From contig NZ_CP099397.1 of assembly GCF_021495345.1 (NCBI RefSeq), positions 2,914,001 through 2,978,000 on the forward strand: a stretch of DNA of 64,000 bases, given 5' to 3'. The notes beneath the pieces are model-generated. The model ran no database searches. It had not been told where the DNA came from and worked only from the letters and a program-made list of their open reading frames with translations. This stretch comes from Pseudomonas hydrolytica (GTDB lineage: Bacteria > Pseudomonadota > Gammaproteobacteria > Pseudomonadales > Pseudomonadaceae). The translations under genes and the position numbers were made by a program. Positions 1 to 64,000 of this stretch are shown piece by piece (the first letter of the stretch is position 1; the number at the start of each line of letters is the position of its first letter).

Positions 1-1316
1 ATCACGAAGATGTCCTTGTACGCCTGTTTGTGGGTCAGCCCCATGATCATCAGCATGGCGATCACCGCGCCGCAATGCGGCAGCGAGTCGAGCCCGCCTG
101 CGGTGATGTTGGCGATACGGTGCAGCACCTCCGGCTCCACGCCCATTTCCAGATAGCGCGGCGCCAGGGTCTGCATGAATATCTGCAGCCCGCCCGAGGA
201 CGAACCGACGATACCCGACACCACGCTGACCGAGGCGAACACCGACAGCAGCGGCGGCAGCTCGACCGCCAGTATCCACTGCGCGAACTGGGCGAAGCCG
301 GCGGTCTGTGTCACCACCCCACCGAAGCCGATCACCGCCGCGGTATTGAGCAGCGGCATGATGGCGTCATCGGCGCCCTGACCGAGCAAGCCCATGGTGT
401 TGCGCCGTAGCGCCGGGAACATCACCACCGCCACGCCCGTGGCGATGACCAGCGCCAGACTCGGCCAGAGGATCGGCTGTGCCTGGCTGAACGCCAGCAG
501 CTGGCCCAGCGCACCCTGCCCCGGCATCACCATGCCGGACAGCGCGATCACGCGGGGCAACAGAATGATCCCCAGCACCACGACGATCGGCACCAGCGCC
601 ATGCCCCAGTGCGGGCCGCTGCCCGGCGTGCCGGCCAGCTGCTCCATGCGCACGTCCTGGACATTGGCCTCGAAACCCTCTCCACGCTCGCGGGCCAGGC
701 GCCACTCGCGCTGCAGATAGGCCATGCCCAGGCCGATCATCACCAGCGAAGCGAACAGACCGATCCAGGCACCGGCGAACAGATCGGTGCCCAGAGCGCT
801 GGCAGCGATCACGTTGTGAATCGAGGGCGAGCCCGGCAATGCGGTCATGGTGAAGGTGCCGGCGCCCAGCGCCGTCGCGGCGCAGAACAGTCGCTTCGGC
901 AGGTTGGCCTCGCGCATCAGGGTGATGCCCAGCGGATACATGGTGAAGATCACCACGAACACCACCACCCCGCCATAGGTCAGCACCGCGCAGACCAGCA
1001 TCGCCACCCACAGCGTGCGCTGGGTGCCGAGGCCGCGCGTGATCGCCTGGGCAATGCTGCTGGCCGCCTGGCTGGCGGCCATGACCTTGCCAAAGATGGC
1101 GCCGCAGAGAAACAGCACGAAGAACTTGCCGGCGAATGTGAACGCCCCCAGCGGCCCGAACGGAAAATGCTCCAGAAGCGCCTTGGGCACTGCAACGCCA
1201 TTGCTCAATGCCACCAGAATCGAACACAGCAGCGCCGCTATGAAAATGTTCACGCCACGCAGCGCCATGAAGATCAGCAGCGCCAAGCCCAGCAACAGCC
1301 CCAGATTACCCAACAT
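1..1316 (-). CDS. GntP-family permease, C-terminus cut by the window edge
   Basis: An inner-membrane secondary transporter of the GntP family, which carries gluconate, 3-hydroxybutyrate or related small hydroxy acids. About 438 codons are visible, starting MLGNLGLLLG, and they form a long series of hydrophobic segments. Family members are usually 440 to 470 residues, so only the last few residues should be missing. The ATG at 1316 has a GGGGGA ribosome site five bases upstream. The partner genes that would reveal the substrate lie outside the window to the left. It sits about 10 kb from the gntR/TRAP gluconate genes, so I do not assign gluconate to it. Confidence 0.8.
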   Translation of the reverse strand, partial: MLGNLGLLLGLALLIFMALRGVNIFIAALLCSILVALSNGVAVPKALLEHFPFGPLGAFTFAGKFFVLFLCGAIFGKVMAASQAASSIAQAITRGLGTQRTLWVAMLVCAVLTYGGVVVFVVIFTMYPLGITLMREANLPKRLFCAATALGAGTFTMTALPGSPSIHNVIAASALGTDLFAGAWIGLFASLVMIGLGMAYLQREWRLARERGEGFEANVQDVRMEQLAGTPGSGPHWGMALVPIVVVLGIILLPRVIALSGMVMPGQGALGQLLAFSQAQPILWPSLALVIATGVAVVMFPALRRNTMGLLGQGADDAIMPLLNTAAVIGFGGVVTQTAGFAQFAQWILAVELPPLLSVFASVSVVSGIVGSSSGGLQIFMQTLAPRYLEMGVEPEVLHRIANITAGGLDSLPHCGAVIAMLMIMGLTHKQAYKDIFV

Positions 1317-1423
1317 TGCCGTCCCCCACTCTCGTCTTATTGTTTTGACTTGCGAATCCGGACAGTTATAACAGCTCCGACAGTAGCGTGCGCCGAGAGA
1401 CCGCCCTCGACTGTTTGTTTTTT

Positions 1424-1442
1424 ATACAAACCAGGCACTTCA
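1424..1442. promoter_or_regulatory. Inverted repeat in the GntP/oprI divergent gap
   Basis: GTTTG and CAAAC flank a nine-base AT-rich centre in the 279-base gap between the divergent permease and oprI. It could be an operator for the permease gene. I see no better-defined regulatory site in the left part of this gap, and no regulator gene is visible beside it. Confidence 0.25.
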
Positions 1443-1498
1443 CACCCAGCCACGGGCATCGAGCAATAAAAAAAAGCGCAACTCTTGCCTTGCCTCCG

Positions 1499-1526
1499 TT
1501 TACTTACTAAAAGTAATAGGTAGTAT
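1499..1526 (+). promoter_or_regulatory. Candidate oprI promoter
   Basis: TTTACT and TAGTAT lie 16 bases apart, about 70 bases before the oprI start. Each matches four of six positions of the vegetative -35 and -10 consensus. A small TTACT/AGTAA inverted repeat (1504-1516) lies in the spacer. OprI is normally among the most abundant proteins in the cell, so a strong promoter is expected here, but this exact placement is a guess from spacing. Confidence 0.35.
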
Positions 1527-1595
1527 GTAGGCCGGCTAATTTCCCGCAGTTGGGGAATTGCTTTTTATGGAAAACTCCACCTCAAGGGGAACACG

Positions 1596-1847
1596 ATGAA
1601 CAACGTTCTGAAATTCTCTGCTCTGGCTCTGGCCGCAGTTCTGGCTACCGGTTGCAGCAGCATGTCCAAAGAAACCGAAGCTCGTCTGACTGCTACCGAA
1701 GACGCAGCTGCTCGCGCCCAAGCCCGTGCCGACGAAGCCTACCGCAAGGCTGATGAAGCTCTGGCTGCCGCTCAGAAGGCTCAGCAGACCGCTGACGAAG
1801 CCAACGAGCGCGCTCTGCGTATGCTGGAAAAAGCCAGCCGCAAGTAA
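1596..1847 (+). CDS. oprI: Major outer-membrane lipoprotein OprI
   Basis: The small murein lipoprotein that ties the outer membrane to peptidoglycan in pseudomonads. The 83 residues show a short lipoprotein signal ending at the lipobox LATGC, with the modified cysteine at residue 20. An alanine-rich coiled coil with regular heptads follows, and the protein ends in ASRK, whose lysine is the usual peptidoglycan attachment point. AAGGGG precedes the ATG at good spacing, and an intrinsic terminator follows the stop, so this is a monocistronic unit. Codons are more uniform and less GC-rich than in the neighbours, as expected of a very highly expressed gene. Confidence 0.97.
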
Positions 1848-1866
1848 TAGGCGACTCGGCTTCTCG

Positions 1867-1899
1867 AAAGCCGCCCCAGGTAACTGGGGCGGCTTTTTT
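1867..1899 (+). terminator. Intrinsic terminator of oprI
   Basis: A perfect 13-base stem (AAAGCCGCCCCAG paired with its complement) closes a GTAA loop and runs into a T-tract, 20 bases after the oprI stop codon. This is a textbook rho-independent terminator. Confidence 0.95.
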
Positions 1900-1944
1900 A
1901 TCGCCTGTAGTTAGTTGCCCATCAGTGGCCTAGTTGTCTATCGC

Positions 1945-1985
1945 GCAATAAAAAGCCCGCCGGCACAAGTGCGGGCGGGCTGTTT
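1945..1985 (-). terminator. Intrinsic terminator of the L,D-transpeptidase gene
   Basis: Read on the minus strand, an AGCCCGCC/GGCGGGCT stem is followed by TTTTATTG directly downstream of the transpeptidase stop. It faces the oprI terminator, so the two convergent genes each have their own. Confidence 0.85.
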
Positions 1986-1997
1986 ACCGGCGGCGAG

Positions 1998-2954
1998 TTA
2001 GAAGGGGTTATCGCTACTCGCTACCACGCTGTCGTTCTGCGAAGCGATCGGCACCGGCATGCCATCTTCCGACGCGACCACCTCCCGAACCATTTCCCAA
2101 TCCAGGCGCAGGCCACTGAGCTCTTCGCGCTTGAGCAGGGCATTGATCACGGCCGTGTGCTTGTCGACTACCGACGGATCGTTTTCGTCGTCCAGTGGCG
2201 CATGAGCCTCCAGATAAACCCTGCCGCCGCTGACCCCGAACTTGTACGGCTCGTTGATGATGCGCACCGACGTACCGACCGGCACCATGGCCGCCAGTTC
2301 GAGCACGTTGTGGTTGAGCATGCGGAAGCAACCGTGGCTGACGCGCATGCCGATACCGAACTTCTTGTTCGAGCCATGAATGAGATAACCCGGGAAGGAC
2401 AGCGTCATCTTGTACGGCCCCAGCGGATTGTCCGGCCCCGGCGGTACCACGGTGGGCAGGATGTCGCCTTCGGCCGCATGTTCCTCGCGGATCGACTTGG
2501 GCGGATACCAGGCCGGATTCGGCGTCTTCACCGTCACCCGCCCGGTGCCGAGCGGCGAGCCCCAGCCTTCGCGACCGATACCCAGCGGGTAGGTATGCAC
2601 CACGTTCTGGCCTTTCGGGAAGTAGTACATGCGGTACTCGGCCAGGTTGATGACAATGCCCTCGCGCGGGCCCGGCGGCAGCACGTAACGGGTAGGCAGA
2701 ACGATCTCGGTGCCCTCGCCCGGCAGCCAGGGATCGACACCCGGGTTGGCCGCGACCATTTCCAGATAACCCAGATCGTTGGCCGTTCCCAGGTCAGCGA
2801 AGGTGTCTTCGTACTTGGCCTTGATCACCTGAACCTGGCCGACCACGTCCTCGCCTGGAGGCGGCAGTGGGAGTTCGAGAGCCTGCACCGCAGCACTCGA
2901 GCACAGGGCGAGCAGTGTCAGGCAGCGGTTGACCGCAGAGAAGCGCGACAACAT
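1998..2954 (-). CDS. L,D-transpeptidase (ErfK/YbiS family)
   Basis: A periplasmic enzyme that forms L,D-cross-links in peptidoglycan or attaches Braun-type lipoprotein to it. The 318 residues begin with a signal peptide (about 1-25). A LysM-like wall-binding region (about 37-90) follows, then the YkuD catalytic domain (about 98-235). The active-site signature is intact: His193 in IHGSN, then SHGCFRM with His207 and nucleophile Cys209. Beside oprI this fits an enzyme that anchors OprI to the wall, though that pairing is inference from position. The same neighbour relation is what I recall in P. aeruginosa. Confidence 0.9.
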   Translation of the reverse strand: MLSRFSAVNRCLTLLALCSSAAVQALELPLPPPGEDVVGQVQVIKAKYEDTFADLGTANDLGYLEMVAANPGVDPWLPGEGTEIVLPTRYVLPPGPREGIVINLAEYRMYYFPKGQNVVHTYPLGIGREGWGSPLGTGRVTVKTPNPAWYPPKSIREEHAAEGDILPTVVPPGPDNPLGPYKMTLSFPGYLIHGSNKKFGIGMRVSHGCFRMLNHNVLELAAMVPVGTSVRIINEPYKFGVSGGRVYLEAHAPLDDENDPSVVDKHTAVINALLKREELSGLRLDWEMVREVVASEDGMPVPIASQNDSVVASSDNPF

Positions 2955-3024
2955 CCGGGATGTCCTTGATGAGTTGAATGAAGTTGCGGCGATTGTACAC
3001 CGCCATCAGCGCGCCGGGCAGACG

Positions 3025-3318
3025 TCAGCCATCCGCCCAGTTGGAGCACAGGCCCTGCCGCTGTGCCTCGAAGGTCGCCAGACAGGCAGGACACAGGCGC
3101 CGATCACGCAACGAGGTCTTGTCCAGCTGGCGCCAGCGCGGCTGTGCTGGCAGCAGTCCACCACACAGGGTGCGGTCGGCATGGCCGCCCAGACGCAGTT
3201 GACGGGCGACCAGATGCAGCCGGACTTCGCGGCAGGCGAACAGGTCCAGTTGCTCGTCCGGTTCGATCAACTGATAGGCGTACAGGGACCAGGCGAGACG
3301 CGGCATCTGGGGCTCCAT
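3025..3318 (-). CDS. Conserved hypothetical protein with a C-terminal CxxC
   Basis: A 97-residue soluble protein of unknown function between the transpeptidase and tesA, on their strand. No signal peptide or membrane segment is seen. Near the C-terminus RRLCPACLATFE gives a CxxC pair, and one more cysteine follows, which could bind a metal. A small hypothetical gene occupies the same slot in the P. aeruginosa order as I remember it, which is the main reason to believe this one is real. I cannot assign a function. Confidence 0.6.
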   Translation of the reverse strand: MEPQMPRLAWSLYAYQLIEPDEQLDLFACREVRLHLVARQLRLGGHADRTLCGGLLPAQPRWRQLDKTSLRDRRLCPACLATFEAQRQGLCSNWADG

Positions 3319-3362
3319 GGCAGGCCGGCCACATTAGCCGAAAGGCTGTGGCCGGAAAAGTC

Positions 3363-3968
3363 TCAGAGCAGCGGTTTCAGGCTTGGCCAGACGTTCTCCA
3401 GCAGCTTTTCCTGCGCAGCGAGCGCAGGGTGGATGCCATCGTCCTGCATCATCGCCGGCACACCGCCGACGCCTTCGAGGAAGAACGGCACCAGCGGAAC
3501 CTGCTTCTGCTCGGCCAGATCGGCGAATACCTGGGCGAAAGCGCTGGTATAACGGGCACCGTAGTTCGGCGGCAAACGCATGCCGAGCAACAGCACGCGA
3601 GCGCCGGCGGCCTGCGACTGCTCGATCATCGACGCAAGATTCTGTTGCAATTGCGCCGGCGGCTGGCCACGCAGGCCATCGTTGCCACCCAGCTCGATGA
3701 TCACGAGCGAGGGCCGGTGCTCTGCAAGCAGCGCAGGCAGCCGCGCCGCGCCGCCTGCACTGGTATCGCCACTGATCGAAGCGTTGACCACCGCATGGTC
3801 GAAACCCTGCTCCCTGAGGCGCTTTTCCAGCAGGGCGACCCAGCCCTGGCGGCTATCCAGGCCAAAAGCCGCGCTGATACTATCGCCGACCACAAGCAGG
3901 GTGCCTGCAACCGCCCCCTGGGCCCAGAACAGCAGGGCCAAGGCACCACTCAGCCACCATGCACGCAT
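3363..3968 (-). CDS. tesA: Arylesterase / acyl-CoA thioesterase I, GDSL family
   Basis: A periplasmic SGNH hydrolase of 201 residues that cleaves esters and acyl thioesters. A signal peptide (1-21) is followed by block I VVGDSIS with nucleophile Ser30, the glycine and asparagine blocks (ELGGNDGLRG), and the C-terminal DGIHP with Asp177 and His180. A longer upstream reading is open, but MRAWWLSGAL at 3968 begins the signal peptide and has GGAG nine bases upstream. Its start lies only 10 bases from that of the divergent ABC gene, the same arrangement as tesA/ybbA in E. coli. Confidence 0.95.
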   Translation of the reverse strand: MRAWWLSGALALLFWAQGAVAGTLLVVGDSISAAFGLDSRQGWVALLEKRLREQGFDHAVVNASISGDTSAGGAARLPALLAEHRPSLVIIELGGNDGLRGQPPAQLQQNLASMIEQSQAAGARVLLLGMRLPPNYGARYTSAFAQVFADLAEQKQVPLVPFFLEGVGGVPAMMQDDGIHPALAAQEKLLENVWPSLKPLL

Positions 3969-3978
3969 TGGAATCTCC

Positions 3979-4662
3979 ATGACTTCGAGCATTCTCGCTG
4001 CGCGGAACCTTAGCAAAGTGGTCACCAGCGCGGAAGGCGAGCTGACCATTCTTCACGACCTCGACCTCAGCCTGGAGAAAGGCGACAGCCTGGCGATAGT
4101 CGGCAGCTCCGGTTCAGGCAAATCCACCCTGCTCGGCCTGCTCGCCGGCCTGGACCTGCCCAGCGCCGGAAAGGTGCTGCTGGCTGGCAAGGACATCGGC
4201 GAGCTGGATGAGGACCAGCGCGCACGCCTGCGCGCCGAGCATGTCGGCTTCGTCTTCCAGTCCTTCCAGTTGCTCGACAGCCTCAATGCGCTGGAAAACG
4301 TCATGCTGCCGCTGGAACTGGAGGGCCGTGCCGATGCCCGCCAGCGCGCCCGTGTTCTGCTCGAGCGGGTTGGCCTGGGGCAGCGCCTGACCCACTACCC
4401 ACGTCAGCTCTCCGGTGGCGAGCAGCAGCGCGTCGCCATCGCCCGCGCCTTCGCCGCCGAGCCGGACGTACTGTTCGCCGACGAGCCCACGGGCAACCTC
4501 GACAGTCACACTGGCGAGCGCATCAGCGACCTGCTGTTCGAACTCAATCAGGAGCGCGGCACCACCCTGGTTCTGGTCACCCATGACGAACGTCTGGCGC
4601 ATCGCTGCCAGCGCCTGATCCGTCTGGAAGGCGGCCATCTGATCGATCGCGTGGAGCCCTGA
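3979..4662 (+). CDS. ybbA: ABC transporter ATP-binding protein, YbbA/LolD type
   Basis: The 227-residue cytoplasmic ATPase of a MacB/LolD-like ABC system. Walker A is GSSGSGKS (42-49), the signature is LSGGEQQR, Walker B ends in [11 protein letters not shown], and the switch histidine is in LVTHDE. An upstream extension is open, but [10 protein letters not shown] aligns with family N-termini. The gene overlaps the permease start by one base (TGATG), so the two are translationally coupled. The substrate is not established. The link with TesA suggests lipid or acyl-compound handling, which is inference. Confidence 0.93.
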
Positions 4663-7166
4663 TGAATCGCGTGCCGCTCACCCGCCTGCTGCTGCTCGCC
4701 GCCCGCCAGTTGCTGCGCGATGCCCGCGCCGGGGAATTGCGCGTGCTGTTCTTCGCCCTGCTGGTGGCGGTGGCCGCCAGCAGCGCCATCGGCTATTTCA
4801 GTGCGCGGCTGAACGACGCCATGCTGCTGCGCGCCAGTGAGTTCCTAGCGGCCGACCTGCGCCTGAGCGGCAGCACGCAGGCCAAGCCAGAGCAGATCGA
4901 GGCCGGCACCCGCCTGGGCCTCGAGCATGCGCAGCTGGTGGAATTCTCCAGCGTGGTGGCAGCGGACGAGGGTATCCAGCTGGCCAGCGTCAAGGCCGTC
5001 AGCGACAGCTACCCGCTGCGCGGCGAGCTGAAAAGCGCAGCTGCGCCCTACGCTGCGGAACAAAGCAGCGTAGGCCCTAGCGCCGGCGAGGCCTGGGCCG
5101 AGGCGCGTCTGCTGGTCGCCCTCGATCTGCAGATAGGCGAGGAAATCGAGATCGGCGCCAAGCGCCTGCGCCTGACCCGCGTGCTGACCTACGACCCGGA
5201 CGGTGCCGGTGATTTCTACAGCCTCACACCGCGCGTGCTGATGCATCTCGATGACCTGGCCGCCACCGAGGTGGTCCAGCCCGGCAGCCGCGTGCGCTTT
5301 CGCGAACTGTGGCGCGGCGATGCCGACGCGCTGGGTGCCTACCGTCAGGCGGTGGAAGCCAGCCTCGAACCCAACCAGCGCCTGGAAGATGCTCGCGATG
5401 GCAATCGCCAGGTCGGCAGCGCGCTGGGACGTGCCGAGCGCTACCTGAATCTGGCCAGCCTGGCCGCCGTGCTCCTGGCCGGCGTGGCCGTGGCGTTATC
5501 GGCCGCACGCTTCGCCGCTCGCCGTTTCGACGCCAGCGCGCTGCTGCGCTGCCTGGGCCTGTCCCGGCGCGAGGCCCTGACGCTGTTCGGCCTGCAGCTG
5601 GCCCTGCTCGGCCTGCTGGCCTGCGTACTGGGTGCGTTGCTCGGTTGGGGCGGCCAATACGTCCTGTTCCACCTGCTGCGCGGCCTGATTCCTGCCGACT
5701 TGCCACCAGCCGAGCTGTGGCCGGCCCTGGCCGGCATGGCCACCGGCCTGGTCGCGCTGGCCGGCTTCGCCCTGCCGCCGCTGGCGGCACTGGGCCGGGT
5801 ACCGCCGCTGCGTGTGCTGCGCCGCGACATGCTGCCGGTGCCGGTCAGCTCCTGGCTGGTGTACGGCGCGGCGCTGTTGGCACTGGGTTTGATCATGTGG
5901 CGCCTGAGCCTGGATCTGCGCCTGACCCTGGCGCTGCTCGGCGGCGGTCTGCTGGCCGCCCTGCTGCTCGGCGGCCTGCTGCTGCTCGGCCTGCAGAGCC
6001 TGCGCCGGTTGCTGCAACGCGCCGCCCTGCCCTGGCGCCTGGGCCTCGGCCAGTTGCTGCGCCACCCGCTGGCAGCGGCCGGCCAGTCGCTGGCCTTCGG
6101 CCTGATCCTGCTGGCCATGGCGCTGATCGCCCTGCTGCGTGGCGAACTGCTCGACACCTGGCAGGACCAGTTGCCGGAGGATGCGCCCAATCACTTCGCC
6201 CTCAACGTATTGCCTGCAGAGCGCGACGCCTTCGCCGCACGCCTGGCCGAACTCTCTCCGCATCCGGCGCCGCTGTACCCGGTGGTACCGGGACGACTGG
6301 TGACGATCAACGACGAGCCGGTGCGCCAGCTGGTGAGCAAGGAGAGCCGCGGCGAGCGGGCGATCCAGCGCGACCTCAGCCTGACCTGGGCCGAGCAGCT
6401 GCCCGCCGACAACCAGATCACCAGTGGCCGCTGGTGGGGCGCGGCACATGCCAGCGAGCTGCCGGGTGTTTCGGTGGAGGCGGAGCTGGCCGAGAGCCTG
6501 CAGTTGAAACTGGGCGACCGTCTACGCTTCAACGTCGGCGGCGTGGAGCGCGAAGCGCAGGTCAGCAGCCTGCGCCAGGTCGACTGGGACAGCTTCCAGC
6601 CCAACTTCTACATGATCTTCGAGCCGCAGACCTTGCAGGATCTGCCCGCCACCTACCTGACCAGCTTCTATCTGCCGCCAGGCCAGGATGCCGAGCTGAT
6701 CACCCTCAGCCGCGCCTTCCCCAGCGTCACCCTGCTGCAGGTCGATGCCCTGCTGGCGCAGCTGCGCAGCATTCTGGCCCAGGTCACCCTGGCCATCGAA
6801 TACGTGCTGCTGTTCGTGCTCGCCGCCGGCATCACCGTACTACTGGCGGGGCTGCAGGCCACGCTCGACGAACGCATCCGCCAGGGCGCTCTGCTGCGCG
6901 CCCTCGGCGCCGAGCGCCGCCTGCTGATCAACGCCCGCCGCGCCGAGTTCGGCCTGCTCGGCGCCGCCGCCGGCCTGCTCGCCGCGCTGGGCTGCGAACT
7001 GGTGAGCTTCCTGCTCTATCGCTATGCCTTCGACATGAGCTGGCAGCCACATCCCTGGCTGCTCCTGCTGCCGCTGATCGGCGCCCTGCTGGTAGGCGGC
7101 GCCGGCGTGCTCGGTACCCGCCGTGCGCTCAACGTCAGTCCGCTGAGCGTGCTGCGCGAGGGCTGA
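4662..7166 (+). CDS. ybbP: FtsX-like ABC permease, YbbP type
   Basis: An 834-residue inner-membrane permease. One N-terminal transmembrane helix is followed by a large periplasmic domain (about 50-250), a block of helices with one FtsX module (about 255-490), a second periplasmic domain, and a final FtsX module of three helices (about 705-830). The length is typical of YbbP rather than of the roughly 400-residue LolC/E. It is coupled to the ATPase by a stop-start overlap and lies in the recognised tesA-ybbA-ybbP arrangement. The long hydrophobic, leucine-rich stretches give large false reading frames on both strands. Confidence 0.93.
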   Translation: MNRVPLTRLLLLAARQLLRDARAGELRVLFFALLVAVAASSAIGYFSARLNDAMLLRASEFLAADLRLSGSTQAKPEQIEAGTRLGLEHAQLVEFSSVVAADEGIQLASVKAVSDSYPLRGELKSAAAPYAAEQSSVGPSAGEAWAEARLLVALDLQIGEEIEIGAKRLRLTRVLTYDPDGAGDFYSLTPRVLMHLDDLAATEVVQPGSRVRFRELWRGDADALGAYRQAVEASLEPNQRLEDARDGNRQVGSALGRAERYLNLASLAAVLLAGVAVALSAARFAARRFDASALLRCLGLSRREALTLFGLQLALLGLLACVLGALLGWGGQYVLFHLLRGLIPADLPPAELWPALAGMATGLVALAGFALPPLAALGRVPPLRVLRRDMLPVPVSSWLVYGAALLALGLIMWRLSLDLRLTLALLGGGLLAALLLGGLLLLGLQSLRRLLQRAALPWRLGLGQLLRHPLAAAGQSLAFGLILLAMALIALLRGELLDTWQDQLPEDAPNHFALNVLPAERDAFAARLAELSPHPAPLYPVVPGRLVTINDEPVRQLVSKESRGERAIQRDLSLTWAEQLPADNQITSGRWWGAAHASELPGVSVEAELAESLQLKLGDRLRFNVGGVEREAQVSSLRQVDWDSFQPNFYMIFEPQTLQDLPATYLTSFYLPPGQDAELITLSRAFPSVTLLQVDALLAQLRSILAQVTLAIEYVLLFVLAAGITVLLAGLQATLDERIRQGALLRALGAERRLLINARRAEFGLLGAAAGLLAALGCELVSFLLYRYAFDMSWQPHPWLLLLPLIGALLVGGAGVLGTRRALNVSPLSVLREG

Positions 7167-7220
7167 GATGCCGGGGTGGGGTTTGCTAGACTGGCGCCCC
7201 ACCCAGCCACCCGAGACATC

Positions 7221-7718
7221 ATGAGCCGCTACCGTCCTCCTCGCCCCGCCGGCACCCCGCTGATCACCCCCGAAGGCGAGGCGCGCCTGCGCGCCGAGCT
7301 GCACGAACTGTGGCACGTGCGCCGGCCGCAGGTGACCCAGTCCGTCAGCGAGGCCGCCGCCCAGGGCGATCGCTCGGAGAACGCCGAATACACCTACGGC
7401 AAGAAGATGCTGCGCGAGATCGACAGCCGCGTGCGCTTTCTCACCAAGCGTCTGGAAAAGCTCAAGGTGGTCAGCGACAGGCCCTCGGATCCGAACAAGG
7501 TGTACTTCGGCGCCTGGGTCACCATCGAGGATGAAGACGGCGAACAGTCGCGCTATCGCATCGTCGGCCCGGACGAGCTGGATCTGAAACAGGGCCTGAT
7601 CAGCATCGATTCGCCGCTGGCTCGCGCCCTGGTGGGCAAGCCGCTGGATGCCGAAGTGCGGGTGCACAGCCCGAGCGGTGAGAAGACCTGCTACATCGTC
7701 GAGATCGAGTATCCCTGA
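7221..7718 (+). CDS. greB: Transcription elongation factor GreB
   Basis: A 165-residue RNA polymerase secondary-channel factor that stimulates cleavage of backtracked RNA. The N-terminal coiled coil (about 14-85) carries GDRSENAEY, whose acidic loop places the catalytic metal. The C-terminal FKBP-like GreA/B domain (about 88-165) ends in [19 protein letters not shown] is the normal start. An in-frame ATG 45 bases earlier is unlikely. The gene lies 54 bases after ybbP. A REP doublet follows and probably marks the 3' end of the transcript. Confidence 0.95.
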
Positions 7719-7738
7719 GGGGAGTCGGCGCTTAATGC

Positions 7739-7820
7739 GTAGGGTGCGCCGTGCGCACCGCTGGTACTCGCTGTACGCCAGCGACCAAGGGATATTTTTG
7801 GTGCGCACGGCGCACCCTAC
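7739..7820. repeat. REP doublet (REPIN-like) after greB
   Basis: Two arms in inverted orientation, each a GTAG tetranucleotide followed by a GGTGCGC-N3-GCGCACC hairpin, separated by about 40 bases. A GTAG next to a short hairpin is the hallmark of REP sequences mobilised by RAYT transposases. It lies between the converging ends of greB and the next gene. Confidence 0.85.
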
Positions 7821-7839
7821 GAGTCGCCGTCGTCCCACC

Positions 7840-8148
7840 CTACCGCCGAGTGATCAATCCCTGGCGCGCCACCCGCACCAGTTCGGCGACCGTTTCGGCC
7901 AGGTCGTCGGCGCTGGGCGCCTGAATCACCGCCAGATCGAAACTGTCGCGGGCGAAACGGGCCAGCGACTCGCCGTTCTGCACGAACTGGATACGGAAGG
8001 TGCGCGGCCCGGCCCAGCGCTTGGGCCAGCCTTCGAGATAACGCAGCAGGGTGGGCTGGTGGCTACCGCCAAGCAGCACGCGCGGATTGCGCAGCAGCAG
8101 GCCCGACGTGATGGGGGCCAGACGAATCAGGGGTTGGGGACAGATCAT
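7840..8148 (-). CDS. Conserved hypothetical protein
   Basis: A soluble protein of 102 residues starting MICPQPLIRL and ending GLITRR. It has no signal, membrane segment or motif that I recognise. Features include a central FRIQFVQNGESLARFARD stretch and an acidic C-terminal helix. The start at 8148 is preferred over an upstream in-frame ATG at 8199. A small conserved gene occupies this position between greB and ligT in P. aeruginosa as I recall. Function unknown. Confidence 0.65.
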   Translation of the reverse strand: MICPQPLIRLAPITSGLLLRNPRVLLGGSHQPTLLRYLEGWPKRWAGPRTFRIQFVQNGESLARFARDSFDLAVIQAPSADDLAETVAELVRVARQGLITRR

Positions 8149-8340
8149 GGTCGCGTCTCCGCCTCGGAAATCCCGCTGGGCAGCGGTGAGAGGCGACACC
8201 GAACCAGCGCTTTAGCGGAATTTCAGGTGCTGAAAGCAACACCCTGTGGCGCCCCGCAAGTAGCTGTTTAAATCGGCGCAGCGCGCATCCTAGAGAAGCC
8301 CGCGCGATACTGTCAAGGCGCGCCCCGATAGCGAGATGCC

Positions 8341-8886
8341 ATGACTACCTACCCGCTGCGTCTGTTCTTCGCCCTGCCCTGTCCACCGCACCTGGCCGCG
8401 GCGATCTGCGCCTGGCGCACCGACGCCCTTTCCGCAGGCAAGGCGGTGGCTGCGCATAACCTGCATCTGACCCTGGCCTTTCTCGGTTCGCAGCCGGCCA
8501 GTTGCGTGGCGCCGCTGCTGGCCCTGGCAGCCGAGATACAGGGTAAACGCAGCACCCTGCAGCTGGATCGCCTCGGCCTGTGGCGCGGCGGCCTGCTGCA
8601 TCTGGCGCCCAGTCGGGTGCCGCAGGCGCTGGAACGACTGCAGCAGCAGCTGCATGCACGTCTGCTGGCGGCCGGCTACGTGTTGGAAGAGCGCGCCTTC
8701 CGCCCGCACCTGACCCTGGCTCGCCACTACCCGCACCAACCAAACTGCCCGGCCCCAACCTTCGATTGGCCGCTGCGCCATTTCGCCCTGTTTTGCTCGG
8801 AAAACGATGGCCGGGGCACCCGCTATCGCCAGCTCGGGCAGTGGCCGTTGCGGCCTGCGACCCCAGCCGGGCGTAGCGCCCCGTAA
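8341..8886 (+). CDS. thpR: RNA 2',3'-cyclic phosphodiesterase (2H family, LigT/ThpR)
   Basis: A 181-residue cytoplasmic 2H phosphoesterase that opens 2',3'-cyclic phosphate ends of RNA and can join tRNA halves with a 2'-5' bond. Both catalytic motifs are present: HLTLAFLG near residue 42 and HLTLARHY near residue 124, the expected spacing for the two-lobed fold. The start MTTYPLRLFFALPCP is typical. It is followed by about 190 bases of lipA control region, so it is probably transcribed apart from the lipase genes. Confidence 0.93.
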   Translation: MTTYPLRLFFALPCPPHLAAAICAWRTDALSAGKAVAAHNLHLTLAFLGSQPASCVAPLLALAAEIQGKRSTLQLDRLGLWRGGLLHLAPSRVPQALERLQQQLHARLLAAGYVLEERAFRPHLTLARHYPHQPNCPAPTFDWPLRHFALFCSENDGRGTRYRQLGQWPLRPATPAGRSAP

Positions 8887-10032
<1,146 letters not shown>

Positions 10033-10042
10033 ATCGCCACGC

Positions 10043-10095
10043 GTAGGGTGCGCCGTGCGCACCGAAACGCTGGCGGTGCGCGCGGCGCACCCTAC
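10043..10095. repeat. REP doublet between lipA and lif
   Basis: Two inverted GTAG-plus-hairpin arms separated by about 11 bases, starting 10 bases after the lipA stop. Both 7-base stems are intact. The left loop is CGT and the right loop is GCG. Confidence 0.85.
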
Positions 10096-10105
10096 AGCCC
10101 CGCTT

Positions 10106-10129
10106 CGGATCGGGAGCAATCCCGATCCG
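10106..10129. other. Perfect hairpin with GCAA tetraloop upstream of lif
   Basis: CGGATCGGGA pairs over ten bases with TCCCGATCCG around a GCAA (GNRA) loop, directly after the REP doublet and 20 bases before the lif GTG. No T-tract follows, so it is unlikely to terminate. It could stabilise the upstream lipA message or affect lif translation. Confidence 0.7.
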
Positions 10130-10149
10130 ACGCTTTATTGGAACCTGCC

Positions 10150-11169
10150 GTGAACAAAGCCCTGTTTGCCCTGCCTCTGCTGTTCGCCGTCTGCCTGGCG
10201 CTGATGCTCTACCTCGAGCCCGGGCATCTGCCTGATCGCTTCAGCCCTGCTGCCGAGACCACCGCCGTATCGCCAACATCGATCGACCAGGGCGCTGCGT
10301 CGGCAGTCCCCACCCCCGAGAAAGCGAGCAGGAAGCTTGCGCTGCCCAGTTCCTTCGCCGGCACCCAGGTCGATGGCAGCTTTCGCGTCGACGCCGACGG
10401 CAATCTGATCGTCAGCGAGGACATTCGCCGCATCTTCGACTACTTCCTCGCCAGCATCGGCGAGGAAAGCCTGCAGGCCAGCATCGGGCGTCTGCGTGGC
10501 TATATCGACAGCCAGCTGGCCGAGCCAGCACGCGCCCGCGCGCAGGCCCTGCTCGATCAGTACCTGGCCTACAAACGCGAGCTGGTGCTGCTGGAGCGCG
10601 ACCTGCCGCAGCTGGCCAGCCTGGATGCCCTGCGCCAGCGTGAAGCCACGGTACAGGCCCTGCGCGCACGGCTGTTCGACAGCGAAACCCACCAGGCCTT
10701 CTTCGCTCGCGAGGAAGGCTACAACCGCTTCACCCTGGAGCGCCTGGCCATCCAGCATGACGCCAGGCTGAGCGACGACGAAAAAGGCCTGGCCGTGGAC
10801 CGTCTGCGCGCCTCGCTGCCGGAGGAGATGCAGGACATGGTCCTGCCGCAGCTGCAGCAGGAGCTGCGCCAGCACACCGCGCGGCTGCAGGCACAAGGCG
10901 CCAGTGCGGCGCAGATCCGCCAGCTGCGTCAGCAACTGGTGGGCGCAGAAGCCACCACGCGGTTGGAAGCGCTGGATCAGCAGCGACAGAGCTGGCAGAA
11001 AAGGCTGGATGACTATCTCGCCGCCAAGGCAGACATCGAGGCCAACACGGGCCTCAGCAGCGGCGACAAACGCGCCGCCATCGAGGCGCTGGCCGCCGAG
11101 CGCTTCGACGAGCGCGAGCGTCTGCGCCTGGATGCGGCCGAGCAACTGGCCGCCACCAACCGTCAGTAG
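10150..11169 (+). CDS. lif: Lipase-specific foldase Lif (LipH/LimA)
   Basis: A membrane-anchored periplasmic steric chaperone of 339 residues that folds LipA. An N-terminal transmembrane anchor (about 3-22, [17 protein letters not shown]) is followed by an Ala/Pro-rich linker. A long helical domain comes next, with the family motif region [13 protein letters not shown] (about residues 95-107) and many charged helices. The GTG at 10150 has GGAA seven bases upstream. It gives a length close to the roughly 340 residues of the P. aeruginosa protein. It converges on gntR with only four bases between the stops. Confidence 0.94.
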
Positions 11170-11173
11170 CGTT

Positions 11174-12193
11174 TCAGGCGCTGTCGCGCATCACCAGCTC
11201 GAAGCCGACATCGATGCAGTGCTGCTCCGGCGTCTCGCCGCGCATCAGTGCCAGCAGCATGTTCGCCGCCAGCTCGCCGATGCGTCCGCGCGTGGTACGC
11301 ACCGTGCTCAGCGCCGGATGCATCCAGGCCGCCGCAGGCAGGTCGTTGAAACCGGCGATGGCCAGCCGCCCCGGCACCTCGAGGCCCAGCTGACGGGCGC
11401 GGAACAGCGCGCCCATGGCCAGGTCGTCGTTGTTGAAGAACACCGCATCGATCTGCGGCTGCTGCGCCAGCAGGCGGTCGAGCAGCTCAGCGCCCAGGCC
11501 GATGGACGACAGCTCGGGAGTGAGCAGCTCCAGCGCCGGATCGTGGCGACCCAGGTAACGCATCACCTGGCGATAGCCTTCGGCGCGCTGCAGGGTGCGC
11601 GGGTCGAGCTGGGCAGCGGCAAAGGCGATGTGGCGATAGCCGCGCTGCACCAGGGCGCGGGTCATGGCGGCACCCGCCTCGACCTGGGAGAAACCGACGC
11701 AGTAGTCCTCGGGTTCGTCGCTCAGCTCCATCAGCGTCACCAGCGGACAGGTGCTGGCGCCGAGAATCTCGCGCGCCGCGTCGCTGCGCTCGAAGCCGGT
11801 GACCAGCAGACCCGCCGGCTGGTGCGCCAGGTAGGAGCGCAGCAGGCGCTCGTCTTCCTCGACCCGGTAATGGCTGACGCCGATCATCATTTCGAAGCCG
11901 GCCGGCATCAGCACCCGCTGGATGGCCTCGACGGTGTCGACGAACACCGAGTTGGACAGCGAGGGAATCACCACCGCCACCAGGTTCGAGCGCGAACTGG
12001 CCAGCGCCCGCGCCGCCGGATTGGGCACGTAGCCGAGCGCCTGGGCGGCGCGCATCACCTGCTCGCGCAGGGCGTCGGAGACCCTGCCCGGCTGCGACAG
12101 CGCGCGCGAGGCGGACATCAGCGAGCAGCCGGCAGCCTTGGCCACATCCGACAGGGTGACGCGTTCGGCGGAACGGCGACGACGTTGACTCAT
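11174..12193 (-). CDS. gntR: LacI-family repressor of gluconate genes (GntR)
   Basis: A 339-residue LacI-type regulator. The N-terminal helix-turn-helix with hinge (about 11-65) reads VTLSDVAKAAGCSLMSASRAL and YVPNPAARALAS. The periplasmic-binding-protein-like effector domain follows from VAVVIPSLSN. The effector is probably gluconate or 6-phosphogluconate, judging from gluconokinase and TRAP genes upstream on the same strand. A terminator lies between dctP and this gene, so it may have its own weak promoter. Two identical TAGCGCTA-centred palindromes near the gluconokinase gene are candidate targets. Confidence 0.9.
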   Translation of the reverse strand: MSQRRRRSAERVTLSDVAKAAGCSLMSASRALSQPGRVSDALREQVMRAAQALGYVPNPAARALASSRSNLVAVVIPSLSNSVFVDTVEAIQRVLMPAGFEMMIGVSHYRVEEDERLLRSYLAHQPAGLLVTGFERSDAAREILGASTCPLVTLMELSDEPEDYCVGFSQVEAGAAMTRALVQRGYRHIAFAAAQLDPRTLQRAEGYRQVMRYLGRHDPALELLTPELSSIGLGAELLDRLLAQQPQIDAVFFNNDDLAMGALFRARQLGLEVPGRLAIAGFNDLPAAAWMHPALSTVRTTRGRIGELAANMLLALMRGETPEQHCIDVGFELVMRDSA

Positions 12194-12248
12194 AGCGCCT
12201 CCAGGAAAGACCAGGCCGCGATTCTAGCAGCCTGGACGACGAATAAAG

Positions 12249-12312
12249 CGCGGGGCACGCCGCCCGGGGTACCGCCACCATGCAAGGAGCGGCACCGCCT
12301 GCGTGCCCCGCG
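12249..12312 (-). terminator. Hairpin terminator after dctP
   Basis: CGCGGGGCACGC (12249-12260) pairs perfectly over 12 bases with GCGTGCCCCGCG (12301-12312). On the minus strand the structure begins five bases after the dctP stop and is followed by CTTTATTC. The loop is long (40 bases) and the T-tract short, so some read-through into gntR is likely. Confidence 0.7.
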
Positions 12313-12316
12313 AAAC

Positions 12317-13330
12317 TTAAAGGGCGGCCTTCTCAGCCTCGGCCTGCACCTGATCGAACAGCTGCTGGCCGACCGTGTCGACCACCTTCTGGATCGCCGG
12401 CGCGGCCTGCTCGCGCATGCGCTGCACTTCGGCGGGGTCCACCTCGTTGATCTGCATGCCCTTGTCCTTCAGCTCGGCCAGCGCGCGGGCGGCTTCCTCG
12501 CGGGTGTCCTGGCGCTCGAAGTCACGCGCCTTCTTCGCGGCCTCCATGAGAATGTTCTGCTCGGTCTGCGACAGGCCGTCCCACCAGCGCTTGGACACGG
12601 TGACGATCCACGGGCTGTACACGTGGTTGGTCACGGTCAGGTACTTCTGCACCTCGTAGAACTTCGAGGAAAGGATGGTGTTGAACGGGTTCTCCTGACC
12701 GTCCACGGCCTTGGTCTCCAGCGCGGTGAACAGCTCGGAGAACGGCAGCGGCACGGCGTTGGCGCCCATCAGCTTGAAGGTGTCGAGAAACACCGGGTTG
12801 GGCATCACGCGCAGCTTGACCCCGGAGAAGTCCTCCAGCCTGGTGATCGGCCGGGTGTTGTTGGTCAGGTTGCGGAAACCGTTCTCCCAGTACACCAGGC
12901 CGACCAGGCCCTTCTCCTCCAGCTTGTCCATCACCTGGCGGCCGACCGGGCCGTCGAGCACGGCGTCGGCCTGTTCGGCGCTGCTGAACAGGAAAGGCGT
13001 ATCCCACACCGCCATTTCCTTGGTGATGCCGACCAGCGTCGCGGTGGAGCCGACCATCATTTCCTGGGCACCGCCGATCAGCGCGCTCTGCATCTGGTCG
13101 TCCGACCCCAGGCTGGCAGCGCCGAAGGTGCGCACCTTGAGTTTGCCGTCAGAGGCCTTGGCCACCTCCTCGGCGAACAGCTTGGCCGCGCGGCCCTGGT
13201 TGCTGTTCTCGTTAAGGCCGTAGCCGAAGCGGATCATCCGCGAACGGACTTCGTCGGCGTGAACGCTGACGGCGGCGAGTGGGCTGCACAGCATGGCAGC
13301 GGTGAGGATGGCGAGCAGCGGACGTTTCAT
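12317..13330 (-). CDS. TRAP transporter solute-binding protein (DctP family)
   Basis: The periplasmic receptor of a TRAP transporter, 337 residues. A signal peptide (1-25, ending VHA) is followed by the DctP fold. It has the helix-rich GQENPFNTI region and an arginine (KLRVMPNP, near residue 174) in the place that binds the substrate carboxylate in this family. With gluconokinase and GntR in the cluster the substrate is most likely D-gluconate, an inference from context. It is the last gene of the gntK-dctQ, dctM, dctP operon. Confidence 0.92.
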   Translation of the reverse strand: MKRPLLAILTAAMLCSPLAAVSVHADEVRSRMIRFGYGLNENSNQGRAAKLFAEEVAKASDGKLKVRTFGAASLGSDDQMQSALIGGAQEMMVGSTATLVGITKEMAVWDTPFLFSSAEQADAVLDGPVGRQVMDKLEEKGLVGLVYWENGFRNLTNNTRPITRLEDFSGVKLRVMPNPVFLDTFKLMGANAVPLPFSELFTALETKAVDGQENPFNTILSSKFYEVQKYLTVTNHVYSPWIVTVSKRWWDGLSQTEQNILMEAAKKARDFERQDTREEAARALAELKDKGMQINEVDPAEVQRMREQAAPAIQKVVDTVGQQLFDQVQAEAEKAAL

Positions 13331-13387
13331 CGGGACTACCTCTTATTGTTGTGAAGAAAGCCGGCGCACCCGCGCCGGTGGGTCAAC

Positions 13388-14665
13388 TCAGCGCAACCAG
13401 GCCAGCGGCACGGTAACGATGGACGGAAACGCTATCAGCAGGACGACGATGCCCAGGTAGATCAGGAAGAACGGCATCACCCCGCGCACCAGGACCTCCA
13501 TGCGCAGCTTGCCGATACCGCCGACCACGTTGAGCACGGTGCCCACCGGCGGCGTGATCAGGCCGATGGAGCCGATCAGCACGAACATCACGCCGAAGTA
13601 CACCGGGTCGACCCCGGCCTTGATGGCGATCGGCGCCAGCACCGGGGCGAGGATCAGGATGGTCGGGGTCAGGTCCAGCACCATGCCCACCGCGATCATC
13701 AGCAGCATGATCGCCAGCACCAGCAGGCGCGGGTGCTCGGCCAGCGGCCCGAGCATGGAGCCGATCTCGTCCGGCAGCTGGGCCAGGGTGATCATGTAGG
13801 CCGACACCGTTGCCGCGGCGCAGAGGAACATCACCGAGGCGGTGGTGCGGCTGGCGCGGGTCAGGGTCTCGATCAGGTCCGTCCAGCTCAGCTCGCGGTA
13901 TAACAGGGTCGACACCGCCAGGGCATAGACCGCGGCGACCACGGCCGCCTCGGTCGGGGTGAAGATGCCGAAGCGCAGGCCGCCGACGATGATCACCGGC
14001 AGCATCAGCGCCGCCACGCCATCGACCAGTACCCGGCGACGCTCGGCGGCGCTGGCCTTGGGCGGCGTCGGCTCGGTGAAGCCGCGGGCGATCAGGGTCC
14101 AGGCGACGATCAGCCCGGCACCCATGATCAGCCCCGGCACCAGACCGGCCATGAACAGCTGGCTGATCGAGGTATTGGTGACCACGCCATAGATCACGAA
14201 GGGCATCGACGGCGGGATGATCGGCGCGATGATGCCGCCAGCGGCCACCAGGCCGGCCGAGGAATGCAGCGGATAGCCGCGCTGACGCATCATCGGCAGC
14301 AACAGGGTGGCCAGCGCCGCGGTGTCGGCCAGCGCCGAGCCGGACATGCTCGCCAGCAACACCGCGGCGGCAATGGCGACGTAACCGAGGCCGCCGCGTA
14401 GATGGCCGAAATAGGCCTGGGCCATAGCGATGATGCGCCGCGAGATGCCGCCGGCGTTCATCAGCTCGCCGGCGAGGATGAAGAAAGGCACGGCCAGCAG
14501 CGGGAAGCTGTCGGCGCCGGCGAGCAGGTTCTGCGCCAGCAGCTGCACGTCCCAGAAATCCAGGTACCACATCAGCACGGCGGCGGTGAGGATCAGGGCG
14601 AAGGCGATGGGCATGCCGAAGGCCATGAACCCCAGCAGGGATGTAAGGAAGACGGCGACGGTCAT
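13388..14665 (-). CDS. TRAP transporter large permease (DctM family)
   Basis: The 425-residue membrane subunit that couples sodium to solute uptake. About 12 hydrophobic segments run through the protein, with the family features PFFILAGELMNAGG near residue 60, GGIIAPIIPPSMPF near 150, and GLITPPVGTVLNVVGG near 370. The ATG at 14665 has GAGGA six bases upstream. It lies 49 bases after the fused gluconokinase-DctQ ORF and 57 bases before dctP on the same strand. Confidence 0.95.
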   Translation of the reverse strand: MTVAVFLTSLLGFMAFGMPIAFALILTAAVLMWYLDFWDVQLLAQNLLAGADSFPLLAVPFFILAGELMNAGGISRRIIAMAQAYFGHLRGGLGYVAIAAAVLLASMSGSALADTAALATLLLPMMRQRGYPLHSSAGLVAAGGIIAPIIPPSMPFVIYGVVTNTSISQLFMAGLVPGLIMGAGLIVAWTLIARGFTEPTPPKASAAERRRVLVDGVAALMLPVIIVGGLRFGIFTPTEAAVVAAVYALAVSTLLYRELSWTDLIETLTRASRTTASVMFLCAAATVSAYMITLAQLPDEIGSMLGPLAEHPRLLVLAIMLLMIAVGMVLDLTPTILILAPVLAPIAIKAGVDPVYFGVMFVLIGSIGLITPPVGTVLNVVGGIGKLRMEVLVRGVMPFFLIYLGIVVLLIAFPSIVTVPLAWLR

Positions 14666-14714
14666 CGGCAGGTCCTCGCTGGGCAGTGCCCGTATTGTTG
14701 GAAATCAGACAGCA

Positions 14715-15836
14715 TCATTCGACCTGCGCCTGCGTCAGCCTTGCCTGCGGCGCGTGCCGCCAGAGATTGACCAGCTGCACCACCGCGAGAATCGCCAGCA
14801 CCGCCATGCTCGCCAGCACCGGCAGCATGGCCAGCACCACGGGATAGCCGACCACCGTGCTGTGGTTGCCCCAGCCGTACTGCACCTGCATCCACGCGCC
14901 CCAGGCCGACAGCAGGCTGGCGCCGGCCACCAGCAGCCAGCTCAGCGAATCCACTAGGCGCTGCGCCAGTTGCGGAAAGCGGTCGCGGATCATGCGGAAG
15001 GTCATCAGCTCGCCGCGGCGCATGCTCGAGGCCACGCCGACGAACACCAGCCAGACGAAGGCCAGCCGCGACAGCTCCTCGGCGCCCGGCCAGCCGGTGC
15101 CAAAGGCGTAGCGCAGCACCACGTTGGCAAACACTGCCACCACCATGAATGCCATCAGAACGGCCATCAGGCCGTCGGTGAGGCGATCGAACAGGCGCGC
15201 CAGGCGCCCTTCGTAAATCGGCTCGGCGCCCAGTTGCGGCCCCTGGTTAGCGCTATCAATTTCGGGCATGGCAGCAACGTCCTCCTCCACCGAAACAGCC
15301 TCCGGCAGATCGCGACACAGCCAGGCACGGATCTGCTCCAGCAGCGACTCGCGGCTGTCGGCCGCATTCAGCACGCAGACATGCGGCTCGCCGGCCGGCG
15401 TTTCGAGGGTGGCGAACTGGCTGTCGACCAGTGAGGTGGGCATGAAGTGTCCGGGGCGCGCGCCGACCCGCTGCAGCGCGGTGGCATGGTCGATCTGCAG
15501 ATGGACGAACTGCAGCCCTGGCACCGCCGCGCGCAGACGCTCACGGTAGACGCGCTTGAGCGCCGAGCAGGCCAGCACGAAGCCCTCGCCCGCCGCCTGT
15601 GCAGCGAGCATCTGCTCGCACAGGGCGTCCAGCCAGTGGCTGCGGTCATCGTCGCTCAGGGGAATGCCGGCGCGCATGCGCTCGACGTTTGCAGGAGGAT
15701 GGAAGTGGTCGGCTTCGATATGGCGCCAGCCGAGGGTGGCGGCCACCGCCTGGCTGATTTCGCTCTTGCCGGAGCCGCTGACGCCCATGACCACCAGGGT
15801 GGCGCGGGCAGGCAGGGTGAAAGGCTGTTGCTGCAT
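14715..15836 (-). CDS. Gluconokinase fused to TRAP small permease (GntK-DctQ)
   Basis: One open frame of 373 codons encodes two normally separate proteins. Residues 12-175 are a complete gluconokinase: Walker A GVSGSGKS (18-25), EADHFHPPANVERM, LSDDDRSHWL, CSALKRVYR and RPGHFMPTSLVDSQF. Residues 190-373 are a complete TRAP small subunit with four hydrophobic helices (FANVVLRYAF and GAEELSRLAFVW are typical). The linker VEEDVAAMPE contains an in-frame ATG at 15269 preceded by GGAGGAGG (15281-15288), 11 bases away, so separate DctQ could also be made. A one-base shift late in gntK would instead end it at tandem TGA-TAG (15258-15253). The fusion could therefore be a real join or a frameshift, biological or technical. 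The main start at 15836 has TGGAG. Confidence 0.9.
   Translation of the reverse strand: MQQQPFTLPARATLVVMGVSGSGKSEISQAVAATLGWRHIEADHFHPPANVERMRAGIPLSDDDRSHWLDALCEQMLAAQAAGEGFVLACSALKRVYRERLRAAVPGLQFVHLQIDHATALQRVGARPGHFMPTSLVDSQFATLETPAGEPHVCVLNAADSRESLLEQIRAWLCRDLPEAVSVEEDVAAMPEIDSANQGPQLGAEPIYEGRLARLFDRLTDGLMAVLMAFMVVAVFANVVLRYAFGTGWPGAEELSRLAFVWLVFVGVASSMRRGELMTFRMIRDRFPQLAQRLVDSLSWLLVAGASLLSAWGAWMQVQYGWGNHSTVVGYPVVLAMLPVLASMAVLAILAVVQLVNLWRHAPQARLTQAQVE
15246..15257. promoter_or_regulatory. Second candidate GntR operator, inside gntK-dctQ
   Basis: GTTAGCGCTATC is identical over 12 bases to the site upstream of the gene. Here it lies just inside the dctQ portion, 10 bases after the internal ATG. 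LacI-family operators are palindromes centred on CG, which this matches (TAGCGCTA). It may act as an auxiliary operator for looping. Confidence 0.5.
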
Positions 15837-15887
15837 GGAAACTCCAGGACACCATCGATGTGGTGCCGCTCATTGTTTGCGCCGGAT

Positions 15888-15899
15888 GTTAGCGCTATC
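15888..15899. promoter_or_regulatory. Candidate GntR operator upstream of gntK-dctQ
   Basis: GTTAGCGCTATC, flanked by GGAT and CCA, forms a near-palindrome 52 bases before the gluconokinase start, in the 195-base gap shared with the divergent TonB receptor gene. The position suits a repressor site over the promoter. A TAGCGCT core agrees with what I recall for Pseudomonas GntR. Confidence 0.6.
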
Positions 15900-16031
15900 C
15901 AAATCGTTCGACAACCCCGCACCGGCAACATTTGGTAGAGCATTTCCCGCATCTGCCATGGTCAAGTGCTGGTCCGTAACCAATGGACAAGGTCAAGATC
16001 GCCTGCCTGCACCCAAGGAGATGTTTCGCTT

Positions 16032-18116
16032 ATGCATCGGCCGAGCCCCCGCGTCTGGCTGCCCGCCCTGCTGCTACCGCTGGCCGCGCAGGCCGAGAAC
16101 GCCAGCTATCAGGCCGAGCCGCTGGTGGTTACTGGCAGCCGCTATCAGGCAAGCGGCTGGCGCCTGCCCTTTTCGGTCAACCGCATCGATGCCGAGCAGG
16201 CCACTCTGGGCAAGCCGGGGGTCAATCTGTCCGAGGCGCTCGGCAGCGTGCCCGGCCTGGTGGTGCAGAACCGGCAGAACTACGCGCAGGATCTGCAGGT
16301 GTCCTCGCGTGGCTTCGGCGCCCGCTCGGCCTTCGGCATTCGCGGTATCAAGCTGCTGGCCGATGGCGTGCCGCTGTCCAACCCCGACGGCCAGGGCCAG
16401 GCGGCGACCTTCGATCTGGACAGCCTGGAGCGCATCGAGGTGCTGCGCGGCCCCTTCGCCAGCGTCTACGGCAGCAACTCCGGCGGGGTGATCCAGCTGT
16501 TCTCGCGCGATGGCGAGGGCGCGCCGAGGGTGTCGCTCGACACCTCGCAGGCGGCTTTCGGCACCAGCCGCACCCGTGTGGCGGCTGAAGGCGGCAATGA
16601 CCAGGCGGGCTTTATCCTCAACCGCTCGCACTTCGAGACCGACGGCTATCGCGACCACAGCGGCGCCATCCTCGACAAGACCTTCGCCAAGCTCACCCTG
16701 TATCCGGACGATGCCAGCAAGCTCAGCCTGAGCTTCAGCCAGCTCGACCAGAACGACACCCAGGACCCGCAGGGCCTGACCTGGCAGCAGGTGCAGGACG
16801 ACCGCCGCGCCGCCGCCCCCAGCGCTGTGGCGTTCGATACGCGCAAGACGGTCGATCACCAGCAGCTGGCCCTCAACTACGAGCGCAGCTTCGCCGCCGG
16901 CACCTGGCAGAGCACGGTCTACAGCGGCACACGGCGGGTGATTCAGTACCAGTCGATCCCGGTGGCGGTGCAGGCCAACCCGTCCCATTCCGGCGGGGTG
17001 ATCGATTTCGAGCGGCGCTTCCATGGCATCGGCAACCGCTGGATCCAGCCCTTCGACCTGGGCGCCAGCCTGCTGACCCTGACCGCCGGCCTGGATTACG
17101 ACCAGTCGCGCGACGACCGCCAGGGCTACGAGAACTTCGTCGGCAGCACCCTGGGCGTGAAAGGCAATCTGCGCCGTGACGAGCGCAACGAAGTCAGCAG
17201 CCTGTCACCCTACCTGCAGGCTGCCTGGCAGTTGGGCAAGCTCGACCTGCAGGCCGGCCTGCGCCATAACCAGGTGAAGTTCGAGGTGGACGACCGCTTC
17301 CTGAGCAATGGCGACGACAGCGGCTCGGTCACCTACCGCGAGCTGACCCCGACCCTGGGCGCCAGCTACGCGCTGCTGCCCGAGCTGAACCTCTACGCGA
17401 GTTGGGGCAAGGGCCTGGAGACACCGACGCTCAACGAGCTGTCCTACTCGGGCGCCGGCGGCGGTTTCGGCTTCGACCTGCAACCAGCCACCAGCAAACA
17501 GCTGGAAATCGGCCTCAAGGCCCGTCTGGCCGAGGCCACCAGCCTGCAGCTAGCGCTGTTTCAGATCGATACCGACGACGAGCTGGTGGTGGCATCCGCC
17601 AGCGGCGGCCGCACGCGCTTTCAGAACGCCGCACAGACCCGCCGCCGCGGCGTGGAGCTGGCAATGGAAAGTCAGCTCAGCGAAACCCTGCGCGCCACCC
17701 TCGCCTACACCCGCATCGACGCCGCCTACAGCCAGGACTTCACCAGCGGCGGTCGGCTGATCGAGGCGGGCAATCGCCTGCCCGGCATCCCCGCCAGCAC
17801 CCTGTATGGCGAACTGGCCTGGCAGCCGCGCGAGGGCTTCAGCACCGCCCTCGAAGGGCTGTACCGCAGCAAGCTGTATGTCGAGGACAGCAACGCCGAC
17901 AAGGCCGCGCCCAGTTACGCCCTGTTCAACTGGCAGGCGCGCTTCGAGCAAACGCTCGGTGCCCTGACCTTCAATCAGGTGCTACGCATCGACAACCTGC
18001 TGGACCGCGAATACATCGGCTCGGTGATAGTCGGCGAGAGCAACGGCCGCTATTACGAGCCGGGGCCGGAGCGCGCCTGGTATATCGGCGCGGGGGTGCA
18101 GTACCGGTTCGATTGA
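16032..18116 (+). CDS. pqqU: TonB-dependent receptor resembling PQQ importer PqqU/YncD
   Basis: An outer-membrane active transporter of 694 residues. A signal peptide (about 1-23) is followed by a TonB box region (PLVVTGSR), the plug domain (about 45-160) and a 22-strand barrel ending in an aromatic/acidic residue pair (YRFD). Many blocks match my memory of E. coli YncD, recently shown to import PQQ: QNRQNYAQDLQ, NPDGQGQ, DTRKTV, ETPTLNELSY, and VGESNGRYYEP near the end. AAGGAG precedes the ATG at 16032. It is divergent from the gluconate operon. PQQ links the two, since PQQ-glucose dehydrogenase makes periplasmic gluconate. The substrate is inferred from similarity. Confidence 0.88.
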   Translation: MHRPSPRVWLPALLLPLAAQAENASYQAEPLVVTGSRYQASGWRLPFSVNRIDAEQATLGKPGVNLSEALGSVPGLVVQNRQNYAQDLQVSSRGFGARSAFGIRGIKLLADGVPLSNPDGQGQAATFDLDSLERIEVLRGPFASVYGSNSGGVIQLFSRDGEGAPRVSLDTSQAAFGTSRTRVAAEGGNDQAGFILNRSHFETDGYRDHSGAILDKTFAKLTLYPDDASKLSLSFSQLDQNDTQDPQGLTWQQVQDDRRAAAPSAVAFDTRKTVDHQQLALNYERSFAAGTWQSTVYSGTRRVIQYQSIPVAVQANPSHSGGVIDFERRFHGIGNRWIQPFDLGASLLTLTAGLDYDQSRDDRQGYENFVGSTLGVKGNLRRDERNEVSSLSPYLQAAWQLGKLDLQAGLRHNQVKFEVDDRFLSNGDDSGSVTYRELTPTLGASYALLPELNLYASWGKGLETPTLNELSYSGAGGGFGFDLQPATSKQLEIGLKARLAEATSLQLALFQIDTDDELVVASASGGRTRFQNAAQTRRRGVELAMESQLSETLRATLAYTRIDAAYSQDFTSGGRLIEAGNRLPGIPASTLYGELAWQPREGFSTALEGLYRSKLYVEDSNADKAAPSYALFNWQARFEQTLGALTFNQVLRIDNLLDREYIGSVIVGESNGRYYEPGPERAWYIGAGVQYRFD

Positions 18117-18137
18117 GGCGATTGCCGTAGGGGGCGC

Positions 18138-19265
18138 CTACAAACCGCGCGCAATCACCATCCGCTGCACGTCGCTGGTGCCTTCGTAGATCTGGCACAC
18201 GCGCACGTCGCGGTAAATGCGCTCGACCGGGAAGTCCTTGAGGTAGCCGTAGCCGCCGAGGGTCTGGATCGCCGCGGAGCAGACCCGCTCTGCCATCTCC
18301 GAGGCGAACAGCTTGGCCATCGAGGCCTCGGTCAGGCATGGCAGGCCGGCTTCGCGCAGGCTGGCGGCGTGGTGCACCATCTGCCGCGCCACGGCGATCT
18401 GGGTGGCCATGTCGGCCAGGCGGAAGGCCACCGCCTGGTGCTCGATGATCGGCTTGCCGAAGGTGACCCGCTCGTGGGCGTAGTCGCGCGCCGCCTCGAA
18501 CGCGGCGCGGGCCATACCTACCGATTGCGCGGCTATGCCGATGCGCCCGCCTTCCAGGTTGGCCAGGGCGATGCGGTAACCCTCGCCCTCCTCGCCCAGA
18601 CGCAGCTCGGCCGGGATGCGCACCTCGTCGAGCTGGATCTGGCAGGTGTCCGAGGCATGCTGGCCGAGCTTGTCCTCCACCCGCACCACCGAGAACCCCG
18701 GCGTGTCGGTGGGTACGATAAAGGCGCTGATGCCCTTCTTGCCGGCCCCTGGGTCGGTGACGGCGAAGACGATGACCATGCCGGCGTGGCTGCCGGAGGT
18801 GATGAACTGCTTGGCGCCGCTCAGCACGTAGTGCCCGCCGTCGCGCCGCGCGCGGGTGCGCAGGTCGCTGGCATCGGAGCCGGCCTGCGGTTCGGTCAGG
18901 GCGAAGGCGCCGAGCATGCTGCCTTCGGCCAGCGGGCGGAGAAAGCGCTGTTTCTGCGCCTCGCTGCCGTATTTCAGGATCGGCATGCAGCCCACCGAGT
19001 TGTGCACGCTCATGATGGTGGAGCAGGCACCATCACCCGCCGCCACCTCTTCCAGGGCCATGGCGTAGGCCAGGTGGCCGGTCTCGGCGCCGCCCCATTG
19101 CTGCGGCACCAGCATGCCCATAAAGCCCAGCTGGCCCATCTCGGCAATGGCCTCGGCTGGGAAGCGATGCTCGCGGTCCCAGTCGGCGGCGAAGGGCTTG
19201 AGCCGTTCCTGGGCGAACTGGCGGGCCATGTCGCGGATCAGTAGTTGTTCTTCGTTGGGCAGCAT
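18138..19265 (-). CDS. Acyl-CoA dehydrogenase
   Basis: An FAD enzyme of 375 residues that introduces a trans-2 double bond into short or branched acyl-CoAs. The family signatures are [13 protein letters not shown] (about 120-135), KQFITSG, and [23 protein letters not shown] followed by [15 protein letters not shown] near the C-terminus. The start MLPNEEQ at 19265 is preferred because GGAG lies six bases upstream. An ATG 12 bases earlier directly abuts the REP element and lacks a ribosome site. It is the most downstream gene of the minus-strand set ligase, AraC, SDR, thiolase, dehydrogenase. It is closely similar to the dehydrogenase at 44851. Confidence 0.93.
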
Positions 19266-19279
19266 GGCTGGCTCCATAC

Positions 19280-19341
19280 GTAGGGTGCGCCGTGCGCACC
19301 GTGGATTGGCAGAAACTCTCGGTGCGCACAGCGCACCCTAC
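19280..19341. repeat. REP doublet between thiolase and acyl-CoA dehydrogenase genes
   Basis: Two inverted GTAG-plus-hairpin arms with intact GGTGCGC/GCGCACC stems (loops CGT and ACA), filling most of the 84-base junction between two codirectional genes. Confidence 0.85.
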
Positions 19342-19349
19342 GGGTCGGT

Positions 19350-20537
19350 TCAATACAACTCGATAGCCACAGCGGTGGCCTCGCCGCCGCCGATGCACAC
19401 GGAGGCCACGCCACGCTTGAGTCCGTACTGGCTAAGGGCATTGAGCAGGGTCACCAGCACGCGCGCGCCGGAGGCGCCGATGGGGTGGCCGAGGGCGCAG
19501 GCGCCGCCGTGCACGTTGAGCTTGGCGTGGGGGATCTCCAGGTCGCGCATGGCCACCATGGGCACCACCGCGAAGGCCTCGTTGATCTCGTACAGGTCCA
19601 CTTCGTTCAGGCTCCAGCCGCTGCGTGCCAGCACGCGCTGAATCGCGGTGACCGGCGCAGTGGTGAACAGGTTCGGCGCGTGGGCATGGCCGGCATGGGC
19701 GACGATACGCGCCAGCGGACTCAGGCCGCGCCGCTCGGCCTCGGACTGGCGCATCAGCAGCAGGGCCGCAGCGCCGTCGGAAATCGAGCTGGAGTTGGCC
19801 GCGGTCACGGTGCCGCCGTCGCGGAACGCCGGCTGGAGCGTGGGAATCTTCTCCGGCCTGGCCTTGGGTGGCTGCTCGTCGGTGGCGATCAGGCGCCGCT
19901 CACGCCCGGCAGGAGCCTCGACCGCGACGATCTCGTCGGCAAAATGGCCGGCCTCCATCGCCTGCTGCGCCCGGCGCAGCGACTCCAGGGCGTAGGCGTC
20001 CTGTTCCTGGCGGGTGAAACCGTAGCTCTGCGCGCAGTCCTCGGCGAAGGTGCCCATCAGCCGGCCGCGCTCGTAGGCGTCTTCCAGACCGTCGAGGAAC
20101 ATATGGTCGAGCACCTGGCCGTGGCCCATGCGATAGCCCGCGCGGGCGCGCTGTAGCAGGTACGGCGCGTTGGACATGCTCTCCATGCCGCCGGCCACCA
20201 GCACCTCGGCGCTACCGGCCAGCAGCAGGTCGTGGCCGAGCATCAGCGCCTGCATGCCCGAACCGCACATCTTGTTCAGCGTGGTGCATTGCGCCGCCTG
20301 GCTCAGGCCCGCGCCGAGCGCCGCCTGGCGCGCCGGGGCCTGGCCCTGACCGGCCTGCAGCACGCAGCCCATCAGCACGGTATCCACCGCCTCGGCCGCG
20401 AGTCCGGCGCGCTGCAGGGTGGCGCGAATGGCGGCGGCGCCCAGTTCGGCGGCGGACAGGCCGGCCAGGTCACCGAGAAAACCACCCATGGGAGTTCGGG
20501 CGGCGCTGACGATCACGACCGGATCGGTTGCAGACAT
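19350..20537 (-). CDS. Acetyl-CoA acetyltransferase-type thiolase
   Basis: A 395-residue thiolase that cleaves 3-ketoacyl-CoA (or condenses acetyl-CoA). All three active-site elements are intact: Cys91 in NKMCGSGM, His351 in CALGHPIGASG, and Cys381 in SVCIGGGE. NEAFAVVP is the conserved NEAF loop. It is 90 bases downstream of the SDR gene, so the two likely perform consecutive steps. It could also split the acetoacetyl-CoA made from leucine elsewhere in this window, but that is speculation. Confidence 0.95.
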   Translation of the reverse strand: MSATDPVVIVSAARTPMGGFLGDLAGLSAAELGAAAIRATLQRAGLAAEAVDTVLMGCVLQAGQGQAPARQAALGAGLSQAAQCTTLNKMCGSGMQALMLGHDLLLAGSAEVLVAGGMESMSNAPYLLQRARAGYRMGHGQVLDHMFLDGLEDAYERGRLMGTFAEDCAQSYGFTRQEQDAYALESLRRAQQAMEAGHFADEIVAVEAPAGRERRLIATDEQPPKARPEKIPTLQPAFRDGGTVTAANSSSISDGAAALLLMRQSEAERRGLSPLARIVAHAGHAHAPNLFTTAPVTAIQRVLARSGWSLNEVDLYEINEAFAVVPMVAMRDLEIPHAKLNVHGGACALGHPIGASGARVLVTLLNALSQYGLKRGVASVCIGGGEATAVAIELY

Positions 20538-20627
20538 GGTTGTCTCCTGAAAGTCGTTGGTGTGCCATGGATTGCGGCCAGGCCGATCAGCTCGCCCCGG
20601 GCGGATGCAATCCGGGTCATGTGTCGG

Positions 20628-21395
20628 TTACTTCGCCGCCATACGCAGCGCGCCATCGAGGCGGATCACCTCGCCGTTGAGCATGGGGTTCTCGACGATG
20701 TGGCGCACCAGCGCGGCGTATTCCTCGGGGCGGCCCAGGCGCGGCGGGAACGGCACGCCGGCGGCCAGCGAGTCGCGCACCTCCTGCGGCATGCCGGCCA
20801 TCATCGGCGTCTCGAAGATGCCCGGGGCGATGCACATCACGCGGATGCCCGAGCGCGCCAGCTCGCGCGCCGCCGGCAGGGTCATGGCGGCCACCCCGCC
20901 CTTGGAGGCGGCATAGGCGGCCTGACCGATCTGCCCGTCGAAGGCCGCCACCGAAGCGGTATTGACGATCACCCCGCGCTCGCCCTCGGCATTCGGCGGG
21001 TTCTGCGCCATGGCCTCGGCGGCCAGGCGCAGCAGGTTGAAACTGCCGATCAGGTTGACCTCGACGGTACGGCGGAAGCTGTCCAGGCCATGCACGCCAC
21101 TGCGCCCCAGGACCTTCTCGGCCGGTGCGATACCGGCGCAGTTGACCAGCCCGTGCACGGCGCCAAAGGCCTCCAGTGCCTGCGCCACAGCCGCACGGCC
21201 ATCCTCCTCGCGGGTGATGTCGGCCTGCACGAAGCGGGCACCCTCGCCCAGCTCTGCGGCGGCGCGCTGCCCCGCTTCGGCATTGATATCCAGCAACAGC
21301 ACCTTGCCGCCCTGGCCCAGCAGCTGACGGGCAGCGGCCAGGCCCAGGCCGGAGCCGCCACCGGTGATCAGAAATACGGAATCTTCGATACGCAT
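20628..21395 (-). CDS. SDR-type 3-hydroxyacyl-CoA dehydrogenase
   Basis: A 255-residue NAD-dependent short-chain dehydrogenase of the HSD17B10 type, which oxidises 3-hydroxyacyl-CoA, including 3-hydroxy-2-methylbutyryl-CoA from isoleucine. The cofactor motif is TGGGSGLG (about 11-18), NTASVAAF carries the catalytic serine, and YAASKGG the tyrosine and lysine. The start MRIEDSVFL at 21395 has GGAG six bases upstream. It sits between the AraC regulator and the thiolase. The substrate is inferred from neighbours. Confidence 0.92.
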
Positions 21396-21464
21396 AGCAC
21401 GCTCCAGCAACGAGTCAGAACCATGCTCGCGCCGAGCGCCGCCGTCGACAATGGCGAAAGTCGT

Positions 21465-22505
21465 CTATCGATCTGAGCGCTTTGGACAATCGGGCGTCGG
21501 GTGCATCAGTGCGCGGTACTGTCCCGGCGTAGAGCCGGTCCACTTCTTGAACGCCTTGTAGAAGGCGCTGATGTCGGCGAAACCGAGCACGCCGGCCAGC
21601 TCGACGAAATCGCCCTCGCCGGTATCCAGGCGGGTGATAGCCAGTTCGCGCCGCACCTGATCCTTGAGCCCCTGGTACGACTGGCCCTCCTGGGCCAACT
21701 TGCGGCGCAGGGTCGAGGGCGCCATGTAGAAATGGCTGCTGAGCGCCTCGAAGTCGGGCCAGCGTGCGGCGCTCAGCGAGCGCAGATAGGCACGGATACG
21801 CGCCCCCAGGCTTTGCGGGTCGCGGTAGCGCACCAGGATATTGGCTGGTGCGCCGGCCAGAAAGCGCTTCAGTTCGCGCTCGCTGCGGCGCACCGGCTGC
21901 GCCAGGCAGTCGGCGTTGAACAGCAGGCGGCTGGAGGGGCGCTCGAAGCGCAGGTTGTCGCAGAACATCACCCGGTAGTCCTCGAGATAGCCCGGCGCGG
22001 GACAGCGCAGGTCGATGCCGAGGATCGGCAGGCGCCGGCCGGCCAGCCAGCACAGCAGGCCATGCACCATCAGCCACAGGGTGAAGTAGGCGAAGGCCCG
22101 ACTGTGCTGGCCGTCCGGCTCGTCCAGGGCGATTTCGGCCAGGCTGCCCTGTTGCACCAGGCGCGGCCTGAGGCCGTCGAAGACCAGGCCGCAGAAGGCC
22201 AGCACCCGCTCCAGCGCCGCGCCCAGGGTGGGCTCGCGCAGGGCGATGGCAGCCATGAAGGCGAAGCTGCCGGCCTTCATGCGCCGGGCGTTCATTCCGA
22301 AGAACTCGTCGTCCATGCCCGCCGCCAGGGCGCGCCAGAGCTGACCGTAGAGCGCCGAAGGCACACGCCCGTAGGGGCGCTCCAGCGCCTGTGCAGGCAG
22401 GCCGACGCGCTCCAGCAGCGCCGCCACGTCGAGCCCGCGGCGGCGCGCCTCGAGCAACGCCTCGCCGACCAGTTGTACCGAGATGGTGCCCTTCTCCACT
22501 GCCAT
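21465..22505 (-). CDS. AraC-family transcriptional regulator
   Basis: A 346-residue regulator with the OruR/MmsR-like plan. The N-terminal effector region (about 10-200) has GMNARRMKAGSFAFM and MVHGLLCWLAG. The C-terminal double helix-turn-helix (about 235-340) has FYMAPSTLRRKLAQEGQSY and ELAGVLGFADISAFYKAFKKW followed by TPGQYR. It lies between the acyl-CoA ligase and SDR genes on the same strand, so it probably controls this acyl-CoA cluster. The inducer is unknown. Confidence 0.9.
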   Translation of the reverse strand: MAVEKGTISVQLVGEALLEARRRGLDVAALLERVGLPAQALERPYGRVPSALYGQLWRALAAGMDDEFFGMNARRMKAGSFAFMAAIALREPTLGAALERVLAFCGLVFDGLRPRLVQQGSLAEIALDEPDGQHSRAFAYFTLWLMVHGLLCWLAGRRLPILGIDLRCPAPGYLEDYRVMFCDNLRFERPSSRLLFNADCLAQPVRRSERELKRFLAGAPANILVRYRDPQSLGARIRAYLRSLSAARWPDFEALSSHFYMAPSTLRRKLAQEGQSYQGLKDQVRRELAITRLDTGEGDFVELAGVLGFADISAFYKAFKKWTGSTPGQYRALMHPTPDCPKRSDR

Positions 22506-22575
22506 GCCGCCCCGCGTCAGCCCCGTCCTGCAACGCGGCCCAGTTTGCCTGCGCCGCCGACGCGAGGCCAGCCGC

Positions 22576-24267
22576 TCAGCGGCCGACCAGGCGCAGCGGC
22601 GGTGCCAGCTCGGCCTGCATCAATTCGCGCATGCGAAACTTCTGCACCTTGCCGGTTACGGTCATGGGGAATTCCTCGACGAAGCGGAAGTGGCGCGGCA
22701 CCTTGAAGTGGGCGATGCGCCCCTTGCAGTACTCGGCGAGCGCCTCGGCGGTGAGGACCTGATCCGGGTGCAGCTTGACCCAGGCGGCCACTTCCTCGCC
22801 GTACTTGCTGTCGGGAATGCCGATCACCTGCACGTCGGCCACCGCCGGGTGGGTGAAGAGGAACTCCTCGATCTCGCGCGGATAGATGTTCTCGCCGCCG
22901 CGGATGATCATGTCCTTGCTGCGCCCGACAATCTTCAGGTAGCCCGCCTCGTCCATCACCGCCAGATCGCCGCTGTGCATCCACTTGGCCTCGTCGATGC
23001 TCTCCTGGGTCGCCTCCTGGTTGTTCCAGTAGCCCAGCATCACGCTGTAGCCGCGGGTGCAGAGTTCACCGATCTGCCCGCGCGGCACCACGTTGCCCTG
23101 TTCGTCGACCAGCTTGGTCTCCAAGTGCGGTTGGGTGCGACCGACGCTGGCCACGCGCAGCTCCAGCGGATCGTCGGCGGCGCTCTGGGTCGACACCGGG
23201 CTGGTCTCGGTCATGCCATAGGCGATCTGCACCTCGGCCATATGCATCTGCTCGATCACCCGCTTCATCACCTCGATCGGGCAGGTGGCACCGGCCATGA
23301 TGCCCGTGCGCAGGCTGGACAGATCGAACTCGGCGCGGCGCGGGTGATCCAGCTCGGCGATGAACATGGTGGGCACGCCATACAGCACCGTGGCGCGCTC
23401 CTCGGCCACCGCCTGCAGGGTGCTCAGCGGCTCGAAGGCCGGGCCGGGGTAGATCATCGTGCTGCCATGGGTCATGCAGCCGAGATTGCCCATCACCATG
23501 CCGAAACAGTGGTACAGCGGCACCGGGATCACCATGCGGTCCTGTTCGCTCAGCCCCAGACTCTCGCCGACCATGTAGCCGTTGTTGAGGATGTTGTAAT
23601 GGCTCAGCGCCGCGCCCTTGGGAAAGCCGGTGGTACCCGAGGTGTACTGGATGTTGATCGGGTCGTCGAACTGCAACTGGGCCTGGCGGCGACGCAGCAC
23701 GTCGTGGGAGATCTGCCCGGCCAGGCCGAGCAGCTTGGCCCAGCCGAGCATGCCGGCGGGCGGCGTGCGCGCCAGGCTGATCACCCCGCGCAGCTCGGCA
23801 AGCTGCGGGGCATGCAGCCCGCCGGGCGGGCTATCGGCCAGCTCCGGGATCAGCTCGGCGAGCATGGCATGGTAGTCGGAGCTCTTGAACTGCTCGGCGC
23901 AGATCAGCCAGCGGCAGCCGGACTGTTTCAGCGCGTACTCCAGCTCGTTCAGCCGATAGGCCGGATTGATGTTGACCAGGATCGCGCCGACCTTCGCCGT
24001 GGCGAACTGGGCGATGCACCACTCGGCGCAGTTCGGTGCCCAGATGCCGACCCGGTCGCCCGGCAGCAGGCCGAGGGCGAGCAGGCCGCGGGCGCAGTCC
24101 TCGACCACCTCGGCCAGTTCGCCCCAGCTGTAACGCAGGTTCTGATGGCGCACCACCAGCGCCTCGCGGCGAGCGTGCAGACGCACCGTGGTATCGAAGG
24201 CTTCGCCGATGGTCATGGCCAGCAGGGGTTTGTCCTGCGGGCCGCGGGTGTAGCTGAGCTGAGTCAT
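22576..24267 (-). CDS. Fatty acyl-CoA / carboxylate-CoA ligase (AMP-binding)
   Basis: An adenylate-forming enzyme of about 563 residues that activates a carboxylic acid with ATP and CoA. The P-loop is [12 protein letters not shown], the A5 motif YGMTETSP, the A7/A8 region SGDLAVMDE and [11 protein letters not shown], and the catalytic lysine is in TVTGKVQK at the C-terminus. The ATG at 24267 is chosen, and a GTG at 24279 is also possible. It is the first gene of the minus-strand acyl-CoA cluster. A set of the same order (ligase, regulator, SDR, thiolase, dehydrogenase) exists in P. aeruginosa as I recall. The chain specificity cannot be read from the sequence. Confidence 0.92.
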
Positions 24268-24412
24268 GTCGGTACCCACTTGTTGTGTTTGTTATGGGAA
24301 GTCCGCAAGCGCGGAGATCGCCGCGCTCCCAACAGGAAGCATGCCAAGGCGACGCAGGCCGCCTGCCCCGGCGTTTGCGCCGGTTGCGCGGCTTCCAGCG
24401 GGGCAGCGCCAC

Positions 24413-24429
24413 TGTCTCGTTCTGCGACA
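24413..24429. promoter_or_regulatory. Candidate enhancer site for the sigma54 activator (ALDH side)
   Basis: TGTCTC-N5-GCGACA, about 86 bases upstream of the -24 element at 24515. It matches the site at 28117-28133 in both half-sites and spacing except for one base. The spacing is typical for an AcoR/NtrC-class activator. The rest of the 24268-24569 divergent gap shows no gene. Confidence 0.65.
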
Positions 24430-24514
24430 GGTGTATGACTTCGATACAGCCGGTTTTCTCCACTTTTCATCGGCAGAGCCGCCTCGACGGCGCCTGGCAA
24501 GGCTTTGCCGACAG

Positions 24515-24530
24515 TGGCACAGCCGTTGCT
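24515..24530 (+). promoter_or_regulatory. Sigma54 promoter of the aldehyde dehydrogenase gene
   Basis: TGGCAC-N5-TTGCT is a full match to the -24/-12 consensus, 39 bases before the ATG at 24570. Transcription should start near 24541. A sigma54-dependent activator gene lies just downstream of the dehydrogenase. Confidence 0.85.
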
Positions 24531-24569
24531 CAAGCCCCCGGCACAAGACAACGACAAGAGGCTTCGCCC

Positions 24570-26060
24570 ATGGCAACCCCGCCACTCCACCGTAAAACCC
24601 TCGATTTCCTCGCCAGGCCACAACGCATGCTGATCGGCGACCAATGGCTGGACGCCTCCAGCGGCAGCCGCATGCAGGTGCGCAACCCGGCCACCGGCGA
24701 GCCGCTGGCCAGCGTCCCCTCGGCCAGCGCTGAAGACGTCGACCGCGCCGTTCAGGCCGCCCGCAGCGCCTTCTACGACTCCGCCTGGAACCGCATCCGC
24801 CCGCGCGAACGGCAGAACCTGCTGTGGCGCCTGGCCGAGCTGATCGAGCGGGACGCCGACGTGCTGGCCGAGCTGGAATGCCTGAACAACGGCAAGAGCG
24901 CCCAGGTGGCCCGCGCCATGGACGTACAGCTGTGCATCGACTTTCTGCGCTACATGGCCGGCTGGGCCACCAAGATCGAGGGCAGCACGGTGGAGCCGTC
25001 CCTGCCCCTGATGCCGAACGAGGATTTTCACGCCTATATCCGCCGCGAGGCGGTGGGGGTGGTAGGCGCCATCGTGGCCTGGAACTTTCCGCTGCTGCTG
25101 GCCTGCTGGAAGCTCGGTCCGGCGCTGGCCAGCGGTTGCACCCTGGTGCTCAAACCGGCCGACGAAACCCCGCTGAGCGCACTGAAGCTCGCCGAACTGG
25201 TTCAGGAAGCCGGCTACCCGGCCGGGGTGTTCAACGTGGTCACCGGCACCGGCCTGAACGCCGGCGCGGCGCTGTCCAGCCACCCCGGAGTGGACAAGCT
25301 GACCTTCACCGGCTCCACCGAAGTGGGCAAGCAGATCGGCAAGGCGGCCATGGACAACATGACCCGCGTGACCCTGGAACTGGGCGGCAAATCGCCGACC
25401 ATCGTGCTGGCTGATGCCGACCTGCAGCAGGCCGCCGCCGGGGCCGCCAGCGCCATCTTCTTCAACCAGGGCCAGGTGTGCTGCGCCGGCTCGCGCCTGT
25501 ACGTGCAGCGCAAGCACTTCGACAACGTGGTGGCCGACATCGCCGCCATCGCCAACGGCATGAAGCTGGGCAACGGCCTCGACCCCAGCGTGCAGATGGG
25601 CCCGCTGATCTCCGCCAAGCAGCAGGATCGGGTCACCGGCTACATCAACCTGGGCCGCGAACTGGGCGCCACCGTCGCCTGCGGCGGCGAAGGCTTCGGC
25701 CCCGGCTACTTCGTTCAGCCGACGGTGCTGGTGGACGTCGACCAGCGCCACCGCCTGGTCCAGGAAGAAATCTTCGGCCCGGTGCTGGTGGCCATGCCCT
25801 TCGACGATATCGACGAGGTGGTGCGCCTGGCCAACGACAACCCCTACGGCCTGGGCGCCAGCATCTGGTCCAACGACCTCGGCGCGGTGCACCGGATGAT
25901 TCCGCGCATCTGCTCCGGCTCTGTGTGGGTCAACTGCCACAGCGCCCTCGACCCGGCCCTGCCGTTCGGCGGCCACAAGCTCTCCGGCATCGGCCGCGAG
26001 ATGGGCGCCGCCGCCATCGAGCACTACACCGAACTGAAAACGGTGATGATCAAGCTGTGA
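24570..26060 (+). CDS. NAD(P)-dependent aldehyde dehydrogenase
   Basis: A 496-residue soluble enzyme that oxidises an aldehyde to the acid. It has the PWNFP-like loop AIVAWNFPLLL, the NAD motif FTGSTEVGKQIG, the catalytic glutamate in LELGGKSPTIV, and the catalytic cysteine in [19 protein letters not shown] follows. A longer upstream reading is open, but it would cross the sigma54 promoter, so the ATG at 24570 (AGAGG upstream) is chosen. It probably takes the aldehyde produced by the PQQ alcohol dehydrogenase at 29274, since both units appear to be under the activator encoded between them. Confidence 0.94.
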   Translation: MATPPLHRKTLDFLARPQRMLIGDQWLDASSGSRMQVRNPATGEPLASVPSASAEDVDRAVQAARSAFYDSAWNRIRPRERQNLLWRLAELIERDADVLAELECLNNGKSAQVARAMDVQLCIDFLRYMAGWATKIEGSTVEPSLPLMPNEDFHAYIRREAVGVVGAIVAWNFPLLLACWKLGPALASGCTLVLKPADETPLSALKLAELVQEAGYPAGVFNVVTGTGLNAGAALSSHPGVDKLTFTGSTEVGKQIGKAAMDNMTRVTLELGGKSPTIVLADADLQQAAAGAASAIFFNQGQVCCAGSRLYVQRKHFDNVVADIAAIANGMKLGNGLDPSVQMGPLISAKQQDRVTGYINLGRELGATVACGGEGFGPGYFVQPTVLVDVDQRHRLVQEEIFGPVLVAMPFDDIDEVVRLANDNPYGLGASIWSNDLGAVHRMIPRICSGSVWVNCHSALDPALPFGGHKLSGIGREMGAAAIEHYTELKTVMIKL

Positions 26061-26072
26061 GTTTTACGGGTG

Positions 26073-26107
26073 GGGGGCTGTCCCGAGCGGCCCTCTGCCC
26101 TTTTTTA
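26073..26107 (+). terminator. Weak terminator after the aldehyde dehydrogenase gene
   Basis: A GC-rich GGGC/GCCC stem region followed by CTTTTTTATT, between two convergent genes. Next to it GGCGCGCC-GGT-GGCGCGCC (26113-26131) forms a perfect 8-base stem that could serve the opposite strand. Neither is a clean intrinsic terminator. Confidence 0.4.
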
Positions 26108-26156
26108 TTCCGGGCGCGCCGGTGGCGCGCCATACACCACGCAGGCGAGCGGCCTG

Positions 26157-28061
<1,905 letters not shown>

Positions 28062-28082
28062 GGCATGCGTCTCACGGCCAGG

Positions 28083-28099
28083 TGTCTCGAACTGGGCCA
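28083..28099. promoter_or_regulatory. Weaker tandem copy of the activator site
   Basis: TGTCTC-N5-GGGCCA: the left half-site is perfect and the right half-site matches partly. It lies 34 bases (about three helical turns) from the full site at 28117-28133, and only 22 bases from the activator gene's own start. Confidence 0.35.
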
Positions 28100-28116
28100 G
28101 CCCGCCCCAGGGCCAC

Positions 28117-28133
28117 TGTCTCAGTTCGAGACA
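28117..28133. promoter_or_regulatory. Candidate enhancer site for the sigma54 activator (ADH side)
   Basis: A perfect inverted repeat TGTCTC-N5-GAGACA about 95 bases upstream of the -24 element at 28228, matching the site in front of the aldehyde dehydrogenase gene. Confidence 0.7.
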
Positions 28134-28227
28134 GCGTCACGGCGAGACGGCGCCCGCGCTCTGTTCGAGAACTCTTGTTGTTATACAAATCATTGATTCA
28201 GCTTGGTTTTCTGCCAGCCAAAAAAGC

Positions 28228-28243
28228 TGGCACAGACTCTGCT
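28228..28243 (+). promoter_or_regulatory. Sigma54 promoter of the alcohol dehydrogenase operon
   Basis: TGGCAC-N5-CTGCT keeps the invariant GG and GC with correct spacing and a perfect -24 element. Transcription would start near 28254, 63 bases before the ATG at 28317. Confidence 0.8.
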
Positions 28244-28316
28244 CAATGACTTCACAGCCTCCGGAGAAAACCCCGGCAGCGCCAAGATCTTAAACAAAAA
28301 CAATAAAGGTGATGTC

Positions 28317-29225
28317 ATGAAAATGAGCACAGATGCGGCTCGGCCCAAACCGGCCCGGCAGTGGCTGCATGCTTCGCTGTTCGGCCTGTTGAGCGGCTTT
28401 TGCGCCAGTGCCTCGGCGCTCGACGTAGACGCCGGCGATTACACCGCCCTGCCCGCCGGCACCAACCTGGGCCTGCTCTACTACCAGCACGCCGAACGCA
28501 ACCGCCTCTACGCCAACGGCGACAAGCTGCCACTGGATGCCGGCCTGGATTCGGATATCGGTATCCTGCGCGGCGTGCACTTCATGGAACTGGGCGGCTA
28601 CATAGTCGACCCGCAGTTCCTCCTGCCCTTCGGCAACGTGCGCGCCAAGGACGACCTGTCGGCCCTGGGCAGCGACAGCGGCACCGGCGACCTGATCCTG
28701 GCCGCCACCGTATGGCTGGTGAACCAGCCGGAACAGCGCCGCTACTTCGGCATCACCCCCTTCCTCTGGCTGCCCACCGGCAGCTACGACAACGATCGCG
28801 CCATCAACCTCGGCGAGAACCGCTGGAAAGGTGCGCTGCAGGCCGGCTACATCGAGGGCCTGGGCGACAAGTTCAGCCTCGACCTGGTGGGCGACGTGAC
28901 CTTCTTTGGCAAGAACGACGACTTCGGCCCCGCCAGCCAGACTCTCAAGCAGAAGCCGCTGTTCCAGGCCCAGGCGTTCCTGCGCTACCACGTCAACGAA
29001 CGCTTCGACCTGCGCGCCGGCGTCTCGCGCCTGTGGGGCGGCGAGACCGAGGTGGATGGCCTGGACATGGACGATAAACCCAACACCAGCAAGTTCAACG
29101 TCGGCGCCAGCTGGTTCTTCACCCCGCGCGACCAGCTGCTGGTCAATTTCGGCCGCGACCTCTCGGTGGACAACGGCTTCAAGGAGCAGGGACGGGTCAA
29201 CCTGCGCCTGCTACACGTTTTCTAA
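28317..29225 (+). CDS. Outer-membrane-type protein, phenol/MetA degradation transporter family
   Basis: A 302-residue exported protein. A long signal region (about 1-36, ending ASA) is followed by repeated amphipathic strands, giving the look of an outer-membrane barrel of the Phenol_MetA_deg family. Those proteins often sit in operons for aromatic or alcohol breakdown and are thought to help substrate entry. LGLLYYQH, FGITPFLWLPTGSYD and the final strand NLRLLHVF are characteristic. AAAGGTGA precedes the ATG. It is the first gene after the sigma54 promoter and 48 bases before the alcohol dehydrogenase, so uptake of the alcohol is a reasonable inference. Confidence 0.82.
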   Translation: MKMSTDAARPKPARQWLHASLFGLLSGFCASASALDVDAGDYTALPAGTNLGLLYYQHAERNRLYANGDKLPLDAGLDSDIGILRGVHFMELGGYIVDPQFLLPFGNVRAKDDLSALGSDSGTGDLILAATVWLVNQPEQRRYFGITPFLWLPTGSYDNDRAINLGENRWKGALQAGYIEGLGDKFSLDLVGDVTFFGKNDDFGPASQTLKQKPLFQAQAFLRYHVNERFDLRAGVSRLWGGETEVDGLDMDDKPNTSKFNVGASWFFTPRDQLLVNFGRDLSVDNGFKEQGRVNLRLLHVF

Positions 29226-29273
29226 GCACCGCCGCCAGCCTTCCCATTCCAACAACAACAGGAGTTTCGCGTG

Positions 29274-31361
29274 ATGCCTAACCTCACCCAATCACGCCGT
29301 TTCGTCTGCCTGCTCACCGCGCTGCTGGTCGCCACAGGCGCCCAGGCCGCCAAGGTCGACGAGGCCGACATCCGTGCCAGCGAGCAAGACGGCAGCGAAT
29401 GGCTCAGCCATGGCCGCACCTACGCTGAGCAGCGCTTCAGCCCGCTCAAGCAGATCGACGCCGACAACGTCGGCAAGCTGGGCCTGGCCTGGTACCTGGA
29501 TCTGGAAAACAACCGTGGCCTGGAGGCCACCCCGCTGGTGTCCGACGGCGTGCTCTACACCTCGCTGTCCTGGAGCCGGGTGATGGCCGTGGACCTGCGC
29601 AGCGGCAAGCGCCTGTGGCAGTTCGATCCCCAGGTGGATCGCGGCCGCTCCCGCTACGCCTGCTGCGACGCGGTCAACCGCGGCGTCGCCCTGTGGAACG
29701 GCAAGGTCTACGTCGGCGCCCTGGACGGTCGCCTGATCGCCCTGGACGCCAAGACCGGCCACGAGGTCTGGAGCGAGCAGACCACCGACCCGGCCAAGCC
29801 CTACAGCATCACCGGCGCGCCGCGGGTGGTGAAGGGCAAGGTGATCATCGGCAACGGCGGCGCCGAGTACGGCGTGCGCGGCTTCTTCTCCGCCTACGAT
29901 GCCGAGACCGGCAAGATGGCCTGGCGCTTCTACACGGTGCCGGGCGACCCGGCCCAGCCCTACGAGCACCCCGAACTGGCCGCAGCGGCCAAGACCTGGA
30001 AGGGCGACCAGTACTGGAAGCTCGGCGGCGGCGGTACCGTATGGGACAGCATGGCCTACGACCCGGAGCTGGACCTGCTGTACATCGGCACCGGCAACGG
30101 CTCGCCGTGGAACCGCGAGATCCGCAGCCCCGGCGGCGGCGACAACCTGTACCTGTCGTCGATCCTGGCGCTGCGCCCGGACAGCGGCCAGCTGCTCTGG
30201 CATTACCAGACCACGCCGGGCGAAACCTGGGACTTCACCGCCACCCAGCAGATCACCCTGGCCACCCTGGAGCTGGACGGCAAGCCGCGCAAGGTGCTGA
30301 TGCAGGCGCCGAAGAACGGCTTCTTCTATGTGCTCGATCGCGCCACCGGCGAACTGCTCTCGGCGGAAAAATTCGGCAAGGTGACCTGGGCCGAGAAGGT
30401 CGATCTGGCCACCGGCCGCCCGGTGGAGGTGCCCGGCTCGCGCTACGAGCAGGAGCAGGTGGTGATGTGGCCGAGCCCGTTCGGCGCGCACAGCTGGCAC
30501 TCCATGTCGTTCAACCCGCAGACCGGGCTGATGTACATCCCCTACCAGGAAATCCCAGGCGTCTATCGCAACGAAGGGGCCACGTTCAAGAAGATCGACG
30601 GCTTCAACACCGGTACCGGCTTCAGCGACACTCACGAGATACCCCGCGATGCGGTGAGCGGCGCCCTGCTGGCCTGGGACCCGGTACGCCAGCGCGAGGC
30701 CTGGCGCGTGCCGCATAGCTTCTACTGGAACGGCGGCACCCTGAGCACCGCCGGCAACCTGGTGTTCCAGGGCACCGCCGACGGCCAGCTGCACGCCTAC
30801 TCGGCGGACAAGGGACAGCGCCTGTGGAGCTTCGCCGCGCAGACCGGCATAGTCGCCGCCCCCATCAGCTTCAGCCTGGATGGCGAGCAGTACGTAGCGG
30901 TCATGGCCGGCTGGGGCGGCGTGGCGCCGCTGATCGGCGGCGACGCGGCACTGGCGCCCGGAGTGCGCAACCTCAGCCGCCTGCTGGTGTTCAAACTCGG
31001 CGGCCAGAGCAGCCTGCCGCCGCTGCCGCAGGCGACCACGATCGCCGTGCAGCGCACGCCGCAGGCGGTCCAGGCGAGTGCCGCGGACCTGGACGCCGGC
31101 AAGCTGCTGTACGGCAACTACTGCTCGATGTGTCACGGCGTCGGCGCCGTCAGCGGCGGCCTGATCCCCGACCTGCGCCATACGGATCAATGGCGCCGCG
31201 ACAACTTCCAGCAGATCGTCCGGGACGGCATCCTCCGTCCGCTGGGCATGCCATCCTTCAAGAACTCGCTGAGCGTGGCCGAGGTGGAACAGATCAAGGC
31301 CTATGTAATGAGCCGCGAGTACGAGGACCATCTCAAGGCGCAGCAAGCCGCCAGACCCTGA
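29274..31361 (+). CDS. Quinohaemoprotein alcohol dehydrogenase (PQQ plus cytochrome c)
   Basis: A periplasmic alcohol dehydrogenase of 695 residues that oxidises alcohols with PQQ and passes electrons to its own haem. A signal peptide (about 1-25) is followed by the eight-bladed PQQ propeller (about 30-580). The adjacent cysteines RYACCDA (130-131) form the ring disulphide near PQQ. The likely catalytic aspartate is in [10 protein letters not shown]-terminal cytochrome c domain binds haem through CSMCH (617-621), with a methionine ligand probably in [12 protein letters not shown] three bases upstream (29271) is an alternative start; GGAG serves both. The type II fused architecture means no separate ExaB-like cytochrome is required, and none is seen. 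Confidence 0.95.
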
Positions 31362-31422
31362 CCCCCATGGGCGGGCTCGGCCCGCCCGCGGACACCACCC
31401 CAAGCACCGGAGGAACAGCAGC

Positions 31423-31494
31423 ATGTGGACCAAACCTAGCTACACCGACCTGCGCATCGGCTTCGAAGTGACCCTGTACTTCGCCAACCGTTGA
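31423..31494 (+). CDS. pqqA: PQQ precursor peptide PqqA
   Basis: A 23-residue ribosomal peptide that is the backbone of pyrroloquinoline quinone. The conserved EVTLY motif is intact: Glu15 and Tyr19 are the residues linked by PqqE and turned into the cofactor. It starts [10 protein letters not shown] and ends FANR. GGAGG precedes the ATG. It lies 61 bases after the alcohol dehydrogenase gene and before pqqB, so the enzyme and its cofactor pathway are in one directional series. A terminator-like hairpin follows it. Confidence 0.97.
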
Positions 31495-31530
31495 GCCTGC
31501 CGCGGTGTGCCTGGCGCGCCGCGTTTCCCA

Positions 31531-31557
31531 CCCGGCCTGCCGGGGCCTGATTTTTTT
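31531..31557 (+). terminator. Attenuator-like hairpin between pqqA and pqqB
   Basis: A short CCCGG/CCGGG stem (an alternative GGCC/GGCC pairing also exists) is followed by a run of seven T. It is likely a partial terminator that leaves pqqA message in excess over pqqB-E, as expected when one peptide is consumed per cofactor molecule. The stem is short, so read-through should be considerable. Confidence 0.6.
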
Positions 31558-31573
31558 GCCGCGCGAGGCCCAG

Positions 31574-32488
31574 ATGCATATCCAGATTCTCGGTTCCGCC
31601 GCCGGCGGCGGTTTCCCCCAGTGGAACTGCAACTGCCGCAACTGCCGCGGCGTGCGCGCCGGCACCCTGCGGGCGCAGCCGCGTACCCAGTCGTCCATCG
31701 CCATCTCCGACGAAGGCGAGCAGTGGATCCTGTGCAACGCCTCGCCCGACATCCGCGCCCAGCTCGAAGCCTTCCCGGCGCTGCAGCCGGCGCGCCAGCT
31801 GCGCGACACGGCGATTGCCGGCATCGTCCTGCTCGACAGCCAGATCGACCACTGCACCGGCCTGTTGACCCTGCGCGAAGGCTGCCCGCATCAGGTCTGG
31901 TGCACCGAGATGGTCCATCAGGACCTGACCACCGGCTTTCCGCTGTTCAACATGCTCAGCCACTGGAACGGCGGCCTGCAGCACCGGCTGATCGAGCTGG
32001 ATGCCAAGCCGTTCAGCATCCCCGCCTGTCCTGAGCTGCGCCTCACCGCCATCGCCCTGCGCAGCAGCGCGCCGCCGTATTCGCCGCATCGGGGCAATCC
32101 GCACCCGGGCGACAACATCGGCCTGTTCATCGAGGACCTGCGCACGGGCGGGACCTTGTTCTACGCCCCCGGCCTGGGCCAGGTGGACGAGCAACTGCTG
32201 GGCTGGATGCGCCGCGCCGACTGCCTGCTGGTGGACGGCACGCTGTGGCGCGACGACGAGATGCGCGTGTGCGAGGTGGGCGACAAGCTCGGCAGCGAGA
32301 TGGGCCACCTGCCGCAGAGCGGCCCGGGCGGCATGCTCGAGGTGCTCGACGGCCTGCCGACCGCACGCAAGATCCTGATCCATATCAACAACACCAACCC
32401 GATTCTCGACCTGGATTCGCCCGAGCGTGCCGAGCTGGACGCGCGCGGCATCGAGGTCGCGTTCGATGGCATGAGCATCCATTTGTAG
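31574..32488 (+). CDS. pqqB: PqqB, metallo-beta-lactamase-fold PQQ biosynthesis protein
   Basis: A 304-residue cytoplasmic protein of the metallo-beta-lactamase fold, thought to hydroxylate the tyrosine of the PqqA-derived intermediate. The N-terminus [19 protein letters not shown] and the cysteines of CNCRNC (possible structural zinc) are typical. [10 protein letters not shown] stands where the metal motif occurs, and HINNTNPIL is near the end. AGG precedes the chosen ATG, and an upstream extension is open but unlikely. Its stop codon TAG is part of a REP arm, so the last residues may have been shaped by insertion of the repeat. Confidence 0.96.
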
Positions 32489-32552
32489 GGTGTGCGGGGC
32501 CGCCCAGGCTGTGCGCACTTCAAAGAATGCTGGTGCGCACGGCGCACCCTAC
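32485..32552. repeat. REP doublet between pqqB and pqqC
   Basis: The left arm begins with GTAGGG, whose TAG is the pqqB stop, but its hairpin is decayed. The right arm is an intact GGTGCGC-ACG-GCGCACC hairpin ending CTAC. Confidence 0.8.
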
Positions 32553-32575
32553 GGCAACGCGTATCGGAGATCCTG

Positions 32576-33328
32576 ATGAGCCAAGCTGCCATGACCCCTG
32601 CCGAATTCGAGCAGGCCCTGCGCGCCAAGGGCGCGCTGTACCACATCCATCATCCTTTTCATCGCGCCATGTACGAAGGGCGCGCCACCCGCGAGCAGAT
32701 CCAGGGCTGGGTGGCGAACCGCTTCTACTATCAGGTCAATATCCCACTTAAGGACGCCGCGATCATGGCCAACTGCCCGGATCGTGAGACCCGGCGCGAG
32801 TGGATTCAGCGCATCCTCGACCACGATGGGGCACCAGGCGAGGAAGGCGGCATCGAGGCCTGGCTGCGCTTGGCCGAGGCGGTCGGTCTCGACCGCGAGC
32901 AGGTGCTGTCGCAGGAGCTGGTGCTGCCCGGCGTGCGCTTCGCCGTCGACGCCTACGTCAACTTCGCTCGCCGCGCCAGTTGGCAGGAGGCGGCCAGCAG
33001 CTCGCTGACCGAGCTGTTCGCGCCGACCATCCACCAGTCGCGCCTGGACGCCTGGCCGCAGCACTACCCGTGGATCGATGCGACCGGCTACGACTACTTC
33101 CGCAATCGTCTGAGCCAGGCGCGCCGCGACGTCGAGCATGGCCTGCGCATCACCCTCGAGCACTACTGCACCCGTGAGGCACAGGAGCGCATGCTGAATA
33201 TCCTGCAGTTCAAGCTCGACGTGCTGTGGAGCATGCTCGACGCCATGAGCATGGCCTACGAGCTGGAGCGCCCGCCGTACCACACGGTAACCGCCGAGCG
33301 CGTCTGGCATCGGGGGATCGCTTTATGA
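32576..33328 (+). CDS. pqqC: PqqC, pyrroloquinoline-quinone synthase
   Basis: A 250-residue cofactorless oxidase that performs the last ring closure and eight-electron oxidation to PQQ. The all-helical fold is recognisable from [14 protein letters not shown] (active-site histidines), [15 protein letters not shown], and the late [26 protein letters not shown] at 32576 is the start, with GGAG seven bases upstream. It is separated from pqqB and pqqD by REP elements rather than by overlaps. Confidence 0.97.
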
Positions 33329-33338
33329 TCAAGACAGC

Positions 33339-33393
33339 GGTGCGCATGGCGCACCCTACGGCCGCATTCCACGTAGGGTGCGCCGCGCGCACC
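33339..33393. repeat. REP doublet between pqqC and pqqD, opposite arm order
   Basis: Both hairpin arms are intact (loops ATG and CGC), but their CTAC and GTAG ends face each other across 13 bases. In the other doublets these ends point outward. It fills the 82-base pqqC-pqqD gap. Confidence 0.85.
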
Positions 33394-33410
33394 ACGACGG
33401 AGCCGCAACC

Positions 33411-33689
33411 ATGACCTCGACCATCCTGCCCAACGTCCCCGCCATCCGTCGCGGCTTCCGCCTGCAGTTCGAGCCGGCCCAGGGCTGCCACGTGTTGCTC
33501 TATCCCGAGGGCATGATCAAACTCAACGACAGCGCCGGCGAGATTCTCCAGTTGATCGACGGCCAGCGCAGCGTCGCGGACATCGTCGCCGAGCTGGAGG
33601 CGCGCTATCCCGACGTCGCGGAGCTGGGCGACGATGTGCAGCAGTTCATCGAGGTGGCTCATGCCCAGTTCTGGATCGAACTGCGCTGA
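33411..33689 (+). CDS. pqqD: PqqD, PqqA-binding chaperone
   Basis: A 92-residue winged-helix peptide-recognition protein that binds PqqA and presents it to the radical SAM enzyme PqqE. The family pattern is clear: [32 protein letters not shown], then the acidic helix with [21 protein letters not shown] at 33411 is the start. pqqE begins 46 bases later. Confidence 0.95.
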
Positions 33690-33735
33690 CCGCGGACCGT
33701 TGCAAGGCGTCGGCGAAGCCGCCGAGGCTGTACCG

Positions 33736-34980
33736 ATGACGGCCCCGCAGGAGCAGGCGAAGAAGCACGGCGTGCAACACGTACAAGAGCATGCGACCGA
33801 GCCGGCGATCCACCCCGTTCCTAACGGTGCCTCGGCAACGCAGAGAGCCTTGCAACGCTCCGTCGAGGTCGGCCCGCCGCTCTGGCTGCTGGCCGAGCTG
33901 ACCTACCGCTGCCCGCTGCAGTGCCCGTACTGCTCCAATCCACTGGATTTCTCCCAGCAGGGCTCCGAACTCAGCACCGCCGAGTGGATCGAGGTGTTCC
34001 GCCAGGCCCGCGAGCTGGGCGCGGCGCAGCTGGGCTTCTCCGGCGGCGAGCCGCTGGTGCGTCAGGACCTGGCCGAGCTGATCGCGGCGGCGCGCGGCCT
34101 GGGCTACTACACCAACCTGATCACCTCCGGTATCGGCCTGACCGAAGCGAGGATTGCCGAGTTCGCCGAGGCGGGGCTGGACCATATCCAGATCAGCTTT
34201 CAGGCCGCCGACGAGGAGGTGAACAACCTCCTGGCCGGCTCGCACAAGGCCTTCGCGCAGAAGCTGGCCATGGCCCGCGCGGTCAAGGCCCATGGCTACC
34301 CGATGGTGCTGAACTTCGTCACGCACCGGCACAACATCGACAATATCGAGCGCATCATCGAGCTGTGCCTGGGGCTGGAGGCAGACTTCGTCGAACTCGC
34401 CACCTGCCAGTTCTACGGCTGGGCCGAGCTCAATCGCGCCGGCCTGCTGCCAACCCGTGCGCAACTGGAGCGCGCCGAGCGTATCACCAACCAGTGGCGC
34501 GACAAGCTGGCGGCGGAGAACCACCCCTGCAAGCTGATCTTCGTCACTCCCGACTACTACGAGGAGCGCCCCAAGGCCTGCATGAACGGCTGGGGCAATC
34601 TGTTTCTCGACATCACCCCGGATGGCACGGCGCTGCCTTGCCACAGCGCGCGGCAGCTGCCGGTGCAGTTCCCCAACGTGCGCGAGCACAGCGTCGAACA
34701 TATCTGGCGGCATTCCTTCGGCTTCAATCGCTTCCGTGGCGACGACTGGATGCCCGAGCCATGCCGCAGCTGCGATGAGAAGCACAAGGATTTCGGCGGT
34801 TGTCGCTGCCAGGCCTTTATGCTCACCGGCGACGCCAGCAACGCCGACCCGGTGTGCAGCAAGTCGGCGCACCATGAGGTGATTCTCGCGGCGCGCCGCC
34901 AGGCCGACGAGGCGTCGCTGGGGCTGGACAAGCTGCAATACCGCAACGACAAGGCCTCGCGAATCATATGCAAGGCGTAG
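33736..34980 (+). CDS. pqqE: PqqE, radical SAM/SPASM enzyme
   Basis: Forms the carbon-carbon bond between Glu15 and Tyr19 of PqqA. The radical SAM cluster motif is [11 protein letters not shown] (Cys59, 63, 66) and SAM contacts include FSGGEPL. The C-terminal SPASM cysteines for auxiliary Fe-S clusters are in [28 protein letters not shown] and PVCSKSA. The frame gives 414 residues, with about 45 extra low-complexity, His/Gln-rich residues before the usual start region ([13 protein letters not shown]). The ATG at 33736 has GAGG upstream, and a later TTG near 33850 is an alternative. The TAG stop belongs to a REP arm. Confidence 0.95.
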
Positions 34981-34997
34981 GGTGCGCCGTGCGCACC
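34977..34997 (+). repeat. Single REP arm at the end of pqqE
   Basis: One intact GTAG-plus-GGTGCGC-CGT-GCGCACC unit with no partner arm. Its TAG is the pqqE stop codon. It lies between the converging ends of pqqE and a LysR gene. Confidence 0.8.
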
Positions 34998-35040
34998 GAT
35001 CCCGACAGCACCAGGAGCACCGCACAGGCCGCTCGCCGGC

Positions 35041-35991
35041 CTAAAGGCTCGGCAGATAGGCCATCTCCGTCGACTCGCCCAGCAGCAGGCCGCGGTTGAG
35101 TTCGGCGCAGGCACGCAGGTACTCGGCCACCAGGGTGACCCGCTTGAGCTTGCGCAGATCCTCGCTGTAGTACATCCAGAACTGCCGCATCACCTCGACC
35201 TCGTCCGGCAGTACCGCCTGTAGGCGCGGATCGGGGCCGGCGAGAAAACACGGCAGTATCGCCAGCGCGCGGCCTTCCAGGACCGCATGGTACTGGGCCA
35301 CCACGCTGGTGCTGCGCAGGCGGCTGTGCGCACCGGGTAGCAGGTCGTTGAGGTACAGCAGCTTGAAGCTGAACGCCAGGTCCTCGACGTAGGTGACGAA
35401 GGCATGCCCGGCCAGGTCGTCGCGGCTGCGGATCGGCGCGTGGTTGGCCAGGTAGCCGGGCGTGGCGTACAGGCGCAGGCGGTAGTCGCACAGCCGCGAG
35501 CAGACATAGGGGCCGCGTTCCGGGCGTTCCAGGGTGATGGCGATGTCCGCCTCGCGCCGCGACAGGCTGATGAAGTGCGGTACCGGCAGGATGTCCACCG
35601 AGATGTTCGGGTAGTGGTCGAGAAAATGGCTCATCTGCGCCGTGACGAAGCAGGAGCCGAAGGCCTCGGTGCAACCGATGCGCAGATGCCCGGCGAGCCC
35701 GCCGGTGCTGCCGGAGACCTGTTCGCAGGCGACCTGCAGGGTGCCCTCCAGACTCTCCACGTGTCCCAGCAGGCGCTGCCCCTCGCTGGTCAGGACGAAG
35801 CCGGCGCTGCGCGACTTCTCGAACAATAGCGCGCCCAGGCTCTGCTCCAGGCTGCGGATGCGCCGCGACACCGTGGTGTAGTCCACCCCCAGCCTGCGCG
35901 ACGCCGCACTCGCGGTGCGAGTGCGCGCCACTTCGAGGAAGAAGCGCAGGTCGTCCCAGTTGATCCGCCCCATTACCATGTTTTTTTGCAT
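35041..35991 (-). CDS. LysR-family regulator
   Basis: A 316-residue LysR protein. The N-terminal winged helix-turn-helix (about 8-68) contains SAASRRLGVDYTTVSRRIRSLE, and a co-inducer domain follows from about residue 95. Three candidate ATGs (35991, 35979, 35973) lie within 18 bases with no clear ribosome site. Many relatives begin at the third, MGRINWDDLRFF. It is divergent from the DUF485/symporter operon. A promoter block next to its start is repeated in front of the acyl-CoA ligase operon, so it probably controls both. The inducer is unknown, perhaps a short branched carboxylate. Confidence 0.88.
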   Translation of the reverse strand: MQKNMVMGRINWDDLRFFLEVARTRTASAASRRLGVDYTTVSRRIRSLEQSLGALLFEKSRSAGFVLTSEGQRLLGHVESLEGTLQVACEQVSGSTGGLAGHLRIGCTEAFGSCFVTAQMSHFLDHYPNISVDILPVPHFISLSRREADIAITLERPERGPYVCSRLCDYRLRLYATPGYLANHAPIRSRDDLAGHAFVTYVEDLAFSFKLLYLNDLLPGAHSRLRSTSVVAQYHAVLEGRALAILPCFLAGPDPRLQAVLPDEVEVMRQFWMYYSEDLRKLKRVTLVAEYLRACAELNRGLLLGESTEMAYLPSL

Positions 35992-36042
35992 ATGAGTCAG
36001 GCTTATTTGTCAATACATAGAGTAAATACGCCTACATATACT
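35983..36042 (+). promoter_or_regulatory. Promoter block of the DUF485-symporter operon (copy 1)
   Basis: TTTTTGCATAT, 36 unrelated bases, then GCCTACATATACT. The TATACT is a good -10 and the -35 region is poor, suggesting activator dependence. The same two blocks with the same 36-base spacing occur at 38450-38509. From 36043 to 36302 I see only an untranslated leader; a possible 39-codon reading at 36104 has no supporting evidence. Confidence 0.75.
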
Positions 36043-36302
36043 CCCTGACACAACGCCTGACCAGATCGGGCCGGCCCCTCCAACAACAATTCAGGGCTTA
36101 TCGCATGAACGCATGGTCGACCACCGCCGCTTATGGCCGCTGCGGATCGCACTGCCGCTGCGCCGTCATGCGCTCACTGCGCCGTCGACGACAACCGCAC
36201 CGCCCTCGCCCGCCCAGGCACTGATCTCCTCACCGCGCCGTTCGCGTGCCATGCGCGACGGCAACCGCACCGATCCGACAACAACAACCACGGAGCACCA
36301 GC

Positions 36303-36629
36303 ATGAGTAGTCACGCCAAGCATGCGCTGACCTGCGCACTGATACGCAGCAATCCCAAGTTCCAGAGCCTCGCTCGCCGCCGCGCCCGCCTCGCCTGGGC
36401 CCTGAGCGGCCTGGTGCTGGCCCTGTACTACAGCTTCATCATGCTGGTGGCCTTCGCTCCCGGCTGGCTGCACCTGCCGTTGTACGCCGGCAGTAACCTG
36501 AGCCTGGGCCTGCCCCTGGGAGCCGCGCTGATCCTGCTGTGCTGGCTGCTCACCCTCTGGTACGTACGCAGCGCCAACCTGCACTTCGACACGCTCAGCG
36601 CGCAGATCCTCGAGGAGTCCCAGGTATGA
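36303..36629 (+). CDS. DUF485 small membrane protein, YjcH type
   Basis: A 108-residue inner-membrane protein with two hydrophobic helices (about 38-58 and 68-92), the DUF485 pattern found next to ActP-type acetate symporters. [13 protein letters not shown] precedes the first helix. Its role with the symporter is not known. GGAG precedes the ATG. Its stop overlaps the symporter start (ATGA), so the two are translationally coupled. Confidence 0.9.
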
Positions 36630-38275
36630 AACGTCCAGCCCTCCTGCTCGCGCTCTGCGCACCACTGGCCGAGGCCGCGCCACTGACGGCCGAGCAACAG
36701 CCGCTCAACCTGCATGCCATCGGCATGTTCTTCGTCTTCGTCATAGCCACCCTGGCGATCACCTGGTGGGCGGCGCGGCGCACCCGTTCGGCCGCCGACT
36801 TCTACAGCGCCGGCGGCGGTATCAGCGGCTTTCAGAACGGTCTGGCGATCGCCGGCGACTACATGTCGGCGGCCACCCTGCTGGGCCTGTCCAGCCTGGT
36901 GTTCGCCCGGGGTTACGACGGCTTCGTCTACATCATCGGCTTCTTTGTCGGCTGGCCCATCGTCACCTTCCTCATGGCCGAGCGCCTGCGCAACCTGGGC
37001 CGCTACACCTTCGCCGACATCGTCTCCTACCGGCTGGACCAGACCCGCGTGCGCAGCTTCGCCGCGCTCGGCTCGCTGACCGTGGTGTGCTGCTACCTGG
37101 TGGTGCAGATGGTCGGCGCCGGCCAGTTGATCAAGCTGCTGTTCGGCCTCGACTACAGCACCGCGGTGGTGGTGGTCGGTGCGCTGATGCTGGTCTACGT
37201 GATTTTCGGCGGCATGCTCGCCACCACCTGGGTGCAGATCACCAAGGCGGTGCTGCTGCTCGGCGGCGGCACTACCCTGGCAGTGCTGGCACTGGCGCGT
37301 TTCGACTTCAGTTTCGAGACGCTGGCCGAGCAGGCCGTGGCCCTGCATGCCAGCGGCGCGCAGATCATGGGCCCCGGCTCCCTGCTGGCCGACCCGATCA
37401 ATGCGGTGTCGCTGTCGCTCGGCCTGGTCTTCGGCATCGCCGGCCTGCCGCACATCCTGATGCGCTTCTTCACCGTGCCCAACGCCCGCGAGGCGCGACG
37501 CTCGGTGCTGTTCGCCACGCTGTTCATCGGCTTCTTCTTCCTCGTGGTCTGCGCCCTGGGCTACAGCGCCATCGTCATCGTCGGCGGCGACCCGCAGTAC
37601 TTCGTCGACGGCAAGCTCGGCGGCGCCCTGATCGGCGGCGGCAACATGGTGGCCATGCACCTGGCCAAGGCAGTGGGCGGCGACCTGTTCCTCGGTTTCC
37701 TCTCCGCCGTAGCCTTCGCCACCATTCTCGCGGTGGTCGCCGGCCTGGCCCTGGCCGGCGCCTCGGCCATCTCCCACGACCTTTACGCCTCGGTGCTGAA
37801 GAAAGGTCGCGCCAACGAGAAGGACGAGATGCGCGTCTCGCGCATCGCCACGGTGGCCATCGGTATGGTCGCCATCGGCCTGGGCATTCTCTTCGAGCAG
37901 ATGAACATCGCCTTCCTGGTCGGCCTGACCTTCGGCGTGGCCGCCTCGGCCAACTTCCCGGTGCTGATCATGGCCATGTACTGGGACGGCCTTACCACCC
38001 GTGGTGCGGTCTATGGCGGCCTGGCCGGCCTGATCAGCGCCCTGGCCCTGGTGATCGGCTCGCCCTCGGTGTGGGTCGGCGTGCTGGGCCATGCCGAAGC
38101 GCTGTTCCCCTACGACCAGCCCGCGCTGTTCTCCATGCCGCTGGCCTTCGTCACCATAGTGCTGGTCTCCAAGCTGGACCGCAGCAAGCGCGCCCAGGCC
38201 GAGCGCGCCGCCTACGCCGACCAGTTCGTGCGGGCCCAGACCGGCTTCGGCGCAGCCGCCGCCAGCAGTCACTGA
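36626..38275 (+). CDS. Sodium/carboxylate symporter, ActP type
   Basis: A 549-residue member of the sodium:solute symporter family. A cleavable signal (about 1-18, ending AEA) is followed by about 13 hydrophobic helices. Family features include [30 protein letters not shown] near residue 55 and [13 protein letters not shown] near 285. E. coli ActP carries acetate and other short acids. In this cluster, with an acyl-CoA ligase and the full isobutyryl-CoA route, isobutyrate or another short branched acid is a reasonable guess. A terminator follows. Confidence 0.92.
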
Positions 38276-38326
38276 CGCGACCCACGTGGCGCCAACCCCT
38301 GGCGCCTCCCTGGGGCGAAAGGCCCC

Positions 38327-38360
38327 AAGCGCGACCAAGTTCCTTGCGTCGCGCTTTTTT
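38327..38360 (+). terminator. Intrinsic terminator after the symporter gene
   Basis: AAGCGCGAC pairs with GTCGCGCTT across a 12-base loop and runs into six T. A second GC hairpin with a GAAA loop lies just upstream. It separates the transport operon from the ligase operon. Confidence 0.9.
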
Positions 38361-38441
38361 ATGCCTGCGTATCAGGTCCTTCCCTTCATCCCCACCGCCA
38401 GGCCGGACCGTCGAGAAGCCATGGGGACATCGCTGCGGGAC

Positions 38442-38509
38442 ATGCAACATTTTTGCATATCGCACCTGAATCCATACGTGTTCTTATCCTAACAATGCCT
38501 ACCTATACT
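38442..38509 (+). promoter_or_regulatory. Promoter block of the acyl-CoA ligase operon (copy 2)
   Basis: TTTTTGCATAT (38450-38460), 36 bases, GCCTACCTATACT (38497-38509): the same arrangement as at 35983-36042. Here the first block is part of a perfect ATGCAA-N5-TTGCAT palindrome (38442-38458), a plausible LysR-type site. The remainder of the 38276-38690 gap holds the symporter terminator and an untranslated leader without a convincing gene. Confidence 0.75.
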
Positions 38510-38690
38510 GGACTCACCAGCCTGGTGATAAAACCGGGCCAGTCCCAACAAAAATAAACAAGGGCACTCGCCATGAAACCATCCTCCGCTGCCACCCTCC
38601 TCCCGCCATCGACCGCCCGCATGTGCCTCGTCCATGCCGGCCACCGCGCCGCCTGACCGCCCGTACCGCGCCGATCGCAGGAGAACCGCC

Positions 38691-40391
38691 ATGAACCGCA
38701 ACAGCCAACCCTTCGTCGCCGCGCGCGACTTCCTCCTGGCCCACCGCACCGACTACGCCACCGCGGTGCGCGACTTCCGCTGGCCGCAGTTGCACCAGTT
38801 CAACTGGGCACTGGACTACTTCGACGCCATGGCCGAGGGCAACCAGGCGCCGGCGCTGTGGATAGTCGAGGAAGACGGCAGCGAGCAGCGCTACAGCTTC
38901 GCCGAACTGGCCGAGCGCTCCAACCGCGTGGCCAACCACCTGCGCGCCCTCGGCGTGCGCCGTGGCGAACGCATGCTGCTGATGCTGGGCAACCACATCG
39001 CCCTGTGGGAAACCATGCTCGCCGCCTTCAAGCTCGGCGCCGTGGTGATCCCGGCCACCGCCCTGCTCACCGCCGAGGACCTGCGCGACCGTATCGATCG
39101 CGGCCAGGTACGCCACCTGGTGGTGGGCAGCGAGCACACCGGCAAGTTCGCCGACCTGGCCGCAGACTGCACGCGCATCTGCGTCGGTGCACCAGTGGCG
39201 GGCTGGACGCCGCACCAGGCCTACGCGGAGCACGCCAGCGCGTTCACTGCCGAGGGCACCACCCTGGCCACCGACCCCATGCTGCTGTACTTCACCTCCG
39301 GCACCACCAGCAAACCGAAGATGGTCCTGCACAGCCACCAGAGCTACCCGGTCGGCCACCTCTCGACCATGTACTGGATCGGCCTGCAGCCGGGCGACCT
39401 GCACCTGAACATCTCCTCGCCGGGCTGGGCCAAGCACGCCTGGAGCTGTTTCTTCGCGCCATGGAACGCCGGCGCCTGCATCTTCATCCACAACGTCGCC
39501 CGCTTCAGCGCTCCGGCCCTGCTCGGCGTGCTGGAAAAATACGGCGTCACCAGCCTGTGCGCGCCGCCCACGGTATGGCGCATGCTGATCCAGGAAGACC
39601 TGGCCAGCCTGAAAGGCCGCCTGCGCCTGCGCGAACTGGTGGGCGCCGGCGAGCCGCTCAACCCGGAGATCATCGAGCAGATCCAGCATGCCTGGGGCCT
39701 GTGGTTGCGCGACGGTTTCGGCCAGTCGGAAACCACCGCCCTGGTCGGCAACACCCCCGGCCAGCCGCTCAAACCCGGGTCGATGGGCCGTCCGCTGCCC
39801 GGCTACCGGGTGTGCATGCTCGATCCCGACGGCCAGCCGGCCAGCGATGGCGAGGTGGCCCTGCCGCTGGAGCCCCATCCGCTGGGCCTGATGCTGTGCT
39901 ACGAGGACAGCCCGGAGAAGACTGCCGAGGTGATGCGCGGCGGCTACTACCGCACCGGCGACACCGCGTCGGTCGACGCCGACGGCTACGTCACCTTCGT
40001 TGGCCGCGCCGATGACGTGTTCAAGGCCTCCGACTACCGCATCAGCCCCTTCGAGCTGGAGAGCGCACTGATCGAGCACCCGGCGGTGATGGAGGTGGCG
40101 GTCGTGCCGAGCCCGGACCCGGTACGCCTGGCCGTGCCCAAGGCCTTCCTCATCCTCGCCCACGACGAACCCGGCAGCGCCGCGCTGGCGGAAAACATCC
40201 TGGCCTTCGCCCGCGAGCACCTGGCGCCCTACAAGCGGGTGCGGCGCATCGAGTTCGTCACCGAGCTGCCCAAGACCATCTCCGGGAAGATCCGCCGGGT
40301 CGAACTGCGGCAGATGGAAGTGCAGCGCCGCCAGGGCGAACGCGGCGCGCAGGAATACTTCGAAGAAGACTTCCCGCAGCTCAAGGGCTGA
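38691..40391 (+). CDS. Acyl-CoA synthetase (short/medium-chain, AMP-binding)
   Basis: A 566-residue adenylate-forming ligase of the acetyl-/medium-chain acyl-CoA synthetase group. The P-loop is [12 protein letters not shown], the A5 motif [10 protein letters not shown]7 TGDTASVD, the hinge region [20 protein letters not shown] and the catalytic lysine is in [12 protein letters not shown] lies seven bases before the ATG at 38691. It is the first gene of an operon whose next five genes convert isobutyryl-CoA to propionyl-CoA, so isobutyrate is its likeliest substrate. This is inference; propionate or other acids remain possible. Confidence 0.92.
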
Positions 40392-40395
40392 AACC

Positions 40396-40452
40396 GGGCC
40401 GGCGGGCCGGCCCTCCGCAAACCACCCCGACCGCTCGGCCGCACCGGCCGAG
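40396..40452. other. Two GC hairpins between the ligase gene and mmsA
   Basis: GGGCCGGC pairs with GCCGGCCC (40396-40413), and CTCGGCC pairs with GGCCGAG (40434-40452). Neither has a T-tract, so they are more likely message-processing or stability structures inside the operon than terminators. Confidence 0.6.
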
Positions 40453-40491
40453 GGGACCCACTCGACCTCAAGAAAGCAGGCAGGACCGAAA

Positions 40492-42000
40492 ATGACCTCT
40501 TCCAGCGTTCCCAGCGTCAAGCTGCTCATCAACGGCGAATTCGTCGAATCCAAGACCACCCAGTGGCGCGACGTGGTCAACCCGGCCACCCAGCAGGTGC
40601 TGGCCCGCGTGCCCTTCGCCACCGCCGCCGAAATGGACGCCGCCGTGGCCGCCGCCAAGGAAGCCTTCAAGACCTGGCGCAAGACCCCGATCGGCGCCCG
40701 CGCGCGGATCTTCCTCAAATACCAGCAACTGATCCGCGACAACATCAAGGAGCTGGCCGCCCTGCTCACCGCCGAACAGGGCAAGACCCTGCCCGATGCC
40801 GAAGGCGACGTGTTCCGCGGCCTGGAAGTGGTCGAGCATGCCGCCAGCATCGGCACCCTGCAGATGGGCGAGCTGGCCAACAACGTCGCCGGCGGCGTCG
40901 ACACCTACACCCTGCTGCAACCCCTGGGCGTATGCGCCGGCATCACCCCGTTCAACTTCCCGGCGATGATCCCGCTGTGGATGTTCCCCATGGCCATCGC
41001 CTGCGGCAACACCTTCGTGCTCAAGCCGTCCGAGCAGGACCCGCTGGTGACCATGCGCCTGGTCGAACTGGCCCTGGAGGCCGGCGTGCCCAAGGGCGTG
41101 CTCAACGTCATCCATGGCGGGGTCGATGCGGTGAACCTGCTGTGCGACCACCCGGACATCAAGGCGGTGTCCTTCGTCGGTTCGACCCAGGTCGGCACCC
41201 ATGTCTACAACCGCGCCAGCCAAAACGGCAAGCGCGCCCAGTGCATGATGGGGGCGAAGAACCACGCCATCGTGCTGCCCGACGCCAACAAGCAGCAGAC
41301 CCTCAACAACCTGCTCGGCGCCTCCTTCGGCGCCGCCGGCCAGCGCTGCATGGCCCTGCCGGTGGTGATCCTGGTCGGCGAGGCGCAGGCCTGGCTGCCG
41401 GAGCTGATCGAACGCACCAAGACCCTCAAGGTGAATGCCGGCACCGAGCCGGGCACCGACATCGGCCCGGTGATCTCCTGCGCCGCCCTGGAGCGCATCA
41501 CCGGCCTGATCGCCAAGGGCGTCGAGGAAGGCGCCAAACTGGAACTGGACGGTCGCAACCCGCACGTGCCGGGCTATCAGGACGGCAACTTCGTCGGCCC
41601 GACCATCTTCTCCGGAGTCACCGCGCAGATGACCGTGTACCGCGAGGAAATCTTCGGCCCGGTGCTGTGCGTGATGCAGGCCGCCAGCCTGCAGGAGGCG
41701 ATCGACATCATCAACGCCAACCCGAACGGCAACGGCACCGCCCTGTTCACCCGCTCCGGCGCCGCCGCGCGGCACTTCCAGGAAGAGATCGACGTCGGCC
41801 AGGTGGGCATCAACGTGCCGATCCCGGTGCCGGTGCCGCTGTTCTCCTTCTCCGGCTCGCGCGCCTCCAAGCTCGGCGACCTGGGCCCCTACGGCAAGCA
41901 GGTGGTGACCTTCTACACCCAGACCAAGACCGTCACCCAGCGCTGGTTCGACGAGGATGCCGACGGCGGTGCGGTGAACACCACCATCACCCTGAAATGA
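40492..42000 (+). CDS. mmsA: Methylmalonate-semialdehyde dehydrogenase (CoA-acylating)
   Basis: A 502-residue enzyme that turns methylmalonate semialdehyde, NAD and CoA into propionyl-CoA, the final step of valine breakdown. The family-specific [16 protein letters not shown] and the catalytic cysteine in [10 protein letters not shown] are present. The usual ALDH general-base glutamate position is occupied by [14 protein letters not shown], as is normal for CoA-dependent members. [18 protein letters not shown] near the C-terminus is diagnostic. It lies 100 bases after the ligase gene and 46 bases before the hydratase gene. Confidence 0.97.
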
Positions 42001-42006
42001 CCACCC

Positions 42007-42030
42007 GGGCCGGCGCCCGCGCGCCGGCCC
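42007..42030. other. Perfect hairpin between mmsA and the hydratase gene
   Basis: GGGCCGGCGC pairs over ten bases with GCGCCGGCCC around a CCGC loop, six bases after the mmsA stop. It shares the GGGCCGGC core with the hairpin after the ligase gene. There is no T-tract. Confidence 0.7.
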
Positions 42031-42046
42031 CGCCAGGAACACGCCG

Positions 42047-42820
42047 ATGAACTACGAAACCCTGCTGGTCGAGGTGCGCGAGCGCGTCGGCCTGATCACC
42101 CTCAACCGGCCGCAGGCGCTCAACGCGCTGAACAGCCAGCTGATCGCAGAACTGAACCAGGCCCTCGACCGCCTGGAGGCCGACCCGGAGGTCGGCTGCC
42201 TGGTCATCACCGGCTCGGCCAAGGCCTTCGCCGCCGGCGCCGACATCAAGGAAATGGCCGACAAGGGCTTCCCGCAAATCTACCTGGACGATTTCTTCGC
42301 CGCCGCCGACCGCATCGCCGCGCGGCGCAAGCCGATCATCGCCGCAGTGGCCGGCTACGCCCTGGGCGGCGGCTGCGAACTGGCGCTGATGTGCGACTTC
42401 ATCTACGCCGCCGACACCGCCCGCTTCGGCCTGCCGGAGCTGAGCCTGGGGGTGATCCCCGGCATCGGCGGCACCCAGCGTCTGACCCGCGCGCTGGGCA
42501 AGGCCAAGGCCATGGAGCTGTGCCTGACCGGCCGCCAGCTGCATGCCGAAGAGGCCGAGCGCGCCGGCCTGGTGGCCCGCGTGCTGCCGGCCGCCGAGCT
42601 GCTGGAACGCACCCTGGAAGCGGCCCGCGGCATCGCCGGCAAATCCCTGCCGGCGGCGATGATGATCAAGGAATGCGTCAACCGAGCCGAGGAGATCGGC
42701 CTGGCCGAAGGCGTGCGTTTCGAGCGCCGCCTGTTCCACTCGCTGTTCGCCAGTCACGACCAGAAGGAAGGCATGCAGGCCTTCGTCGCCAAGCGTGCGC
42801 CGAACTTCCGCCATCACTGA
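42047..42820 (+). CDS. Enoyl-CoA hydratase
   Basis: A 257-residue crotonase-fold hydratase. [12 protein letters not shown] forms the oxyanion hole. The two catalytic glutamates are in [11 protein letters not shown] (about residue 112) and [17 protein letters not shown] (about residue 132). In this operon it should hydrate methacrylyl-CoA to 3-hydroxyisobutyryl-CoA. Enzymes of this type are broad, so crotonyl-CoA may also be a substrate. Confidence 0.93.
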
Positions 42821-42856
42821 ATCGCTGCCGCCACCCTCATCTACGGAGTATCCACC

Positions 42857-43747
42857 ATGCATATCGGATTTCTCGGCCTCGGCAACATGGGCGCCCCCAT
42901 GGCCCGCAACCTGCTCAAGGCCGGCCACAGCCTGACCGTCTTCGACCCCTTCACCCAGGCCGTCGCCGCGCTGGTGGAGGCCGGCGCCAGCGCCGCCGCC
43001 TCGCCCACCGCGGTGGCCAAGGCCGGGGTCGAGGTGATCGTCACCATGCTGCCGACCGCCGCCCACGTGAAACAGGTCTACCTGGGCAAGGACGGCCTGC
43101 TGGCCCATGTCGGCCAGGGCGTGTTGCTGATCGACAGCTCCACCATCGACCCGCTGAGCGCCCGCGAGGTGGCGACCCTGGCCACCGCCCAGGGCAATCC
43201 CATGCTCGATGCACCGGTTTCCGGCGGCACCGGCGGCGCCGCGGCCGGTACCCTGACCTTCATGGTCGGCGGCTCGGTCAGCGTGTTCGACCAGGCCTTG
43301 CCGATCCTCTCGGCCATGGGCAAGAACGTGGTGCACTGCGGCAGCGCCGGCAACGGCCAGGTGGCCAAGATCGCCAACAACATGCTGCTGGGCATCTCCA
43401 TGGTCGGCGTCGCCGAAGCCATGGCACTGGGCGTGGCCCTGGGCATGGATGCCAAGGTGCTGGCCGGCATCATCAACACCTCCAGCGGTCGTTGCTGGAG
43501 CTCTGAGGTGTACAACCCCTTCCCCGGCGTGCTGGACAACGTGCCCGCCGCACGCGGCTACAGCGGTGGCTTCGGCAGCGACCTGATGCTCAAGGACCTC
43601 GGCCTGGCCACCGATGCCGCACGCCACGCGCGCCAGCCGGTGCCGCTCGGCGCCACCGCCCAGCAGCTGTACCAGACCTTCAGCCTGCAGGGCCATGGCG
43701 GCCTGGACTTCTCCGCGATCATCAACCTGTTCCGTCGGGAAGCCTGA
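42857..43747 (+). CDS. mmsB: 3-hydroxyisobutyrate dehydrogenase
   Basis: A 296-residue NAD-dependent dehydrogenase that oxidises 3-hydroxyisobutyrate to methylmalonate semialdehyde. The N-terminal Rossmann signature is GFLGLGNMGAPMARNL, the substrate loop DAPVSGGTGGAAAG and the catalytic lysine is in GQVAKIANNML. NTSSGRCWSSEVYNP is characteristic of true 3-HIB dehydrogenases. GGAG precedes the ATG, and the stop is two bases before the next gene. Confidence 0.96.
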   Translation: MHIGFLGLGNMGAPMARNLLKAGHSLTVFDPFTQAVAALVEAGASAAASPTAVAKAGVEVIVTMLPTAAHVKQVYLGKDGLLAHVGQGVLLIDSSTIDPLSAREVATLATAQGNPMLDAPVSGGTGGAAAGTLTFMVGGSVSVFDQALPILSAMGKNVVHCGSAGNGQVAKIANNMLLGISMVGVAEAMALGVALGMDAKVLAGIINTSSGRCWSSEVYNPFPGVLDNVPAARGYSGGFGSDLMLKDLGLATDAARHARQPVPLGATAQQLYQTFSLQGHGGLDFSAIINLFRREA

Positions 43748-43749
43748 AC

Positions 43750-44835
43750 ATGAGCCAGGAGCAAGCGGTACTGGCCGAGGTGCGCAACGGCATCGGCCAT
43801 CTGACGCTGAACCGCCCCGAGGGCCTCAACGCCCTCGACCTGCCCATGGTGCGCCTGCTCTGCCGCCACCTGTGGGCCTGGGAGCAGGACCCGGCGATAG
43901 TCGCCGTGGTCCTGCGTGCCGCCGGCGGCAAGGCCTTCTGCGCTGGCGGCGACATCCGCATGCTGTACGAGAGCCAGCGCGCCGGCGACAACCAGAACGT
44001 GCTGTTCCTCGAAGAGGAATACGCCCTCGACGAATACCTGCACGGCTACGCCAAGCCGGTAGTGGCGCTGATGGACGGCTACGTGCTCGGCGGCGGCATG
44101 GGCCTGGCCCAGGCCGCCTCGTTGCGGGTGATCACCGAGCGCACGCGGATGGGCATGCCCGAGGTCGGCATCGGTTTCTTCCCCGATGTCGGCGGCAGCT
44201 ACTTCCTGCCACGCCTGCCGGGCGAGCTGGGTGTGTACCTGGGTGTCACCGGCGTGCAGGTGCGCGCCGCCGACGCGCTCTACGCCGGCCTGGCCGATTA
44301 CTGCCTGGGCAGCGAGCGGCTTGCCGATCTGGACACCCGTCTCGACCAGCTGCATTGGAGTGCCTCGCCCCGCGAGGACCTGCGCGCACTGCTCGCCGAG
44401 CTGGCCACCGTGCGCATCCCCGGCTCCGAGCTGAAGGCCCTGCGCCTGGCGATCGACCAGCATTTCGCCCTGCCCGACCTGCTGGCGATTCGCGACGCGC
44501 TGCGCCGGGAGAATCGCCCGGAGCTGCGCGACTGGGCCGAGGAAACCCTGCGCGTACTCGACAGCCGCTCACCGCTGGCGATGGCGGTGACCCTGGAGCT
44601 GCTGCGCCGCGGCCGCTACCTGAGCCTGGCCGACTGCTTCGCCCTGGAGCTGCACCTGGACTATCAGTGGTTCGCCAAGGGCGACCTGATGGAGGGCGTG
44701 CGCGCCCTGATCATCGACAAGGACAAGCAACCGCGCTGGAACCCGCCCACCCTGGATGAACTGGCGCCGGCGCGGGTGCAGGCCTTCTTCAACGGCTTCC
44801 GCCCGGCCTCCGGCAAGCCCCTTCGCACCGCCTGA
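43750..44835 (+). CDS. 3-hydroxyisobutyryl-CoA hydrolase (crotonase family)
   Basis: A 361-residue crotonase-fold thioesterase releasing free 3-hydroxyisobutyrate. It is longer than ordinary hydratases (about 260) because of the extra C-terminal domain typical of HIBYL-CoA hydrolases. FCAGGDIRMLYE and MPEVGIGFFPDVGGSYFL carry the acidic catalytic residues, and IIDKDKQPRW is the family C-terminal signature. It follows mmsB by two bases and supplies its substrate. Confidence 0.94.
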   Translation: MSQEQAVLAEVRNGIGHLTLNRPEGLNALDLPMVRLLCRHLWAWEQDPAIVAVVLRAAGGKAFCAGGDIRMLYESQRAGDNQNVLFLEEEYALDEYLHGYAKPVVALMDGYVLGGGMGLAQAASLRVITERTRMGMPEVGIGFFPDVGGSYFLPRLPGELGVYLGVTGVQVRAADALYAGLADYCLGSERLADLDTRLDQLHWSASPREDLRALLAELATVRIPGSELKALRLAIDQHFALPDLLAIRDALRRENRPELRDWAEETLRVLDSRSPLAMAVTLELLRRGRYLSLADCFALELHLDYQWFAKGDLMEGVRALIIDKDKQPRWNPPTLDELAPARVQAFFNGFRPASGKPLRTA

Positions 44836-44850
44836 GCGCAGGAGAACATG

Positions 44851-46002
44851 ATGAACGATCTGCAACTGACCGAAGAACAACGCATGATCCGCGACATGGC
44901 GCGCGACTTCGCCCGCAGCGAGGTGGCGCCCCACGCCCAGGCCTGGGAGCAGGCCGGCTGGATCGACGACGCCGTGGTGGCGCAGATGGGCGAACTAGGT
45001 CTGCTCGGCATGGTGGTGCCGGACGCCTGGGGCGGCAGCTACACCGACTATGTGGCCTATGCCCTGGCCGTGGAGGAAATCTCCGCCGGCGACGGCGCCC
45101 TCGGCGCGCTGATGAGCATCCACAACTCGGTGGGCTGCGGGCCGCTGCTCAAGTATGGCAGCGCGGCCCAGCAGGACGCCTGGCTGCCGGCGCTGGCCAG
45201 CGGCCAGGCCATCGGCTGCTTCTGCCTGACCGAACCGCAGGCCGGCTCCGAAGCCAACAACTTGCGTACCCAGGCGTTGCTGCAGGACGGTCACTGGGTG
45301 CTCAACGGCGCCAAGCAGTTCGTCAGCAGCGGCAAGCGTGCGCAGCTGGCCATCGTCTTCGCCGTCACCGATCCGGCGCTGGGCAAGAAGGGCCTGTCGG
45401 CCTTTCTGGTGCCGACCGACACGCCCGGTTTCGTGGTCGAGCGCAGCGAGCACAAGATGGGCATCAAGGCCTCGGACACCTGCGCGGTGACCCTGCAGGA
45501 CTGCCGAATTCCGCAAGACAACCTGCTCGGCGAGCGCGGCAAGGGCCTGGCCATCGCCCTGGCCAACCTCGAGGGCGGGCGCATCGGCATTGCCGCCCAG
45601 GCCCTGGGGATCGCCCGCGCGGCCTTCGAGGCGGCGCTGGGCTACTCGCGCGAGCGCGTGCAGTTCGGCAAGCCGATCGCCGAGCACCAGAGCGTGGCCA
45701 ACCTGCTGGCCGACATGCACACCCGGCTCAACGCCGCGCGCCTGCTGATCCTGCATGCCGCGCAGCTGAAGAGCGCCGGCCTGAGCTGCCTGTCGGAGGC
45801 CTCGCAGGCCAAGCTGTTCGCCTCGGAAATGGCCGAATGGGTGTGTTCCAAGGCCATCCAGATCCACGGCGGCTACGGCTACCTGGAGGACTTCCCGGTG
45901 GAGAAGTACTACCGCGACGCGCGCATCACCCAGATCTACGAGGGTTCCAGCGAGATCCAGCGGCTGCTGATCGCCCGCGAGCTGGCGCACTACCCGCTCT
46001 GA
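44851..46002 (+). CDS. Acyl-CoA dehydrogenase, probably isobutyryl-CoA specific
   Basis: An FAD dehydrogenase of 383 residues. [13 protein letters not shown] and KQFVSSG are flavin and substrate loops. The C-terminus has [22 protein letters not shown] and [15 protein letters not shown], with the catalytic glutamate in YEG. The ATG at 44851 is better spaced from GGAG (six bases) than the one at 44848. In the operon it should oxidise isobutyryl-CoA to methacrylyl-CoA, completing the valine branch. It is very similar to the enzyme at 18138-19265. Confidence 0.93.
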
Positions 46003-46008
46003 CGCAAC

Positions 46009-46029
46009 GGCGGGCGCCACGCACCCGCC
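46009..46029 (+). terminator. Possible weak terminator of the valine operon
   Basis: A GGCGGG/CCCGCC stem with a nine-base loop lies seven bases after the stop, followed only by CTTCTG. It is the sole candidate terminator in this gap. Confidence 0.35.
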
Positions 46030-46057
46030 CTTCTGCCGAACCTGCCGCGGAGTTGTC

Positions 46058-46213
46058 CGTGCTCGACCTGCCACCGGCGAGGCGCTGCGCAATCTCGGCG
46101 ACCTCGCTACATCCATCGCCAGCACCACCCTGGAGCAAGCCCACGTGAGCGAAGATATCAACCAGAACGTCACCCAGGCCGAGGACCGCGCCCCGGAGCA
46201 GTTCCGTGTCTAG
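46058..46213 (+). pseudogene. Possible remnant of a chemoreceptor (MCP) C-terminus
   Basis: In one frame, ending at TAG 46211-46213, the gap before the TetR gene reads GEALRNLGDLATSIASTTLEQ and then HVSEDINQNVTQ. This resembles the end of a methyl-accepting chemotaxis protein signalling domain (typically IASATEEQS, SEDINRN). No start, ribosome site or upstream receptor sequence is present. It overlaps the TetR start by eight bases. Chance resemblance cannot be excluded for so short a stretch. Confidence 0.35.
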
Positions 46214-46829
46214 CCCGGTGGCACGCCCGGCGCCGCGCAGCAAGGCCGGAATACGCTATCAGGATGCCCAGCGCGCGGCGCTGGAGCTGTTCGCCGAGCG
46301 TGGTTTCAGTCGCGTCGGCATGCGCGACCTGGCCGCCCACATGGGTATTGCCGCAGGCTCGCTGTACAACCATATCGAGAGCAAGGAAGCGCTGCTGTTC
46401 GAGTTCATCGAGGAGTTCTACAGCGCCCTGACGCTGGGCGCCGAACAACTGCTCAAGAGCCAGCCCGAAGCAACAAGTCGGCTGCGCGCGCTGCTCGAAC
46501 GCCACCTGCAGCTGCACCAGAGCATGCCCCTGCACTTTCGCCTGGCCGAATACGAGCTGTGCTGCCTGCCGCCCGAGCCGCTGGAGCAGATCCTCGAGCT
46601 GCGCGAGCGCTACGAACAGCACTGGCTGCAGGCAGTGGCGCCGCTGTGCGGCCAGGTGCCCGACGCTGTCCGTCGCGGTGCGGTACGGGCCATCGTCTCG
46701 CTGCTCAACCAGCTGCCGGCCTGGACCCAGGCTGCCTGCGACGAGCCCGCCAGCCGCCTGCGCCTGCAGCAGGAGATGGTCCTGGGCGCGTTGGCTGGCG
46801 CGCTTGGCATGGCCGTTCACGCCTTCTGA
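46206..46829 (+). CDS. TetR-family transcriptional regulator
   Basis: A 207-residue regulator. The N-terminal helix-turn-helix (about 17-65) reads ALELFAERGFSRVGMRDLAAHMG and AGSLYNHIESKEALLFEFI. The helical ligand domain that follows is variable. The GTG at 46206 has GGAG seven bases upstream. It lies between the valine and leucine operons and is transcribed toward liuR. Its target could be either, and I see no clear palindromic operator next to it. Confidence 0.88.
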   Translation: MSSPVARPAPRSKAGIRYQDAQRAALELFAERGFSRVGMRDLAAHMGIAAGSLYNHIESKEALLFEFIEEFYSALTLGAEQLLKSQPEATSRLRALLERHLQLHQSMPLHFRLAEYELCCLPPEPLEQILELRERYEQHWLQAVAPLCGQVPDAVRRGAVRAIVSLLNQLPAWTQAACDEPASRLRLQQEMVLGALAGALGMAVHAF

Positions 46830-46844
46830 CGGCATCGTCCGCAC

Positions 46845-46883
46845 TTGACAGGGGTGCTTCTCCAGCTTTACGTTAACGTAAAG
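46845..46883 (+). promoter_or_regulatory. liuR promoter and LiuR operator
   Basis: TTGACA (46845-46850) with a -10-like TACGTT 18 bases on, overlapped by an 18-base perfect palindrome CTTTACGTTAACGTAAAG (46866-46883). The palindrome over the -10 fits a MerR-family repressor such as LiuR switching the operon, in line with the TTTACG-N4-CGTAAA type of site I recall for LiuR. Confidence 0.8.
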
Positions 46884-46901
46884 GTAAACGAGAGCACCCC
46901 G

Positions 46902-47282
46902 ATGCCCACCACCTACTCCATCTCCGACCTGGCCCGCGAACTGGACGTAACGCCGCGCGCCATCCGCTTTTACGAGGAGCAAGGCATGCTCGCCCCCGAG
47001 CGCCGCGGCCAGGAGCGCATCTTCAGCCCCCGCGATCTGGTCACCCTGAAGCTGATCCTGCGCGGCAAGCGCATCGGCTTTTCCCTGGCCGAGTGCAAGG
47101 AGCTGATCGACCTCTATGACCCCAGCAGCGGCAACCGCAAGCAGCTGGAAACCTTCATGGACAAGATCGCCGCACGCCGCGCCCAGCTCGAGCAGCAGTT
47201 GCTGGACATCCGGCAGATGCAGCTGGAGCTCGATACCGCCGAGGAGCGCTGCCTGGCAGCCCTGGCGGAAACCGACATGTAG
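46902..47282 (+). CDS. liuR: MerR-family regulator of branched-chain catabolism, LiuR
   Basis: A 126-residue MerR regulator. The winged helix-turn-helix (about 3-72) has [25 protein letters not shown] and [16 protein letters not shown], followed by a dimerising coiled coil (about 80-120). The single cysteine near the C-terminus (EERCLAAL) is not a metal-site pattern. It is the first gene of liuRABCDE and reads the palindrome just upstream. Isovaleryl-CoA or a related intermediate is the probable inducer, by analogy. Its stop TAG is part of a REP arm. Confidence 0.93.
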
Positions 47283-47329
47283 GGTGCGTCGCGCCCCCAA
47301 CCGACCCGGTGCGCACGGCGCACCCCAAG
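47279..47329. repeat. REP doublet between liuR and liuA
   Basis: The left arm is decayed apart from GTAGGGTGCG, whose TAG ends liuR. The right arm keeps the intact GGTGCGC-ACG-GCGCACC hairpin but has lost the terminal CTAC. Confidence 0.75.
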
Positions 47330-47346
47330 ACAACAAAAGGTGTCCC

Positions 47347-48510
47347 ATGAGCTACCCCACCCTCAACTTCGGCCTCGGCGAAACCATCGACATGCTGCGT
47401 GATGCCGTCCACCACTTCGCCCAGGCCGAGCTGGCCCCGCGTGCGGCGCAGATCGACCGCGACAACGAGTTCCCCATGGACATGTGGCGCAAGTTCGGCG
47501 ACATGGGCCTGCTGGGCATGACCGTGGAAGAGGAATACGGCGGCACCAACATGGGTTACCTGGCCCACGTGGTGGCCATGGAAGAGATCAGCCGCGCCAG
47601 CGCCTCGGTCGGCCTGTCCTACGGCGCGCATTCGAACCTGTGCGTCAACCAGATCCGCAAGAACGGCACTCACGAGCAGAAGCTCAAGTACCTGCCCAAA
47701 CTGTGCTCCGGCGAGCACGTCGGCGCCCTGGCCATGAGCGAGCCCAACGCCGGCTCCGATGTGGTGTCGATGAAGCTGCGCGCCGAGAAGCGCGGCGACC
47801 GTTACGTGCTCAACGGCAACAAGATGTGGATCACCAACGGCCCGGACGCCAACACCTACGTGATCTACGCCAAGACCGACATCAACGCCGGCTCGCGCGG
47901 CATGACCGCCTTTATCGTCGAGCGCGACTTCAAGGGCTTCTCCCGCCATCAGAAGCTGGACAAGCTGGGCATGCGGGGCTCCAACACCTGCGAGCTGGTG
48001 TTCGAGGACTGCGAGGTGCCGGAAGAGAACATCCTAGGCAGCGAAGGCGGCGGCGTGCGCGTGCTGATGAGCGGCCTGGACTACGAACGCACCGTGCTCT
48101 CCGGCGGCCCCACCGGGATCATGAGCGCCTGCATGGACGTGGTGCTGCCCTACGTGCACGAGCGCCAGCAGTTCAAGCAGTCCATCGGCGAGTTCCAGCT
48201 GGTGCAGGGCAAGCTGGCCGACATGTACGCCGGCATGAACGCCTCCAAGTCCTACCTGTACAACGTCGCCAAGGCCTGCGACCGCGGCGAGGAATCGCGC
48301 AAGGACGCCGCGGCGGTGATCCTCTACACCGCCGAAATGGCCACCAGGATGGCCCTGGACACCATCCAGCTGCTCGGCGGCAACGGCTACACCAACGAGT
48401 ACCCGGCCGGCCGCCTGTTGCGCGACGCCAAGCTCTACGAGATCGGCGCCGGCACCAGCGAGATCCGCCGCATGCTGATCGGCCGCGAGCTGTTCAACGA
48501 AACCAAGTGA
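47347..48510 (+). CDS. liuA: Isovaleryl-CoA dehydrogenase
   Basis: A 387-residue FAD enzyme that oxidises isovaleryl-CoA to 3-methylcrotonyl-CoA in leucine breakdown. [19 protein letters not shown] and [10 protein letters not shown] are typical loops. The catalytic glutamate is internal ([15 protein letters not shown]). Correspondingly, the C-terminal position where other acyl-CoA dehydrogenases carry it reads [13 protein letters not shown]. That feature separates isovaleryl-CoA dehydrogenase from its paralogues at 18138 and 44851. It begins 64 bases after liuR. Confidence 0.96.
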
Positions 48511-48525
48511 TCGCGGGAACGCCCC

Positions 48526-48580
48526 GTAGGGTGCGCCGTGCGCACCAAAACAACGGCATGGTGCGCACGGCGCACCCTAC
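48526..48580. repeat. REP doublet between liuA and liuB
   Basis: Two intact inverted arms (loops CGT and ACG) separated by about 13 bases, in the 100-base junction of two operon genes. Confidence 0.85.
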
Positions 48581-48610
48581 AGACGGTAGCCAGAAATCGG
48601 AGCGCCCCAG

Positions 48611-50218
48611 ATGGCCATCCTGCATACCCAGATCAATACCCGCTCCCCGGAGTTCGCCGCCAACAGCGCGGCCATGCTCGAGCAGGTCGCCGACCTGCGC
48701 GCCCTGCTCGCCCGCCTGCACGAAGGCGGCGGCGAGAAGGCCCAGGCGCGCCACACCGCGCGCGGCAAGCTGCTGCCGCGCGAACGCATCAACCGCCTGC
48801 TCGACCCCGGCTCGCCGTTCCTGGAGATCGGCCAGCTCGCCGCCCACGAGGTCTACGGCGAAGAGGTGCCCGCCGCCGGGGTGATCGCCGGCATCGGCCG
48901 GGTCGAAGGCGTCGAGTGCATGATCGTGGCCAACGACGCCACGGTAAAAGGCGGCAGCTACTACCCGCTGACCGTGAAGAAGCACCTGCGCGCCCAGGCC
49001 ATCGCCCGCGAGAACCGCCTGCCGTGCATCTACCTGGTGGACTCCGGCGGCGCCAACCTGCCGCGTCAGGACGAGGTGTTCCCCGACCGCGAGCACTTCG
49101 GCCGGATCTTCTTCAACCAGGCCAATATGAGCGCGCTGGGCATCCCGCAGATCGCCGTGGTGATGGGCTCGTGCACCGCCGGCGGTGCCTATGTGCCGGC
49201 GATGAGCGACGAGACCATCATGGTACGCAACCAGGCCACCATCTTTCTCGCCGGCCCGCCGCTGGTAAAGGCCGCCACCGGTGAAGTGGTGAGCGCCGAG
49301 GAGCTGGGCGGCGCCGATGTGCACTGCAAGACCAGCGGCGTGGCCGACCACTATGCCGACGACGACGAGCACGCCCTGGCCCTGGCCCGGCGCAGCATCG
49401 CCAACCTCAACTGGCGCAAGCTCGGCCAGCTCGACGCCCGCGCGCCCATCGCCCCGCGCTACCCGGCCGAGGAGCTGTACGGGGTGATCCCGGCGGACGC
49501 CAAGCAGCCGTTCGACGTGCGCGAGGTGATCGCGCGTATCGTCGACGACTCGCAGTTCGATGAATTCAAGGCGCTGTTCGGCACCACCCTGGTGTGCGGC
49601 TTCGCCCGCATCGACGGCTACCCGGTGGCGATCCTGGCGAATAACGGCATCCTCTTCGCCGAGTCGGCGCAAAAAGGCGCGCACTTCGTCGAACTGGCCT
49701 GCCAGCGCGGCATTCCGCTGCTGTTCCTGCAGAACATCACCGGCTTCATGGTGGGCAAGAAATACGAGGAAGGCGGCATCGCCAAGCATGGCGCCAAGCT
49801 GGTCACCGCCGTGGCCTGCGCCCAGGTGCCGAAGTTCACCGTGATCATCGGCGGCAGCTTCGGCGCCGGCAACTACGGCATGTGCGGCCGTGCCTACGAC
49901 CCGCGCTTCCTGTGGATGTGGCCCAACGCCAAGATCGGCGTGATGGGCGCGCAGCAGGCCGCCGGCGTGCTGGTGCAGGTCAAGCGCGAGCAGGCCGAGC
50001 GCGCCGGTCAGCACTATTCGGACGAGGACGAACAGCGCCTCAAGCAGCCCATCGTCGAGCAGTACGAGAAGCAGGCGCACGCCTACTACTCCAGCGCCCG
50101 GCTGTGGGACGACGGCGTGATCGACCCGGCGCAAACACGCGAGGTGCTGGCCCTGGCCCTGTCGGCCAGCCTCAATGCGCCGATCGAGCCGACCCGTTTC
50201 GGTGTGTTCCGCATGTAA
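48611..50218 (+). CDS. liuB: 3-methylcrotonyl-CoA carboxylase, carboxyltransferase (beta) subunit
   Basis: A 535-residue carboxyltransferase that moves CO2 from biotin on LiuD to 3-methylcrotonyl-CoA. Two crotonase-like halves are seen: an N-terminal one with [23 protein letters not shown] and a C-terminal one with [18 protein letters not shown] and [20 protein letters not shown], both oxyanion-forming motifs. [19 protein letters not shown] is typical of methylcrotonyl rather than propionyl carboxylases. It works as a complex with the biotin subunit encoded two genes on. Confidence 0.96.
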
Positions 50219-50226
50219 AACTCGCC

Positions 50227-50283
50227 GTAGGGTGCGCCGTGCGCACCATAACCTCGGCAATTGGTGCGCACAGCGCACCCTAC
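50227..50283. repeat. REP doublet between liuB and liuC
   Basis: Two intact inverted arms (loops CGT and ACA) with an 11-base gap or slightly more. The right arm ends 10 bases before the liuC ATG, so its hairpin borders the ribosome site AGGA. Confidence 0.85.
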
Positions 50284-50293
50284 AGGATCGACC

Positions 50294-51094
50294 ATGACCG
50301 ACTTCACCACTATCGAGCTTGCAAAAGACCCGCGCGGCTTCGCCACCCTGTGGCTCAACCGCCCGGAGAAGAACAACGCCTTCAACGCCGCGATGATCCG
50401 CGAGCTGATTCTTGCCCTCGACGCCGTCGGCGAGGACAGGAGCCTGCGCTTCTTGCTGCTGCGCGGCCGCGGCAAGCACTTTTCCGCCGGCGCCGACCTG
50501 GCCTGGATGCAGCAGGCCGCCGAGCTCGACTACAACGCCAACCTCAGCGACTCCCGCGAGCTGGCCGAGCTGATGTACAACCTGGCCGCCCTGAAGATCC
50601 CCACCCTGGCCGTGGTGCAGGGCGCGGCCTTCGGCGGTGCGGTGGGCCTGGTCAGTTGCTGCGACATGGCCATCGGCGCCGAGGACAGCCTGTTCTCCCT
50701 GTCCGAAGTGCGTATCGGCCTGGCCCCGGCGGTGATCAGCCCCTTCGTGGTCCAGGCTCTGGGCGAGCGCGCGGCCAAGCGCTATGCGCTGACCGCCGAA
50801 CGCTTCGATGGCCACCGCGCCCGCGAGCTGGGCCTGCTGGCCGAAACCTGCCCGGCCGCCGAACTTGATGCCCAGGCCGAGGCCTGGATCGCCAACCTGC
50901 TGCTCAATAGCCCGCAGGCCATGCGCGCCAGCAAGGACCTGCTGCGCGAAGTCGGCAGCGGCGAACTGACGCCGGCCCTGCGCCGCTATACCGAGAACGC
51001 CATCGCCCGTCTGCGCGTCAGCGCCGAAGGCCAGGAAGGCCTGCGCGCCTTCCTCGACAAACGCACGCCCGCCTGGCAGGAGCAACAAGCATGA
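50294..51094 (+). CDS. liuC: Methylglutaconyl-CoA hydratase
   Basis: A 266-residue crotonase-fold enzyme that hydrates 3-methylglutaconyl-CoA to HMG-CoA. FSAGADLAWMQ is the oxyanion motif. GAAFGGAVGLVSCCDMAIGAED and LSEVRIGLAPAVISPFV carry the catalytic region. The start at 50294 is set by AGGA just after the REP element. It overlaps the liuD start by four bases (ATGA), the only liu junction from liuR to liuE without a REP doublet. Confidence 0.94.
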   Translation: MTDFTTIELAKDPRGFATLWLNRPEKNNAFNAAMIRELILALDAVGEDRSLRFLLLRGRGKHFSAGADLAWMQQAAELDYNANLSDSRELAELMYNLAALKIPTLAVVQGAAFGGAVGLVSCCDMAIGAEDSLFSLSEVRIGLAPAVISPFVVQALGERAAKRYALTAERFDGHRARELGLLAETCPAAELDAQAEAWIANLLLNSPQAMRASKDLLREVGSGELTPALRRYTENAIARLRVSAEGQEGLRAFLDKRTPAWQEQQA

Positions 51095-53025
51095 ACCTCA
51101 AGCCTATCGACACCCTGCTGGTGGCCAACCGCGGCGAGATCGCCTGCCGCGTGATGCGCACGGCCAAGGCCATGGGCATCCGTACCGTGGCGGTGCACAG
51201 CGCCATCGACGCCACGGCGCGGCATGTGCGCGAGGCCGACCTGGCAGTGAATCTGGGCGGCGCCAAGCCGGCGGAAAGCTACCTCTTGATCGACAAGCTG
51301 ATCGATGCGGCCAGGGCCAGCGGCGCCCAGGCCATCCACCCCGGCTACGGCTTTCTCTCGGAAAACGCCGGTTTCGCCCGCGCCATCGAAGAAGCCGGAC
51401 TGATCTTCCTCGGCCCACCCGCCTCGGCCATCGACGCCATGGGCAGCAAGTCGGCGGCCAAGGCGCTGATGGAGGCCGCCGGCGTGCCGCTGGTGCCCGG
51501 CTATCACGGCGAAGCGCAGGATATCGACACCTTCCGCCAGGCCGCCGAGCGCATCGGCTACCCGGTGCTGCTCAAGGCCGCTGCCGGCGGTGGCGGCAAG
51601 GGCATGAAGGTGGTCGAGCGCGAGAGCGAGCTGGCCGAGGCCCTGGCCAGCGCCCAGCGCGAGGCGCAGTCGTCGTTCGGCGACTCGCGCATGCTGGTGG
51701 AGAAATACGTACTCAAACCGCGCCACGTGGAGATCCAGGTATTCGCCGACCGGCACGGCCACTGCCTGTACCTGAACGAGCGCGACTGCTCGATCCAGCG
51801 CCGCCACCAGAAGGTGGTGGAAGAAGCCCCCGCCCCCGGCCTGTCACCCGAACTGCGCCGCGCCATAGGCGAGGCGGCGGTCAAGGCCGCCCAGGCCATC
51901 GGCTACGTCGGCGCCGGCACCGTGGAGTTTTTGCTGGACGAGCGCGGCGACTTCTTCTTTATGGAGATGAACACCCGCCTGCAGGTGGAACACCCGGTCA
52001 CCGAGCTGATCACCGGCCTGGACCTGGTGGCCTGGCAGATTCGCGTCGCCCGCGGCGAGGCGCTGCCGATCACGCAGGAACAAGTGCCGCTTAACGGCCA
52101 CGCCATCGAGGTGCGCCTGTACGCGGAAGATCCGGACCACGACTTCCTCCCGGCCACCGGCACCCTGCAGTTGTACCGCGAAGCTGCCGCCGGCCCCGGC
52201 CGGCGTACCGACAGCGGCGTGGCCCAGGGCGATGTGGTCTCGCCCTTCTACGACCCCATGCTCGGCAAGGTCATCGCCTGGGGCGAGAACCGCGAGGAAG
52301 CGCGCCTGCGCCTGCTCGCCATGCTCGACGAAACCCTGGTCGGCGGGGTCAAGACCAACCTGGCCTTCCTGCGTCGCGTGCTGGCCCACCCGGCCTTCGC
52401 CGCCGCCGAGCTGGACACCGGCTTTATCCCGCGTCACGAGGCGCAGCTGCTGCCGCCGCCGAGCGAGCTGCCGGAGGCCTTCTGGCAACTGGCGGCCGAT
52501 GCCTTTATCCAGAGCGAAGCCGCACACCGCCGCGCCGACGACGCCCATTCGCCCTGGGCCGCGCGCAGCGGCTGGCGCAGCGGCGGCCCGGCGGAGATCG
52601 AGCTGCACCTGAGCTGCCAGGGCAGCAGCCGCAAGGTGCGCGCCAGCGGCCAGGCGCAGCTGCAGGGCGACAACCTGCTGGTGCCCGGTGCGGCGCAGCA
52701 GCGCATGAGCGCGATCCGTCAGGGCGACACCCTGTACCTGCAATGGCAGGGCGAACTGCACGCGGTCAGCCGCTTCGACCCGATCGCCGCGGCCGAGGCC
52801 AGCCATCATCAGCACGGCGGCCTGACCGCGCCGATGAACGGCAGCATCGTCCGCGTGCTGGTCGAGCCGGGCCAGGCCGTGGAGGCCGGCACCGCCCTGG
52901 TGGTGCTGGAGGCGATGAAAATGGAGCACAGCATCCGCGCGCCCGAGGCCGGCACGGTCAAGGCCATCTACTGCCGCGAAGGCGAGCTGGTCAGCGACGG
53001 CGCGGTGCTGGTGGAATTGTCGTAG
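51091..53025 (+). CDS. liuD: 3-methylcrotonyl-CoA carboxylase, biotin (alpha) subunit
   Basis: A 644-residue biotin-dependent subunit. The biotin carboxylase domain (about 1-450) has LVANRGEIACRVMRTA, the ATP loop KAAAGGGGKGMKVV, and EMNTRLQVEHPVTE. A linker domain follows, then the C-terminal biotin carrier domain, with the acceptor Lys610 in VLEAMKMEHS. It is translationally coupled to liuC. The stop TAG is part of a REP arm, immediately after the final EL-S. Confidence 0.96.
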   Translation: MNLKPIDTLLVANRGEIACRVMRTAKAMGIRTVAVHSAIDATARHVREADLAVNLGGAKPAESYLLIDKLIDAARASGAQAIHPGYGFLSENAGFARAIEEAGLIFLGPPASAIDAMGSKSAAKALMEAAGVPLVPGYHGEAQDIDTFRQAAERIGYPVLLKAAAGGGGKGMKVVERESELAEALASAQREAQSSFGDSRMLVEKYVLKPRHVEIQVFADRHGHCLYLNERDCSIQRRHQKVVEEAPAPGLSPELRRAIGEAAVKAAQAIGYVGAGTVEFLLDERGDFFFMEMNTRLQVEHPVTELITGLDLVAWQIRVARGEALPITQEQVPLNGHAIEVRLYAEDPDHDFLPATGTLQLYREAAAGPGRRTDSGVAQGDVVSPFYDPMLGKVIAWGENREEARLRLLAMLDETLVGGVKTNLAFLRRVLAHPAFAAAELDTGFIPRHEAQLLPPPSELPEAFWQLAADAFIQSEAAHRRADDAHSPWAARSGWRSGGPAEIELHLSCQGSSRKVRASGQAQLQGDNLLVPGAAQQRMSAIRQGDTLYLQWQGELHAVSRFDPIAAAEASHHQHGGLTAPMNGSIVRVLVEPGQAVEAGTALVVLEAMKMEHSIRAPEAGTVKAIYCREGELVSDGAVLVELS

Positions 53026-53088
53026 GGTGCGCCATGCGCACCGGGCGCCGTAAGATCGTCATTCCATGGTGCGCACAGCGCACCCTAC
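53022..53088. repeat. REP doublet between liuD and liuE
   Basis: Two intact inverted arms (loops CAT and ACA) about 25 bases apart. The TAG of the left GTAG is the liuD stop codon. Confidence 0.85.
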
Positions 53089-53134
53089 GCCACCGCGCAC
53101 GCGCGATGACAACGGATATACACGAGGAACCCCC

Positions 53135-54034
53135 ATGAGCCTGCCCAAATCCGTACGCCTGGTCGAAGTCGGCCCGCGCGACGGCCTGCAGAACGAGAAA
53201 CAGCCGATCAGCGTCGCCGACAAGGTGCGCCTGGTCGACGACCTGAGCGCCGCCGGCCTTGGCTACGTGGAGGTGGGCAGTTTCGTCTCGCCCAAGTGGG
53301 TGCCGCAGATGGCCGGCTCCGCCGAGGTGTTCGCCGCCATCCAGCGCCAGCCGGGCGTTACCTACGCCGCGCTGACGCCGAACCTGAAAGGCTTCGAGGC
53401 CGCCCTGCAGGCCCAAGTCGAGGAAGTGGCGGTGTTCGCCGCCGCCAGCGAGGCCTTTTCGCAGAAGAATATCAACTGCTCCATCGCCGAGAGCCTGGCG
53501 CGCTTCGTGCCGCTGATGGAGGCGGCCAAGGCCGCCAAGGTGCGCGTGCGCGGCTATGTGTCCTGCGTGCTCGGCTGCCCCTACGACGGCGAGATCGACC
53601 CGGCCCAGGTCGCCAGCGTCGCTCGCGAGCTCTACGCCATGGGCTGCTACGAGGTTTCCCTCGGCGACACCATCGGCACCGGCACGCCGGGCAAGACCCG
53701 CCACCTGATCAACGTGGTCGGCCGCGATATCCCCCGCCACCTGCTGGCCGGGCATTTCCACGACACCTACGGCCAGGCGCTGGCCAATATCTACGCCAGC
53801 CTGCAGGAAGGCATCCAGGTGTTCGACAGCTCGGTCGCCGGGCTCGGCGGCTGCCCCTATGCCAAGGGCGCCACCGGCAACGTCGCCACCGAGGACGTGC
53901 TGTACATGCTGCAAGGTCTGGGCATCGACACCGGTATCGACATGGACAAGCTGATCGCCGCCGGCCAGCGCATCTGCGAGGTGCTGGGCAAGGCCAATGG
54001 CTCGCGCGTGGCCCGCGCACGCCTGAGCCAGTAA
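53135..54034 (+). CDS. liuE: Hydroxymethylglutaryl-CoA lyase
   Basis: A 299-residue TIM-barrel lyase that splits HMG-CoA into acetyl-CoA and acetoacetate, ending the leucine pathway. VEVGPRDGLQNE carries the metal-binding aspartate, HFHDTYGQALAN the metal histidines, and AGLGGCPYAKGATGNVATED the essential cysteine of the HMG-CoA lyase signature. The start at 53135 follows GAGGA. Acetoacetyl-CoA synthetase is encoded 137 bases downstream. Confidence 0.96.
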   Translation: MSLPKSVRLVEVGPRDGLQNEKQPISVADKVRLVDDLSAAGLGYVEVGSFVSPKWVPQMAGSAEVFAAIQRQPGVTYAALTPNLKGFEAALQAQVEEVAVFAAASEAFSQKNINCSIAESLARFVPLMEAAKAAKVRVRGYVSCVLGCPYDGEIDPAQVASVARELYAMGCYEVSLGDTIGTGTPGKTRHLINVVGRDIPRHLLAGHFHDTYGQALANIYASLQEGIQVFDSSVAGLGGCPYAKGATGNVATEDVLYMLQGLGIDTGIDMDKLIAAGQRICEVLGKANGSRVARARLSQ

Positions 54035-54171
54035 GGCCACCGCGGCATAGGTGAAAGGCCATCGCCCCAACAAAAAGGTCGGCAAGGTGGTGAGGAGCGT
54101 CGCTGCGCATCAAGGCAACCCCACCCGCTTGCGCTAGGGTAGAAAGTACCGACAAGCAACGAGGACCGGCC

Positions 54172-56127
<1,956 letters not shown>

Positions 56128-56203
56128 AGCTTGCGCAACGTCAAGCCGCACCGCCGCCGTGGCGGCTTATACTCAAGCACGATCGTGCCGCTGGAAGCTC
56201 GCC

Positions 56204-56947
56204 GTGCCGTTACGTCAATTCTGTTGTTGCGCTCTGCTCTGCCTGGCCTTTGCCAGTCAGGCGGAAGACGTCATCGAGCTGTACATGCCCAACGCGCCAC
56301 CTCTGACCTTCGCCAGTTTGAAAGGCGGTCATGGCATGGTCGGCGATGTGACGCTCGCCGCTCTGGCCCGCGCCGGCCTGCTCAGCGAACTGCGCTACGA
56401 GCCCTGGGCACGCGCCCAGCGCAAGGTGGCCAACGGCCGCGACCAGCTGATCATTCCCCTGTCGCGTACCCCCGAACGCGAGCCGCTGTACACCTGGATA
56501 GCGCCCATCATGCCGCTGGAGCGCGCCTTCTTCAGCCTCGACGAGCCGGTGCAGAGCTTCGCCGAAGCGCGCCAGCGCTACCGGCGCATCGGCGTCGGCC
56601 TGGGCACGGCGCAGGTGGAGATTCTCAGAAGCCAGGGTTTCAGCGAGCAGCAGATCATCACCCATACGCTGGGTGAAAACCCCGCCCATCTGCTGGAGCG
56701 GGGGCGTATCGACGCCTGGTTCACCGGCGTGCCGGAGGCGCTCTACATCTGGCCGCAACACTCCACGCGCAGGCTGCAGATGAGCCCGGTACTGGCCAGC
56801 ACCCATCTCTATCTGGCCTGTTCCAAGGAGTGCGATGCGCAACTGGTGCAGAAACTGCGTGCCGCCGTGCAAAGCGTGCATGACGAAGGCATCAGCAAGC
56901 GCCTGATCGAGCTCTATCTGCCGCAGCCACTCGACGCCGCGCCCTAG
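56204..56947 (+). CDS. Periplasmic solute-binding-type protein (SBP family 3-like)
   Basis: A 247-residue exported protein with the fold of family 3 amino-acid binding proteins. A signal peptide (about 1-22, ending SQA) is followed by YMPNAPPLTF, YEPWARAQRKVANG and IVPLSRTPER-like blocks. That set is seen in the orphan transporter substrate-binding domain proteins common in Pseudomonas. The GTG at 56204 with GGAA upstream places the signal peptide correctly. An earlier ATG overlapping the synthetase gene is unlikely. No permease or ATPase gene is nearby, so its ligand and partner are unknown. Confidence 0.78.
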   Translation: MPLRQFCCCALLCLAFASQAEDVIELYMPNAPPLTFASLKGGHGMVGDVTLAALARAGLLSELRYEPWARAQRKVANGRDQLIIPLSRTPEREPLYTWIAPIMPLERAFFSLDEPVQSFAEARQRYRRIGVGLGTAQVEILRSQGFSEQQIITHTLGENPAHLLERGRIDAWFTGVPEALYIWPQHSTRRLQMSPVLASTHLYLACSKECDAQLVQKLRAAVQSVHDEGISKRLIELYLPQPLDAAP

Positions 56948-56958
56948 CGCACCGCCGC

Positions 56959-58188
56959 TCAGATGCCCTTGCGCCCCGGGTCCTCTGGCGGCTGCTCCTG
57001 TTCAATGTCCTCGAGCTTGAGCTCCAGGCCCCAGTCGCCGCTGTCGGCCACCTTCGGCGCTACCGTCGGCGCCACGGCCGGCCGGGCTGGCGCAGCGCTG
57101 GCAGCCGGCGGCGCGGCGTTGGCGGGATTATCGCGGTAGAGCTTGAGCTTCAGGCGCACGTTGTTGGCCGAATCGGCGTTCTTCACCGCTTCCTCTTCGT
57201 CGATGGCGCCTTCGTGGACCAGATCGATCAGCGCCTGATCGAAGGTCTGCATGCCGAGGTTCTTCGACTTCTCCATGATCTCCTTGAGCTCGGAGAACTC
57301 GTTGCGCTTGATCAGGTCGCGCACCGTGGGAGTGCCCAGCATGACCTCGACCGCGGCCCGGCGTTTGCCATCGAGGGTCTTGACCAGGCGCTGGGAGACG
57401 AACGCCTTGAGGTTGTTGCCCAGGTCGTTGAGCAGCTGCGGGCGTCGCTCCTCGGGGAAGAAGTTGATGATGCGGTCCAGCGCCTGGTTGGCGTTGTTGG
57501 CGTGCAGCGTGGAGATCGCCAGGTGACCGGTGTCGGCGAAGGCCAGGGCATGTTCCATGGTCTCGCGGTCGCGGATCTCGCCGATCAGGATCACATCGGG
57601 CGCCTGGCGCAGGGTGTTCTTCAGCGCGGCGTGGAAGCTGCGGGTGTCCACCCCGACCTCGCGCTGGTTGATGATCGACTTCTTGTGCCGGTGCACATAT
57701 TCCACCGGGTCCTCGATGGTGATGATGTGCCCGCCGCTGTTGCGGTTGCGGTAGTCGATCAGCGCCGCCAGGGAGGTGGACTTGCCCGAGCCGGTGCCGC
57801 CGACGAACAGCACCAGGCCGCGCTTCTCCATCACCGTGCTGAGCAGCACCTCCGGCAGCTTGAGGTCCTCGAAGCGGGGAATCTCCATCTTGATGTTGCG
57901 CGCCACGATCGAGACTTCGTTGCGCTGCTTGAAGATGTTGATACGGAAACGCCCCACCCCGGCCAGGGAAATGGCCAGGTTCATCTCCAGTTCGCGCTCG
58001 AACTCCTCGCGCTGGGCACCATCCATGATCGACTCGGCAATGGCCGCCACGTCCCCGGACTTCAGCGGCTCCTGGCTCAGCGCCTTGAGCACGCCATTGA
58101 ACTTGGCGCAGGGCGGCGCGCCGGTGGACAGATAAAGATCGGAACCGTCCTGGCTGGACAGGACTTTGAGCATTGCGTGGAGATCCAT
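56959..58188 (-). CDS. PilT/PilU-family pilus retraction ATPase
   Basis: A 409-residue hexameric ATPase of the type IV pilus retraction group. An N-terminal PAS-like domain is followed by Walker A GGTGSGKS (130-137), the Asp box IITIEDPVEY, Walker B VILIGEIRDRETM and the His box LAISTLHANNANQALDR. The tail after about 345 is Ala/Pro-rich and ends in an acidic stretch. In P. aeruginosa pilT and pilU are adjacent and end without such a tail. This gene stands alone, so it may be a third, accessory family member. It is closer to PilU by eye. ATG 58188 has GGAAA upstream. Confidence 0.9.
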   Translation of the reverse strand: MDLHAMLKVLSSQDGSDLYLSTGAPPCAKFNGVLKALSQEPLKSGDVAAIAESIMDGAQREEFERELEMNLAISLAGVGRFRINIFKQRNEVSIVARNIKMEIPRFEDLKLPEVLLSTVMEKRGLVLFVGGTGSGKSTSLAALIDYRNRNSGGHIITIEDPVEYVHRHKKSIINQREVGVDTRSFHAALKNTLRQAPDVILIGEIRDRETMEHALAFADTGHLAISTLHANNANQALDRIINFFPEERRPQLLNDLGNNLKAFVSQRLVKTLDGKRRAAVEVMLGTPTVRDLIKRNEFSELKEIMEKSKNLGMQTFDQALIDLVHEGAIDEEEAVKNADSANNVRLKLKLYRDNPANAAPPAASAAPARPAVAPTVAPKVADSGDWGLELKLEDIEQEQPPEDPGRKGI

Positions 58189-58335
58189 GGCAGCGTTTCC
58201 GTGGGCAGCGATTGAAATACCATAGCCAAGATTCGCCGCCACTCAGCTGGCGAAGCCTGCCTTTGAATTGACGCCATTCTGATGGCGCAAAGAATGCTGG
58301 CACAATAACGCCCCGGAAAAATTGAGGACCCCGTC

Positions 58336-58614
58336 ATGGCAAAGGCAATGGCCCGCCACATCCTGGTCAAGACCGAAGCGGAAGCGGCCGCGCTGAAGAA
58401 GCGCATCGCTGCCGGCGAGGCCTTCGACATGCTGGCGCGCAAGCATTCGATCTGCCCCTCAGGCAAGAAAGGCGGCGACCTCGGCGAGGTGCGCCCCGGC
58501 CAGATGGTGCGGGCAGTGGATCAGGTGATTTTCAAGAAGCCGCTGCGCGAAGTGCACGGCCCGGTGAAGACCCAGTTCGGGTATCACCTGATCCAGGTGT
58601 TCTTTCGCGACTGA
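58336..58614 (+). CDS. ppiC: Parvulin-type peptidyl-prolyl isomerase
   Basis: A 92-residue stand-alone parvulin domain without a signal peptide, so cytoplasmic. ARHILVKTEAEA, RKHSICPSGKKGGDLGEV and FGYHLIQVFFRD are the conserved segments, with the two histidines and cysteine of the active centre. GAGGA precedes the ATG. It is divergent from the PilT/PilU-family gene. A small CGCCAT/ATGGCG palindrome (58272-58287) lies between them. Confidence 0.95.
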   Translation: MAKAMARHILVKTEAEAAALKKRIAAGEAFDMLARKHSICPSGKKGGDLGEVRPGQMVRAVDQVIFKKPLREVHGPVKTQFGYHLIQVFFRD

Positions 58615-58693
58615 CTCCAGGCACTGGCACATAGCCTCTATCAGCCCTGTATGATGCCGGCTCCCATCGCAGTGCAGTGCCCCAGGAGCCCAG

Positions 58694-60589
58694 ATGAACG
58701 ACCGCCGCCCGCCCGTTTTCGCCCGCGAGTGCGATCTGGTCATGAAGGGTGGCATCACCAGCGGCATCGTCTACCCCCTGGCGATCAGCGAAATCGCCAA
58801 GGCCTTCCGCCTGCGCAGCATCGGCGGCACCAGCGCCGGCGCCATCGCGGCTGCCGCGGCGGCGGCAGCCGAGCTGGGTCGCCAGCGCTACCGGGCCGGC
58901 GAGCTGAGCGAAGACCCGCAGGGCTTCGCCGAGATCGAACGCCTGCCCTGCCAGCTGTGCCTGCCGGCCACCGAATGCCGCGGCACCCGGCTGCTGGCCC
59001 TGTTTCGTCCGGCGCCGGCCCTGCGCTCTCTGTTCGACAGCTTCACCGCGGCGCTGGACGCTCGGCGCAACCCGCTGGGCCTGCCCCGCGCATTGCTCGC
59101 TCACTACTGGCGGGCGGCAGGCGTCGGCGCCCTGCTCGGCGGCGGCCCGCTGTGGCCGGTCGCACTGCACGGCGGCAATCCGCTGCTATGGCTGTGGCTG
59201 CTCGGCTGCGCCGGTATCGGCGCCCTGACGGCCATCGGCTGGCGCATGCTGCGTCAGATTTCCCGGGAAATGCCGGCCAATGGTTTCGCCCTGTGTTCGG
59301 GCATGCCCGGTCCGGACGATCAGGCCCCCGACGAGGTGCTGACGCCCTGGCTGACCGAGTACCTGGATCGCCTCTGCGGCCAGCGTCAGGCCTGCGCCTC
59401 CAACGCCGACAGCATCGAGCGCGAGCGCCCGCTGACCTTCGGTGAACTGCGTCGGCATGGCATCGACCTGCAGATGATGACCACCTGCGCGAGCATGGCC
59501 CGGCCCTTCCGCCTGCCCTTTCGCAACGACGAAAAGGTGCGCGAGAACAACCAGTTCCATTTCTCCGAGAGCGAGTTCGGCGCGCTGTTTCCGCAGCGCG
59601 TGGTGAACTGGATGCGCGCCCGCCAGCGCCCGGCGCAACAGGGCGAGCGCAGCGACGGCCTGTATCGTCTGCCGCTGCCGGACGACCTGCCAGTGGTGGT
59701 CGCCGTGCGCATGAGCCTGAGCTTTCCGCTGCTGCTCAGCGCCGTGCCGCTGCACGCGGTCGACTACCGCAGCGACGACTGGCGCCTGGAGCGCTGCTGG
59801 TTCACCGACGGCGGCATTGCCTCGAACTTTCCCATCCATTTCTTCGACCAGGCCCTGCCGACCCGGCCCACCTTCGGCCTCGACCTGGGCAGCACCGAGG
59901 ACGCCGACGGCCCGCGCGTACATTTTCCGGCACGCAACGGCGATGCGCGCCTGGCCTACTGGCGACGCTTTCCGCAAACCGGCCTCGGCGCGCTGGGCAG
60001 CTTCCTGCGCATCGTGATGAACGTGGCCAAGGACTGGAACCACGAAACCCTGTCGCTGCTGCCCGGCTTTCGCGACCGTATCGGCCTGATCCAGCTCACC
60101 CGCGAGGAAGGCGGCCTGAACCTGACCATGCCGGCCGAGCGCATCGCCCGCCTCACCGAGTACGGCCGCCAGGCCGGCATCGAGTTCGTCCGTCGCTTCG
60201 GCGATCCGGCCTGCTGGCCGGCCGGCGCAGAGCCCGTCGCCATGAACTGGGAAAACCATCAGAGCATTCGCCTGCGCCTGATGCTGGCCAGCGTCGCCGA
60301 GCAGCTGGCCAGCCTGGAGCGCGCGTGCAGCACGCTGGCGCACACGCCCGAGGACTACCGGCGCTTCTTCAGCGAGCGCTACAGCTATCCGTTCAAGGGC
60401 CTCGGCAACCTCGAAGCCGACGCCAACGGCCGCTATCCGAGCCAGGCCGCGTTGGCCCTGGCGCAACTGGAAGCGCTACGCGGGCTGTCGCGTCTGCTCG
60501 AGGAGCATGCCCTGGAGCGACCTGGCCTGCATCCGGCCGATGGCGCACCCAAGCCGACCCCGGAGCTGAAACTGCGTCCGCGCGTCTGA
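58694..60589 (+). CDS. Patatin-like phospholipase with internal membrane segment
   Basis: A 631-residue patatin-type lipid hydrolase. The oxyanion motif is MKGGITSG (17-24), the nucleophile Ser47 is in GGTSAGA, and the aspartate of the dyad is Asp372 in FTDGGIASNF. Between them the domain is interrupted by a long insert with two hydrophobic stretches (about 143-160 and 163-183). These could anchor it to the inner membrane. No signal peptide is seen. It is much longer than minimal bacterial patatins (about 300). The gene begins 79 bases after ppiC. Substrate unknown. Confidence 0.85.
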   Translation: MNDRRPPVFARECDLVMKGGITSGIVYPLAISEIAKAFRLRSIGGTSAGAIAAAAAAAAELGRQRYRAGELSEDPQGFAEIERLPCQLCLPATECRGTRLLALFRPAPALRSLFDSFTAALDARRNPLGLPRALLAHYWRAAGVGALLGGGPLWPVALHGGNPLLWLWLLGCAGIGALTAIGWRMLRQISREMPANGFALCSGMPGPDDQAPDEVLTPWLTEYLDRLCGQRQACASNADSIERERPLTFGELRRHGIDLQMMTTCASMARPFRLPFRNDEKVRENNQFHFSESEFGALFPQRVVNWMRARQRPAQQGERSDGLYRLPLPDDLPVVVAVRMSLSFPLLLSAVPLHAVDYRSDDWRLERCWFTDGGIASNFPIHFFDQALPTRPTFGLDLGSTEDADGPRVHFPARNGDARLAYWRRFPQTGLGALGSFLRIVMNVAKDWNHETLSLLPGFRDRIGLIQLTREEGGLNLTMPAERIARLTEYGRQAGIEFVRRFGDPACWPAGAEPVAMNWENHQSIRLRLMLASVAEQLASLERACSTLAHTPEDYRRFFSERYSYPFKGLGNLEADANGRYPSQAALALAQLEALRGLSRLLEEHALERPGLHPADGAPKPTPELKLRPRV

Positions 60590-60679
60590 GCCTGCACGAC
60601 GAGCGCGCAAATGCCCTACAATCGCCCGCTGCCTACGGCCGCGCCGTTGAACGTCATCAGCCACGACCCGCTCACCACC

Positions 60680-61630
60680 ATGCCATCGATCACTACCGAC
60701 CTAGACCGCTGCGTGCAGCAGCTGCGCAGCGGCAACCTGCTCGCGATGCCCACCGAGACCGTCTACGGCCTGGCGGCGGACGCACGTAACGGCGAAGCCG
60801 TGGCCAAGGTGTTCCAGCTTAAGCAGCGCCCCGACAGCAACCCGCTGATCGTCCACCTGGCCGATGCCAGCCAGGCATCTAACTGGGCGAGCCATATTCC
60901 GGCGCAGGCGCAGGTGCTGATGGATGCCTGCTGGCCGGGGCCGCTGACCCTGGTCCTGCCGGCCCGCGACGACGTGCTGCGCAGCGTTACCGCAGGCCAG
61001 GACAGCGTCGCCCTGCGCGTGCCGGCGCACCCCGTGGCACGCGCCCTGCTGCAGGCCTTCGGCGATGGCCTGGTGGCCCCCTCGGCCAACCGCTACATGT
61101 CGATCAGCCCCACCAGCGCCGCCCACGTGGCCAGGCAGTTCGCCGAGAGCGCACTGCTGATTCTCGACGGCGGCGCCTGTCAGGTCGGCCTGGAATCGAG
61201 CATCGTCAGCCTGCTGCCTGGCGACAGCCCGCGCCTGCTGCGCCATGGCATGCTCGGCCAGGCGCGTCTCGAACAGATTCTCGGCCAGGCGCTGGAAAAC
61301 CGCCCCGGCAGCGTGCGCGCGCCGGGCCAATGTCGCCGCCACTATGCGCCGGGCACGCCGACCAGCAGCTTCAGCGAGCTGCCCCGGCCGCAACTGGATG
61401 ACCCCGACTGCGGCTGGATCTGGTGTGGCCAGGCGCACCCCAGCCGCGGCCCGGCCGTCGACCTGAGCGGCGATCCCGAGCGCTATGCCGCCGGCCTGTA
61501 CGCCGCGCTGTACCAGCTCGATGCACTGGCCCTGCGGCACATCCATATCCAGCTGCCGCCGCAATCAGCGGCCTGGGCGGCGGTGCATGAACGCCTGAGC
61601 CGCGCCTGCGAGCCGGCGGCGCCTTACTGA
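60680..61630 (+). CDS. L-threonylcarbamoyladenylate synthase, Sua5 type
   Basis: A 316-residue enzyme that makes threonylcarbamoyl-AMP for the t6A modification of tRNA. The YrdC-like catalytic domain (about 1-200) has PTETVYGLAADA, KQRPDSNPLIVH and APSANRYMSISPTSA. The C-terminal Sua5 domain follows the linker RPGSVRAPGQCRRHYAPGTP. The ribosome site before ATG 60680 is weak, and an ATG 69 bases earlier is an alternative. Pseudomonads often also carry the short TsaC, so this may be a second copy. Its end overlaps the convergent LysR gene by seven bases. Confidence 0.93.
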   Translation: MPSITTDLDRCVQQLRSGNLLAMPTETVYGLAADARNGEAVAKVFQLKQRPDSNPLIVHLADASQASNWASHIPAQAQVLMDACWPGPLTLVLPARDDVLRSVTAGQDSVALRVPAHPVARALLQAFGDGLVAPSANRYMSISPTSAAHVARQFAESALLILDGGACQVGLESSIVSLLPGDSPRLLRHGMLGQARLEQILGQALENRPGSVRAPGQCRRHYAPGTPTSSFSELPRPQLDDPDCGWIWCGQAHPSRGPAVDLSGDPERYAAGLYAALYQLDALALRHIHIQLPPQSAAWAAVHERLSRACEPAAPY

Positions 61631-62553
61631 GGGGGCGCTGGCGCTGCCAGAGGCGCCTGCATTTCGGCAAAGCTGGAAAAGGCCTGCGCGGCCGGCGAGA
61701 GTGCCTTCCTGCGCCAGCGCACCAGATACCACTGGTTGGCGATGGGAAAATCCTCCACATCCAGTTCGACCAGATTGCCCACCGCCGTGTGGATCAGCGT
61801 ATGGCGCGACAGGATGGCGATGCCCAGTCCCGCCGCCACCGACTCCTTGATGGCTTCGTTGCTGGCAATGGTCATGTGCGGCTTGTAGGGCCAGCCGTGA
61901 CGGGTGAAGTGATCCTCGATGGCGAGCCGCGTACCTGAGCCCGGCTCGCGGCTGAGAAAGGGTTCCTGCGCCAGCTGCTCCCAGCGGATACGCTGTCCGC
62001 TCAGCCGGTGCCCGGCCGGCGCGATGACCACCAGCGGGTTCTCTGCCAGCGCCACGCATTCCAGGTCGAGGTGATCGGGCGGCTGGCTGAATACGTACAG
62101 ATCGTCACGGTTGTCCTCCAGACAGCGGATCACATCCGAGCGATTGGCGATGTTCAGCTGCACCTCCACCTGCGGGTACTGCCTGCAGAACGGCCCCAAC
62201 AGGCGCGGCACCAGGTATTTTGCCGTGGTGACCGCGCCGAGTCGGAGCTGCCCGGTAGTCAGCCCGTTGAGCTGCGCCAGCCGCATTTCCAGGCGGTCGA
62301 GCGCGTCGAAGATTTCCCGTGCTCCAGCCTGCACCTCGCGTCCGGCGTCGGTCAGATACAGACGCTTGCCCAGCTGTTCGAACAGCTCCATCTGCAGTGC
62401 CTGCTCCAGCTTGGCGAGCTGGGTGGAGACCGAGGGCTGGGCCAGATGCAGCGTCCTCGCCGCCTCGGTGACGCTCAGGTGCTCGGCCACGGCAAGAAAG
62501 GTCTCCAACTGGCGGAAGGTGGTCTGGCGCGTGTGAAAGCGTGATTTATTCAT
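61624..62553 (-). CDS. LysR-family regulator, CbbR-like
   Basis: A 309-residue LysR protein. The N-terminal helix-turn-helix (about 12-70) has TFRQLETFLAVAEHLSVTEAARTLHLAQPSVSTQL, split here only for description, and the effector domain follows from about 98 (QLRLGAVTTAKYLVPRLLG). This subgroup includes CbbR and regulators near inorganic-carbon genes. The DabA gene at the right edge of the window fits that, though the DUF6671 gene stands between them. A perfect GATAAT-CT-ATTATC palindrome lies upstream of its start. Confidence 0.9.
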   Translation of the reverse strand: MNKSRFHTRQTTFRQLETFLAVAEHLSVTEAARTLHLAQPSVSTQLAKLEQALQMELFEQLGKRLYLTDAGREVQAGAREIFDALDRLEMRLAQLNGLTTGQLRLGAVTTAKYLVPRLLGPFCRQYPQVEVQLNIANRSDVIRCLEDNRDDLYVFSQPPDHLDLECVALAENPLVVIAPAGHRLSGQRIRWEQLAQEPFLSREPGSGTRLAIEDHFTRHGWPYKPHMTIASNEAIKESVAAGLGIAILSRHTLIHTAVGNLVELDVEDFPIANQWYLVRWRRKALSPAAQAFSSFAEMQAPLAAPAPPQ

Positions 62554-62579
62554 CGTCTTCTACCAATGCTAAAGCGCTA

Positions 62580-62593
62580 GATAATCTATTATC
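62580..62593. promoter_or_regulatory. Palindrome in the LysR/DUF6671 divergent gap
   Basis: GATAATCTATTATC is a perfect 14-base palindrome, 27 bases from the LysR start and 57 from the DUF6671 start. It is AT-rich in a GC-rich background and may be a -10 region, a LysR site, or both. Confidence 0.45.
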
Positions 62594-62649
62594 GCCAATG
62601 CCTGCGACTGGCGAGAATCGGGCCGACAGCCGCCATCAGGGATTTCGTC

Positions 62650-63501
62650 ATGTCTGCCGCCAGTTCGCTTTCCGCCCAGCCTTTGCTCGCCAGGCAACCC
62701 GTGGCCTTTCTCACCTGCCATGACAAGGCGCGCCTGGTCAGCGAGGCGCTGGCCGCGCTGGGTTTCGCCGTCGAGCCGCTGAACACCTACGACACCGATC
62801 ACTTCGGCACCTTCAGTCGCGAAACACCCAGACGCGGCTCCGCTCACGACACGGCACTGGCCAAGGCGCAACTCTCCGCCAGCCTCGCCGGCAGCCGCTA
62901 CGGCCTGGGCAGCGAAGGCAGCTTCGCGCGCGACCCGCATGTCGGCTGGTTGCCCTGGGACTATGAAGTGCTCTGCCTGTGGGATGCCGAACGCCAGTAC
63001 AGCGTGTTCGCCATGGCCGGTTCGGGCGCGACCAACTACGCGCAGAGCGAGATCGACAGCCTGCCCGCCGCTGAGGCCTTCATGCGCAAGGCACAGTTTC
63101 CCCAGCATGCGCTGATTCTCGGCCGCCCCGGCGAACCCTGGTTCCGCAAGGGCATCCGCCAGCGCGACTGGCTGATCGGCCAGCTGGAATGGGTGCTGGC
63201 CCGCGAGCCCAACGTGTGGCTGGAAACGGACATGCGCGCGCACATGAATCCGCTGCGTCAGGTGGTGATACGCGAAGCGGCAGCCGCCCTGGCCCGGCAT
63301 CTGGCCAGCCTGTGTCCAAGCTGCCAGGCGCCGGGCTTCGCCATCGTCCGTAGCGAGCCGGGCCTGCTGTGCTCCGACTGTGGCCTGGGTACCCCGCTGC
63401 CAGCCGCACAGCACTGGGGCTGCCCGGCCTGCGGTCATGAAGTCCGGCGTTCGCTGCCACAACTGGCTTCACCCTCGCACTGCGCCTATTGCAATCCTTG
63501 A
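62650..63501 (+). CDS. DUF6671-type protein with zinc-ribbon cysteines
   Basis: A 283-residue protein of unknown function that I associate with the DUF6671 family. The N-terminal part has TCHDKARLV, NTYDTDHFGTF and GSEGSFARDPHVGWLPWDYEV. The last 70 residues contain four CxxC pairs (CPSC, CSDC, CPAC, CAYC), enough for two zinc ribbons. No signal or membrane segment is seen. It is divergent from the LysR gene and convergent with the DabA gene. I cannot say what it does. Confidence 0.8.
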   Translation: MSAASSLSAQPLLARQPVAFLTCHDKARLVSEALAALGFAVEPLNTYDTDHFGTFSRETPRRGSAHDTALAKAQLSASLAGSRYGLGSEGSFARDPHVGWLPWDYEVLCLWDAERQYSVFAMAGSGATNYAQSEIDSLPAAEAFMRKAQFPQHALILGRPGEPWFRKGIRQRDWLIGQLEWVLAREPNVWLETDMRAHMNPLRQVVIREAAAALARHLASLCPSCQAPGFAIVRSEPGLLCSDCGLGTPLPAAQHWGCPACGHEVRRSLPQLASPSHCAYCNP

Positions 63502-63510
63502 GCGGTAGCA

Positions 63511-63536
63511 CCCGCTGCCAATAACCTGGCAGCGGG
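63511..63536. terminator. Hairpin between convergent DUF6671 and dabA genes
   Basis: CCCGCTGCCA pairs perfectly over ten bases with TGGCAGCGGG around a six-base loop, nine bases after the DUF6671 stop. No T-tract follows on either strand. It probably acts as a bidirectional 3'-end structure. Confidence 0.5.
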
Positions 63537-63547
63537 CACCTCTGACT

Positions 63548-64000
63548 TCACCCCGCCAGCTTCTGCCAGCCCGCCTCCCCTCGCCGCTCCAGCGGCATGC
63601 TGGCGTCATCGTCCAGGCGCAGCAGGTGCAACCAGCCGTGCTCCACCAGGTCGCGTACCACCTGGTGCGTGGCGATCACCCGCTCGATCATGGCCTGCGG
63701 TGCTGCCAGCACCACGCTCAGGCGCAGCGGTCGGTGCACCCAGCGCTCGCCGTCGTGCAGCGACTGGCGCGCCAGGCCGATGCGCAGATCGCCACCGTTG
63801 CCCTCGAACACCCCGATATGTCCGCCCACCACGTTGTGCAGCACCTTGTTGCCACTGCCGAACCGCCGGTTGTCGGTGGTGGAGGTCAGGTACTGCAGGT
63901 TGATCCAGTGCGCCACCACCATGGGTGCGGTCATGATCAGCTCCAGCACCTTGCCGTCCTCATCCTGCCGCCAGTCGTAATCGTGAAGAAAGACGCGCCC
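63548..64000 (-). CDS. dabA: DabA (DUF2309) inorganic carbon transporter subunit, C-terminal part
   Basis: Only the last 150 residues are in the window; the start lies to the right. The protein is a large carbonic-anhydrase-like subunit that works with the NADH-dehydrogenase-like membrane protein DabB to accumulate bicarbonate. The visible region has LELIMTAPMVVAHWINLQY, DNRRFGSGNKVLHNVVGG, GVFEGNGGDLRIGLA and RWVHRPLRLSVV, the conserved C-terminal blocks of the family. The frame stays open to the edge, beginning GRVFLHDYDW. A LysR gene about 1 kb away may be its regulator. Confidence 0.92.
   Translation of the reverse strand, partial: GRVFLHDYDWRQDEDGKVLELIMTAPMVVAHWINLQYLTSTTDNRRFGSGNKVLHNVVGGHIGVFEGNGGDLRIGLARQSLHDGERWVHRPLRLSVVLAAPQAMIERVIATHQVVRDLVEHGWLHLLRLDDDASMPLERRGEAGWQKLAG

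Follow-up and report, generated by a model that had tools for sequence, protein, structure and literature searches.

A gluconokinase-DctQ fusion gene of Pseudomonas and Stutzerimonas with a probable GntR operator in its linker

Gluconokinases of the GntK/IdnK type (TIGR01313; E. coli-type, PDB 1knq) consist of one complete domain with a P-loop. DctQ small permeases of TRAP transporters (PF04290; YiaM- and SiaQ-like) have four predicted transmembrane (TM) helices and are encoded beside dctM and dctP. TRAP transporters draw on a sodium gradient and require no phosphorylation. The known TRAP fusion joins the two permeases (TIGR02123). Regulators of the LacI family can use intragenic auxiliary operators, such as lac O2 in lacZ and gal OI in galE.

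The gene described here lies in a stretch of 64,000 nucleotides from Pseudomonas hydrolytica (the window, Table 1). It encodes the same complete kinase domain and the same four predicted helices, and it adjoins dctM and dctP. It differs from GntK/IdnK-type gluconokinases in that the C-terminus continues into a membrane protein, and from DctQ in that the N-terminus bears an enzyme. It is also distinct from the known TRAP fusion; the dctM product here reaches just 88 of 321 bits with TIGR02123. As in the lac and gal systems, a second putative repressor site is found within the first gene of the controlled operon. In contrast to lac O2 and gal OI, this site falls in the linker that joins the halves of a fusion protein, and its origin is probably intergenic.

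Table 1. Positions of the fusion gene, its parts, the operator-like sites and the neighbouring genes in the window.
Feature	Position	Strand	Evidence or remark
gntK-dctQ fusion gene, 373 aa from ATG	14715..15836	-	open in one frame in 67/67 full-length relatives
Gluconokinase domain, residues 14-172	15321..15797	-	TIGR01313 181.8 bits, cut-off 113.75
Linker, residues 175-209	15210..15314	-	alignments; pLDDT < 50 over 177-209
DctQ small-permease domain, residues 211-360	14757..15206	-	PF04290; four predicted TM helices; hydropathy, positive-inside pattern
Intragenic operator-like site GATAGCGCTAAC	15246..15257	-	read in frame as Asp194-Ser195-Ala196-Asn197; kept in 63/67 loci
Upstream operator-like site GATAGCGCTAAC	15888..15899	-	52-63 bases before the fusion start codon
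dctM, TRAP large permease	13388..14665	-	PF06808 401.2 bits, TIGR00786 444.2 bits
dctP, TRAP solute-binding protein	12317..13330	-	PF03480 318.4 bits, TIGR00787 286.2 bits
gntR, LacI-family regulator	11174..12193	-	NF052440 (HTH-type transcriptional regulator GntR) 486.6 bits, cut-off 400

The reading frame and the Walker A motif GVSGSGKS at residues 18-25 were confirmed as given in the preliminary description. Its main claim, that GntK and DctQ are joined in frame, also holds, as both TIGR01313 and PF04290 score above their cut-offs and all 67 full-length relatives examined have a single frame. The TIGR01313 match covers positions 1-161 of the 164 of the profile, that is, the full domain. The PF04290 match (86.3 bits against a cut-off of 28.3) covers residues 231-360. 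In all 14 aligned fusion members, both the DctQ and the P-loop (AAA_33) models were matched, and across 17 aligned fusions the P-loop residues 18-25 are invariant except for S22 and S25. The solved relatives of the kinase half by sequence are the gluconate kinases 4eun, 3t61, and 1knq. Those of the DctQ half are TRAP permease proteins, with low scores (22-36 bits). By profile, the kinase half is a GntK/IdnK-type gluconokinase, and ATP-dependent phosphorylation of gluconate is predicted. This gene is the sole match to the kinase part in its own genome at E <= 1e-3. The other matches there cover the DctQ part alone, and thus the fusion is the only gluconokinase match of the genome.

The AlphaFold model, built from 14 sequences and of moderate confidence (mean pLDDT 66.4, pTM 0.46), shows an alpha/beta domain at residues ~10-175, a low-confidence linker, and four long helices at 211-245, 251-273, 290-323, and 330-360. 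In the alignments both the sequence and the length of the linker vary; the exceptions are the operator-like site, whose codons are kept, and a PIY motif that precedes TM1. Five Lys/Arg residues of DctQ are in loop 2, between helices 2 and 3, and none are in loops 1 and 3. This positive-inside pattern, together with hydropathy, puts both ends of DctQ in the cytoplasm, and the kinase is therefore predicted to be cytoplasmic. The flexible linker would tether it to the N-terminus of DctQ.

A search for other proteins carrying both domains, as proposed in the preliminary description, was productive. A scan of genome contigs with peptide patterns taken from both halves of the fusion found 46 fusion loci in Pseudomonas and Stutzerimonas records, matched over nearly the whole length. 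The search of 298 genomes of the genus added at least 21 full-length matches, own genome included, which were chosen because they matched in full. All 67 loci, encoding 60 distinct proteins, have one open frame each. The remaining matches listed in the genus search are kinase-only, with about 49-67% identity. Judged by the matches listed, the fusion is thus a minority state in the genus. In the family search (248 genomes), 61 genomes had matches at E <= 1e-60, a limit which favours full-length matches and is out of reach for kinase-only ones, and 60 of them are fused. Fifty-six show one spanning match, and four, with long linkers, show two pieces in one open frame. Genome G517, which still passed the limit, is the single split case, with the two halves in different frames. 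Its frame change (locus L109, at about 4223; Stutzerimonas-rich group g15) is just past the linker site, and dctQ may start at a TTG that overlaps the stop codon of the kinase. It may be a natural split or an assembly error. Many species of Pseudomonas and Stutzerimonas thus carry the gntK-dctQ fusion.

Searches were also made at the level of the order (390 genomes, E <= 1e-40), class (369 genomes, E <= 1e-45), and phylum (398 genomes, E <= 1e-42), with overlapping genome draws, and none of the matches listed is a fusion outside Pseudomonadaceae. Because these searches scored 4-5 candidates per genome, distant or independent fusions were possibly missed. The best near-miss outside the family is genome G1419, where gntK and dctQ are in one frame, separated by TAA and 18 bases, and are followed by dctM. 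A near-identity DNA search of plasmids gave no match. Some kinase-only matches in the phylum search, including those in G1447, G1300, G1297, G1313, and G1370, are located in long open frames of 463-605 codons from stop to stop.

The order of the fusion, dctM, and dctP is the same in 46/46 named loci, and gntR follows dctP in 44 of them. In the two others, L075 (P. luteola) and L078 (P. asuensis), gntR was not found beside dctP. These two loci are also without the linker site; L063 and L076 are without the site and keep gntR. The regulator scores as Pseudomonas GntR with the equivalog model NF052440. Since the fusion shares its operon with dctM, dctP, and a regulator of the GntR type, a gluconate TRAP system is likely. 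The same assignment is suggested by the kinase fused to the permease and by the operator-like sites. Genome-wide fitness work on a Stutzerimonas strain reportedly assigned a TRAP system to gluconate. The words "TRAP" and "gluconokinase" do not occur in the main text of PMC9007349. Divergent from the fusion is an ORF at 15966-18116 (+), which by eye is TonB-dependent receptor-like, and a relative of it is found beside the fusion in 16/46 named loci. A lipase-like ORF with a GHSHGG motif is located at 8992-11169 (+), and the ORF after it probably encodes a lipase chaperone (both by eye).

The same 12 bases, GATAGCGCTAAC, are present in both the linker and the non-coding DNA upstream of the fusion. 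In the own genome of 5,291,095 bases, GNTAGCGCTANC occurs at these two places only, and the reversed pattern, used as a control, occurs three times. In the window, ATAGCGCTAAC with up to one mismatch has two matches with 0.33 expected, and 3/100 shuffles reach two. When up to two mismatches are allowed, the operator-like pattern is about as frequent in the window as chance predicts (36 matches vs 33.2 expected). The linker site is present in 63/67 loci, as GATAGCGCTAAC in 59, GATAGCGCTACC in two, GTTAGCGCTAAC in one, and GGTAGCGCTAAC in one. It is absent while the fusion is kept in L063, L075, L076, and L078, and in the further locus L092. TAGCGCT is found near the fusion start in 67/67 loci; in L070, L071, and L080 it is inside a 5' extension that the script took as the start. 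Both exact sites occur in 60/67 loci, at a spacing of 630-664 bp with no preferred helical phase.

The palindromic core TAGCGCTA is kept near gntK in several lineages and was not found in L147. The published GntR consensus of Pseudomonas aeruginosa is said to end in TAGCGCT. It is this consensus and the placement of TAGCGCTA at gntK operons in several groups that suggest a GntR operator. The GATAGCGCTAAC of the linker is thus a probable GntR operator inside coding sequence. In the preliminary description, the letters TGA-TAG at 15258-15253 were taken as the latent end of gntK, reached by a one-base slip. The letters are there, but they cover the start of the conserved operator-like site, which the preliminary description overlooked.

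Operons with the same genes in the same order, gntK and dctQ being separate neighbours, are found in Comamonas, Azospirillum, and Rhizobium (L144-L147, lacI-gntK-dctQ-dctM-dctP) and in G1419 (L155, gntK-dctQ-dctM). In L144-L147 the regulator is upstream and divergent. By tblastn of plasmid records, gntK and dctQ are 15 bases apart in Comamonas endophytica and overlap by 4 bases in Azospirillum oryzae, and the operon with separate gntK and dctQ is also present in A. ramasamyi and Rhizobium sp. 007. In contrast to the fusion, none of the five two-gene loci read has TAGCGCTA between gntK and dctQ. Upstream of gntK, TAGCGCTA is present in four of the five, L147 being the exception. In L144-L146 and L155, TAGCGCTA occurs twice upstream of gntK, at a distance of 87-119 bp, and paired sites may thus be general at the targets of the regulator.

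A different arrangement is seen in the unfused pseudomonads and the g9 genomes. There, an operator-like site follows the gntK stop, 16-26 bases past the stop where the site is exact. Exact TAGCGCTA was found after gntK in 14 of the best 19 unfused family loci (the best-scoring L026-L034 and L114-L123, of which L118 is the same place as L034). The exceptions are L115 and L120 with TAGCGCTG, L114 with CAGCGCTA, and L026 and L123 with none. In L027 the gene after the site is GntP-like, its 62-residue start matching TIGR00791. GntP-like starts follow the site also in L114, L115, L117, and L119-L121 (by eye). Counted from the Walker codon, the exact sites are at +514 to +518 in the unfused loci and at +512 to +539 in the fused loci, where 48/63 are at +530. 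The linker sites of the fused loci share one reading phase, whereas the unfused sites vary. The gntK-gntP locus differs from the fusion in that its permease is GntP-like and its site is intergenic. As the site between gntK and the GntP permease is at nearly the same distance, the linker is probably a captured intergenic operator. The ancestral overlap of two genes considered in the preliminary description is right in part. The loci seen outside Pseudomonadaceae have two separate neighbouring genes, and in the unfused pseudomonads the place of the linker is taken by intergenic DNA with the operator-like site, followed by a GntP permease gene.

In the kinase tree, built without L147 and L109 and rooted at the midpoint, 33 fused rows are on one side of a branch and 23 unfused rows on the other, with support of 94/92, just under the strict mark. 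The fused or unfused state changes once on the tree, while the shuffled mean is 18.0. The unfused kinase of genome G185 adjoins the fused clade (99/95). The unfused pseudomonads form a weakly supported group (94/79) that also takes in Comamonas L144 and G999, and the fused clade is not nested among them, which weakens the proposed origin. The G185 kinase (L150, 5302-5844) is beside putA-like and LysR-like genes (by eye). In the 11 kb read there, no operator-like site and no evident TRAP genes were found, and the DctQ matches elsewhere are weak. No unfused pseudomonad intermediate with gntK, the site, and dctQ was seen among the matches listed in the genus search or in the family search. In the genus search, a second match at E <= 1e-20 was listed for G208 alone, and the protein matched there is a different kinase. 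In the family search five genomes have two matches, namely the four fusions with long linkers and the split G517.

The origin is most simply read as a single fusion event, in which the gntK stop was lost after a TRAP set had replaced GntP behind a site-bearing gntK. In the ancestor, as in the unfused pseudomonads of today, a GntR operator and then a GntP-type permease would have followed gntK. The TRAP set would have taken the place of the permease, and loss of the gntK stop codon would then have made the intergenic operator part of the coding sequence. The fused kinase may also have descended separately or been transferred.

Taken together, these observations make it fairly likely that gntK-dctQ, dctM, dctP, and gntR form a gluconate uptake operon controlled by GntR, in which kinase and DctQ are made as one chain, a captured operator is kept in the linker, and GntR acts at both sites. 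GntR would bind the upstream site and the linker site, about 640 bp apart. Without gluconate or its metabolite, GntR bound upstream would block initiation, and GntR bound at the linker would repress by looping or by blocking elongation. Either function of the inner site would have a parallel in lac O2 and gal OI. The observed spacings are spread over the helical turn, and strict phasing is thus unsupported. When the inducer is present, the whole operon would be made, with the ratio of kinase to DctQ fixed because both are on one chain. It is possible, and proposed here more tentatively, that the fusion captured a working intergenic operator, that the 12 bp have served as both repressor site and protein linker in two genera, with repression of transport tied to transcription through the kinase half, and that a gluconokinase placed at the TRAP permease couples import and phosphorylation in space and in dose.

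A related possibility, compatible with the operon model just given, is channelling, as suggested in the preliminary description, or vectorial phosphorylation. The fusion would then have been selected because the kinase, placed at the membrane, can capture gluconate on import. The two steps are consecutive and on one chain, the positive-inside pattern places the kinase on the cytoplasmic side, and the fusion is retained across Pseudomonas and Stutzerimonas. Against this, TRAP transport does not depend on phosphorylation, and the linker varies, being up to 29 alignment columns longer in other fusions, and is modelled with low confidence. Such a linker implies proximity, but no fixed interface between kinase and permease. 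Channelling as the reason for the fusion is doubtful.

Somewhat less probable is that the linker site governs an internal promoter, from which dctQ, dctM, dctP, and gntR could be transcribed, and that DctQ could be translated separately from the kinase, beginning at a start codon within the gene. The unfused pseudomonads do have a like site just before the permease gene. The internal ATG with a Shine-Dalgarno (SD)-like stretch pointed out in the preliminary description is also present; it is in frame at 15268, with a purine-rich stretch upstream, and precedes the linker site. Its proposed role as a start for DctQ is not borne out by conservation. At +516 from the Walker codon, an ATG preceded by an SD is found in the own genome alone of 42 representatives, the nearest being at +522 in L078, and a conserved internal ATG start was rejected. 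An ATG with SD of at least 4 nt in the linker stretch occurs in 9/42 representatives, at varying places and in five at the very end of the kinase. If GTG and TTG are allowed in the scanned stretch, in-frame starts with such an SD are found in 25/42, again at varying places. The position of the linker site downstream of the ATG here also argues against an internal promoter. The flanks of the linker site are not conserved beyond about 14 bp in the 38 site-bearing representatives, so that no conserved promoter elements are seen.

In the operon model with a captured operator, the linker site would be kept as DNA. It is very improbable that Asp-Ser-Ala-Asn is kept for the protein, for example as a cleavage or modification motif, with the operator resemblance incidental. 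The four residues are indeed conserved within an otherwise variable linker, but their codons are constant as well. Among the carriers of the consensus residue in 42 representatives of the 67 loci (less than 95% identical to each other), the codons are AGC in 37/37, GCT in 37/37, AAC in 35/35, and GAT in 39/40. GCT is a rare codon that makes up 11% of the Ala codons overall in these genes. The Asp-Ser-Ala and Ser-Ala-Asn windows rank first and second of 75 in excess codon identity. In the comparison of 25 Pseudomonas with 12 Stutzerimonas-group representatives, the mean codon identity over 189 degenerate columns is 0.551, and identity is complete (1.0) in six columns, four of which are the adjacent codons of the linker site. 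GCT is the commonest codon in only one of 26 Ala columns, that of the linker site. This comparison uses 37 of the 42, with L066 and L077 (titled Pseudomonas sp.) assigned to the Stutzerimonas group by sequence; L063, L067, L075, L076, and L078 were left out, and since four of these five lack the site, it measures constancy among carriers. By a third-base count on the protein alignment of the 42, codon 194 alone is invariant among the four, because L067 is shifted by one codon there in the MAFFT alignment. The counts conditioned on the residue do not depend on the L067 row. As related sequences are treated as separate in the codon counts, no formal probability is given.

The residue replacements also speak against a protein motif. 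Val or Gly replaces Asp at the first site codon and Thr replaces Asn at the fourth, and G-N-TAGCGCTA-N-C is always retained. These changes affect positions at which the DNA motif allows any base. All 38 representatives with the site also share T at -3 and G at -2 of the core. In addition, the identical 12 bases are present in non-coding DNA upstream. As with lac O2, the site lies within coding sequence and is kept at the DNA level beyond the need of the protein. It is thus selection on DNA that we infer to keep the linker site. The weakest alternative, raised in the preliminary description, is a sequencing error or recent frameshift that joined two separate genes; the split halves of G517, in different frames right after the linker site, would fit it, but it is rejected as practically negligible because 67/67 full-length relatives have a single frame and all but one of the 61 family genomes matched at E <= 1e-60 are fused.

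If the operon model is true, the fusion would be a clear case in which stop-codon loss made protein out of an intergenic regulatory sequence without ending its regulatory function. The natural set of fused and unfused genes, with and without the linker site, is suited to tests of the value of an enzyme-transporter fusion and of the duty of an intragenic operator.
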